From contig NC_045140.1 in NCBI RefSeq assembly GCF_008831285.2, positions 21,140,370-21,204,369 on the forward strand: a stretch of 64,000 nt of DNA, in the 5' to 3' direction. This DNA comes from Nymphaea colorata. Taxonomy: Eukaryota > Streptophyta > Magnoliopsida > Nymphaeales > Nymphaeaceae. Below, piece by piece: positions 1-64,000 of the stretch; positions within the stretch are counted from its first letter, which is position 1; each line of letters starts with the position of its first letter. The notes beneath the pieces were generated by a model, which was not told where the DNA came from, searched no databases, and saw only the letters and a list, made by a program, of their open reading frames with translations. The position numbers and the translations under genes are program-made.

Positions 1-9060
<9,060 letters not shown>

Positions 9061-9314
9061 GATCCGCTCCACCGTTCCCGGTAGGATCAAGTTGGTTTCT
9101 TCTCGACCAAGAACCACTGAGGGCCGTTTATCATCGAGATGGGCGGCTGGAAAGTTTCGTTTTGCAGACGGTAAATGGACGGAGGATCCAACACACTGTA
9201 CACCGTCAAGTCCTGTGGGAGTCTTATTCGAGCGACCCAGCCGCGCACGGAGGCTCCGGTCGCAGTCTCGATATTTCCAGCCACTTTCTGTTTCGCGGAG
9301 GAGGGCGCGGGAAG

Positions 9315-12300
9315 ATGACGATGTTCCACTTCTTCAATTGCGCCATCCTAACGTTCGGCCCTCACGCCGTCTACTACTCTGCGACGCCGCTGTGAGTCCT
9401 TCTTGGCACCATCCCTCCCTTTGATTCATTGTTCTCGACAGCTTCTTCCTTGTTTCTGTTTCAGTCGTTTAGTAGCTTGGTTCCTCTTTTTTTTCCCCCT
9501 TTCTGATCCCATTTGTTAGGGTTTTATTTTATGGTTTGACTTTCCTTTTATTTCGAGTTCCTTTCGCTGTTTTCCTGTTCTTTGTGTTCATAGATCTGGT
9601 TACTGATTACCTGGGAGTGATCTAAACGCGATGCCATAGTTATAGACACATTGGCGTGGAAGTACGTGTATTGAGGGGAAGAGGCATGGGACTCTGCAGC
9701 ATATTGGGTGGAATTGGTATGGGCGCCTGAGGTTTAATGGATCTTGGTTTCCTAATAAGCATAATGTGTCATCTCTCTAAATATTAAGGTTCAGGGATAT
9801 GGTTATGTGCACACACCTTATGCAATAAAGAATGAATACCATCTCAAATTCAAACGCGTGAGCAATTCTCAATCATGAAAAACAATAAATTTGATTAAGT
9901 GGTGCCGTTGATGGCAAAATTTTGAAAAGAAAAAAACCACTATAAAATGGGAAACTAATATCAAAAGGAACGGAGTATCTTGGTGTGGCTGAGAGTCATT
10001 TCATCTGAATGGAAGATGCACATGTCCAATGAAGGGTTCATGTCACATAGCTCCAAAAATGCTGTCGTAGCAAATTTGACATCTGAGACGTTCTCTTGCT
10101 CTTTCCAGCTTATTCTGTCTTTTGCAGCCCTATATGTTTTCCATATAGATACCTTCAAAATGCACCGTCTTTTCTCTCTGTCTCTCTTTCTGTTTGAGCC
10201 TTTCCTACTGATAACATTCGCGTAACTTTTGTGCTGAACTATGTTCTTTAAGTGACATATAAATATGTTTTTCATTATATTTTTGACATCAAATATTTTC
10301 TTATGGTCAGCGCAATCCAAGTATCCTCTACCTTTTTTTTTTCTATTTATCATCAATTGAAATTTGAATTATCATGTCACATGGTTTCTATTGCCTATTT
10401 ATGAACAGCTTTTTATCCTTTTTATGGGTATGAATTGGCAACAGATCTTTTGCACGTCACATGCACCGGGATTGAAAAGGATATGTATGTATAGCTAATG
10501 GCTCATGCTACTATATTATTTTTTTCTCCTTTCATTTTGATTTTGACATTCAACTTTGTTTTAGCTATTGCACTTGAGGAATATTGATCTATTTCCTTTA
10601 TTTTTGACAAATATATTTCTTTTATGCAAATAATTTGGAATATCTGTCTCACTATTTACCATTCCTCTTTTGCTCATGTGAAATGAAATTCTGTATGATG
10701 AGTGGACGCAGGTCCGAGTATGACACAATTGGAACTTCAGTGAAGGCTGCTCTTGTTTATCTAGGAACAGCGTTGGTGAAGGTCAGTAAGTAGACTACTG
10801 CTACAATTTTTTTTTGTCATATTAAGGGTCTTCGTATGGTCACATCCTACCATATCTGATGCAAGAAAAGAGTAACTCAGGCATACATTTTCCTGTCACC
10901 GTATCTGTCCTTGGAGTTGCAATATTGTGATTGCCCTTTCCTCTTATCTTGATGGTGATGTCTTCACGTGTCTATATAAAATATTTGAATCCAAATGGTC
11001 ATTCAAACTTTGTAGTTAAATGAGCAAGGATTGATAATTGTTTGATTGAGTTTTTTTTGGTTATATATAGGACAGGCAAGTAAAAGACAACTGACTTTAA
11101 AATGTTGTAGCTTTACTCTCGGCCTAAGGAAAACAATGTTTACATACCCATAAATCATACAACATGAGATAAGGCCCACTTATCTCATTGGTTAGGGGAT
11201 TAGGTACCTCCATTTTCATTTACATTGCCCTCTTCCACAACTATGACAACAAAGAATAAATTGATCTTTCTTTAATATTAGGCTGACTTTAGTTCAATTT
11301 TGTGTCCCCAAGAATGTTTGGACGTTACTTTATATGACCTGAAATCAGTCTATAGAATTGAAACTTTAATTGTGAAATGAACTTGCTACTTTTTCTTTCT
11401 CTTTGTCACTGTTTAATTCATCTCTGATTTTTTTGGCAGCTTGTTTGCCTTGCAACTTTTCTCAAGGTACCTGAGAATGATAGCTTTGACCCGTATCAGG
11501 TAATGGTTAAACCTAACGTCTTAAAGTGATCAGTTACTTTCCATGCCTTATGATGTTGTGACATTTTTTGACAGGAATTATTGAAAGCCTTGATAGGTCT
11601 TATAGATGTTGCTGGGCTTTACTTTGCATTAACTCAGCTGACTCATAGGAACATTTCCCAGAATCATAAGTTTCAAGCTGTGGGACTTGGTGAGCAAACA
11701 TGTTTCAACCATCCAATTTTCTCCTTTTTGATGTGTCGTTTCTCTTCTGTGCCTTCTCTCTCAGATATATTTTGGTTGGTTTTGATCATTTCTGTCAAAC
11801 AGATTGTGCTGTTTTCTTACTGGGTTCTTGTTATATGCTATCACAATTTTTCTCAAACAAAATATTCATAACTTAATGATATTCTTTTATCTTGGATAAT
11901 TATGTATTTTTCCAACGATGCATCCCAAGCTTAGTAAAGGCCAATTTAGTTCCTACTTAAGGGTCATGTTCATAAATTTCTTATTTTAACCAGTGGAATG
12001 CTTGTGTGATATTAAGGTTCAAGGTACAAATTGGTTAAGGGTTCATTTCTTGCAGTTGATGGATGTAGAGACTTGGGAGAAGACTAAGTATGCTGCCTTA
12101 AGAAAATATCAACTATTGTTAATATAAGTTGTGAATAAATTCTTCAATGGCACTTTACAAAGGCTTCATTTTGAACAATTTTCATGAGCTCATCTGCCAA
12201 GAAACTTTGATATCATAGAGTAGCTTATAGGATTTGTGCTGTTTCTCTTTCTCTATATTATCCAGTATATAATCAATTGAGGGAAGACAAAAAGGGCTAA

Positions 12301-15300
12301 AAACTGCAGTTCAAAGCGATAAATCACTATATCACTATATGTGATACTATGATTGTCTCCTACTGGGAACTACTGGTATGGTTGATCCAAAACAATGGAT
12401 GACATCTGCAAAAGTAAGTTTAGTGGTAAGGTAATGGGAGGTGCTGCAGGTGCCATAGAAGTGCATTCGTGCCATCAAGAAGATCCTTTACAAACCCTTT
12501 CCCTGCATATGCTTTTTTTCATGTGCAGTAGTAAAGCAAATCTTTATTTGTATGTCTGGATCATTAAAACTTATCTAAAATATGGTAGAGATATGGTCAG
12601 CTGCACTGATGACAGAATGGAACGTAAAGTCAACATTTAGTTTCCATGCTGCCAGTTGTGAGAAAATGAACATATTTTATATTAATAGAAACTCTCACTT
12701 TTCAGCAGGCTTGCCAATGAGGCTTACAACTGAGAGAAGGAACAGTTTTATGCTAAGCAACAAGATTGTTTCAAAATGTAACACCTTAAAAATTTGGTCC
12801 CGTATTGAACATTGTGAAGGATTTTCAAGGGTTTATAAAGGGGGGTTATTAAATAGATGGTTGTCCTTGTTCCTAGCCTTTTTGGGGCTGGAGCTGAAAC
12901 TACTATGGGGAAGGTTGGGATCCGTCAGACTAGGGGTTTGATTCCAGAAATAGGTCGGGTCATTACAGTGGTATCAGAGCCAATTCAACACTTGGACTTA
13001 GGATCCCACATGCGCTGACACGTGTGCCTTAAGGGTGGTGGATTTTAAATCTCACATGCACGCACACGTGTGCCTTAAGGGTGGTGGATTTTAACATCCC
13101 AAAAGTTCAGTCCCATATTGAAGATTGTGAAGGATCTTCAAGGGCTTATAAAGGGAATCATTGAATATATGGTTGTCCTGGTTCCTAGCCTTTTTGGGGG
13201 CTGAAGCCGAAACTACTAGGGGGCGGGTTGGAATCCATTAAACTAGGGGTCCAAGCCTAGAAGTGGGTCGGGTTGTTACATGAAATGTCTTATGTGCTGC
13301 TATATGACACTTCCATGAACATGCATATGTAACAACATGCACGTTTGCTTATGTTAGTCGTGTCGCCACATCAGGCCAGCAGGTTTCAGTCTATTGTAAT
13401 TGTGCATATGACAGTTGCTTTGGAGTTCCATCTGTGGCAGCTGTACATGCTACACATTTGTGAAGATTCAAGAATGAAGGGCTTCAATTTTTTATCCAGA
13501 AACAATCATGTTCATATTATCCATCTAATTTTCCATCTAGATCGTTGATTATACCCTTTAATGGGAAAATTAAAGGGAATGGCAGATTTTGTTTTCTGTA
13601 CATTGCACATATTTATCTTATTTTGTATTTAAAGTAATTTTTACAACATTGTGTCAAAATTCGGTTAAATGCAAGGTCAAGTTTGTCTATGTCAAGCCTC
13701 TAAACTCAAAGAACTTATAGCTTAAAGATGACTCTTGGAAACATGAGTAATTATTTAACCCGCTTTAGATAATTATATGTGCAATTGCAGCCACCTGACA
13801 TCTTTCATTGATTTGGTTATTTTTGCATGCTATAATTTTAAGAGGTACGCACTTTTGCAATCTTTGTTTGCTGACTTTTTCTTCACGTTTCTGCAGGATG
13901 GGCATTTGCTGATTCTATCTTACACAGGCTAGCTCCTCTTTGGGTTGGAGCCAGGGGCCTGGAGTTCACGTGGGATTACATCCTACAAGGGCTTGAGGCA
14001 AATGCAAATCTGGTAAGATTTGTCTCTCAAACCATGATCTTATATTACACAGGTTCATATTGAGGTTTCCCAAACGTCATATGGGGATGATCCTGACTCC
14101 TCGGAAGCATTACCTGCCTCTTGAACACAAGCAATAGCATTAAGCATTGACAGCAAGCTAGATAGATACGGAATGCAAACATTGGCCTCAACCTTCTGGT
14201 GCAGTTTCTGCCATGCAGGCTAATTTCATCCTTGAGATTTGGTTCTTTGTTAGTGTATTTTGTGATGAAAAGCTGTTGGCAGTTAACTGATAATATGATT
14301 GGGCAATTTCTTGTTAATGATGGATTGTTAGTACGGATATACTGAGGGTTGCAGAAGTCGAGATCTCTTTCTTGGAATTTTTTTCTGGACAGACATAGCA
14401 CCAGGCAATGATGTTCTATCACCTTTAAACTATAAATAATCTATTCTTAGCCATATCTTCAGTTGCAAGCATAGTGTCAGGACATACATCTATAATGCAA
14501 GATGAGTTGTCCCATGAAACTCACACCAACCTCATGCACTTTGTGTAGGTTATCGGGAACCCCTCGTTATGACTTCTCTTAAGGGTTTTGGTCAGCATAT
14601 GATCAAGCAGAACCATGTCCAAAATTCATGACTCTGGTCTTGTTAAATCCAAGAAAATCCCATAGACAAAGAAATATATAATTGTGGACAGGCAGCTGCC
14701 AGGATAAATTAATAAAATAATTTACCATTCAGTTCTATATAGCCAAGAATTGTTTCACTACCTTCGGCAACCATGTTGAATCATCCATCTCTTTGCAGCT
14801 TCATGTTTTTTACTTAGTTAGAACCTGACATGAGACAAATGCATGTTGTTCTTGATTTTTACAATAAGTGAACAAGAAATAAGGGGGATTGGGCTAAAGC
14901 TGTCTGTACTGAATTTAGAAATTAAATTAAGGTTAAAAATGCACATATCATGTTTGAATATATATCTTTCCTTGTTTGTGCAGGTGCTGACTCTTTCACT
15001 TGCTGCATTAGGATCCTTGATGTGGCTCAGGAAGAACAAGCCAAAGGCACTAATCCCCATCATATATTTATGTTCTGGGATGCTTGCCACCATGCCATCT
15101 ATAACTAGGTGCGATAGCAACTCTCTCATTGTCACCTTTTGTTTCTCAAATATTAAGTAAAATCATGAAGGTCTTGGTAACAAAGTTATAAAAATGAAAA
15201 AATTAATCTGATGAGCCATCCATTACAGATGACATCTGAATTTGACAGTTCCTTCCACATGCATCAGTTTCAGTTTACAAGATTGATTTTTGGTACCTCA

Positions 15301-16953
15301 CTAGGAATGCATAACTAGGTCATATTGTGGAGAGACATTTTATGAATGATCTTTCACTTCTTGAAAAAACAAGTGGTACCACAATGAGTCCAACCCTTCA
15401 CCTTGGGAGATGGGAAGGAAATATATAATGTTTCCTATCGTTGGGGCTCACAAAACTGTTAGAAACTTAGAACACTGGTGGATCAGAGGCTACTTTCATG
15501 ACAGAAAACTGAGTGAAGTTCATGGAGGCAAAATGTGTCAACTTGACTTGTAGTTTTTCATTACTGTGGTGACAGAAGCAGGGGTGGAGCCAAGGGGGTC
15601 GGCAGGGGCCATGTTCCCCCTGAAGATTTTGAAATAAGTTTTTACCGTTTAAAATTTTCAGAAATTCAAAGTTAATCCCTGTAAAAATTTAGAAAAATGC
15701 ACTTAGCCTTATAAAAAGTTTTCAGAAATTTTGTTTAGTCATACAATTTATCATGCTCACATGCCCCGCCCCCCTACCCCTTCATGTAAGAAAAATCCTA
15801 GCTCCACCTCTGGATAGGAGGCACTTGCATGCTTCATCTAAGTGTGATGAAGCAAATAGGCCTAGCGAGTGGTGGCATAGTGAGATGGGTCATTGCCATT
15901 ATATATGTGGTTTGACTCCTATCCGTGCCGCTCTCTTGCAAAAGCTGATGCCTATTACAAGTTTTAGCAATAAGGGCTTTAATCTCATGTTCTTAGCACT
16001 TCAGGGGTTGAATTTGACCTATCTTCTGTCGAGTTCTAATGTCTCACTCTTGCCATATAAAAAATTGAAAAAAAAGGAGCTTTAGAGGCCTGGAGGTTCC
16101 TCCTGTTTCTACCTAATGTGTACATCAGGATAGAAAGGATGTTGCATTGTACCTATTTGGTTGACTGCTCACCTTGCCTAATGGGGCAAGCCATGTGAAT
16201 GCTCCAGCCCAAGGGGCAAGGAGATAGCTTGATGAGGACACAAGAAGTTCATTATTGATTTCAGTTTGACCCCACCAAGAAATTGTGCTGAATCCATGCA
16301 TGAATGGGCTGGCCATCCTGGGAAAAATTGGTATGTCTAATCAATTGATTAAAGTAATATTCTGTGAGTGTAGTTACATGTTGATGGTATAAAAATTTGG
16401 GGAAGATGGATGAGGATGGCTTGAATCTTCTTTCTGCCAATGTCACATTGTCACATGGATGCAGGTGTGGATACCGATGCAAAGTATTTTAAAAAAAACT
16501 TACATGCAAGGGCACTGGTATGTGTGTGTGTCGCAACTTTGATAAGATTTTAAACAAATAAAAACATATATTCATTACTTGTAGTTATAATATATAAATT
16601 ACTAAACAAAAAGTACCAAAAAATACAAAATATGAGTCTGTTGTGTTCCCATACGTGCACCACTGTCCAGCTGTGTGTACGTGGATGTGGCACCCTTTCA
16701 GGTGTGCCTTGGTGGCAGTTTCCTGCATAGTTCAGTTCTGATAATGTCTAACATCTATTTACCAAACCAGTATGTGACGGTTTCTTTTATATGTTGTCTT
16801 TTTCTTTTCAATAACGGCATGTTTTGCAGCTATCTGAGACGAAGTCTGGGGTGGCACTTTCCCAAGGTAGTGGGCTTCGAGATATTCTCTTCCATTTTGA
16901 TGGCATTCATCAGCTGGCAGTTGTTCAGTGCCTGCCAGAGACCTTCCACTTGA
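9315..16953 (+). CDS. TMEM147: TMEM147 homologue, seven exons
   Basis: This encodes a multi-spanning ER membrane protein of 228 residues, close to the 224 of human TMEM147. That protein is a subunit of the BOS complex (with Nicalin and NOMO), which joins the Sec61 translocon to handle multipass membrane proteins. Exons, all with GT-AG borders and compatible phases: 9315-9391, 10712-10781, 11440-11499, 11575-11689, 13897-14012, 14984-15108, 16830-16953. The protein starts MTMFHFFNC, and exon 5 carries PLWVGARGLEF, the best conserved block of the family (PLWVGARGIEF in human). Hydrophobic segments occur throughout, consistent with about seven helices. Intron 4 holds a TRIM element and intron 6 a MITE-like element. 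The start is the first in-frame ATG of exon 1 and matches the family N terminus. The gene converges on petM. Family assignment is from memory of the human protein; the exon chain is read directly from the sequence. Confidence 0.93.
9961..10356 (-). other. Intronic open frame, unlikely gene
   Basis: A 131-codon open frame lies inside intron 1 of the TMEM147 gene, on the opposite strand. It is rich in Lys, Arg and Ile, begins in an AT-rich tract and shows no motif I recognise. It could be a remnant of a mobile element. I do not call it a gene. Confidence 0.2.
12777..13280 (+). mobile_element. TRIM-type miniature LTR retrotransposon in intron 4
   Basis: Two direct repeats of 191 bp (12777-12967 and 13090-13280) flank only about 122 bp of internal sequence. 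The left repeat begins TGTAACACC and ends TTACA. One base after it comes TGGTATCAGAGCC (12969-12981), the usual primer-binding site complementary to initiator tRNA-Met. Purine-rich AAGGGTGGTGGA just before the right repeat fits a polypurine tract, and the internal domain repeats that stretch twice. No coding capacity is present, as expected of TRIMs, which depend on other elements. The right repeat has lost the initial TG (TT instead), and many differences between the repeats suggest an old insertion. A clean 5-bp target duplication is not evident. It lies in the TMEM147 transcript sense. Confidence 0.85.
12969..12981 (+). promoter_or_regulatory. tRNA-iMet primer-binding site of the TRIM
   Basis: TGGTATCAGAGCC lies one base downstream of the left terminal repeat. 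It is the standard priming site of most plant LTR retrotransposons. Confidence 0.85.
15579..15812. mobile_element. MITE-like element (hAT-like) in intron 6
   Basis: A 234-bp segment has terminal inverted repeats: CAGGGGTGGAGC at the left and the reverse complement of CAGAGGTGGAGC at the right. The flanking octamers GACAGAAG (15571-15578) and GATAGGAG (15813-15820) agree at 6 of 8 positions, as an old 8-bp hAT target duplication would. No coding sequence is inside. The interior has long T- and C-runs. The hAT assignment rests on the TIR start and the octamers only. Confidence 0.6.
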
Positions 16954-17960
16954 TAATCAAGTGAATAATACATGGTTTTGCTGCTTGCGTGGAGCCCTCT
17001 TCCTGTCGTTGTCATTCTTGCGTACAGAGAGTTAAGCCATCGACATTCTTTCTTAATCTGTAACCATTTGTATCTGGAAGGTTGCTGCATATACCAAGAG
17101 CTGCTAGTTGTATCAGTAAAATCAATACTGCTTCTTATTCAACACAGACATGCCGCTGTGCATATGACTTTTGTCCTTGGATCAACAATTTTGGTGAGGC
17201 GTAGAAATCAGTCAGTGTGGTTAACTTTTGATTCTTTCCCTTTGCAGTTATATTTTATGGGTTATTTCGTGGCAACACAATGATGCAGCTGTGCACGTAA
17301 CTGCTCTCCTCGGAATGTTTGTGGAGAAACATAGAAACCATTTGTTGTTGAAAATTTTGCATTATTTGGTTTTACTGTTATATCATGTGGTATTTCATGC
17401 CAGAAGATGTCAGCTTGAGCTACTTTCCTTGCCTGCTATATAGCGCTACTTAAATCAGTTTTTCTGGATGTCGAACTAATCAGTTTCCAAGGACTTCTAA
17501 AGGGGGAAAAAGAAGGGCATGTCCTTATCAGCGTAAAACCCAATTCTATGCTTTCTACCCCAGTTGTACAAATGTGACTGGCTGGTACGAGTAGCGGCCA
17601 TGGAAACTGAACGATCAGAATTTGCTTGATTCAAGGCCTGCCCGATTAGGGCAACTACTTTTGTCCTAGTGAAATCATTTTTTCTTGTACTACCTCCCTA
17701 AGAATTAGGGATCTAGTGCGTCGTAGGCCCTGGTGATATCTGTTATGCCTTTTGTCATTCACAGGAGGTGGCTAATATTGGATTGCAGAAAAGGCGCATT
17801 CGGTTTCTCATGGCTATGTTGAACAAATTTCAATTCTGTAAAGAACAATATGCTTGCACGACAATAAATAGAGAAAAGCTATTAATGGTCAAATAACCAA
17901 ACTGGCAATGGATGAGCACGACTTCAAAAGTAATAATATTTCCTTTCTTTTTGGGTGTTG
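16954..17960. other. Intergenic region between convergent genes
   Basis: This holds the 3' untranslated region and terminator of the TMEM147 gene and the 3' region of petM on the opposite strand. I cannot place exact polyadenylation sites. An AATAAA lies near 17863 on the + strand. Open frames across it show no family similarity. Confidence 0.4.
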
Positions 17961-18332
17961 CTACTCTTCTTCAAGTGATGCTTCTACTCGAAGAAGAACG
18001 AAGCCGACTGCCACACCGATCAAGACGAGGCCGTTCATGATGGCAGCAATCCTGAAGATTTCACCCACAGCGTTGCAGGTGGAGGAAAGAGCTCCACCAC
18101 CTCTACCTGTGCGTTGGGAGCGGGCCCTGGTTGAATTCATCACTTTGGTGAATGCTTTCTCAGTGCACAAAGGAAGGCCTAGGCAGCTGATCTGATTCTG
18201 GGCTTTCAGCCCTCCGAAAGAATTGATGCCACTAATGTAGTTCACCTTTGTGGTGGTGCTCCTAGAAGAGCTGCTACGAACCGTGCTGCATGTAAACACT
18301 GCCTGAGCTGAAGTTGCGGAGGCCGTTGCCAT
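17961..18332 (-). CDS. petM: Cytochrome b6f complex subunit 7 (PetM), chloroplast precursor
   Basis: PetM is a small single-helix subunit of the thylakoid cytochrome b6f complex, which carries electrons from plastoquinol to plastocyanin. In land plants it is nuclear-encoded and imported. The ORF gives 123 residues in one exon. The N terminus (residues 1 to about 85) is rich in Ser, Thr and Arg with few acidic residues, as in a chloroplast transit peptide. The mature part follows at about residue 88, with [15 protein letters not shown], a hydrophobic helix, and [14 protein letters not shown] at the end. The helix followed by G-F-V and an acidic tail is the family signature. The ATG is the first in frame. 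Upstream at about 18410-18440 a GTAACT donor suggests a possible leader intron, and a GATAAG I-box-like motif lies at 18541-18546 (+ strand), as seen in some light-regulated genes; both are weak. It converges on the TMEM147 gene. Confidence 0.9.
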
Positions 18333-18403
18333 CCCTCTGAGCCCAGTTGAGAACTTGAAGAAAATACGACGGAATCAGGACAAGTGCGCACTTTCAGAAC
18401 AGT

Positions 18404-19350
18404 CTAACTGGAAAATGGGGAGGCGAAGTTACCTTTGCGGGATTGGTGAATTCTTGCTTGCTTCTTGAAGGGGCCTCCTCGTGGATTTGGAGCAGAGAAA
18501 AGTGAGGGGTACTTAGCGTGGAAAGTGTGGAGAGCGTGTGGATAAGGTGTGGAGCAGATGGATGGTCGACAGTGACTTCTGATCCTTCTGCTGAAACAAA
18601 AATAAATTCCTGTGGCCAACCAAATTAGTCGCCCCAACTTTTCCATTTGAAGGAACCAAAGAGTGCAGCAACGGCTAGAATGCAACAAGGGACCCATGTC
18701 TGGACAATCTAACGGTCAGGATTTGAGGCTTCGCTGCAGGACCCGAAAGGTCTCGGCCTAAGTCATGTTGATCATGTCCTAGTTGGATCAAGAGGTTGGC
18801 TGGTATAGGTTTCAAGTGGTTGCATTCGCCCCAGCTCTAATATAGCCAAGGTTATATATGCTCAATTTGCTGAATGATTATTAGGAGTGAACCCCAGCCA
18901 TTGGCAAAAACAAGTAGGATAAATATTTTGGAATGCATTTATTTGTTCAGGTGCCCCACTGCTATAGAAAATAAACGCAGATGGATCCAAACCTCTATCC
19001 TTAGGAAGCTGGACCCATTTTATTTGGCTGGCATGCAGCTCCTAGTAGACTCGAATGGCGTCTACTTCGTCCCATGTCTCCTAGAAGAGCCTTACTTCTG
19101 TATAGGGTAGCAATAACCGGTTACCTGCCATCCTTCTCTTTCACCTTTCTTTGAGTGATGGACTCGAGTTGGTTCCACTGGGATTAGGTCCACGAAGTTA
19201 TGACTGTGCCCTAAACATAACCCTGTTTCAGGATCACACTAGACCAGCTAAAGCATAATATAAGTGGGAATCTGTTATAAATTCCAACTTTTTTCATGCA
19301 TTTGATATTGGATATTTGATCCTCGCAAGCGTTTTTTTCTTCTTCCTTTT
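18404..19350. other. petM upstream region and spacer
   Basis: This region upstream of petM should hold its promoter and leader. No other coding exon is recognised. From about 19.36 kb onward the sequence becomes recognisable as a diverged copy of the 3' flank of the B3 genes (compare 21.98-22.2 and 42.06-42.27 kb), so the duplicated array begins here. Confidence 0.4.
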
Positions 19351-19359
19351 TTTTGGTTA

Positions 19360-20170
19360 ATCTCAGTTGAATTCCATCATAAAACTTGATGTGGAGTAGT
19401 AGTTCGGATTGAGTAAAAGTTAGCACAGAACCTGTAGGAAGGAGAGAATGATGTCTTGTTTGAAGTCGCTGAACTAAGTTTCCACCTTCTTGCCTATTCA
19501 TGAAAATGGTACAATCTTCCTCATCTAGGCCGATTTGTCATGTTAATGCCCTCTCAGAACGTGGTTGCAAAAACATGCCGAGTGTCCTGATGCTATACGA
19601 CTAACTAGATAGCCGAGTTATGCCTACGCATCACGCGCATCATCCCATTTACGCACTAAAAATGGGGGCTTGTGCGTTATCGACTTGATGCGTGCGCATC
19701 TAGCCATGATGTGCAGGCATCAACAGAAGTGCGTTTCCTGACACAGACAATCTAATCTGTTAGGTTATGTTTGATTACCGTGGATCGCAGATGACTTCGG
19801 ATTTGAAATCCACGGTTTTCAAAGCCGACACCCCCGCCGCCATCGCCGCCGTGAGAAGCCTCAGCCATCGTCGCCGTCGCCGTGAGAAGTCTCAGCCACG
19901 CTGCCACCGCTGCTGTGGGAACTGAGAAGTGAAAAGCCTCAGCCATCGCCACAAACACCTGCCGCAGCTAACCCGTCACCTTTCTCCTCGCTTATTTCTT
20001 CTTGTTGTTGTCGCTTAACTAACAAAGAAAGCAGCCACCGTCGCTTTTTGATGTTGTCGCCTGTGAAGAAGCATCGCACCGGCATAACCTGTGGGGAAGG
20101 TGGGGGGATGGCTGTGGGATTAGTGGGGAAGACGGCCGGCTCCTCATTCAGCAGAGCAACATTGATTAAG
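19360..20170 (-). repeat. 3' flank of cassette member D with GATGCG-rich repeat
   Basis: Positions 19360-19620 match, with divergence, the 3' flank of B3 copies A and B. Then follow about 100 bp dense in GATGCG/CGCATC motifs (19630-19735) and a segment that recurs at 27.4-27.7 and 49.8-50.15 kb. An open - strand frame runs through all three copies but differs in frame and ends, so I read it as repeat DNA and not as a gene. Confidence 0.6.
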
Positions 20171-20286
20171 AGCAGGGGATAGGTCAATGAAATGTGGTGT
20201 CCACCCACCCAATTGAAGTAGAACTGCTTCAATTGACATGGAAACTAATAAGCGGCAGATTTTTCCAATGGTTTGGAGAGAATTAC

Positions 20287-20965
20287 CACGTAAAAATCCT
20301 TTATAAACGGCGGTAGTTTTCGTAGTCACGATAAAAGGAAGGAAAAGTCGACTCCATGGCTGCAGCGGCGCTGAATGCATTTTTCTTCCCTTCACGAATC
20401 ACCGGCCTCCTCCTTGATATGAAACATTTCGCATATTTTTGCTTCCTTGCAGCTTTTTCTGTAGAAACCACTTCTTTTTCTCATAAAAACATACGTGCAC
20501 ACTATTTACATGCCTAGCTTTTTACATAAGAAAGGTATGCTGACCATGCCCTCTCTCACTTAGATGCAAGGATGATCATTCACTTTGGCCATGATTATCA
20601 AATATATAGCAGTGAACACATTTAAGCAAGAAGTAGTGAAGATTACCTGGCTTAGCTTCCCCCTCAGACATCTCTGTGCAGCTGCTAGAGGCATCATTTG
20701 ATTCACGTGACGTATCAGTTGACTCTTCTTCTTCTTCTTCTTCGCCTTTAATTTCTCCCCCAGAGATGTCTGTGCTGCTCGAGTGCTCATTTGATTCATG
20801 TCACTTATTAGCTGCCTCCTCCTCTTCTTCTTCTACGACTGCCACTTCTTATGTCCCGATGATTATTGGGTTACTGCACGAGAAGCTCCTACATTCACTT
20901 TATCCTGTAGGCCCCTCTTTGACATGCAACGATTCATCGAAAAAAGGGGTAGCGTTTGTAAGTTG
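20287..20965 (-). pseudogene. REM/B3 pseudogene, copy D
   Basis: Decayed relative of the B3 genes A, B and C. The exon-3 equivalent (20287-20458) keeps the AG acceptor and GT donor and still reads KQKYAKCFISRRRPVIREG in frame. It then has one extra T before the FIV segment and another in the GGATTTTTACG stretch, so the second B3 domain is shifted twice. The exon-2 equivalent (from 20647 up to about 20965) keeps the acidic Glu run, the SNDASSSCTEMSEGEAKPG end and the donor, but lacks a readable first B3 domain upstream. No exon-4 equivalent is found below it. Copies E and F carry the same two frameshifts, so they arose before these copies multiplied. Confidence 0.75.
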
Positions 20966-21199
20966 AACGACACCCCTCAACAAATGGTGTTTTGAGAAAG
21001 CCAGATCTTATGAAGAGGCTTTTTAGATAATTGTTGAAACCTAGTTTCACTTTTCGAAACCTGACCTGTGTTTGGATGATAAAAATGAGTTTTTGAGTGT
21101 TTGTAGAAACTAATGTCAGTTGAACATTAATTTATTTAATGGTAGCTATCCTGCAGATTAATACACCCCACAAAAAATAAAAGTTACAAATAAAATAAA

Positions 21200-21975
21200 A
21201 ACGATCACGAAACTGTACTGCATCTAGGGGTGAGCTTCCATTAGACCTCTTTCCCACTGACAACCCTGCTACCCCTTACGTCAATTCTGTTGATTACCCA
21301 TTCATCTTTATCGTTGATCAGTGCGTTGACCTTTATCCTAACACGTAATTACTTGCTCAATCATAGAATTTGATACCATTTGGGAGTCTAACTCAAGCAT
21401 GCCAGTGACTACATGTAGAGAAAATACATATTTTCTCTTTCGCACTGAAAATGAAGATGGGAGGAGAGGATTCTTGGAAGGTGTCTGCAGGCAGGCCTGG
21501 TATTTATTCTTTTTAGATATTTTAGAGTTTTAAATTTTGATTAAAGTTTACACATCTATAGTCTATACAAATACAATAATATGATCTTATTTGATTTGAA
21601 TCGCTTGATCAATGATCCCAAGTTGGTAGAAGAATCAATTCAATTCCAATTTTAATAATTACTGTTTCATAGTGAAAGACCAAATCTGATGTGACTAAAG
21701 GGTGGCATCCTCTAGTTGTACTTTCTTACATCCAATGTATATATAAAGAAAAGCCATGATTAATGATCTCAGTTACCCTCAAAGAAAAACAGAAAAATTT
21801 ACTAGTTAATGAAAGTATAAAACGAGAAAAAGAGAGAGAATGGAAGTGGTGTAAGAGAAGAGAATACACTTACTTTGGGGGTGTTCTGCAGAATTTCGGT
21901 GTAGGACTCCGTCTTTTTCAAGTACTTTTGGTACTTTTTTTTTTGTTAGGAAAAGCCATGCCATTGGCATACGAT
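21200..21975. repeat. 5' flank of subfamily-2 B3 copies
   Basis: This block recurs at about 28.65-29.11 and 56.25-57.61 kb, and more weakly at 46.84-47.05 kb. Shared landmarks are a GAATCGCTT...AATGATCCCAAGTTGG stretch and a block beginning ATTAATGATCTCAGTTACCC. Open + strand frames in it end at different places in each copy, so no gene is called. Confidence 0.6.
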
Positions 21976-22635
21976 ATTGGATCTTTGACCCGTAAGTTGT
22001 TTTGTTGGATTACTCAGCCGAATTCTGTAGAAAGATTGATGACATGGAGTTCGATCGAATTGAGTAAAAGTTGGCTTACTACCGGTGATGTGGAGAGAGT
22101 TGTGGGGAAGTCTTGACGTCTCTGAACAAAGTTTCCACCTTACATATTCATTAATATGTCACAACCTTTCTCCTCTATGCCGAGTTTTTATGTTAATGCC
22201 CTTTTTTAAAGCGTGCTGGTTAACGCTCACCAAGTATTTACCTCTTGAGCGAAAAAATCCATTAAATGTTCTCATCTTAGCTGGACAGAGTTTAACACCA
22301 TCACTAAAGGGAGCCAGCCAAAGAGCATAAATTAACATAAAAAACACAAAACATCTAAGGTCTATTAAAACGACATACTGCACATCCAGAGTTCTATCAA
22401 CTATTACTTAGTTGCAAAAACAACAAGGAGAGTGTTCAGACGAAGTTCTGTGTATAAGAAACAGTATATGAGTCGACCGATCTATCAAAGTGTCCTCATG
22501 CTATATGACTACCAAACTGCCAGAATGCCAAAGACAACGCAACGCTTTTGGTGTAGAACGCACACATCAAGAAACCAGAACAAAAATCACAAAAGTTTAA
22601 TAGTCAGTTTCTGGTCTGGCTTCTCAAGAGTGAGC

Positions 22636-24449
22636 CTAGCTTCTGCCTGTCCTACTAAGTTTCAGAGGAGTAGTTTCCTCCACCACCCTGAATATGAGGA
22701 CCTTCAGGATCAGCATCTTCTTGTTGTTGTTGATGAGCTCGAATGCGCAAACATCGCCTTCTTCCAGGTTGTTGTCATAGACGAAGTTTGACCAGCCACT
22801 TTCCAGCCCGCCTCTGTCTCCCTTGCGCAAGAGCCTAACGGGCCATTCTCTGCCCTCCACATTTTGGACCTTGATAGTCCTTGTCTCGCCGAGTATGTGA
22901 TGGGCTCTAAGAAAGTCCACTGGGATGTTCTGCAATAAAAGCAAGCATAGGGTTTTGAACCGGATGAGGCAACCTGCTGTTGTTAGTATTCAAGAAATCG
23001 GGCAGGATCAGCTGAAATATATGTGCAAATGCTCCGCCATGTCGGTTTCTAATATGAGATGAAACTGAGATTAACAACGCCATCAACAACTAGAGTGTAA
23101 ATTGATTGGATACAATGTGGGAACTTATAATTTTTGGGTATGTCTGTTATGTGGGAAAGCAGGAAAAAGAAGGAAATCCAACTGTGAAACATGCAAGGTT
23201 TTCCTGCTATCAAGCTTATCCAAGTAAGTGCATGCTAAGAAAACAAATTGAAATGAAGATTAATAAAAGGCTGATTTTTCAATTGGTTTCGAGAGAATTA
23301 CCACGTAAAATCCTTTATAAACGCATGTTGGTTTCATGATGACGATGAACGATGGAAAAGGCGACTCCATGGATGCCGCGGCCCTGAATGCTTTCCTCTT
23401 CTCTTCACGAGACACCGGCCTCCTCCTCGATATGAAGTACTTTGTATATTTCTGCTTCCTGGCAGCATTTTCTGTAGGAACAAATAATTAGCAGATGTTC
23501 CACACACTGGAATCTCTCTTTTCCCCCTCTTCTTCACACATACGCACACTAAGATGGAGGGATGACCTTTCCCTTTGCCCATGATTATAAAACATATAGC
23601 AGAATGCGAGACATATATAAACAAATTTGAGCAACAAGTGCTGAAGAGTACCTGGCTTCTTGCCTTTAGTTTCTCCCCCATGCATCTCTTCGCTGCTAAA
23701 TTGATCTTCCTTCGATTCACAAGACATATCACTTAACTCTTCTTCTTCTTCTTCTTCTTCTTCTTCTTCTTCTTCTTCTCCTTCTTCTTCTTCGTCTTCT
23801 TCTTCTTCTCCTCCTTCTTCTTCTTCGTCTTCTTCATCTTCTTCTTCTTCTTCTCCTTCTTCTTCTTCGTCGTTGTCTTCTTCTTCTTCTTCTTCCGTTG
23901 TTATGTTGATGATCATGCGGTTGCTGCACGAACCTCCTTCATTCACTTTGTCCTGTAGACCCCCTCTTTGACATGCAGTATTGCTAAATACCTCCACTGA
24001 AAAACTCACTTCACCATCGTACGCAAAGAGGAGGAGTTCCTCTTCTTTAAAAGAGTTTTCTTCTGCGAATGTCCTCCAGCCATCTTTGAAACATAACCGA
24101 TCGTTGATCTTTGCCAGTTGAACAGTACAAGTCATCCCACTGGGACCGGTCAATAGGGCTATTCTGTTCAATTTGTCCCCAATATAATTGTAGAAGCTTG
24201 GGGAATCCACTACAAATCAAAAATTAAAATATTCAATCGGTCATCATGTTTTTATTAAAAATATCTGGAATTAATGTTCATGTTCATAAAACGACTACTA
24301 CTATACATGCACAAGATCATAGGCAGAAGCCATCACAAAGAATGCCGAAAGCTTACAAGTTGTCGAGAGAAGTCACTGAGTAGAACTTTGATAAAAAACT
24401 CATGTTTTGTCCCAGAAGCCCATTTCCTACAATCAGCACAAAGTTCCAT
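22636..24449 (-). pseudogene. REM-type B3 gene, copy A, with 1-nt frameshift
   Basis: REM (REPRODUCTIVE MERISTEM) proteins are plant nuclear DNA-binding proteins with repeated B3 domains. Exons on the - strand: 24357-24449, 23652-24209, 23302-23471, 22636-22929. Exon 1 starts MELCADCRKWASGTKHEFFI; exon 2 completes the first B3 domain (FYNYIGDKLNRIALL, GPSGMTCTVQL, DGWRTF, FAYDGEVSF) and then has a linker with long Glu runs coded by GAA/GAG repeats. Exon 3 has FPSFIVIMKP and VYKGFYV; exon 4 has NIPVDFLRAH, GREWPVRLL, GWSNFVYDNNLEEGDVCAFEL, FRVVEE. The start of exon 2 has four C where B and C have five (about 24200-24203), so exon 1 no longer joins in frame: exon 2 is 558 nt and not 1 mod 3. 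All exons are otherwise open. It may be a young pseudogene, or a single error in the assembly. Confidence 0.75.
23733..23900 (-). repeat. Glu-coding GAA/GAG repeat in copy A linker
   Basis: A purine-rich trinucleotide repeat (TTC/TCC on the + strand) lies in the linker between the two B3 domains and codes almost only Glu with some Asp. The equivalent tracts in B (about 43718-43815) and C (about 63303-63420) have different lengths, in keeping with slippage. Confidence 0.85.
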
Positions 24450-24952
24450 CTCCTAGATACCAATGAGGACAGCAGTTAGAAAGAAACTAAGATTCTTTTG
24501 TTTCAAGTAAGCCAATTCCAGAACAGTGACTTCATCGGGCCGAAGCATGCTCACAACTTTAGTAGACGGCAAACTAAAAATAAAGAATTAATTAACAAGA
24601 AAAAAATAATTGTTTAATTATCAGCAGGCTTGTATCGGAAGAGAATGTGCACACCAAATTGCATCTAGACAGTTTTTTAGTGTAAATTTGCGACCTTAGT
24701 GCAAATTTGAGAAACGTAAATATCAATAAAAGGACTCCTAGAAGCGGCGGAAATTGACATATGGCCACCGTTTCAGTTGGTAATTCCCACTTATAGGACT
24801 TGTCCAGTAAATCTACAGCGCTGGTATGTAATACACTCCTAAAACACCTATTTGGGCAAGAATTAAAAAATTATAGAGGGCCTCTTCATCGAGAACAGTG
24901 TCCTTTTCGTAAAAAATAGCGCCCTCTATCTGTCTCGTAACCGAATCTTTAA

Positions 24953-25288
24953 CTACAAACCGATTGCCAGTGTTTTCTTTCTTCTTGGTGGTGTCGTTGC
25001 AGCCGGTGTCTGTTTCTGCACGCTTGGCTTCCCAAAGTCGTTTATCGCTGAAGGTAAAGATGGGAGGAGGGTTTCCTTGAAGATGGGTGAAGGCTTGACG
25101 AGCTGCTTCCAGATGAGTGGTTCCTTCTCGCCGGAGCGTCCTGTTTGTTGGTTGCTATGGGCACCCTCTGTAAAGGAGTTCATCTCACGGCATTCACCGG
25201 GAAAAAGATCTGATAATTGGCTACCGACATATTGGTAGGGGATTTGATCATCAAAGTTTATCGGCACCTCGGCGTCACCGTGATTCAT
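24953..25288 (-). other. Conserved open frame upstream of B3 copy A
   Basis: A 111-codon frame begins MNHGDAEVPINFDDQIP and ends with RRKKTLAIGL. I recognise no domain. A related segment lies upstream of copy B (44.82-45.15 kb), where the frame breaks after YQTFSRECLEMN, and a third one at 46.16-46.39 kb, where it is broken by stops. The N-terminal part keeps its reading frame between copies better than the rest, which weakly favours former coding. It might be a leader exon of the B3 cassette or of a separate short gene. On the other strand a hydrophobic frame is also open in copy B, so the coding strand is uncertain. Confidence 0.25.
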
Positions 25289-25649
25289 GCGTCGGAGGTA
25301 TACCCAAGAGAAGAACCCACAATCTCTCGCTCTCTCTCTCCCCCCCCCCCCCCAAACGACGATTTGGGGGTTCTCTCACCTTTAGAAGGGTTTTCGTGAA
25401 CCCAGTTTCATGTCACCCAAAGATCACCTAAATTTGTGTTTCAAAGGCAAAGCTGAATTCAAATAGCAGAGCAAGCGGTTTCCATTGTCCATCTTTGAGT
25501 TGAATCTCTGCAATGGTGTCTTATTTTTCATTGGCTAGTAACCATTTGGGAGAAGCCCGTATTATCTGGGGGTGGCAGCGTCACCTTCCCATTTTCGAAC
25601 AGATCACATGGTCGAAGGACTAAGAGCAGTAACGCTCCCCATGGCTGCT

Positions 25650-25652
<3 letters not shown>

Positions 25653-25694
<42 letters not shown>
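25653..25694. repeat. (TA)n microsatellite
   Basis: About 21 TA units, in the upstream flank of copy A. The equivalent flank of copy B carries a (TA)n at about 45773-45806, so this repeat was duplicated with the cassette. Confidence 0.95.
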
Positions 25695-25697
<3 letters not shown>

Positions 25698-25699
25698 AC

Positions 25700-27100
25700 A
25701 TGTCTACCTTTCATTCTCTTGGCTATCTGGCATTATAGCCCTACTGGGTTACATGCATTAACATCTTCTAACTTCATTTTGCTAGCATGAGGGTTCATTA
25801 GGGTATTCTAAGGAGTTGTGGCTTGTCAGTATGGGTGCTTTGATGTGGGCAAGGGAGTGAGATTAATTAGTGAACTAATAAAAAGAAAGAAGAGGAAAAG
25901 AAAATGATACCTACCCTCGAATACTTTGACAAGCATACATATCATCTATGTATATGATACTGCATATATATATATATATACACACACACCTTGGCTAAGG
26001 TATAAAGATCCATGGAAAATGATTCTGCTCGGATCAGAAGCAGTTTTACGTTGAAAAGACATCAGTGCATCTATTTCGGCATCTTTAACCTTCCAGTATA
26101 ACTGCTTGTTTCTGTATTCAATGCAGTTTCAGGCGAATTCTTGTATTAGCATGCGTTTCCAGCCATGATCTAGCTTTTAATTTGCATGCGCGCATTAATG
26201 CGCATGAAGTTCACATAAAAGATGAACATGGGCGCAGCATGAGTTTCTCCTTTTCTTCAACCGTACAGTAAGAGAGCTCCGTTGCTATGTAACAGAAGTT
26301 GACGGGACTTTCAATCTAGACGCGAAGCTCTAGGTTCTGCTCCTGCTCATGAGTCGAACCCAGGCAGCTTGCTCTGCTTTCAAGCCATGTAGGAAGACAC
26401 AAAAGCTCGAGTGGTTGGAGCTTTAATTGCTCGTCTGACAGTAGCAGCCTCCTCCACCCCACTTATACCAAGTTATCATCTCCTTCATAGATGGCGCCTA
26501 CTTCACATGACTTGCCATTTTAATGTAACTGGTCTGCTGCACTTCTCACTTTCAGTGGGACTGTTAAAAAGCTTTTCAATTTTTAGCTCTTTCTATTTTT
26601 CTTTTCCTTTCAAGACTTTTTCTTTTCATTTTTATCTTTTCTTGGGGATCTTCTGCAGAAGGTCTGGCAGGGCTTCTTAATCTTTTTCAAATACCCACAC
26701 TTTTTCCTGCTCGGCATCTCGTGAACGAAAGTTCTGCTCCACACCGGTGGCTACAACGCAGAGGGAGGAAGGCTAGAAGTTAGGAACCTACCTTTGGCAT
26801 TTGATATTTATTTACACAACCAAGTTGGCGCGACTCTATTTTTAAATGATCGACTTTCATATGGAAGTTTGCTTTCCAACTTCACGGTTCACATCATCAA
26901 CAACTTCCATACGCAGATCGATGCCTGCTATATATCCCAAGAACAAGAGAGAAAAGTGCTACTAAAAGCTAAACCAACGGGATTGGCACTCGCATCATCC
27001 CATGTGACTCCATGTCCTACGAAAGAAACTGTCATTTTTATATACTATTTTCTGTCACTTCAATAAATCAAAACAAAAGTCACACAAGTATGAAATTCTC
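25700..27100. other. Spacer between cassettes D+A and E+B
   Basis: No gene is recognised. The part to about 26.15 kb is paralogous to 45.48-45.98 kb (upstream flank of B). A segment near 26535-26610 recurs at 39845-39912, and 26.8-27.05 kb resembles 47.12-47.30 kb, so this spacer is also built of duplicated pieces. Confidence 0.5.
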
Positions 27101-27105
27101 AGTTT

Positions 27106-27988
27106 GCGTTCAGGGTCAGCTTCTTCTTCTTCTTGTTGACGAGATCAAATACGCAGACGTCATCTTTCTCCAGGTTGTTGGTCATAGAAGAAGTTCCACC
27201 AGCCACTGTCCAGCCCATCTCTGTCACCCCTGCACAAGACTCTCACAGGCCATTCTCTCCCTTCCACATTTAATTTGAATCTTGATGGTTCTCGTCTCGC
27301 CTTCCACACGAGTTTTAATGTTAATGCCCTCTCAGAACGTGGTGGCAGAAACATGCCGAATGTCCTGATGCTATTTGACTAACTAGATAACCGAGTTATG
27401 CCTACGCATCACGCGCATCATCCCATTTACGCACCAAAAATGCGGGGGTTGATGCGTTATTGACTTGATGCGTGCGCATCAAGCCATGAAGCTGACCCGT
27501 CCCCTTTCTCCTCGCTTATTTCTTCTTGTTGTTGTCGCTTTTGTAAGAAAGAGAAGCCACCGTCGCTTTTTGATGTCGTCGAATGTGAGAAAGAGAGCAT
27601 CACAGTCACACCGGCATAACTTGAGGGGAAGATGCGGGACGGCTGTGGGATTAGTGGGGAAGACGGCCGTCTCCTCATTCAGCAGAGCAACATCGATTAA
27701 GAGCAGAGGATAGGTCAATGAAATGTGGTGTCCCCCCACCCAATTGAATAGAACTGCTTCAATTGACATTGAAACTAATATGCGGCAGATTTTTCAAATG
27801 GTTTGGGGAGAATTACTACGTAAAAATCCTTTACAAACGGCGGTAGTTTTCGCAGTCACGATAAATGGAAGGAAAAGTCGACTTCATGGCTGCAGCGGCG
27901 CTGAATGCACTTTGCTTCCCTTCACGAATCACCGGCCTCCTCCTTGATAAGAAATATTTCTCATATTTTTGCTTCCATCCAGCTTTTT
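27106..27988 (-). pseudogene. REM/B3 pseudogene, copy E
   Basis: An exon-4 remnant (about 27106-27320) still shows GREWPVRVL and a DSGW block, but reading of the B3 C-terminal half needs two frame changes (near 27255 and 27170). Then come the GATGCG-rich repeat and the block shared with D and F. The exon-3 remnant (27817-27988) has the two extra T of subfamily 2, and its donor has become TAGTAATTC. Exon 2 is missing: sequence near 28023 joins directly to what in copy F lies about 950 bp further upstream (near 56500). Confidence 0.7.
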
Positions 27989-28029
27989 CTGTACAAACCT
28001 CTTCTTTTTCCCATAAAAACATAATTTTT

Positions 28030-29115
28030 TATTATTTGGAGGAAGACCACAATTTTTTATTCCATTAAGCCGATTCCAGATGAATGGCTCATTCAAGAAA
28101 TTTATATGAAGACAATTATTACTGCTTCAAAACAAGGAAAAACAAGAGAATGTGCACACTGTAATGCATGTAGATAGTTTTTAGTGTAAATTTGTGATCA
28201 TAGCAAATCTGAGAAACAGAAATATGTCTATAAAGGAATCCTACAGAAGCAACTAAAATGAACCTACAGACACTATTTTAGTTGGAAGTTCCTACTTTCG
28301 GGATTTGCCGAGAAAATCTAAAGCTTCATAGAGAACAAGTGTCCTCTTCAATATAAAAAACTAATGCCCTCTCTCTGTGCCTCGTACCATCTCCTTTTCC
28401 CTCCATGTTTTCATCGCATTGTCGTGGTGAAAATTTTCATCAAACATTAGTTATGGTTTTAAAGAAATTTGCAGGCAAGTAATGTGTTGCATGTAACAGA
28501 AGTAACATACTGTTGACTCGCAGTGCACTGGCTACTTTGTCTTCATCTCTGTTATTCCTTTGGGTTCAATCAGGATAATCTTTCTTTCTGAAAGATGCAA
28601 GCGTGGTTGTACGTAGGAAATTTAATTAAGTTGCTATTTACATTTGAAGCCGATTACCAGTGTTTCTCTTTCACAATGAAAATCAAGATGGGAGGAGAGG
28701 ATTCCTGGAAGGTGTCTACAGGCAGGCCTGGTATTTATTTATTTATAGATATTTTAAAGTTTTAAATTTTGATTAATGTTTACACATCTATAGTCTATAA
28801 TCTATACAAATATAGTAATATGATCTTATTTTATTTGAATCGCTTAATCAATGATCCCAAGTTGGCAGAAGGATCAATTCAATTCCATTTTAATAATTAC
28901 TGTTTCATAGTGAAAGACCAAATCTGAGGTGACTAAAGGGTGGCATCGTCTGGTTGTACTTTCTTACATCCAATTTATGTATAGAGAAAAGCCATGATTA
29001 ATGATCTCAGTTACCCACAAAGAAGAACATAAAAATTTACTAATTAATGAAAGTATAAAACGGGAAATAGATTGAGAATAGAAGTGGTGTAACAAAAGAT
29101 AATACACTTACTTTG
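28030..29115. repeat. 5' flank of copy E, cut by a LINE fragment
   Basis: Non-coding flank paralogous to 56.5-57.6 kb and, in its last part, to 21.4-21.9 kb. Homology stops near 29115, within the CACTTACTTTGG stretch, where a LINE fragment begins. Confidence 0.6.
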
Positions 29116-29117
29116 GA

Positions 29118-30258
29118 TGTTGATGCATACACAAAGTTTACTGCCTCTCATATTTTTCAATGTGGAATTGTTGATCTTCCTATCGAGTACTTGGGTCACC
29201 CTCTTGGTTACCAATCATAGACAATATTAACAATAGACTGGCTTTTTGGAAATCAAGATATCTGTATTTAGCTAGTTGGGTAACCATGATCAAACATGTC
29301 CTCTCTTCTCTGCCTTCTTATTTTTTCTCAGTGCTCCCCCTACCTATCAAGGTAGAAAAAGAAATCAATGGTATCTTTAAGAGATTTTTGTCGTGTGGGA
29401 CAAACCTGGAGAACAAAAAACATCTTGTGGCTTGGGAATATGTTACTCAACATTTTGCTCGTGGAGGTTTAGGAATCCCAGATATCAGAATAAGAAATAT
29501 TTCTCTCATTGTAAAGTGGTGGGCTTTTATCCAAGACTCCAATTCAACTTGTGTGATGGCCTTGCGACACAAATACAATTTGCATAGTCTCTCTACTCTC
29601 CTGAATAGACGAAGAGTATCTCATTTGATGAGATCATGGATATCTACCTTCATTAAGTGCAATTTGAAAATAGAGCATTTTTCTTCATGGGCACGAGATG
29701 GTGAATGACGTTTCTCTATACATCGTGCATATAACTTGGTTCAACCTCCTGGTGTCAACTAAATTCCTCATAATCTCCTTTGGGCTGGGGTCCTACTCGA
29801 CGATCTAAAACTCTTGCATGACTTATTTTGTTGGACCGCATTCAGACTCAAAATAACCTCAAAATCTGGTTTTCACCTTGCGAGCAGGTGTCCTTTATGT
29901 TGTAGTGTCGAGGATACTACCATTCACTTGGTATGGTTTTATCGAGTGTCTCAAGATCTTTATGCGCTTACTTGGTCTATGCCTCCTATTAAACTCACAA
30001 ACATATCCACAATTCGGGACCTGATCCATGGGCAAGTCAAAGTGAGAAACAAAAAGAAATTGCGTGCCATTTGGAGAATTTGGCTGTTTACGTATTGGTG
30101 GGTCATTTAGAACTCCAGAAATGATATTGTTGATAGGAATGAGGTTAGTTCAGTTCAGCATTTGGCATCCTCCATTTTATATGATGTTTGGTTAATTTCT
30201 CATAACCTATGGGAAAATGGTGATACCTCTAGCGTTACAAGAGTTAAGAGCTGATTTT
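29118..30258 (+). pseudogene. LINE (non-LTR retrotransposon) fragment, C-terminal RT and zf-RVT region
   Basis: This is the 3' part of a plant L1-type ORF2. The first part reads in pieces with shifts: FTASHIFQCGIVDLPIEYLG, then a stretch with RLAFW and RYL. The longest open part (29286-29708) has MIKHVLSSLPSYFFSVLPLP, the strand after the RT thumb, then a GGLGIPDIRIRN block typical of these elements. A second open part (29814-30110) carries the Cys/His zf-RVT segment with RCPLCCSVEDTTIHLVW. At least two in-frame stops separate these parts, so the copy is dead and 5'-truncated. It sits at the edge of the flank of B3 copy E. I could not identify a clear poly-A tail or target duplication. Confidence 0.8.
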
Positions 30259-30259
30259 T

Positions 30260-32440
30260 ATATGTAATATCTTTTTCATGTACAACTTTTTGTTGGACTT
30301 ATGTTAAATGTTATTTTCCTTTTTTTTTTCTCTCTCTCTATTATTATTCTAATCAGGGTTTGTGAGGATTTTCGTGAAACTAGCCCAAAATGATCAGATT
30401 TCAAAATAAACAAAAAGGGTAACATCAAAAAATTGTAATTACAAATGAAAAAGGAGCATGATTTTTTCCCCGTTGATAGTGCTTGTTTTAGCTTCAAAAG
30501 AATGGCCAAGCAGCTTTGTAACAACAAAGCGGAAGCATAACAGCAAAGGAATGTGGGTGTGGGCTGCCAATTAAGGTTCTACATCGCTAGGAAATATAAA
30601 ATAATGAAACCAGATGAAGCGAAGCTTAATCCAGCTGGGAGAGGTGCAGTACTTACTATACAAAGGCCTTGGTGGTTGTTGGTTCTTGGATCCCTCGTCC
30701 TAGCTATATGATCCCCAATTGTCTGTCGATCAAGTTTAACGGTGGGGAACCGACTGTCGTGCCTACAGACAGAACGAGAACCGAGAGATTTGAGAAGCCG
30801 CTGGTTCGGTTGAAAACAAAAGGCCCGTTGGAGAAAACCCACTACGCAGAGGTGAGATCGACGACGAGCACGAAGGGAGCGAGGGATAGAGAGAGAGAGA
30901 GAGAAGGAGGGTGGGGGTGGGGGTGAGATGTGGCGGGTGGAACCTCCTGCGATAGAGGGGCGTGATTTTCCTCATACTGCTCATTTGCTGTGGGTGGCCG
31001 ATCAGTGAGCAAGAAGAGTCGCAGCAGCGATGCGCCGTTAGGTAAGTTTTTTTTTTTTGGTGATTACGATCGCACTTCCAACAAACACCACATAATGCCA
31101 TTCGTTGGTTATTAGGGGCATCCCGAAAACGTCCGAGTCAAAATATGACTTTCAAATTAAGTGAAATTTTTGAACTGGATGGCACTGGCAGATCCAACAA
31201 ACATGAATGTATGATAAAGGTGTAGCATAGTTGGTCTGGCAGATCAATGAGTATCCGGCAGTTAGTTTGATTCATGTGAGGTTATCTTTTGAGCAAGTAA
31301 GTAGCCTCAGGTTCACTCAAGTCCCAACGTGATCTCCATTATTATTCAAACACATCTTCGCCCCATGTTTCTCTGTGGAACAAAGCGTTTGGTAAATTTC
31401 ATTTGTGACTTGACCACTGAAAGAGCCGGTATTTCCGCTACCAAACGCTCTCTCAAGGCTTTCAGTTAATACCACCTCTTTGCATTTTCTAATAGCCATT
31501 TGGGTTGACCTATTGATGTTGATCTTGGCAGCGTGTTGAGAAGACATTGTGAAGCCTGGTCAGACTACATTCATGGGGTCTGGAACCCTTATTTTGAAAC
31601 TCGGACGTCTGATCATTTAGTGAAAACCTTTCCTGGTTTAGCAAAAGAGAAAAAAGGAAGTAGCAAATGACGATGAGCCAATGAACCCAGATCATGTGTT
31701 TCAAAACAAAGTGCCATGCAATAACAATAACCTTGTACAATAATTCCTTTTTTTTTGGAATTTTAGTCACATAAATGTGACCTTTATAGCTTGAAATTTA
31801 CAGTCAGCTCTTGGGACGTACAGAAGGACCTTTTTGTTGAACCAAAATTCAATACCATCAAACTTCTGACAATTCCCAACTTATGTCAACTTATATAAAC
31901 ATCTAGATAAAGTAATTCAGAAACTGATTTTTAAGCCACAGGCCATGACAAGCATAAAGATACAGTTAGAATCTTAAAGTAAAACTTTAAAAAAAAAAGA
32001 GAAAAAAAATAAACACACCCAATTTTCCCATTTCGGGATCGAATATGCACGTAAACAACCATAGTTTGAATAAGTTAGCCCAATAAATTAGGAATTGGAC
32101 GCACATGATTTCTTTCTATCCAAATCCTACCTTCAGTTAAAATTATCAGCGTTTTGGCAATGCTGTCTTCCCATCATTTTCATAATGTAATGCACTTCGT
32201 TGCCTATGGAATAATGCTTAAAAATACTCCTTGATATAACGTTTTGATTTTTTTTTTTAACCTATTAGAATGAATCGCTCGCCACCCATATCGCAAAGCA
32301 GCCCTATATCACTTCATTGGTCACACATATGCATACACTTTCTTAGTTTATTTCTTTACCTTTGAAGCAGAAAGGCACCCACCATTCTATGCTGTGGGAG
32401 GACCTCATGCAAAGAGAGAAGATGCAAGAAAAAACACAAA
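30260..32440. other. Spacer between LINE fragment and RNL pseudogene
   Basis: No gene is recognised. Positions 30.65-31.04 kb are GC-richer, with a GA run (30886-30903) and a possible GTAAGT donor near 31042, so a leader of the RNL gene that followed could once have lain here. No RPW8 domain is readable. Confidence 0.35.
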
Positions 32441-32960
32441 AATGTCATCATTTGGAAAAAAAATCTACCTCTATCTATAGTCATTTAAGAAGCCCCAACC
32501 TTTAGTTCACCCACTCGTGTACCCTGAAAACAAATACAGGTTAATATTTCAGGCTAAATTTCACTTATCTTGCAACTCTAAAGGCAAAACATGCAGGAAA
32601 AATAATAAGCCCTGGAAGGGTCTGACTATTTTTTCCAAAAGGTTCACCTGCTTTGCAACTTTTTTCGTTCCGTCTGATGCCCTTTCTCCTGCTACCTAAA
32701 TGCCCTCTAGGGATGGTGTCTGACAATGCCCCTCCTTCATGTGATACTTTCTCCAATATTTACAAGGCTTCATTTAGGATAATGTAGGTGGCCACCTGAA
32801 TTTGAAAATGGTTATAGACACTTTTATGCCATAGGTTGTGTTGTACAATACTTTGTCGCTTCAGCAAATTTATATTTCAACTTGCCTTCAGATAGGCAAG
32901 AAAACGGCTGTTGGTGAAGTTCAATGATGCTAATTTCTTTCTTCTTTTCAATTTTCAGCT
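32440..32960. repeat. Non-coding block present three times
   Basis: The block with CTACCTCTATCTATAGTCAT and GCCCTTTCTCCTGCTA recurs at about 35752-35960 (with an internal deletion) and 59130-59465. In the first two copies the same RNL NB-ARC sequence follows; in the second copy a 2.2-kb TIR element has been inserted between. Confidence 0.7.
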
Positions 32961-34014
32961 GAGTTTGCAGAGGTTGTTTTCATTACAGTATCTGAGACGC
33001 CAAACTTGCTAGAGATATATCAAAGACTATAGGCAAAGCTGGCCAACGCAAGTTGCGTACCCAATTTTATTAATAAGAATGATGCATTCGATCAGTTAAC
33101 AGACAGTCTGAGCAAGAGGAAGCATAAACCTGCTTTAGTTGTTCCAGATGATGTTTGGTCTGAAACAATACTCCAGAGGCTTGTATTCAGGAGGACAGGC
33201 TGAAGAACACTAATTACATCAAGAATCAATTTTAAGGGTCTTGATTTAGCCTAACCTTTACAAATGTTGGGACCAGAAGATGCCAGGGATCTGTCCTGTC
33301 AATCAGCTTTCGCCCTTGATAAGCTGGATCCTGAGCTTCTGGAACAGCTCGAACAGGTGAAACTAGACGTTGTGTTCAGCATATTTTTCTCATGCTGAAG
33401 TCTTGATCCTGAACTTCTCAGCTGACTCGTATTTCTTACTCCCCATTTCTGGAGAAAATGGAAAACCTCAAGATTTTGATTTGTGCGAACCATAGCGCAC
33501 TCCCTTCAGGATTACACGACCTGTCTGCATTGGGTTCTCTGAAGAATCTCCACAGAATAAGACTTGAGAAAATATGAGTCCCTCCTCTTTCTACTTTTAT
33601 ATAAGCAATGCAGACAGTTCCAGAAGCTAGAACTGGACGACTGCCATGGTGTAGAGACATTGCCTGCTGGATTATGCAGTCTTACCAATCTACAGAAACT
33701 GAGCATAACAAATTGCCCTGATCTAGTTGAACTGCCTGAGGTCATAGGTGGATTAGGAAGATTAGAGGTCCTAAGGTTACTCTCTTGTTCAAGTTTGGAA
33801 GGCCTTCCGGATTCCTCATGTGAACTTGGAAGCCTCAGATTCTTGGATCTGTCTCATTGCTCGAGCATTGAGAGCTTGCCAGACAACATTGGCCAGTTGC
33901 AGCATTTGAAAAGAATTGATATGAGATGGTGCTTAGGGCTGACGGAACTGCCTACATCAGTGTCACAGTTGAAAGGTTTTAGAGCAGTTGTTTGTGATGA
34001 GGAGGCCTTTTGAG
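32958..34014 (+). pseudogene. RPW8-type (RNL) NLR pseudogene
   Basis: RNLs (ADR1 and NRG1 types) are helper immune receptors acting downstream of TIR-NLRs. A partial NB-ARC exon (32958-33356) shows VVFITVSETPNLLEIYQRL, the kinase-2 motif as LVVPDDVW, and ITSRINFKG, and ends at a CAG|GTGAAA donor. It has in-frame stops (TAG near 33030, TGA near 33200), where the paralogue at 38.5 kb reads through. P-loop, GLPL and MHD parts are absent. The next exon (about 33395-33577) resembles the RNL post-NB region (AEVLILNFSADSYF, EKMENLKIL) with one frameshift. The last exon (about 33612-34014) is open for about 134 residues of LRRs, with LPAGLCSLTNLQKLSITNCP and LPDNIGQLQHLKRIDMRWC, and ends VVCDEEAF. 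The Ile/Leu-Cys-Pro spacing is typical of ADR1-like LRRs. A pseudogene, though the LRR exon is well kept. Confidence 0.8.
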
Positions 34015-34135
34015 CGTGTGCTCAGCAATGTAACGTTTCAGGTTCCTAAACAACTTCTGAACTTGAAATTTCTTGTATAATCATTCTAGACTATCCAGTA
34101 CCCATAGGGCTCGCTTGGCAAAGGGACCAGCTTAG

Positions 34136-34152
34136 ATATATATATATATATA
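34136..34152. repeat. Short (AT)n, ancestral state of the 49.6-kb microsatellite
   Basis: About eight AT units just after the RNL LRR exon. The duplicated copy of this locus at 49561-49647 has about 43 units. Confidence 0.85.
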
Positions 34153-34426
34153 AGTATTCTTCCCAACTTGTCATCAGATTAGAACACACACTCAAACACG
34201 CTTGCACATATGCGTGTAAGCAGGCAAGATTGCATTGCACGAAGATTGTTGGTCTTTCATTTCTTTATGTACTTAAATCTTTGTGAATACTTAATTCCAA
34301 AGGCGGTTGGTCATAAGTGTCATGTGGTTAAAGATATCCATATCCAATTACATTTGGGGTTTGGATTCGGCGTGCAGTTTTGCAATTGAATTTGGATGCA
34401 ATCCCAATATTTCGTCAGAATCTGAT

Positions 34427-35960
34427 AATGATCTAGCCTGGTTAGATATAACCGTCAGATCTTATGCTAGTCGGATTCATATTCGAACTTGGAAAAATAA
34501 AATTACGTCCAAATCAGCATCTGATTACAAAGAACATGATTAAGTCAAATTCAATAAACATTGTATCTCAGGAGATCTGAACTGTTTGCTTTCCCACATG
34601 CCCTCATAAGCCTTATTCAAAGCTTTCGAAACTGATTTAAGTTAAGCATCTAGAAACCAAAACTTCAATTTCTATTTGGAGTACTTCATAACTTTTTTAA
34701 AACAGTATGTCTCCCCTAGTGGTGTATTTGTAACTCTCGTCCGAATGGCTGTTCTGCTGTAAAATTCATGTCTACAAATGCAGTTCATTTATTGCCTACG
34801 TCGAACATATTTCAAAGGAAATTTGATTGTGACATCTTTAGTATGCCATCAGAGCGGGAGGTTTGAGTTTCCTGGTCACATCATGCTGTCTATGGTTAAT
34901 CAAGCAGATTACTTGATCTTGTCATTCAAAAACTTTAACTGCTTTTCTACTGTTGTGCTCTGCTTCAATATATGGCCCTGAGCATGTATGAGATTCAGGG
35001 AATAAGAATACACCAAAGAGTGTGGAGGGTATTTTTTGAAATGTTTTGTAAAAAAATAGATATTTTTAGACTTTTAACTTTTTTACAATTTTTTTTATCT
35101 TTTTTTTAATTTTAATGAAGCATTTTGGTTGTTGCACATCTAGTTACATGCACAAAAATTGGTGCACTAAGAATGACAAAAATACTCTTGTTAAAATAAT
35201 AAAAAAACTTTTAAAAATGATAAAAAGGATTATAAAAGATAAAAATGTTTAAATTGTTAACTTTTAAAAAAAATAAAAAAAATGCTCCCACCCCTTTGAT
35301 GCATATTTGGTATGCACGCAACTCAATCAGCCATTGGATTGTGGTTGCGTCCGGATGAGCAGCAGACGGGTCAATTCTGCCTCCAAATTTGTTCCTTTTA
35401 TCAGAGGGCCGGGGCAGCAAACCTATTGCCATTTTATATATATATATATATATATTTTGTACTGTCCCTCTTAAAACGGCAGCCGACGGGCTCGCTGGGG
35501 GCTTCGTCAGGTGGAAGTGGGGAGTGGCGAGGCGGAGAGAGAACGAAAAAAGGTAAAACGAAAAAAAAAAATTGTAAAAAATTAGAGCTTCATCAGGCTG
35601 TCCGGTCAAATGATGGACGACTCTGATGGGCAGTCCACTGGACAGCTACAAAAATTGAATCAGCGTTCAAATTTTCCGGCGAAGTATATCAGTCTAAGTA
35701 AGTATGACCATTAAAAATAATTTGATATACGCATCAGTTTGTATGCTTTAAAGTGTAAAATGTTATCATTTGGAAAAAAAAATTTACCTCTATCTAAAGA
35801 AAGCCAACCTTTAATTTTTTCCAAAAGTTTCACCTACTTTGCAACTTTTTTGATTCTGTTTGATGCCCTTTCTCTTGCTACCTAAAAATGCCCTCTGGGA
35901 ATGGTGTCTAATAATGTCCTTTCAAGTGATACTTTCTCCTATATTTAAAAGGCTTCATTT
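34427..35960. repeat. Segmental duplication, copy 1 (partner 57763-59465)
   Basis: Non-coding. Nearly every line of this segment recurs at 57.77-59.46 kb in the same orientation, from CCTGGTTAGATATAACCGTC to AGGCTTCATTT. The copies differ by small indels, including a (TA)n at 35437-35456 missing in the partner, and copy 1 lacks about 130 bp near 35790 that copy 2 keeps. Confidence 0.8.
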
Positions 35961-38171
35961 CCTTTTGATGGGCGGGTGAAAGTGGGCGGGGGAGGAAGAA
36001 TTTGTATGGGCAGGTGAAATTTCACCCGCCCGGTTGAGTACCCATCAAACGGGGTGGAATTCCACCCGTTTAACTTAAAAGGGAGCGGGTGGAATTCCAC
36101 CCGCTCGAAATATACCCATCGGCACATAATCTTCCGCAGCGCTCGAAGTCCCTCCGCAACGCTCGACCTCCCTCCGCAGCTCCTCATCCCTCGTGCCTTC
36201 TCACTGCCAGGTCTCACCGTCGACCGTCGCAACACCCTCAAGCGGCCGGCGTCCGACATTTTTCTGCTGGTATATATATATATATCTCTCTCTCTCTCTT
36301 TCTCTCTCTCTCCCCGTCGCTAACTGCCCACATTTCCCCCCTTTCTTGGCCGCCATCGCAGCATCTTGGAACATTCAGCGACCTATATTTGTCTGTGCTG
36401 GGTAGCACCGTCAAACGCCCCCATTTTTTTCCCCCCTTGAACGCCCGGCAACGGACATTTTTCCCCATTTTTCTTTCTGCCTCACAGTCCCAACTTCTTA
36501 GACTGAAACCATACGTGGCTGAAGTTATCTCTGTGCCTCATCGTCCGCGCCTACTCACCCTATTTGGGGGTAGTTAATGATGGCAAAGGAACAACCATGA
36601 GAACACGCAATCGATTTGGGAACCTCCCCATCCGGCGAATTTCAGAAAATCCAAATCCAAAGAGATGACAATGTTAGACGCCATAATCTTCACTCCTCCA
36701 TTTCCGCTTTTTGTAACTTTGATTTGTGTGGTTCTTTTGTTTTTGTTTTCTTTCATTTTATGTCTTGTTTCTCTTGTTGGGTGTTCACATTTCTTGGTTT
36801 TGTTGTTGCTATGTCCTTTCTTTTTCATTTATGTTCCAAGTTTGTGGTCATTCTGGGTGTTCTCTTGGTGCCTTTTTGCTTTCTCCACGATTATAGGAAA
36901 AGCTCATGTTTTTTAATTATAAGCGGCAGTCGGTGTAAACGAGCAGCTAAGTAATAGAAGAATTGTAGCTATCCTTATCCTTCTTGAAGTTCTGCAGTTT
37001 ACTTCGAAGTTTTTGATCTTGGTGTTATTTTATTTGGAGAATGGAAATGGAGAACAGTTTCCGCTTTCTTACTGTTTCTGCTCCGTGATCCCACGCCTTT
37101 TCACTCTTTGTTCTTGGTGAGATATCTATATACAGTCGGCATTGATTATGTTTGGCAGGAGTGGTGGGGTGTTGATTTTGAGATCAAAAACCATGCTCGC
37201 CATATTGCTAATCTGGAACCTGGTTTTACCAATATTTGTAACAGTGCCGAGTGAGATTCAGTTTTCTTGAAACCTGCGATAGTCCCTGTCTCTGTCTGAA
37301 AACCAACATTCACAACTTGAGCACTAAAGCGTTAGTGTGATCAAGGGGCCTTGTGCTACTAAGTGAATGACAGGGGACGTCTTCTCATGAAGAAAACTAG
37401 ATAAGCTGAGATATTGTGAATGTAGGTGCTGGGATCTATCTTGTTTTATCTAAAGCTTATGTCTACAAACACATTCTTAGATAAGAATCTTGGAACAAGC
37501 TGGACAAGCGATAAGGGACATTCGTAGATTCTTGTTCTTCGGTGGGCAGCAAGTGTTTAATTGATTTTCACGTTAATTTCTACCTACAAGTTCCAACATC
37601 AAAAAGTAAATCAGGTTCCAGCAGAAAGAAACTAACTAGACTCAGCCAACAGTTACATGACCTAAGCGCTAAATACAAAAATATAACTCAAGCATGCATA
37701 TGCATATTAAAGTGTTGAAGTAACAGAGGATCTTATCAGATTTTTTAATTACAGATATGTATATGTTTACATATATGTATATGTTTAAAGAATCGGTGAT
37801 GAGGTGATGATCTTTCTCGTTAGATGTTTCGGCTTCTTGACACAAGCTTTTGTGGCATTTATTTGAGTGGTGATCTTTTGTTGTTTTGGAAGATCACATT
37901 CATACTCCTTCCAACGTCAGATTGGGGAGGAGAAACAAAAACAACATTTTCTAGGTTAAATTTTTTCTGTGCATCAAACAGGGTTAAATTTACCACATTA
38001 AATTCTTCATGTTCATCAAACAGGGTTAAATTTACCACGTTAAATTTCACCCGACAATCAAAGAGGGCCTCGTTTTAGAAGAGGGTGAAATTTCATCCAC
38101 TAAATTTTTCTAAAAAAATTTACCTTGATAAACTTACCGCGTTAAATTTCACCCTCCCATCAAACGGGCCC
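35961..38171. mobile_element. 2.2-kb TIR element, PIF/Harbinger-like, no transposase seen
   Basis: The empty site is visible in the paralogue at 32.77 kb, so the insertion is well delimited. The right end reads, on the bottom strand, GGGCCCGTTTGATGGG then AGGGTGAAA; the left end reads CCTTTTGATGGGCGGGTGAAA, so the termini are inverted repeats with the left outermost bases worn. TTA follows the right end (38172-38174), and the empty site contains TTA, as expected for a PIF/Harbinger target; the left copy reads TTT. The subterminal regions hold several palindromes of the type GGTGGAATTCCACC (36005-36105) and GGTGAAATTTCA or related sequences (37960-38150). The interior includes a GC-rich segment (36130-36570) unlike its surroundings, possibly captured gene sequence. 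No transposase domain is readable, so it is non-autonomous. Confidence 0.65.
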
Positions 38172-38174
38172 TTA

Positions 38175-38640
38175 GGATAACGTAGGTGGCCACCTGAATT
38201 TGGAAATGCTTATAGCCACTTTTGTGCCATAGGTTGTGGGCTACAGTAATTTGTCACTTCAGCAAACTTATATTTCAACTTGCCTTCAAATAGGAAAGAA
38301 AACGGCTGTTGGTGAAGTTCAATGATACTAATTTCCTTCTCCTTTTCAGTTTCCATCTAAGTTCGTGGAGATTGTTTTCATTACAGAATCTGAGTACCTG
38401 AGACGCCAAACTTGCTAGAGATGTATCAAAGACTGTGGCAAAGCTGGTCAATGCAAGTTTTATACCCCATTTTATTAATGAGAATGATGCATTCGAAAGC
38501 ATAAACCTGCTCTAGTTGTTCCAGATGATGTTTGGTCTGAAACAATACTCCAGAGGCTTGTATTCAGGAGGACAGGCTTGAGAACACTAGTTACATCGAG
38601 AATCAATTTTAAGGGTCTTGACTTAGCCTATTCTTTAGGA
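38175..38640 (+). pseudogene. RNL NB-ARC fragment, second copy
   Basis: Paralogue of 32775-33260. It shows the ITESEYLRRQTC stretch in a shifted frame, then the segment holding PALVVPDDVW and RRTGLRTLVTSRINFKGLD. Compared with the first copy it has a 4-nt insertion near 38394 and a deletion of about 33 bp before the kinase-2 block. Homology ends near 38636, and no LRR follows directly. Confidence 0.7.
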
Positions 38641-39215
38641 AAATCAGATCTATTAAAATTAATTATTCAATTGTTCTTTTACAAATCGAGGCCTTTTTAG
38701 ACAAGCAACTTGAAGGTGGAGGAATCTTTATTTTCTATGTATATATAAAACTGGAGTGTAAAAGAATCCATATCTTGTATAGAAAATATGGATTCCTCCA
38801 TCCTCGGGCTCGGGTTGCGTGTGTAGTAAGCCGGATGGCTACATGGGTGGAAGAATCTTATATATATTTATATGTGTACGTGTGTATGGGTATGGACATG
38901 GTGGTTGAGAGCTCTCACTAAAGAGAGGGTTATGGCCCTTTCACTGGCGTCTAGAGCTCAATCCGCCATAAACATATGGGATTATTGCTACAGGAAGCAC
39001 ATGGTTCTGCTGTTGTTGAGCAAGACTGCCTGGCTATCACGTCACAACGGCAATATAAGAGAGCTCCGGCGGTGAATATCTTCACTAGCGCTAAATTAGC
39101 TCATTCTACCTAGCTAGCACAATTATTCTCATTGGGAACTTATTTGAAGTTATTGCCACATATTTATGTTAGTGCACCAATGCGACATTTTACAGACTGC
39201 TTGCACATTATTGGA
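38641..39215. other. Spacer between RNL fragments
   Basis: No gene recognised. AT-rich sequence with TATATATTTATATG near 38859-38873. Confidence 0.4.
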
Positions 39216-39484
39216 AAATTGCCACTCACCATGCAGATTAAAGAACCTCAGATTTTTTGGTGTCTGACTGTGCAACCATGCCTGATAAATTTGGTGACCT
39301 GACATGTTTGAGAAAGATCAACATGAGCTGGTGTTTGCAGGTGACGGAGCTGTCCGTGAAGCAAATGGAAGGTCTAAGGGAGGTTGTTTGCGATGAAGAT
39401 ACAGCAGGTTTGTGGGAACCTTTCAAATGTATGCTCACGGATATGGAACTGCATGTGGTTAAAAGAGGAAGTGAATTTAAATAA
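39216..39484 (+). pseudogene. RNL C-terminal LRR fragment
   Basis: Homologous to the last LRRs of an RNL. After an ATGCAGATTAAAGAACCTCAG stretch, a frame reads DCATMPDKFGDLTCLRKINM, CLQVTEL, EGLREVVCDEDTAGLWEPF and ends near 39484. The VVCDED end followed by a Trp-containing tail is the ADR1-like C terminus. It is a different paralogue from the one at 33.9 kb, which ends VVCDEEAF. The first LRR needs a frame change near 39255. The same first LRR recurs within the inverted duplication at 41.2 and 47.95 kb. Confidence 0.7.
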
Positions 39485-40143
39485 AAAACGTTTTATAAAC
39501 ACAAAATTAGAAATAAAAAATAAAAAGACTATGAATGATACTTTTAATAAATTATCAAAATGTCCCTCCTTTCACCATGACGGGTAAAAGGGCATATAAC
39601 TCAAGTTGCCCAAAAAAAAAAAAACTATAAAACAATGAGAAAACTGATAATCATTTGTGAAGTTAAAGTTTAACCGGGTAAACACTTTGCCTTTCCACTC
39701 TAGCTTTGCTCAGGACTTGCTCGTATCTGGAGATGACAATGATTCTGCTTTTTGGGCTGAGCCATTCTTGTCTGCAGGCGAATGGGTCGAGTTGCTTTTC
39801 ATCGTCAACATATAAAGATTTTCAATTTTATCTCTTTCAATTTCTGCTGCACTTCTTACTTTTAGTGGGACTGTTAAAAAGCTTTTCAATTTTAGCTCTT
39901 TCTATTTTTCTTTGAGAGACCTCTTGTGAAACTCAAGGGAGTCCAGCAACATATCTAAAATAAAAAAAAATAAAAAAAAAATTTGTAGCAAGATAGTACA
40001 GGCAAGAAAAGCATCTGATTGCAAACTGTAACATGAATTATCATAAAGCCCTAACTCCCACATAAAGCTCTTCACATACTAAGAAGAACGTGTTGCATTC
40101 AAATAATACCAACGAATGAACAAAAGGAAAGACAGATAATGCG

Positions 40144-40303
40144 TACCCTTAATTCTTGAAGCTTACCAACAGTTTTATCAGAATGAGGGAACAATTCTTC
40201 TCCAAGAAGTAGAGTGACAATACAACCCTCGTTTCCAGCGAAGCATCCATCTGTTGGATCCTCTTGAAAATCCACGATGAGAAACATCGCCTTACACACC
40301 TGA
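40144..40303 (-). other. Possible exon remnant
   Basis: An open stretch between AG (near 40304) and a GT-like border (near 40144) reads VCKAMFLIVDFQEDP and then GCIVTLLLGEEL. It resembles an internal exon more than random sequence, and the AG|GTGTGTAAGGC start is kept in the right arm of the inverted duplication (near 48890). I do not recognise the family; a post-LRR segment of an NLR is possible. Confidence 0.3.
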
Positions 40304-40835
40304 AAGCAGGATTAGGGTTCCTTAAAATCCTTATTGCTTTGCCAGAAAATGCAATAGGAATGAAGTTTTCTAAGTTGAGCATTTAGTAACTTAAAGGAAA
40401 ATAGTAGTATTCTCTACTTGTTACAAGAAACTAGAGCTGACTTTTAAATCTAATATCTTTTTCAAGATTTTTCCTTTCTCGCTCTCTCTCTTTGATGGAG
40501 GGATCCACATCGAGTACCTAATTTCCGAGAACGTACTAGGAAGGGGCGAAGGAAACAAGCTGATAAAATGGGGGTGTGCAGTTCTTATAAATTTGAAGCC
40601 TCTTTCCACTCCTTTCTACTCGAGAGACGTCGAGGGTCAAATTTGCTTCGCTCCTTTTCTGCCAAACCAGGAACTGCTTCACTTCATTCTTCCTCGAGGG
40701 GTGGCGCCACGTCTAGACGACACAGCTCTACTGTAATGAAACTGCCTTCCCTGAATCTGCCTTCCCACTCCTTTAAGTGTTCTCTCTCTCTCTCTCTCTC
40801 TCTCAACCCGTAGCTTTGGTTAGCAGATTAGAGTA

Positions 40836-41144
40836 ATGTCCATCAATGGTAGTGAGCAGCCTCCTCCGAAGACGGAGGAGCAGCAGGATCAATATTTCGA
40901 CAAGGGATCGGCGGTTGCCTGCGTGTGTTGTTGCGTTCAACTTGGCGGGCTTAGCCGGGATGATCTTGCTGTATCAAAACTGTCTGCATGTTACATTGCT
41001 GTGGCAGTGGTGGCATTCGTACTCTCTTTATTCGTCTTGGTTTTCTGCCATGACCTCCCTCGTGGTGTCCGCAAATTCTGTTTGTCCGTGGCGTTTTTCG
41101 CCTTGTTTCTGGACTACTGGATCATCAAACCGCTTCTACCCTAG
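40836..41144 (+). CDS. Unknown small two-helix membrane protein, copy 1
   Basis: A 102-codon ORF starts MSINGSEQPPPKTEEQQDQY and ends WIIKPLLP. The first 25 residues are polar, then comes a Cys cluster (VACVCCCV), then two hydrophobic segments (about residues 52-70 and 81-96), so a small membrane protein is plausible. I do not recognise the family. A pyrimidine-rich leader (40785-40805) precedes the ATG. The same protein, residue for residue, is coded on the other strand at 48046-48354. An overlapping frame (40846-41283, 145 codons) is also open and runs into the LRR fragment, so frame choice rests on composition and on the hydropathy pattern. Confidence 0.45.
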   Translation: MSINGSEQPPPKTEEQQDQYFDKGSAVACVCCCVQLGGLSRDDLAVSKLSACYIAVAVVAFVLSLFVLVFCHDLPRGVRKFCLSVAFFALFLDYWIIKPLLP

Positions 41145-41194
41145 AGATAACAGGAAGGTGACTCTCTCTCTCTTCTCTTTTAGTTTTGTACCAT

Positions 41195-41283
41195 TGCCAG
41201 ACTCACTATGCAGATTAAAGAGCCTCAGATTTTTTGGTGTGTCTGACTGTGCAACCATCAGTAGCTTAAATTTTCTCAAATAG
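41195..41283 (+). pseudogene. RNL LRR fragment in left arm
   Basis: Reads LCRLKSLRFFGVSDCATIS, one LRR unit of the same type as at 39.23 kb, and stops soon after. It was carried along by the inverted duplication (47.90-47.99 kb on the - strand). Confidence 0.7.
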
Positions 41284-42057
41284 AAAACTCAGAGTGACCA
41301 CCCAAGGACACTGCCATTTTGCGTTGAATGAAAATGGTAAATGTTGTAATCAGTTTCTGTTTGTGTTCTTTCTTATACAAAGGATTGCATGGACATGAGA
41401 CTGGTAATTTCTATTTGTCATGTGTAAAGTGGAGTTCATTCTTTACGTTCTCCCGATAGACAAATTGTATCTGTTTTTTTGGGCAATGCTGCAATTCAGA
41501 TCCACCACTTGAGGTAAACTCAACATATGTTTCTTCTTTATTGATGTTGCTCACAGTGACCATGTTCCTCCTGATCTAAATGAGGATATTGCAGGGTTTG
41601 CTTTAATGTGAAAATTTTAACAAAACAGAAAAGGAGAAAAGAGGAACCGATAGGATCTCATCAACTTCACTCTCATCAACACGAACCCAAGCAGCTTTAG
41701 AATTACCGTTTAATGCCAGTCTATTTATCAGAAATTAAGGTAGTTTGGCAGCGCGAATCTCACGATATTAGTTTTGTTTTCCATTTAGTAGATGTTTTAA
41801 AATATTTGCTAACTAATTTAAAATAAAAGTAACATATGGCGTCCACACTTTCAGATAGTGAACAGCTGCAAGTTTCACCCGCTAGCACCAAAACTGATAG
41901 GAGCGTCACTGAAGAAAGCAGAGTTAAGCAAATGGAGAACCACTGCTAAAAATCTTCATGGAAAGGGAAAGTTTTTTAATAACCTTAAGGAAGTATTTTG
42001 GCCACTCAAAGCCAACCTGGACTCCTTGCAGAGCCAGTGGAACGGGAGTGTTTTATG

Positions 42058-42600
42058 GACATTGGATCTCTGACCCGTAAGCTGTTTTGTTGGATTAATC
42101 TCAGCCGCATTCTGTAGAAAACTTGATTATATGGAGTTCGATCGAATTGAGTAAAAGTTGGCTTGCGATATGGAGAGAGTTGTGGGAAAGTCTTGACGTC
42201 TCTGAACAAAGTTTCCACCTTACATATTCATAAAAATGTCACAACCTTTCTAGGCCTAGTTTTTATGTTAATGCCCTTTTTTAAAGCCAAAGAGCATAAA
42301 TTAACAGCAAAAACACAAAACATCCAAGATCTATTACAACGGCATACTGCACATTCAGAGTTCTATCAACTATTACTTAGTTGCAAAAACAACAATTCAA
42401 GGGAGAGTTCAGACGAAGTTCTGTGTATAAGAAACAGTATATGAGTCGACCGATCTGTCAAAGTGTCCTCATGCTATACGACTACCAACTGCCAGAATGC
42501 CAAAGACAACGCAACGCTTTTTGTGTAGAACGCAGGCATCAAGAAACCAGAACAAAAATCACAAAAGTTTAATAGTCCGCTTCTGGTCTGGCTTCTCAAG
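42058..42600 (-). repeat. 3' flank of B3 copy B
   Basis: Non-coding flank paralogous to 21.98-22.63 kb (A) and, from 42.38 kb, to 61.99-62.19 kb (C). Includes the 3' untranslated region of gene B. Small open + strand frames here are shared between copies only because the DNA is shared. Confidence 0.6.
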
Positions 42601-42607
42601 AGCTAGC

Positions 42608-44343
42608 CTAGCTTCTGCCGGTTCTACTAAGTTTCAGGGGAGTAGTTTCCTCCACCACCCTGAATATGATGACCTTCAGGATCAGCATCTTCTTCTTGTT
42701 GTTGATGAGCTCGAATGCGCAAACATCGCCTTCTTCCAGGTTGTTGTCATAGACGAAGTCTGACCAGCCACTTTCCAGCCCGCCTCTGTCTCCCCTGCGC
42801 AAGAGCCTAACGGGCCGTTCTCTGCCCTCCACATTTTGAACCTTGATAGTCCTTGTCTCGCCGAGTATGTCATGGGCTCTAAGAAAATCCACTGGGATGT
42901 TCTGCAATCAAAGCAAGCAAGCATAGGGTTTGAACCGGATGAGGCAACCTGCTGTTGTTAGTATTCAAGAAATCGGCCAGGATCAGCTGAAATATATGTG
43001 CAAATGCTCCGCTTTGTCGGTTTCTAATATGAGACTAAAACTGAGATTTACAACATTGGCATCAACAGCTAGAGTGTAAATTGATTGGATCCAATATGGG
43101 AACTTATAATTTTTTGGTATCTCTGTTATGTGGGAAAGCGGAAAAAAGAAGGAAATCGAACTGTGAAATATGCAAGGTTTTCCTGCTATCAAAGCTTATC
43201 CAAGCAAGTGCATGCTAAGAAAACCAATTGAAACGAAGATCAATACAAGGCTGATTTTTCAAATGGTTTCGAGAGAATTACCACGTAAAATCCTTTACAA
43301 ACACACGTTGGTTTCATGATGACGATGGACGATGGAAAAGGCGACCCCATGGATGCCACGGCCCTGAATGCTTTCCTCTTCTCTTCACGAGACACCGGCC
43401 TCCTCCTCGATATGAAGTACTTTGTATATTTCTGCTTCCTGGCAGCATTTTCTGTAGGAACAAATAATTAGCAGATACTCCACACACTAGAATCTCTCTC
43501 TTCCCCCTCTTCTTCACACATACGCACCTAAGATGGAGCGATGACCTTTCCCTTTGCCCATGATTATAAAACACATAGCAGAATACGAGACATATATAAA
43601 CAAATTTGAGCAAGAAGTGGTGAAGTGTACCTGGCTTCTTGCCTTTAGTTTCTCCCCCATGCATCTCTTCGCTGCTAAAGTGATCTTCCTTCGATTCACA
43701 AGACGTATCACTTAACTCTTCTTCTTCTTCTTCTCCTTCTTCTTCTTCGTCTTCTTCTTCTTGTCCTTCTTCTTCGTCGTCTCCTTCCTCTTCTTTCTCT
43801 TCTTCTTCTTCCGTTTTTATGTTGATGATCATGTGGTTGCTGCACGAACCTCCTTCATTCACTTTATCCTGTCGACCCCCACTTTGACATGCAGTATTGC
43901 TAAATACCTCCACTGAAAAACTCACTTCACCATCGTACGCAAAGAGGAGGAGTGCCTCTTCTTTAAAAGAATTTTCTTCTGCGAATGTCCTCCAACCATC
44001 TTTGAAACATAACCGATTGTTGATCTTCGCCAGCTGAACAGTACAAGTCATCCCACTGGGACCGGTCAATAGGGCTATGCGGTTCAATTTGTCCCCAATA
44101 TAATTGTAGAAGCTTGGGGGAATCCACTACAAATCAAAAATTAAAATATTCAATCGATCATCATGTTTTTATTAAAAATATCTGGAATTAATGTTCGTGT
44201 TCCTAAAACGACTACTACTATACATGCACAAGATCATAGGCAGAATGCCGAAAGCTTACAAGTTGCCGACCGAGTAGAACTTTGATAAAGAACTCACGCT
44301 TTGTCCCAGGAGCCCATTTCCTACAATCAGCACAAAGTTCCAT
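42608..44343 (-). CDS. REM-type B3 transcription factor, copy B (intact)
   Basis: Two-domain B3 protein of the plant REM family, a predicted nuclear DNA-binding protein; relatives are mostly expressed in reproductive tissue. Exons: 44260-44343, 43631-44126, 43282-43451, 42608-42901, with GT-AG borders, compatible phases and no stop, giving 347 residues. First B3 domain about residues 14-108 (EFFIKVLL, then WIPPSFYNYIGDKLN, GPSGMTCTVQL, DGWRTF, FAYDGEVSF). Linker 109-192 with Glu/Asp runs coded by GAA/GAG repeats. Second B3 domain about 229-338 (MKPTCVCKGFYV, NIPVDFLRAH, GRERPVRLL, GWSDFVYDNNLEEGDVCAFEL, FRVVEE). Exon 1 lacks three codons present in A and C. The start is the only ATG before the first B3 strand in exon 1, but this makes the N terminus short, so a further 5' exon is possible. 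It is the only copy of six here that reads through. Confidence 0.75.
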
Positions 44344-44799
44344 CTCCTGGACACCAACGAGAACAGCAATTAGAAAGAAACTAAGATTCTTTCGATTCAA
44401 GTAAGCCAATTCCAGAACAGTGACTTCATCGGGCCGAAAAAAATAATTAAACAATTATCAGCAGGCTTGTATCGGAAGAGAATGTGCACACCCAAATGAT
44501 AAATATAGATAATTTTTTAGTGTAAATTTGCAAACCTTAGTGCAAATTGAAGAATCGTAAATATCACTAAAAGGACTCCCAGAACTAGAAGCAACGGAAA
44601 TTGACCTGCGGCCACCCTTTCAGTTGGTAGTTCCCACTTACAGGACTTGTCCAGTGAATCTAAATCGCTTGTTTGTAATAAAGAACTAAATGTCCTATTT
44701 GGCCAAAAATAAAAAAAGTTCGAGAGATCCTCTTCGTCGAGAACAGTGTCCTCTTCATAAAAAGTAGCGCCCTCTCTCTGTTTCGTAACCCCTCTTTAA

Positions 44800-45770
44800 C
44801 TACAAACCGATTGCCAGTGTTGTCGTTCTTCTTGGTGGTGTCGTTGCAGCTGGTGTCTGTTTCTGCACGTTTGGCTTCCCAAAGCCGTTTATCGCTGAAG
44901 ATGAAGATGGAGGAGGGGTTTCCTGGAAGATGTGTGAAGGCTTGAGGAGTTGCTCCCAGATCAGTGATTCCTTGTAAAGAAGTTCATCTCAAGGCATTCA
45001 CGGGAAAAAGTCTGATAATTGGCAACCGACATATTGGTTATGGAGGGGATTTGATCATCAAGGTTTCTTGGCACCTCAGCGCCACCGTGATTCATGCGTC
45101 GGAGGTATACCCAAGAGAAGAACTCTCTCTCTCCCCCCCCCCCCAAACGACGATTTGGGGTTCTCTCACCTTTAGGGAGGGTTTTCGTGATCCCAGTTTC
45201 ATGTCACCCAAACACCACCTAAATTGTGTTTCAAAGGCAAAGCTGAATTCAAATAACAGAGCAAGCGGTTTCCGTTGTCCATCTTTGAGTTGAATATCTG
45301 CAATGTTGTCTTACTTTTCATTGACTAGTAACCATTTGGGGGAAGTCCGTATTATCTGGGGGTGACAGCGTCACCTTCCCATTTTCCAAGCGATCACATG
45401 GTCGACGGACTAAGAGCAGTAAGGCTCTCCATTGCTGCCTACTGTTGTCAAAGTAGTCAAGGGTATATATATAAAACCTTTCATTCTCTTGGCTATCTGG
45501 CAGTATAGCCCTACTGGATACATGGGTTAACATCTTCTAACTTCATTTTGCTAGCATGAGGAGAGGGTTTACCCCTCTCCGCAATGACGATTGAAGAAGA
45601 ATATTTATGATTAATTAGGGTATTCTAAGGAGTTGTGGTTTGTCAGTAATGGGTGCTTTGATGTGGACAAGGGAGTGAGATTAATTACTGAACCAATAAA
45701 AAGAAAGAAGAGAAAAACCCTTGACTACTTTGACAACTGCACAGTATAAATGCCACCGAAGATGAATATA

Positions 45771-45813
<43 letters not shown>

Positions 45814-46440
45814 CTTGGGGTTTGGGCTAAGGTATAAAGATCCATGGAAAATGATTCTGCTCGGACCAGAAGCAGATATATATCGAGAAGACATCGATGC
45901 ATCTATTTCGGTATCATTAACCTTCCAGTATAACTGCTTGTTTCTGTATTCAATGCAGTTTCAGGCGAATTCTTGTATCTAGCATTCAAACGTAGCTCAT
46001 GAATCTCGAGTTGTTGATATCGAGGTAGGCTGTAACTTTCAATCACCTGGAAGTCTTGTGAGACAAAGAAAACCAGTTTCGAATCATATGTGAAGTTCAA
46101 CGACATCTCTCTCCCTTTCACCGCACCACAAAGTTCCTAATTACATCTGAAAGCGTTTACCAGTTTGGTTGTGTCGCTGCACTTAGCGTATCTGTTTCTG
46201 GACTCTGGCTTCCCAAAGCCGTTCCCGCTGAAGATGAAGACGGGAGGAGGGCTTACCCACTGTGTAAGAAAGGAGTTCATCTCATGGTATTCAGCGGACA
46301 AAGATCAGATAATTAGCAGACGAAATATTGATTTTGGAGGGGATCTGCTCATCAAGGTTGCTTGGCACCTCGGCGTCACCGTTACTCAAGAGAGAAAGAT
46401 GCCGCTATATTCAACTCGCCTTCAAACAAGCATGAACTAA
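44800..46440. repeat. 5' flank of copy B with remnants of the upstream ORF
   Basis: Paralogous to 24.9-26.1 kb. The open frame seen upstream of A is broken here (44.82-45.15 kb). A further diverged copy of the same segment lies at 46.16-46.39 kb, so this flank itself was duplicated. A (TA)n lies at 45773-45806. Confidence 0.6.
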
Positions 46441-47846
46441 ACAACGAAAAAGAAAGAAATTTATCGGTGGTGCTCGACAGGAAAATGACCCCGTGATGTA
46501 CATTTATTAAGATCACCAAACACCTTCCCTAGAAAGAAAATAAAGAAAAAGAGCGATACTGGAAACCACGTGCACATTTCCAAAAGAAACATGGCGTCAC
46601 GCCAAGATTATAGTATCTTTGATTGCAGTCCTGTGAAAGAAACCCTAGCTTCTGTGTGCGGTGAAAAAGGTATCACCCGCACGATGATTCACTCTCCCAA
46701 CAGCACAATCACATCGAACTAACACGACCCATCTCCAAGGTAAGGAACAGGTTTCATCGCTTTTCCGAATTTAATATTAACTTCAGAGTTGTAAAGATAA
46801 TTATGTCGGCCAATTTGAATGGAGCTAGTGGTAAATCAATTCCATTCGTCGGCTCATATAAAGATGCCATATTTAAAGTTTTTAATTCTGATTAATTTCT
46901 ACATGTCTAGGGAAATATATTAACGTCTTTTCTGATTTGAATCGCTTAATCAGTGATCCTAAGTGGGCAGATGATTCAATTCAATTCCAATCTTGACGAC
47001 AATGATTAAAACAGATTTATAGTAGCAACACTGTAAATCTTAGTAACCGAAGGGCGGCATCGTGTAGTTGTACTTTCTCAATCCCTACTAGTACTACACT
47101 AAGGTTTTTAAAAGGAGGAAACTGATGAACTTTTCAAATGGAAGTTTTTGTTTCCAGCTTCAAGGTTGGCATTGTGAGTCATTCCCATACACACAACAAA
47201 TGCTATCCCAAGAAAATGCTACTAAGACGAAAACAATGGGATTATCCCTCTCATCATCCCATGTGACTCCGAGTCGTTTGGGCAAAAGAGAGACCATTTT
47301 ATGCAGTAGACCACATAACTAGCTTATTTTATTTCACAATTCAGTGGTGATGAGAAAATAACAAGATTTCACAACTTAAAACAAAATGCGAAGATAGATG
47401 ACAAGGCTTAGGTGCCCTGGCCTGCTTTGACATGTCATTGACCCTTTACATGTGAAGAAGAAGAATTCACTTTCCAAAGATGCCCTTAGAGTCGCAGAAG
47501 TATGAAGTCCACAACACTTGCCTGTTGACCCTGTGAGCATGTTTTCTGAAAGAAGATATGTCTGAAAGTCGTTGTAAGCATTATGAAAGCTCGCCTCTGA
47601 ATCAAAACAAAGCAGTCACAAATGCTCTCCATGTACCAAGAGCGATTGGAGATTTTGTTTGAACTAAACCACCAGAGCATTATAACCAGCAAGAGAACAG
47701 ATATTCACATACGTTCCCTTAGAGCGTTTGAAATATCTCTTAGTTTCTTACCGAGACACCAATGATGATAGATGTAAAATGTACAGATTTCTCACCCCAC
47801 CCAAGCATCCAACAGTAGCAGAATTTTCCAGACAGCAAGAATTCAA
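46440..47846. other. Spacer with diverged cassette flank
   Basis: No gene recognised. Positions 46.84-47.05 kb resemble the subfamily-2 flank (21.6, 28.85, 57.32 kb), and 47.12-47.30 kb resembles 26.87-27.05 kb. A possible leader with GTAAGG donor lies near 46740. From 47.35 to 47.84 kb nothing is recognised. Confidence 0.4.
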
Positions 47847-48907
47847 CCATTTTCATTCAACGCAAAATGGCAGTGTCCTTGGGTGGTCACTCTGAGTTTT
47901 CTATTTGAGAAAATTTAAGCTACTCATGGTTGCACAGTCAGACACACCAAAAAATCTGAGGCTCTTTAATCTGCATAGTGAGTCTGGCAATGGTACAAAA
48001 CTAAAAGAGAAGAGAGAGAGAGAGAGAGTCACCTTCCTGTTATCTCTAGGGTAGAAGCGGTTTGATGATCCAGTAGTCCAGAAACAAGGCGAAAAACGCC
48101 ACGGACAAACAGAATTTGCGGACACCACGAGGGAGGTCATGGCAGAAAACCAAGACGAATAAAGAGAGTACGAATGCCACCACTGCCACAGCAATGTAAC
48201 ATGCAGACAGTTTTGATACAGCAAGATCATCCCGGCTAAGCCCGCCAAGTTGAACGCAACAACACACGCAGGCAACCGCCGATCCCTTGTCGAAATATTG
48301 ATCCTGCTGCTCCTCCGTCTTCGGAGGAGGCTGTTCACTACCATTGATGGACATTACTCTAATCTGCTAACCAAAGCAACGGGTTGAGAGAGAGAGAGAG
48401 AGAGAGAACACTTAAAGGAGTGGGAAGGCAGATTCAGGGAAGGCAGTTTCATTACAGTAGAGCTGTGTCGTCTAGACGTGGCGCCACCCCTCGAGGAAGA
48501 ATGAAGTGAAGCAGTTCCTGGTTTGGCAGAAAAGGAGCGAAGCAAATTTGACCTTCGACGTCTCTCGAGTAGAAAGGAGTGGAAAGAGGCTTCAAATTTA
48601 TAAGAACTGCACACCCCCATTTTATCAGCTTGTTTCCTTCGCCCTTTCCTAGTACGTTCTCGGAAATTAGGTACTCGATGTGGATCCCTCCATCAAAGAG
48701 AGAGAGCGAGAGAGGAAAAATCTTGAAAAAGATATTAGATTTAAAAGTCAGCTCTAGTTTCTTGTAACAAGTAGAGAATACTACTATTTTCTTATAAGTT
48801 ACTAAATGCTCAACTTAGAAAACTTCATTCCTATTGCATTTTCTGGCAAAGCAATAAGGATTTTAAGGAACCCTAATCCTGCTTTCAGGTGTGTAAGGCG
48901 ATGTTTC
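47847..48907 (-). repeat. Inverted duplication, right arm (partner 40281-41338)
   Basis: Reverse complement of the left arm over its whole length, slightly longer (1061 bp) because of small indels and a longer GA run (about 48012-48030). Homology ends at 48907, within GATGTTTC, where unrelated sequence begins. Confidence 0.9.
48046..48354 (-). CDS. Unknown small two-helix membrane protein, copy 2
   Basis: Codes the same 102 residues as 40836-41144 (+), with one silent change visible in the serine/glutamate region (GAG versus GAA). The family is unknown; see copy 1 for the description. Identity of both protein and flanks shows a very recent duplication, so the identity says nothing about selection. 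The alternative overlapping frame (48344 down to 47901, 147 codons) differs between copies by two inserted residues from the CT-run length. Confidence 0.45.
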   Translation of the reverse strand: MSINGSEQPPPKTEEQQDQYFDKGSAVACVCCCVQLGGLSRDDLAVSKLSACYIAVAVVAFVLSLFVLVFCHDLPRGVRKFCLSVAFFALFLDYWIIKPLLP

Positions 48908-49064
48908 GGTCGAGTGCTCATCGAAACAAAAGCATATACAAAAGCTAAGTAAAAGGAGTCGCCTACTCGCCTTTTACTATTTGGGTGCTGACTTTATTGT
49001 AGCTTCTTCCGTAAGAATTTTAATTTTTAGTATCATGTTTCGATTGATACGAAAGCATAAATTG

Positions 49065-49200
49065 GCCGACGCCTTTCTTTGTTAATCCTCCTCTTCTTAT
49101 GAAAAAAGGCCGAGGCCGACGCCTTTCTTTGTTAATCCTCCTCTTCTTATGAAAAAAGGCCGAAGCCGACGCCTTTCTTTGTTAATCCTCCTCTTCTTTT
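49065..49200. repeat. Tandem repeat, 50-bp unit, 2.7 copies
   Basis: The unit starts GCCGACGCCTTTCTTTG at 49065, 49115 and 49165. Copies are almost identical. It stands at the junction between the inverted duplication and the LRR fragment. Confidence 0.9.
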
Positions 49201-49202
49201 TA

Positions 49203-49438
49203 GTAGAACTTTGATAAAGAACTCATGCATGTGTATGACCTCATGTGAACTTGGAAGCCTCAGATTCTTGGATCTGTCTCATTGCTCGAGCATTGAGAGC
49301 TTGCCAGACAACATTGGCCAGTTGCAGCATTTGAAAAGAATTGATATGAGATGGTGCTTAGGGCTGACGGAACTGCCTACATCTGTGGCACAGTTGAAAG
49401 ATTTTAGAGCAGTTGTTTGTGATGAGGAGGCCTTTTGA
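49203..49438 (+). pseudogene. Chimeric fragment: B3 exon-1 piece joined to RNL LRR end
   Basis: Positions 49203-49228 match a 26-bp piece of B3 exon 1 (compare 44275-44300), here in the same strand sense as the array. At about 49229 it joins the last three LRRs of the RNL (paralogue 33817-34014), with LPDNIGQLQHLKRIDMRWC and the end VVCDEEAF. The LRR part is open but has no exon border or start of its own. Confidence 0.75.
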
Positions 49439-49558
49439 GCGTGTGCTCAGCAATGTAACGTTTCAGGTTCCTAAACAACTTCTGAACTTGAAATTTCTTG
49501 TATAATCATTCTAGACTATCCAGTACCCATAGGGCTCGCTTGGCAAAGGGACCAGCTT

Positions 49559-49560
<2 letters not shown>

Positions 49561-49647
<87 letters not shown>
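49561..49647. repeat. (AT)n microsatellite, expanded
   Basis: About 43 perfect AT units. Flanks on both sides match 34.1 kb, where only about eight units are present. Confidence 0.97.
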
Positions 49648-49649
<2 letters not shown>

Positions 49650-49773
49650 TATTCTTCCCAACTTGTCATCACATTAGAACACACACTCAAACACGCTTGC
49701 CTGGTTAGATATAACCGTCAGATCTTATGCTAGTCGGATTCATATTCTAACTTGGAAAAATAAAATTACGTCA

Positions 49774-50149
49774 ACGTGGTGGCAGAAACATGCCGAATGT
49801 CCTGATGCCATTTGACTAACTAGATAACCGAGTTATGCCTACGCATCACGCGCATCATCCCATTTACGCACCAAAAATGCAGGGGTTGATGCGTTATTGA
49901 CTTGATGCGTACGCATCAAGCCATGAAGCTGACCCGTCCCCTTTCTCCTCGCTTATTTCTTCTTGTTGTTGTCGCTTTTGTAAGAAAGAGAAGCCACCGT
50001 CGCTTTTTGATGTCGTCGAATGTGAGAAAGAGAGCATCACAGTCACACCGGCATAACTTGACGGGAAGATGCGGGACGGCTGGGGGATTAGTGGGGAAGA
50101 CGGCCGTCTCCTCATTCAGCAGAGCAACATCGATTAAGAGCAGAGGATA
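49774..50149 (-). repeat. Flank of cassette member F, left of the Ty1 insertion
   Basis: Nearly identical to 27341-27716 (copy E), including the GATGCG-rich repeat. Its continuation is at 55226 onward, on the other side of the retrotransposon. Confidence 0.85.
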
Positions 50150-50372
50150 CATCCACGGGAGAAGTCACCAATTTTTTTATTTCTGTTACATTGTTTTGCT
50201 CGTTGCAGTGATACTCTTTATTTGGAGTTTACAACGGCTAAAGAGCTAAGAGAGGAAGGAAAGAAGACAACGTTCATTTCTTCAACGTTCCTTTCTTCAA
50301 TGTTCTTTTAGGAGTTGTCTTTCCATAACAAAATAAGGCAACTCATGAGGTGATTTTCTCTAATCTGTAACA
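50150..50372 (-). repeat. 3' LTR of the Ty1/copia element, truncated
   Basis: Matches 55003-55225 of the 5' LTR with a single base difference (near 50301). The final 85 bp present in the 5' LTR are absent, and the LTR abuts the target at GATA|CATCC. Confidence 0.93.
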
Positions 50373-50381
50373 ATCTCCCCC

Positions 50382-51383
50382 TCAAGTTGGTGCACAGATG
50401 TCAATCTGTCCCAACTTGTTTGAAATGTATTGGTGCTTGTTTCGTCCAAGGGTCTTCGTCAAAATATCTGCAAGTTGATTGTCACTGTTAACATATGGAG
50501 TTTCTATAGTCCTGTCTTGAATTTTTTCTCTGATAAAGTGACAGTCAACTTCTATATGCTTTGTCCTCTCATGAAAAACTGGATTTGCTCCAATGTGAAT
50601 TGCTGCCATGTTGTCACAAAGAAGTTTCATGGGAATCTTTACGTCCACAAGCATGTCTTTCAGTAACGATTTCAACCACACCAGTTCACATGTGCAAGAT
50701 GCCATAGCCCTATACTCTGCCTCTGCGCTTGATCGAGCTACGACTGACTGTTTTTTGCTTCTCCATGTTACTAGATTTCCTCCAACAAATGTGCAATAGC
50801 CTGATGTAGATCTTCTGTCATTGGGATTACCAGCCCAGTCTGCATCGGAGTATCCAAAGACATCAAAAGATTTGTTTCTTTTCATTAAAATTCCTTTTCC
50901 AGGAGACCCCTTTAGATACCTTACTATTCTATGAGCTGCTTCCACATGTGTTGATCTTGGTTTATGCATGAATTGACTTATAAGGCTAACTGCATAAGTA
51001 ATATCCGGACGAGTGACAGTTAGGTAAATTAGCTTGCCAACTAATTTTTGGAAGCTATGGACATTTTTCACTATTTCACCATCGTCATGTGTGAGTTTGC
51101 AGTTGAGTTCCAATGGAGTGTCGACTGGCTTAGCTCCCATGCATCCGGTTTCCTGAAGGAGATCCAAGACATATTTCCGTTGACACAAGAAAATTCCTTT
51201 ATCTGAATGTGTCACTTCTATACCCAGAAAGTACCTTAATATGCTTAAATCTTTTATTTCAAATTGGCTGTGAAGGTACTTTTTGACTCGACTCATGAAG
51301 TCAGTGTCGTCTCCTGTCATAATGATGTCGTCAACATACACAAGAAGAATTGTGATCTTCGAATCTCGTGTGGAAACAAACAT
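50382..51383 (-). pseudogene. Ty1/copia pol, RT end and RNase H part
   Basis: Open frame of 333 codons, the 3' part of pol after the frame break caused by the RT duplication. It holds the second instance of the RT active-site motif YVDDIIMTGDD (about residues 16-26), the connection domain (FLGIEVTHSDKGIF, GKLIYLTVTRPDI), and RNase H with GYSDADWAGNPNDRRSTSG, the SSAEAEYRAM block, and an end with QLADILTKTLG, all usual for copia. It stops just before the polypurine tract. It cannot be made as part of the polyprotein because the duplication shifts the frame. Confidence 0.93.
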
Positions 51384-51660
51384 AGTGTAATCAGCGGAGC
51401 TTCTTTTGAATCCAATCTTGGCAAGCGCATCACTGTGCCACTTCTATACCCAGAAAGTACCTTAATATGCCTAAATCTTTTATTTCAAATTGGCTGTGAA
51501 GGTACTTTTTGACTCGACTCATGAAGTCAGTGTCGTCTCCTGTCATAATGATGTCGTCAACATACACAAGAAGAATTGTGATCTTCGAATCTCGTGTGGA
51601 AACAAACATAGTGTAATCAGCGGAGCTTCTTTTGAATCCAATCTTGGCAAGCGCATCACT
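51213..51660. repeat. 222-bp tandem duplication within RT
   Basis: 51213-51434 and 51439-51660 are the same sequence apart from one base I can see (near 51471), with GTGC between them. The repeat period is 226 bp, which is not a multiple of three. Confidence 0.95.
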
Positions 51661-54174
51661 AAGACGAGAAAACCATGCACGTGGAGATTGCTTAAGTCCA
51701 TAGAGGGCCTTTTTTAATCGACACACATAGCCCATCTTGCTTTCAATGCCTTGAGGGACCTCCATGTAGACCTCTTCATTGATGTTTCCATGCAAAAATG
51801 CATTTTTTACGTCAAGTTGCATAATATCCCATTCTTTATTTGCAGCAACTGAGAGCAATGTTCTGACCGAATTCATTTTTGCAACTGGTGCAAAAGTTTC
51901 AGTGTAATCTTCTCCTTCAGTCTGAGTAAATCCTTTTGCTACTAGTCGGGCTTTAAAACGTTCAATAGAACCATCACTTTTATATTTTACTTTGTAGATC
52001 CATTTGCACCCAACGATCTTTTTTCCATCTGGCAATGGTACTAGGTCCCAAGTGTTATTTTTCTGTAGTGCTGAAATTTCCTCTGTCATGGCATCCCTCC
52101 ACTGTTTATTTTTGCTAGCCTCCTCATAGTTTTTTGGTTCTTGGATAGAATAGGTTTTTAGGATATAGTCTTTGTAGGATTTAGACATGTTGTCAAAGGT
52201 AAAGTAGTTGTCGATGGAGTGAGAGTTGTGGGTGGACAGATAAGTGTAGTAGTCACTAAGCTTTGATGGAGGTTTATGTAGTCTTGATGATTTCCTAGGG
52301 TTTTCCGTAGTGATGGACTCAAGGGGTCTTGTTTGTTGGTTCACTACAGGTTGGTTTGACTGAATGGTAGGTTCAAGTTGAGGAGCTAATTCAGCTGACT
52401 CGGGTTCATAAAGGTTTTGGTGTAGCACTTCATTGGAGGCATTTTCATCGACAAGAGGCTCAGGAGCCGTATGATAAGATCCATGAACTTCATCAAAAAT
52501 TCTAAGTAGTGGACGAATGGAGTTGTCGTCTTTTGTGGAACTTGTTTCTTCCTGTCTAGAAAAAACATAATATGGCTCTTGCTCGAAGAATTTGACGTCT
52601 CGAGTCACAAAATATTTTTTTGAATGAGGATCATAACATTTGTATCCCTTTTTTCTACTAGAATAACCAAGAAAAATACATTTCATAGCTCTTTTGTCAA
52701 ATTTATTTCGAAAACCTGCTTGTATGTGAGCAAAACACTTGCATCCAAACACTTTTAAGTGTTGGATGGAAATTTTTCGATTTAACAAGATTTCAAGAGG
52801 AATTTTGTAGTCAATACTAGAACTTGGAATTCTATTGGCGAGGTAGCAGGCTATTCCAATAGCATCAGTCCAAAAATGTTGGGGAACGTTCATGTGTATC
52901 ATGAGAGAACGGGCAATATTGAGTAATTGCCGATTTTTGCGTTCCGCCACTCCGTTTTGTTGCGGAGTTTCGGCACAAGAGTTTTGTGGTTGAATTCCGC
53001 GTTTTCTCATGAACTCTTTTAAAGTTTCGTGCATGTATTCCCCACCATTGTCAGACCGAAGCTTTTTTATTTTAATTCCATATTGTGTAAAAATCATGTT
53101 ATAAAATTCTTCAAAAATTTGTGGTACTTTACTTTTGAATTTTAGAAAAAATAACCATGTAACACGAGACTTGTCATCAATGAAAGTCACATAATATTTA
53201 TAACCCAAATAAGAGTCTACCGGGGCTGGTCCCCAAACATCGGAATGTACCAAATCAAAGAATTCAGCAGATCGTTCAGCAGTATGATGAAAAGGTAATC
53301 TAACTGACTTAGCAAATTCACATGCATCGCAAGCAAAATTACCAACATGAACATTAGGAAACAAAAGTTTAAAAGTACGGTCTGAAATATGCCCCAAACG
53401 TGAGTGCCATTTATGATATTCTGAAAAACATGCATTCTTGGAGTAGGTAAGAAGGCTAGAGTCTGGTTGATCCAACACGTACAGCCCATTGAGTTCACGC
53501 CCCCTACCAATCTCCCTCCTCGTTGTAAGGTCCTGAAAGATCACTTCCTTTGGAGAAAAAGTAACCAGACAGTTGTGAGATTTTGTTAATTTACTAACAG
53601 AAATTAAACTAGCAGAAATTTGGGGCACATATAAAATTGTAGAGCATGCTTTATTCTCAAGCAAAGAAGTTTTTCCAATCCCTTTGACGGCGATAGGGGC
53701 TCCATTAGCAGTAAAAACAGGACCCCTTTTTACATTTTCTAAATTAGCTAGTTTTAAAGAGTCACTCGTCATGTGATCTGTAGCACCGGAATCAATAATC
53801 CAAGGAGATTCATTAGAAAAAGTGTAAAGAGCATGAGACGTACCTTCTTTGTTGTGGACAGGTTGGGAGGAAACTAAATTAGTCTTGGAAAATTGTTGAA
53901 AAATTTTTTCCAGATCTCCTTTGGTGACGAAATTTGCTGCGTCACTTTCCTTGGACGTGGGTACCTTCTCCCTAGTAGGACGTCCAACCAATTCCCAGCA
54001 TTTCTCACGGATATGACCAAGTTTTTTGCAATGAGTGCACTTGATCTTGTTCCGATTTCTTTGGTAGTTGCTGCTGCTATTTTGATTTTTGGAGTTGGTA
54101 GCATCGTTGAGAGCAAGATAAGCCATCTTCTCAGATGATTCCTCACTGGTTTGGGTATTGGGCAATTGATTCAT
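51430..54174 (-). pseudogene. Ty1/copia pol (nucleocapsid to RT), frame-broken at 3' end
   Basis: Open frame of 914 codons. In order: zinc knuckle CTHCKKLGHIREKCW (about residues 46-60), protease with DSGATDHM (about 128-135), GAG-pre-integrase HxxxH/CxxC region (about 253-285), integrase with FIDDKSRVTWLF and SDNGGEYMHETL, ETPQQNGVAERKNR, then the RT region with EEISALQKNNTWDLV, KWIYKVKYKSDG, ARLVAKGFTQ, DVKNAFLHG, LKKALYGLKQSPRAW and the first YVDDIIMTGDD. The frame ends soon after entering the duplicated segment. It begins in the same reading frame as the gag part, from which one TAG codon separates it. It would cleave, integrate and copy the element in an intact copy. Confidence 0.93.
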
Positions 54175-54177
54175 GAC

Positions 54178-54741
54178 CTAGCGCCTAGAGTGTTCTCGTT
54201 GTATAGCTTGACATACACTATTGAAACTAGGAAGGGGAGTAGTCATAAGAATTTGACTTCTGAATCCTTCATAGTCACTACCAAGGCCAGCAAGAATTTT
54301 GAACACCTTGTCTTCCTCAACACGTTGTTTGTAAATTTCTGGATCTGAGGTCGGTGGTCTATATTGCATAAGTTCTTCCCACAAACTGCGATTTTGGCTC
54401 AAGTACATGTGTAAAGGCTTGTCTCCAAGGATTAACTTAGCAATTTCGACCTGAATCTGATAGACTCTAGCAGCATTATTTTGTTCACTAAAAAGATCTT
54501 TCAAAGTTTCCCATATTTCTTTTGCAGTCTCTTGATATAAAAGTGTATCAGATATATGAGATTCCATAGAGTTTAAGAGCCAGGACATTACCAGATCGTT
54601 CTCAGATTCCCATCCTTTGTATTGCGGATCTGTCTTGGGTGGCTGTTTGATGTCGCCATTTATGTACCCAATCTTTGATCTGCCGCTGAGGAAGAGTCGA
54701 GCTGCTCTAGCCCAGCTGAGGTAGTTTGCTCCATTCAGCAA
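54178..54741 (-). pseudogene. Ty1/copia gag (UBN2-like) part
   Basis: A 187-codon frame from GANYLSWARAARLFL to AIQREHSRR, the capsid part of copia gag. It ends in a TAG (54178-54180) just before the nucleocapsid, in the same frame as the following pol. The natural start is probably ATG at 54839-54841 (MAESHGNES), but a 10-bp tandem repeat (54755-54764, 54765-54774) puts that start out of frame with the rest. Confidence 0.88.
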
Positions 54742-54903
54742 CGTTGAGGTGATCTTCAGAGTATTTCAGAGTATGATTGCTGTGATCATCCTTTGACGTT
54801 TTGGATGAATCTCTGCTCTCGTTACCATGAGATTCTGCCATTGGTATGAGCAGAGGATGTTCTTGATAACAGGAGGAAAAAGAGCAGGGCCTTATGCAGA
54901 GAT

Positions 54904-54917
54904 GCGCTCTGATACCA
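54904..54917 (-). promoter_or_regulatory. Primer-binding site of the Ty1/copia element
   Basis: On the - strand TGGTATCAGAGCGC starts directly after the 5' LTR end (TTTAACA). It matches the 3' end of initiator tRNA-Met. Confidence 0.93.
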
Positions 54918-55225
54918 TGTTAAAATCCTGAATCTAATGGTGTGTCAAGCTAGAGAAGAAAAAAACAGGGGCAAGATTTACGTGGTTCGGCTTGAATGCC
55001 TACATCCACGGGAGAAGTCACCAATTTTTTTATTTCTGTTACATTGTTTTGCTCGTTGCAGTGATACTCTTTATTTGGAGTTTACAACGGCTAAAGAGCT
55101 AAGAGAGGAAGGAAAGAAGACAACGTTCATTTCTTCAACGTTCCTTTCTTCAACGTTCTTTTAGGAGTTGTCTTTCCATAACAAAATAAGGCAACTCATG
55201 AGGTGATTTTCTCTAATCTGTAACA
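54918..55225 (-). repeat. 5' LTR of the Ty1/copia element
   Basis: 308 bp, from TGTTACAGATTAG (55225) to TTTTAACA (54918). It includes the GAACCACGTAAATCTTG stretch common near the end of copia LTRs. It should hold promoter and polyadenylation signals. Confidence 0.93.
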
Positions 55226-55333
55226 GATAGGTCAATGAAATGTGGTGTCCCCCCACCCAATTGAATAGAACTGCTTCAATTGACATGGAAACTAATAAGC
55301 GGCAGATTTTTCAAATGGTTTGGGGAGAATTAC

Positions 55334-55995
55334 TACGTAAAAATCCTTTACAAACGGCGGTAGTTTTCGCAGTCACGATAAATGGAAGGAAAAGTCGACT
55401 TCATGGCTGCAGCGGCGCTGAATGCATTTTGCTTCCCTTCACGAATCACCGGCCTCCTCCTTGATAAGAAATATTTCGCATATTTTTGCTTCCATGCATC
55501 TTTTTCTGTAGAAACCTCTTCTTTTTCCCATAAAAACATACATGCACACTATTTACATGTCTATGCTGACCGCACCCTCTCTCACTTAGATGCAAGGATG
55601 ATCGTTCACTTTGGCCATGATTATCAAATATATAGCAGTAAACACATTTAAGCAAGAAGTAGTGAAGATTACCTGGCTTAGCTTCCCCCTCAGACATCTC
55701 TGTGCAGCTGCTAGAGTCATCATTTGATTCACGTGACGTATCAGTTGACTCTTCTTCTTCTTCTTCTTCTTCTTCTTCTTCTTCTTCTTCTTCGCCTTTA
55801 GTTTCTCCCCCAGACATGTCCGTGCTGCTCGAGTCCTCATTTTATTCATGTCAAGTATTAGCTGACTCCTCCTCTTCTTCTTCTTCATCTACTACTACTA
55901 CTACTACTTTGGTCTGCGAGAAGCTCCTACGTTCACTTTATCCTGTAGACCCCTCTTTAACATGCAACGATTCATCTAAAAAAGGGGTTGCGTTT
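55334..55995 (-). pseudogene. REM/B3 pseudogene, copy F
   Basis: Exon-3 remnant (about 55334-55505) reads KQKYAKYFLSRRRPVIREGK, then carries the two extra bases typical of subfamily 2. The exon-2 remnant (from 55673 to about 55995) has the Glu run, SNDDSSSCTEMSEGEAKPG and the donor. The first B3 domain and an exon 4 are not readable. The Ty1 element separates it from its 3' flank at 49.77-50.15 kb. Closest to copy E, but with exon 2 kept. Confidence 0.75.
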
Positions 55996-55999
55996 GTAA

Positions 56000-57610
56000 G
56001 CTGGACGACACCCCTCAACAAATGATGTTTTGAGAAAGCCAGGTCTTATGAAGACCAGGCTTTTTAGATAATTGTTGAAACCTAGTTTTACTTTTCTAAA
56101 CCTGACCTTTGTTTGGATGATAAAAATGAGTTTTTGAGTGTTTGTAGAAACTATTCAGTTGAACATTTAATTTAATGGTAGTTATCCTGCACACTAATAC
56201 ACCCCCCAAAAAATTAAAAAATAAAAATAAAAATAAAAAAACGATCACGAAACTGTGCCGCATCTAGCAGTGAACTTCCATTAGACCTCTTTCCCACTGA
56301 CAACCCTGCTACCCTTTACGCCAATTTTGTTGATTAGCCATTCATCTTTATCGTTGATCAGTGCATTGACCTTTATCCTAACACGTAATTACTTGCTCAA
56401 TAATAGAATTTGATACCATTTGGGAGTCTAACTCAAGCATGCCAGTGAATACGGATAGAGAAAATACATATTGGAACTGTAGTGTAGCAAGAGTAAATTA
56501 CTTAGAGGAAGACCACAATTTTTATTCCATTAAGCCGATTCCAGATGAATGGCTCATTCGAATTAACAAGAAACGACTAACGAGAAATTTAGAAGACAAT
56601 TATTACTTCTTCAAAACAAGGAAAAACTAGTAGAGAATGTGCACACTGTAATGCGTGTAGATAGTTGTTAGTGTAAATTTGCGATCCTAGCAAATCTGAG
56701 AAACAGGAATATATGTCTATAAAGGCCTCCTACAGAAGCAACTAAAATTAACCTACGGACACTATTTTAGTTGGAAGTTCCTACTTTCGGGACTTGTCAA
56801 GAAAATCTGAAGCTTCATCGAGAACAAGTGTCCTCATCAATATAAAAAACTAAGGCCCTCTCTCTGTGCCTCGTACCATCCCCTCTTCCCTCCATGTTTT
56901 CATCGCATTGTCGTGGTGAAAATTTTCATCAAAATTAGTTATGGTTTCAAAGAAATTTGCAGGCAAGTAATGTGCTGCATGTAACAGAAGAAGCATACTG
57001 TTGACTCGCAGTGCACTGGCTACTTCGTCTTCGTCTCTTTTATTCCTTTGGGTTCAATCAGGATAATCTTTCTTTCTGAAAGATGCAAGCGTGGTTGTAC
57101 GTAGGAAATTTAATTAAGTTACTGTTTACATTTGAAGCCGATTACCGGTGTTTCTCTTTCGCAATGAAGATGGGAGGAGAGGATTCCAGGAAGGTGTCTG
57201 CAGGCAGGCCTGGTATTTATTTTTTTTAGATATTTTAAAGTTTTAAATTTTGATTAATGTTTACATATCTATAGTCTATAATCTATACAAATATAATAAT
57301 ATGATCTTATTTGAATTGAATCGCTTAGTCAATGATCCCAAGTTGGCAGAAGAATCAATTCAATTCCATTTTTAATAATTACTGTTTCATAGTGAAAGAC
57401 CAAATCTGAGGTGACTAAAGGGTGGCATCGTCTAGTTGTAACATTCAATGTATATATAGAGAAAAGCCATGATTAATGATCTCAGTTACCCTCAAAGAAG
57501 AACAGAAAAACTTACTAATTAATGAAAGTATAAAACGGGAAATAGAGAAAGAATGGAAGTGGTGTAAGAGAAGAGAATACACTTACTTTGGGGGTGTTCT
57601 GCAGAATCTC
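56000..57610. repeat. 5' flank of copy F
   Basis: Paralogous to 20.97-21.92 kb (D) and 28.03-29.11 kb (E). No coding function seen. Confidence 0.6.
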
Positions 57611-57762
57611 GGTGTAGGTCAGGTTTCTCGCTGTTTCACGTTCCTATGTTACCCAGTCACGATCCCTTCACCTGGGTTGTCATTGTATTTTGATCAATAC
57701 ACCGGCAACTCTAAGAATAATAGCAAGTGCAATTCCTTTGCGAGTTCATTCAATATGACATG

Positions 57763-59465
57763 AATGATCTAGCCTGGTTAGATATAACCGTCAGATCTTA
57801 TGCTAGTCGGATTCATATTCGAACTTGGAAAAATAAAATTACGTCCAAATCAGCATCTGATTACAAAGAAGAACCTGATTAAGTCAAATTCAATAAACAT
57901 TATATCTCAGGAGATCTGAACTGTTTGCTTTCCCACATGTCCTCATAAGCCTTATTCAAAGCTTTCGAAACTGATTTAAGCCAAGCATATAGAAACCAAA
58001 ACTTCAATTTCTATTTGGAGTACTTCACAACTTTTTTAAAACAATATGTCTCCCCTAGTGATGTATTTGTAACTCTCGTCCGAATGGCTGTTCTGCTGTA
58101 ATATTCATGTCTACAAATGCAGTTCATTTTATGGCCTACGTCGAACATATTTCAAAGGAAATTTGATCGTGACATCTTTGATTATGCCATCGGAGCGGGA
58201 GGTTTGAGTTTCCTGGTCACATGATCCTGTCCATGGTTAATCAAGCTGATTACTTGATCTTGTCATTGAAAAACTTTAACTGCTTTTCTACTGTTGTGCT
58301 CCGCTTCAATATATGGCCCTGAGCATGTATGAGATTCAGGGAATAAGTATACACCAAAGAGTGTGGAGGGTATTTTTTGAAATGTTTTGTAAAAAAATAG
58401 ATATTTTTAGACTTTAAACTTTTTACAATTTTTTTTATCTTTTTTTTCAATTTTAATGAAGCATTTTGCTTATTCGCACATCATGAGCAAATCCTTGTTA
58501 GATCCATGCTGGTTACATGCACAAAAATTGGTGCATTAAGAATGACCAAAATACTCTTATTAAAATAATAAAAAAACTTTTAAAAGGGGTAAAAAGGATT
58601 ATAAAAGATAAAAATGTTTAAATTGTTAACTTTTAATAAAAAAAAATCAAAAAAATGCTCCCACCCCTTTGATGCATATTTGGTATGCACGCAACTCAAT
58701 CAGTCATTAGATTGTGGTTGGCCTTCGGATGCGCGGCAAACGAGTGGCAGACGGGTCAATTCTGCCTCCAAATTTGTTCCTTTTATCAGAGGGCCGGGGC
58801 AGGAAACCTATTGCCATTACATATATAGTACTGTGCCTCTCAGAACGGCAGCCGACGGGCTCACTCGGGGCTTCGTCAGGTGGAAGTGGGGAGTGGCGAG
58901 GGGGGGAGAACGACAAAAAGTAAAACAGAAAAAAAAAATTGTAAAAAATTACAGCTTCATCAAGGCTGTCCGGTCAAATGATGGACGACTCTGATGGGCG
59001 GTCCACTGGACAGCTACAAAAATTGAATCAGCGTTCAAATTTTCCGGCGAAGTATATCAGTTTAAGGATGACCATTAAAAACAATTTGATATACGCATCA
59101 GTTTATATGCTTTAAAGTGTAAAATGTTATCATTTGGAAAAAAAAAAATTACCTCTATCTATAGTAATTTAAGAAGCCCCAACCTTTATTTCACCCACTC
59201 ATGCACCATGAAAACAAATACAGGTTAATATTTCAGGCTAAATTTCACTTACCTTGCAAATCTAAAGGCAAAACATGCAGGAAAATTAATAAGCCCTGGA
59301 GGGGTCTAACTATTTTTTCCAAAAGTTTCACCTGCTTTGCAACTTTTTTTCATTCTGTCTGATGCCCTTTCTCCTGCTAGCTAAATGCCCTCTGGGGATG
59401 GTGTCTAATAATGTCCCTTCCTTCATGTGATACTTTCTCCTATATTTAGAAGGCTTCATTTATGA
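57763..59465. repeat. Segmental duplication, copy 2 (partner 34427-35960)
   Basis: Same order and orientation as copy 1, with small indels. Its last part (59130-59465) is the block that in the other copies precedes the RNL NB-ARC sequence; here the RNL piece does not follow. Confidence 0.8.
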
Positions 59466-60110
59466 GTGACCTATAAGTTGTTGGGACAGCGAAAATGCAC
59501 TAATGTTTTCGAAATGGTGTGGTATCGTACGTATCGTATTTGGTGGTCATATCCCTTTGCGCGCAGCACCTTCGCAGCCCTTCCCTCTAGTGCATACAAG
59601 CTGAATATGATTGTGTTTGTACGCGAGGGAGAAACGATTCTTCTACACTACTAACAGCAAATAAAAGCCAATACAGAAAAAGAGACCAAGGCAACACTTA
59701 ATTCTAAGTGTTGTTACCAGAAGCACGGTACGAAACTAAGAGAGAAGAGAGAGAGAGAGAGAGAGAAGGAGTCACCTTCCTGTATTTGAAAAATGTAAAA
59801 AACTAAGTTGCATGACGTATGGACATTGAATATAGACTATTTATTTAATAGGAGTCTCAATATATTAAGAACTTGGTGCAGAAGAAACTTGCGCAAATCA
59901 ATAGAACAGAACTAGCTAGATACTAGATAGATTGATTAAAAATCAATGGTCGCTATGCCAGCTTCCGCCGACCAGGTCTCATTATGGTTATTTGAATGTT
60001 CAACCGAATCAACGAGTCAACTCGCAGATCCAGTGACCTGGTCATTTGCCAATTCGAGTCCAAATCATAGATTTGCCAATTCGAGTCCAAATCATTTGTG
60101 AAGTTAAAGT
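59466..60110. other. Spacer with a fragment of the inverted-duplication sequence
   Basis: No gene recognised. Positions 59728-59780 (GA run plus GTCACCTTCCTGT) match 47993-48043 of the right arm, so even this short stretch is duplicated. A 24-bp tandem repeat holding TTGCCAATTCGAGTCCAAAT lies at 60045-60092. Confidence 0.5.
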
Positions 60111-60262
60111 TTACGTGATTAAGTTTCTCCAACTCCAAGCATCTTGCTTTCCAAACATGTCTTGTAGAGAAACGAGAAGCCAAGAATTTTCTCTATAAAA
60201 GGAAGTAAGGAGGAAATCTTGAGAGAGAGAGAGAGATATGCATACCCCTCGGTCTGTATTAC

Positions 60263-60733
60263 GAGGACATAGCCTACCAATGCGGCTACTTGCCTCAAAG
60301 AGTCTCTCCATTCGTTCACAGTCTCCTCGCTCACGTTCTTGTTGTTCGTGTGCTCCTGAAATGCATCCTCAAATGGTCCACTCTGATTCTTTACAGCGGA
60401 AGGCTCCACATCTAAAAACACAGGAATGATCAACCTTCCCGTCTTCACCCTCTGCGTGACCTCCATGAGGCACCACTGTGATTCAGCGTACCCTCTCGAG
60501 ATGATGGGCACAAAAATCTTCGACTTCTTAATGTATTCAAGCAATTCATGGATTTTTTCCCTCTTTTCCAGACTTTCGTTATCTATAAAGGTGTGGATTC
60601 TTCTCCGGGTTAGAGCTGCGTAGAGATGGCCTGTGAAAGTCTTGCGCGTCTCTTCCTCGAAAACTGAGGAACACATCAAACTGAAAGATTCCCCTGCTTC
60701 TTCCTGAGAAAGATGCTGCTCCTGCTTCCAGCT
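60263..60733 (-). pseudogene. TIR domain exon of a TIR-NLR, frameshifted
   Basis: TIR domains of plant immune receptors are NAD-cleaving enzymes that signal through EDS1 and RNL helpers. This exon shows TRKTFTGHLYAALTRRRIHTF, IKKSKIFVPIISRGYAES, QWCLMEV (the region of the catalytic Glu), LIIPVFLDVEPSAVKNQSG and ends GYVL at a GTAATA donor, all as in TNL exon 1. At the N terminus the FDVFLSFRG motif is present but in another frame: one base is missing near 60654-60660. Upstream of it an AG border near 60734 precedes the exon. No NB-ARC exon follows downstream on this strand; NB-ARC sequence lies instead on the 5' side (61.06-61.58 kb), so the order is scrambled. Confidence 0.85.
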
Positions 60734-60875
60734 ATCTACAAATATTACATGCATTCAGATAATTGGCTTTTCTTTCAACTCTACAGAGTCCAGACTCTCT
60801 TTCTTTCTGTCCATGGTTGGGCTGATACATTTTTACTAAGAATTAGGCTTCCTTTCTCTCTCTCTCTCTCTCTCG

Positions 60876-60876
<1 letters not shown>

Positions 60877-60973
<97 letters not shown>

Positions 60974-60993
60974 ATATATATATATATATATAT
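60877..60993. repeat. (TA)n microsatellite
   Basis: About 58 TA units, interrupted once (C at 60972), preceded by a CT run (60854-60874). Confidence 0.97.
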
Positions 60994-61056
60994 TCAAACA
61001 GAAGAAAAGGAAATCATGGAACCAATTTTAAAAAGACAACACTTGTGTACATACCA

Positions 61057-61580
61057 TGGAGTCTCCCAGCAGTTTCGGAACTATCACACTGCTATTGCTA
61101 TTCCATAGCCTGCTACGACTGTATGGGACAATTGCTCTGCCCATCTTCCGAATTTCATCATGCATTTCAAACTGTCCATCACTGGTAATCTTGATTAAGG
61201 ATCTGCGCTGAAGGGTTTGAACAGACAAATGAGGGGAAAGATGGCAATCGTCCCTCATATAAAGTGCTTTTGCTTTATCTATTCCGTAAATGAAACGAGC
61301 GATATCTGGAAATATTTGTTGTTTTTTCTTTCCTAAACCATTATAGTTTCTTCTTAGTCTTTCATGGATCATTTTGTGTTGATTTTCCTGTAATTCTCTC
61401 AACAGCTTTCTCCATTTTTTTTTCGCAATGTACGCCAGAAAATAATGAACCGAATACTTCAAGGATCAACGGTATGCCGTTGGTGGTTTGCGCAACTCCT
61501 TTGGATAATTGCTTCTGCTTTGCTGTTGGCTCATCCTTCCCAAAAGCATGGCAACAGAACAGTTCAAGAGACAAACGTTT
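61057..61580 (-). pseudogene. NB-ARC C-terminal fragment of a TIR-NLR
   Basis: The second half of an NB-ARC domain: RLSLELFCCHAFGKDEPT, then NGIPLILEVFGSLFSG (GLPL motif as GIPL), KKQQIFPDIARF (RNBS-D region), [20 protein letters not shown] (MHD motif) and RSRLW at the end, with a GTATGT donor near 61055. A nine-A run near 61415-61423 shifts the frame by one. P-loop and kinase-2 are missing because the sequence is cut at 61580 by the centre of an inverted repeat. It was an ATP-binding switch in the intact receptor. Confidence 0.83.
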
Positions 61581-61984
61581 AAAAACGTTTGTCTCTTGAA
61601 CTGTTCTGTTGCCATGCTTTTGGGAAGGATGAGCCAACAGCAAAGCAGAAGCAATTATCCAAAGGAGTTGTGCAAACCACCAACGGCATACCGTTGATCC
61701 TTGAAGTATTCGGTTCATTATTTTCTGACGTACATTGCTAAAAAAAATGGAGAAAGCTGTTGAGAGAATTACAGGAAAATCAACACAAAATGATCCATGA
61801 AAGACTAAGAATAAGCTATAATGGGTTAGAAAAGAAAGAAAGAACAAATATTTCTAGAAATCGCCCGTTTCATTTACGGAATAGATAAAGCAGAAACATT
61901 TTATACGTGGGACGATTGCCATTTTTCCCCTCATTTGTCTGTTCAAACCCTAAAGCGCAGATCCTTAATTAAGATTACCAGTGA
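61179..61984. repeat. 402-bp inverted repeat of NB-ARC sequence (2-nt centre)
   Basis: Left arm 61179-61580, centre AA at 61581-61582, right arm 61583-61984. The inner 150 bp are almost perfect, beginning ACAAACGTTT / AAACGTTTGT at the centre; differences and small indels increase outward (worst near 61810-61860). The left arm is the - strand NB-ARC coding sequence; the right arm reads the same protein on the + strand, with TAA in place of GAA near 61739. Coding similarity continues only beyond the left arm, so the right arm is the copy. A transcript through it would fold into one long hairpin. Confidence 0.93.
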
Positions 61985-62198
61985 CTAATAAAGAGAGTGT
62001 TCAGACGAAGTCTGTGTATAAGAAACAGTATATGAGTCGACCGATCTATCAAAGTGTCCTCAAGCTCTATGACTACCAACTGCCAGAATGCCAAAGACAA
62101 CGCAACGCTTTTGGTGTAGAACGCAGGCATCAAGAAACCAGAACAAAAATCACAAAAGTTTAATAGTCCGTTTCTGGTCTGGCTTCTCAAGAGCTAGC

Positions 62199-63971
62199 CT
62201 AGCTTCTGCCTGTCCTACTAAGTTTCAGGGGAGTAGTTTCCTCCACCACCCTGAATATGATGACCTTCAGGATCAGCACCTTCTTCTTGTTGTTGATGAG
62301 CTCGAATGCGCAAACATCGCCTTCTTCCAGGTTGTTGTCATAGACGAAGTTTGACCAGCCACTTTCCAGCCCGCCTCTGTCTCCCCTGCGCAAGAGCCTA
62401 ACGGGCCATTCTCTGCCCTCCACATTTTGAACCTTGATAGTCCTTGTCTAGCCGAGTATGTAATGGGCTCTAAGAAAATCCACTGGGATGTTCTGCAATC
62501 AAAGCAAGCAAGCATAGGGTTTGAACCGGATGAGGCAACCTGCTGTTGTTAGCATTTAAGAAATCGGCCAGGATCAGCTGAAATATATGTACAAATGCTC
62601 CGCTTTGTCGGTTTCTAATATGAGACTAAAACTGAGATTTACAACATTGGCATCAACAGCTAGAGTGTAAATTCATTGGATCCAATATGGAAACTTATAA
62701 TTTTTGGGTATGTCTGTTATGTGGGAAAGCAGGAAAAAGAAGGAAATCCAACTGTGAAACATGCAAGGTTTTCCTGCTATCAAGCGTATCCAAGTAAGTG
62801 CATGCTAAGAACACCAATTGAAATGAAGATTAATAAAAGGCTGATTTTTCAAATGGTTTCGAGAGAATTACCACGTAAAATCCTTTATAAACGCATGTTG
62901 GTTTTATGATGACGATGAACGATGGAAAAGGCGACTCCATGGATGCCGCGGCCCAGAATACTTTCCTCTTCTCTTCACGAGACACCGGCCTCCTCCTTGA
63001 TATGAAGTACTTTGTATATTTCTGCTTCCTGGCAGCATTTTCTGTAGGAACAAATAATTAGCAGATATTCCACACACTAGAATCTCTCTCTTCCCCCTCT
63101 TCTTCACACATACGCACCTAAGATGGAGGGATGACCTTTCCCTTTGCCCATGATTATAAAACATATAGCAGAATACGAGACATATATAAACAAATTTGAG
63201 CAAGTGGTGAAGTGTACCTGGCTTCTTGCCTTTAGTTTCTCCCCCATGCATCTCTTCGCTGCTAAAGTGATCTTCCTTCGATTCACAAGACGTATCACTT
63301 AACTCTTCTTCTTCTTCTGCTTCTTCTTCTTCTTCTCCTTCTTCTTCTTCGTCTTCTTCTCCTTCTTCTTCGTCGTCTTCTTCCTCTTCTTTCTCTTCTT
63401 CTTCTTCTTCTTCTTCTTCCGTTTTTATGTTGATGATCATGTGGTTGCTGCACGAACCTCCTTCATTCACTTTGTCCTGTACCCTCTTTGACATGCAGTA
63501 TTGCTAAATACCTCCACTGAAAAACTCACTTCACCATCGTACGCAAAGAGGAGGAGTTCCTCTTCTTTAAAAGAATTTTCTTCTGCGAATGTCCTCCAAC
63601 CATCTTTGAAACATAACCGATTGTTGATCTTCGCCAGCTGAACAGTACAAGTCATCCCACTGGGACCGGTCAATAGGGCTATTCTGTTCAGTTTGTCCCC
63701 AATATAATTGTAGAAGCTTGGGGGAATCCACTACAAATCAAAAATTAAAATATTCAATCGATCATCATGTTTTTATTAATAATATCTGGAATTAATGTTC
63801 ATGTTCATAAAACGACTACTACTATACATGCACAAGATCATAGGCAGAAGGCATCATGAAGAATGCCGAAAGCTTACAAGTTGTCGAGAGAAGTCACCGA
63901 GTAGAACTTTGATAAAAAAACTCATGTTTTGTCCCAGGAGCCCATTTCCTACAATCAGCACAAAGTTCCAT
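62199..63971 (-). pseudogene. REM-type B3 gene, copy C (three lesions)
   Basis: Same four-exon design as A and B: 63878-63971, 63218-63730, 62872-63041, 62199-62492. Exon 1 has seven A where A has six (63914-63920), shifting the EFFI codons. Exon 2 lacks four bases near 63480 (after the CQRG codons), a second shift. Exon 4 has TAG at 62448-62450 in place of the Glu codon of GETR, cutting the second B3 domain. The Glu-rich linker is longer than in B. The splice borders are kept. It is a clear pseudogene of a two-domain REM protein; upstream sequence runs off the window. Confidence 0.85.
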
Positions 63972-64000
63972 CTCCTAGATACCAATGAGAACAGCAGTTA

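Follow-up and report, generated by a model that had tools for sequence, protein, structure and literature searches.

A near-perfect NB-ARC palindrome in Nymphaea colorata, most likely a break-repair scar with silencing potential

Does a long inverted repeat made of NB-ARC sequence mark a source of small RNAs directed against NLR genes, or does it merely record a past rearrangement? The question is raised by a palindrome close to the end of a 64,000-nucleotide stretch of Nymphaea colorata DNA (C3:21140370-21204369, hereafter the window), for which the original prediction had left three readings side by side: a proto-MIRNA gene, an siRNA locus or a rearrangement scar. The stakes are evolutionary: one account derives the miRNAs that target NLR genes, with some probability, from inverted repeats of parts of such genes, so that a duplication of this type is where the path to NLR-targeting small RNAs presumably starts (PMC10575705). 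We analysed the locus against a genome of 408 Mb in 783 contigs, and conclude that the palindrome is most likely a break-repair scar with silencing potential.

The palindrome is genuine. As predicted, two 402-nt arms in reverse complement surround a 2-nt centre (Table 1), and they are 94.5% identical over 403 aligned columns, differing by 20-21 substitutions (the count varies with the aligner) and by one 1-nt insertion per arm. Folded as RNA, the sequence forms a single 806-nt stem of -657.7 kcal/mol, against a mean of -184.6 (sd 6.0) for 20 shuffles, a difference that rules out a chance origin. We also looked for further inverted pairs (80 columns or more, identity of 80% or above, gap below 3 kb) in 253,703 bases, a non-random sample in which simple sequence had been masked. 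One other pair was listed, on C7 (20656383-20658758; 82% over 889 columns, 686-nt gap), about 8 kb from the NLR gene described below.

Table 1. Coordinates of the palindrome, of the duplicated copies around it and of the neighbouring B3-gene unit (positions of the window unless marked otherwise)
Feature	Position	Strand	Remarks
Left arm	61179..61580	-	3' portion of NB-ARC, from GLPL to winged helix; minus-strand coding sense; frame-broken
Centre AA	61581..61582	.	Flanked by two copies of AAACGTTT
Right arm	61583..61984	+	Inverted copy of left arm; coding sense on plus strand; frame-broken
MHD-region continuation of left copy	61060..61178	-	Colinear with C7; left limit approximate; partner missing in right copy
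TIR2 exon, left copy	60205..60786	-	Frame-broken; Pfam TIR 4.7e-28; 90% to C7
Downstream flank of TIR2, left copy	60090..60286	-	83% to C7:20666194-20666386
TIR2 inverted partner	68100-68618 (outside window)		90.8% to left copy over 60089-60628
Further paired piece	59579..59766	.	Inverted partner 70267-70081, 95.7%
Sister remnant	39491..39808	-	TIR2 flank joined to upstream NB-ARC at GTTTAACCGGG
B3-gene unit 3, start	61987..64000 (to 68095 outside window)	-	93.6% / 93.9% to units at 22422 / 42399
B3 gene, last part and stop codon	62199..62447	-	Open frame; Pfam B3 2e-15; transcribed towards right arm

The Pfam families found in the window are TIR, WHD_ROQ1, B3, LRR and copia gag. The predicted NB-ARC coding origin of the arms is supported by matches of the left copy to WHD_ROQ1 (E 1.3e-9) and of its relative on C7 to NB-ARC (E 1.4e-28); the right-copy arm pieces alone, 52 amino acids each, matched no Pfam family. 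The palindrome contains segments that we take to be the GLPL and RNBS-D motifs, the equivalent of GLPL being GIPLILEVFG, and an open frame at 61028-61465 (-) includes FEMHD. Both arms are nevertheless dead as coding sequence now, because of frame damage that arose separately in each: the left arm has gained one nucleotide at coding position 158, and the right arm has a stop codon at 157-159 and an additional nucleotide at 257.

A genome search with the palindrome returned eight matches from four candidates, all scored: its own locus, C7:20667230-20667622 (92% to the left arm and 93% to the right) and two further places on C7 at 67-69%. Among the matches found, the locus at C7:20.667 Mb is the sole one above 70% apart from the palindrome's own place. 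A longer query (60100-61580; 43 matches from 29 candidates, all scored, with counts for large families being lower bounds) gave no further relative of the NB-ARC part above 70% among the matches listed; pieces of its TIR2 region also occur at C7:20678629-20678905 (81-92%). The close relative (C7:20666404-20669608) has an odd exon order: on the minus strand, a TIR exon is followed by an exon holding NB-ARC and winged helix in one open frame, and then by a second TIR exon, TIR2, whose frame is broken by a frameshift. No LRR frame was recognised near it among the listed frames of at least 80 amino acids. The two more distant relatives (about 68%) are TNL genes: one, L007, matches the Pfam NB-ARC, winged-helix and LRR families and has a TIR-like exon read from its frames, and the other, L006, resembles it by its frames alone. 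The source of the palindrome resembles the TIR/NB-ARC/TIR locus on C7.

Comparison with this relative indicates that a fragment of a TIR/NB-ARC/TIR gene was duplicated in inverted orientation over a greater length, and that the palindrome is probably what survives of the middle. The left copy (60090-61572) is colinear with C7:20666194-20667622 and spans the MHD region and the TIR2 exon, in which its frameshift sits elsewhere than the one in TIR2 of C7. The right copy stops at 61984 and resumes at 68100, outside the window, with inverted TIR2 sequence; pieces colinear with C7 reach 69943, and about 420 bp (C7 20666811-20667229) are missing after the intervening insert. Outward from the centre, both copies follow the order of the C7 gene. 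The inverted NB-ARC duplication and the hairpin fold of the original prediction stand, but not their extent: the copies continue on both sides and past the window end. A stand-alone duplication of 402 bp was rejected on the same ground. The further paired piece, which by its position presumably belongs to the same duplication, matches nothing in the part of C7 used for comparison, a point against this explanation.

What separates the two parts of the right copy is 6.1 kb of B3-gene sequence (61987-68095), one unit of a tandem array. Units of this array start at 22422, 42399 and 61987 in the window, and a fourth lies outside it, at 71597-77944; the third is 96.1% identical to 71597-77523, and copies 3 and 4 are nearly identical along part of their length. 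The left flank present in units 1, 2 and 4 is absent from unit 3, and the right-hand continuation found in units 2 and 4 (46700-47848 versus 77532-78676, 90%) is cut off at 68095, so that unit 3 is truncated at both joints. The 402-bp limit of the arms is set by this insertion and not by the duplication. A frame that is open in copies 1 and 2 is disrupted in copies 3 and 4 by the same 4-nt deletion, and the B3 gene may be decaying for this reason.

The duplicated NLR fragment sits in a rearranged B3/NLR cluster. Elsewhere in the window, an LRR-coding fragment (Pfam LRR_14, 3.9e-15) is present at 33561-34013 and 49239-49577, with 99% identity between 33814-34152 and the latter, and a 1.06-kb segment occurs as an inverted pair (40281-41338 and 47846-48907; 98.5% identical, 6.5 kb apart). 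A copia-type retroelement occupies 50382-54765 (-); its long open frames, of 915 and 353 amino acids, overlap within a direct repeat of 227 bp (51208-51660).

How many events produced the copies can be judged from their divergence. With the C7 gene and the two TNLs as outgroups, 11 changes were assigned to the left arm, 8 to the right and 6 to both in common, leaving 2 of undecided polarity (positions 314 and 370), which the total of 21 arm-to-arm differences still includes. These figures omit the first 8 columns, whose alignment is upset by a 12-nt deletion common to both arms, and 3 of the 19 assigned changes (positions 324, 341 and 388) are ambiguous, the outgroups having the supposedly derived base. 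The arms thus differ at 21 of about 400 sites (~5%). For the TIR2 sequence on the far side of the B3 insert, left and right differ at 18 of 407 sites (~4%), and at 33 sites both differ alike from C7. These similar divergences, with C7 more distant, support a single duplication event, after the split from C7.

Substitutions are unevenly spread along the arms. A repeat search divides the palindrome into three ungapped blocks of 98%, 95% and 91% identity from the centre outwards, as expected from the predicted best match at the centre. Of the 21 arm-to-arm substitutions along 394 nt, the 212 nt nearest the centre hold 3 and the remaining 182 nt hold 18 (binomial p 0.00026), against 8 inner and 9 outer changes on the C7 branch or common to both arms (p 0.63; Fisher test between the two sets, p 0.037). 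The arms do match better near the centre, with few sites behind the gradient. The inner part diverges less than expected, a point against the scar in so far as it could reflect constraint on the stem, although arm-to-arm conversion would mimic this and chance may also account for it. The gradient as proof of a selected stem was rejected, given the few sites and the same pattern expected from conversion. C>T and G>A changes, for their part, make up 7 of 19 arm changes, compared with 16 of 53 among the B3 units (p 0.58; an indirect comparison on a small sample, with 3 of the 19 ambiguous). This lack of excess favours a scar over an active siRNA locus, within the limits of a weak test; the same figures give no sign of the deamination footprint that heavy methylation would leave, and that reading was set aside.

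The site of the event can also be read. The palindrome centre is located at AAACGTTTAA, to which the left arm extends; the right arm restarts with AAACGTTT, and the C7 sequence at the matching position is CAAACGTTTAACCGGG. A sister remnant elsewhere in the window consists of C7 20666025-20666212 fused to 20667636-20667779 (93.75% for the second piece): it lacks exactly the stretch held by 60090-61580, with GTTTA common at the joint. Its breakpoint, near 39.67 kb, agrees with that of the palindrome centre; since the same site was repaired in two different ways, a break at this position is suggested. We infer a repair mechanism in which a break at AAACGTTTAA, inside the NB-ARC of the source gene, would have been followed either by joining of the broken end to its sister or by fold-back synthesis, either of which could leave a palindrome with a 2-nt centre. 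The B3 copy would have been inserted later, into the right copy. With neither copy holding the first TIR exon or, probably, its promoter, the locus would be, by default, a scar without selected function, and only B3 read-through or another promoter could supply a hairpin RNA. Among the readings originally offered, the scar has the most positive evidence: both copies continue in C7 order, the B3 unit is truncated at both joints, each arm was damaged on its own, and the breakpoint is common with the 39.67-kb remnant.

The best-surviving alternative is an active siRNA locus of the long-hairpin type. Read-through of the B3 gene (minus strand), the nearest candidate transcription route, would put the right arm, the centre and the left arm in one predicted RNA, whose stem dicer enzymes would process to 21-24-nt RNAs; we consider such activity unlikely, and equally unlikely the remainder of the scenario, in which these RNAs would shut down the TIR/NB-ARC gene on C7 and direct methylation to both places, as at the Arabidopsis PAI and VIM palindromes. 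The structure itself would serve, since a near-perfect, gene-derived inverted repeat with a short spacer is a feature of such loci: 171 of the 382 21-nt windows in the 402-bp stem are free of mismatches, and pairing is closer towards the centre. So would the position, the right arm lying 214 bp past the B3 stop codon (62199-62201) in a B3 copy without its native flank. A homologous gene elsewhere, as a possible target in trans, is found at C7:20667230-20667622, where the C7 gene stretch has exact matches to 99 (left arm) and 126 (right arm) of 382 21-mers. Set against this are the 4-nt deletion in the B3 frame and the frameshift in TIR2 of the C7 gene, which may itself be non-working. The native promoter is probably absent from the locus, because the first TIR exon of C7 has no match of at least 150 bp in 164 kb of C3 besides the TIR2 exons. 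A further reason why the locus may be quiet is that self-silencing through methylation is a tendency of hairpin RNA transgenes whose repeats are perfect (PMC9263138). On balance, siRNA activity of the palindrome is possible.

Small RNAs, if made, would match essentially the C7 gene and two TNLs at one motif. Exact 21-mers of the left and right arms number 0 and 2 in L006, and 0 and 3 in L007. The genome-wide search covered two 22-mers: the one from GLPL, allowing 3 mismatches at most, finds both arms, the C7 gene and one place on C8 (3 mismatches); the other, at RRSLIKI, is exact in the right arm, L006 and L007, has 1 mismatch in the left arm and the C7 gene, and 3 at one place on C10. Backward controls of both gave 0 matches. 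The expectation that such RNAs would match TNL NB-ARC regions holds for one close locus and for two TNLs at one 22-mer, and fails as a broad match; the near-perfect counterparts looked for in TNL genes amount to the 92-93% of C7:20.667 Mb and, in the two TNLs, to only one exact 22-mer. Broad TNL targeting was rejected, with one locus above 70% and these two TNLs among at least 124 NB-ARC matches in the genome (123 of 672 candidates scored). That a B3 copy, its 3' flank replaced by the NLR palindrome, has acquired by read-through a 3' end acting as a natural hairpin that silences the C7 relative seems improbable. If true, it would be an NLR-silencing inverted repeat at a point earlier than all MIRNA stages, perhaps in a flowering plant of an early-diverging lineage.

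Other explanations fare worse. Plant MIRNA hairpins measure at most about 300 nt, and the palindrome pairs over 806 nt in one stem. An early MIRNA gene, with one defined small RNA against TNL genes, is therefore very improbable and was not favoured: no single short duplex stands out, the GLPL 22-mer reveals no broad conserved target site, and the window gave no Rfam match at the gathering threshold, although a new MIRNA would not match either. It gains some plausibility from the proposal that MIRNA genes, including NLR-targeting ones, arise by inverted duplication of their target gene (available part of PMC10575705). An assembly artefact of palindromic long reads is scarcely credible, as the 20-21 arm differences are polarised to either arm, with one indel each, and the right copy resumes past the B3 insert with differences of its own. 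Unspaced palindromes are, however, a known artefact of missed adapters. The assembly was likely built with PacBio RSII, to judge from the available text of PMC7015852. Capture of NB-ARC sequence by a transposable element of the fold-back type would explain the inverted arms and tiny centre but is hardly tenable, since the genome search described above gave no second palindromic copy where a transposable element or MITE would have several, the arms are NB-ARC colinear with a gene, the left one continuing into MHD and TIR, and the ends are a gene fragment at left and a B3-unit joint at right.

Among the titles and abstract openings of the matches listed, we found no report of this locus in the literature on Nymphaea NLRs, small RNAs or endogenous NLR inverted repeats; a search combining several terms for fold-back palindromes in plants gave no papers. 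Partial inverted duplications that give long hairpin RNA reportedly include Mu killer of maize and LGC1 of rice, which are said to target a transposon and storage-protein genes, respectively, with transcription proven. The NLR-targeting MIRNA genes (miR482/2118) are likewise presumed to have started as inverted repeats of NLR gene parts; they are, however, short and precise hairpins against conserved motifs of many NLRs (PMC10575705), whereas the present locus has a long stem and one close genome match. It offers a young example in which the succession of events can be read, with a single close paralogue and a single route of transcription to predict. Should it make no small RNAs, it would show that functionless palindromes of this sort can be left behind by NLR clusters.

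The closest documented systems are the VIM4-VIM2 and PAI1-PAI4 palindromes of Arabidopsis, with which the locus has in common, at the level of sequence, the structural features of a gene-derived inverted repeat. In the available part of the source, the VIM4-VIM2 repeat of Cvi-0 is a near-perfect gene palindrome with a short spacer that followed a rearrangement, has a paralogue elsewhere as a possible target in trans, and is thought to be triggered by spanning transcription, which a deletion shortening the spacer is held to have enabled (PMC13213937). Unlike the Nymphaea locus, it has genes that retain their promoters, and the measurements made on it cover small RNAs, spanning 5' ends and methylation; its first exons are identical (PMC13213937), whereas the arms described here differ by about 5% and belong to a gene fragment that probably has no promoter. 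PAI1-PAI4 of Ws and Cvi is also an inverted gene duplication and makes small RNAs against unlinked copies, but it consists of whole genes arranged tail to tail, with transcription and silencing proven. In both Arabidopsis systems, according to the same text, the small RNAs act in trans on homologues (PMC13213937), the role that the C7 relative could play as target here.
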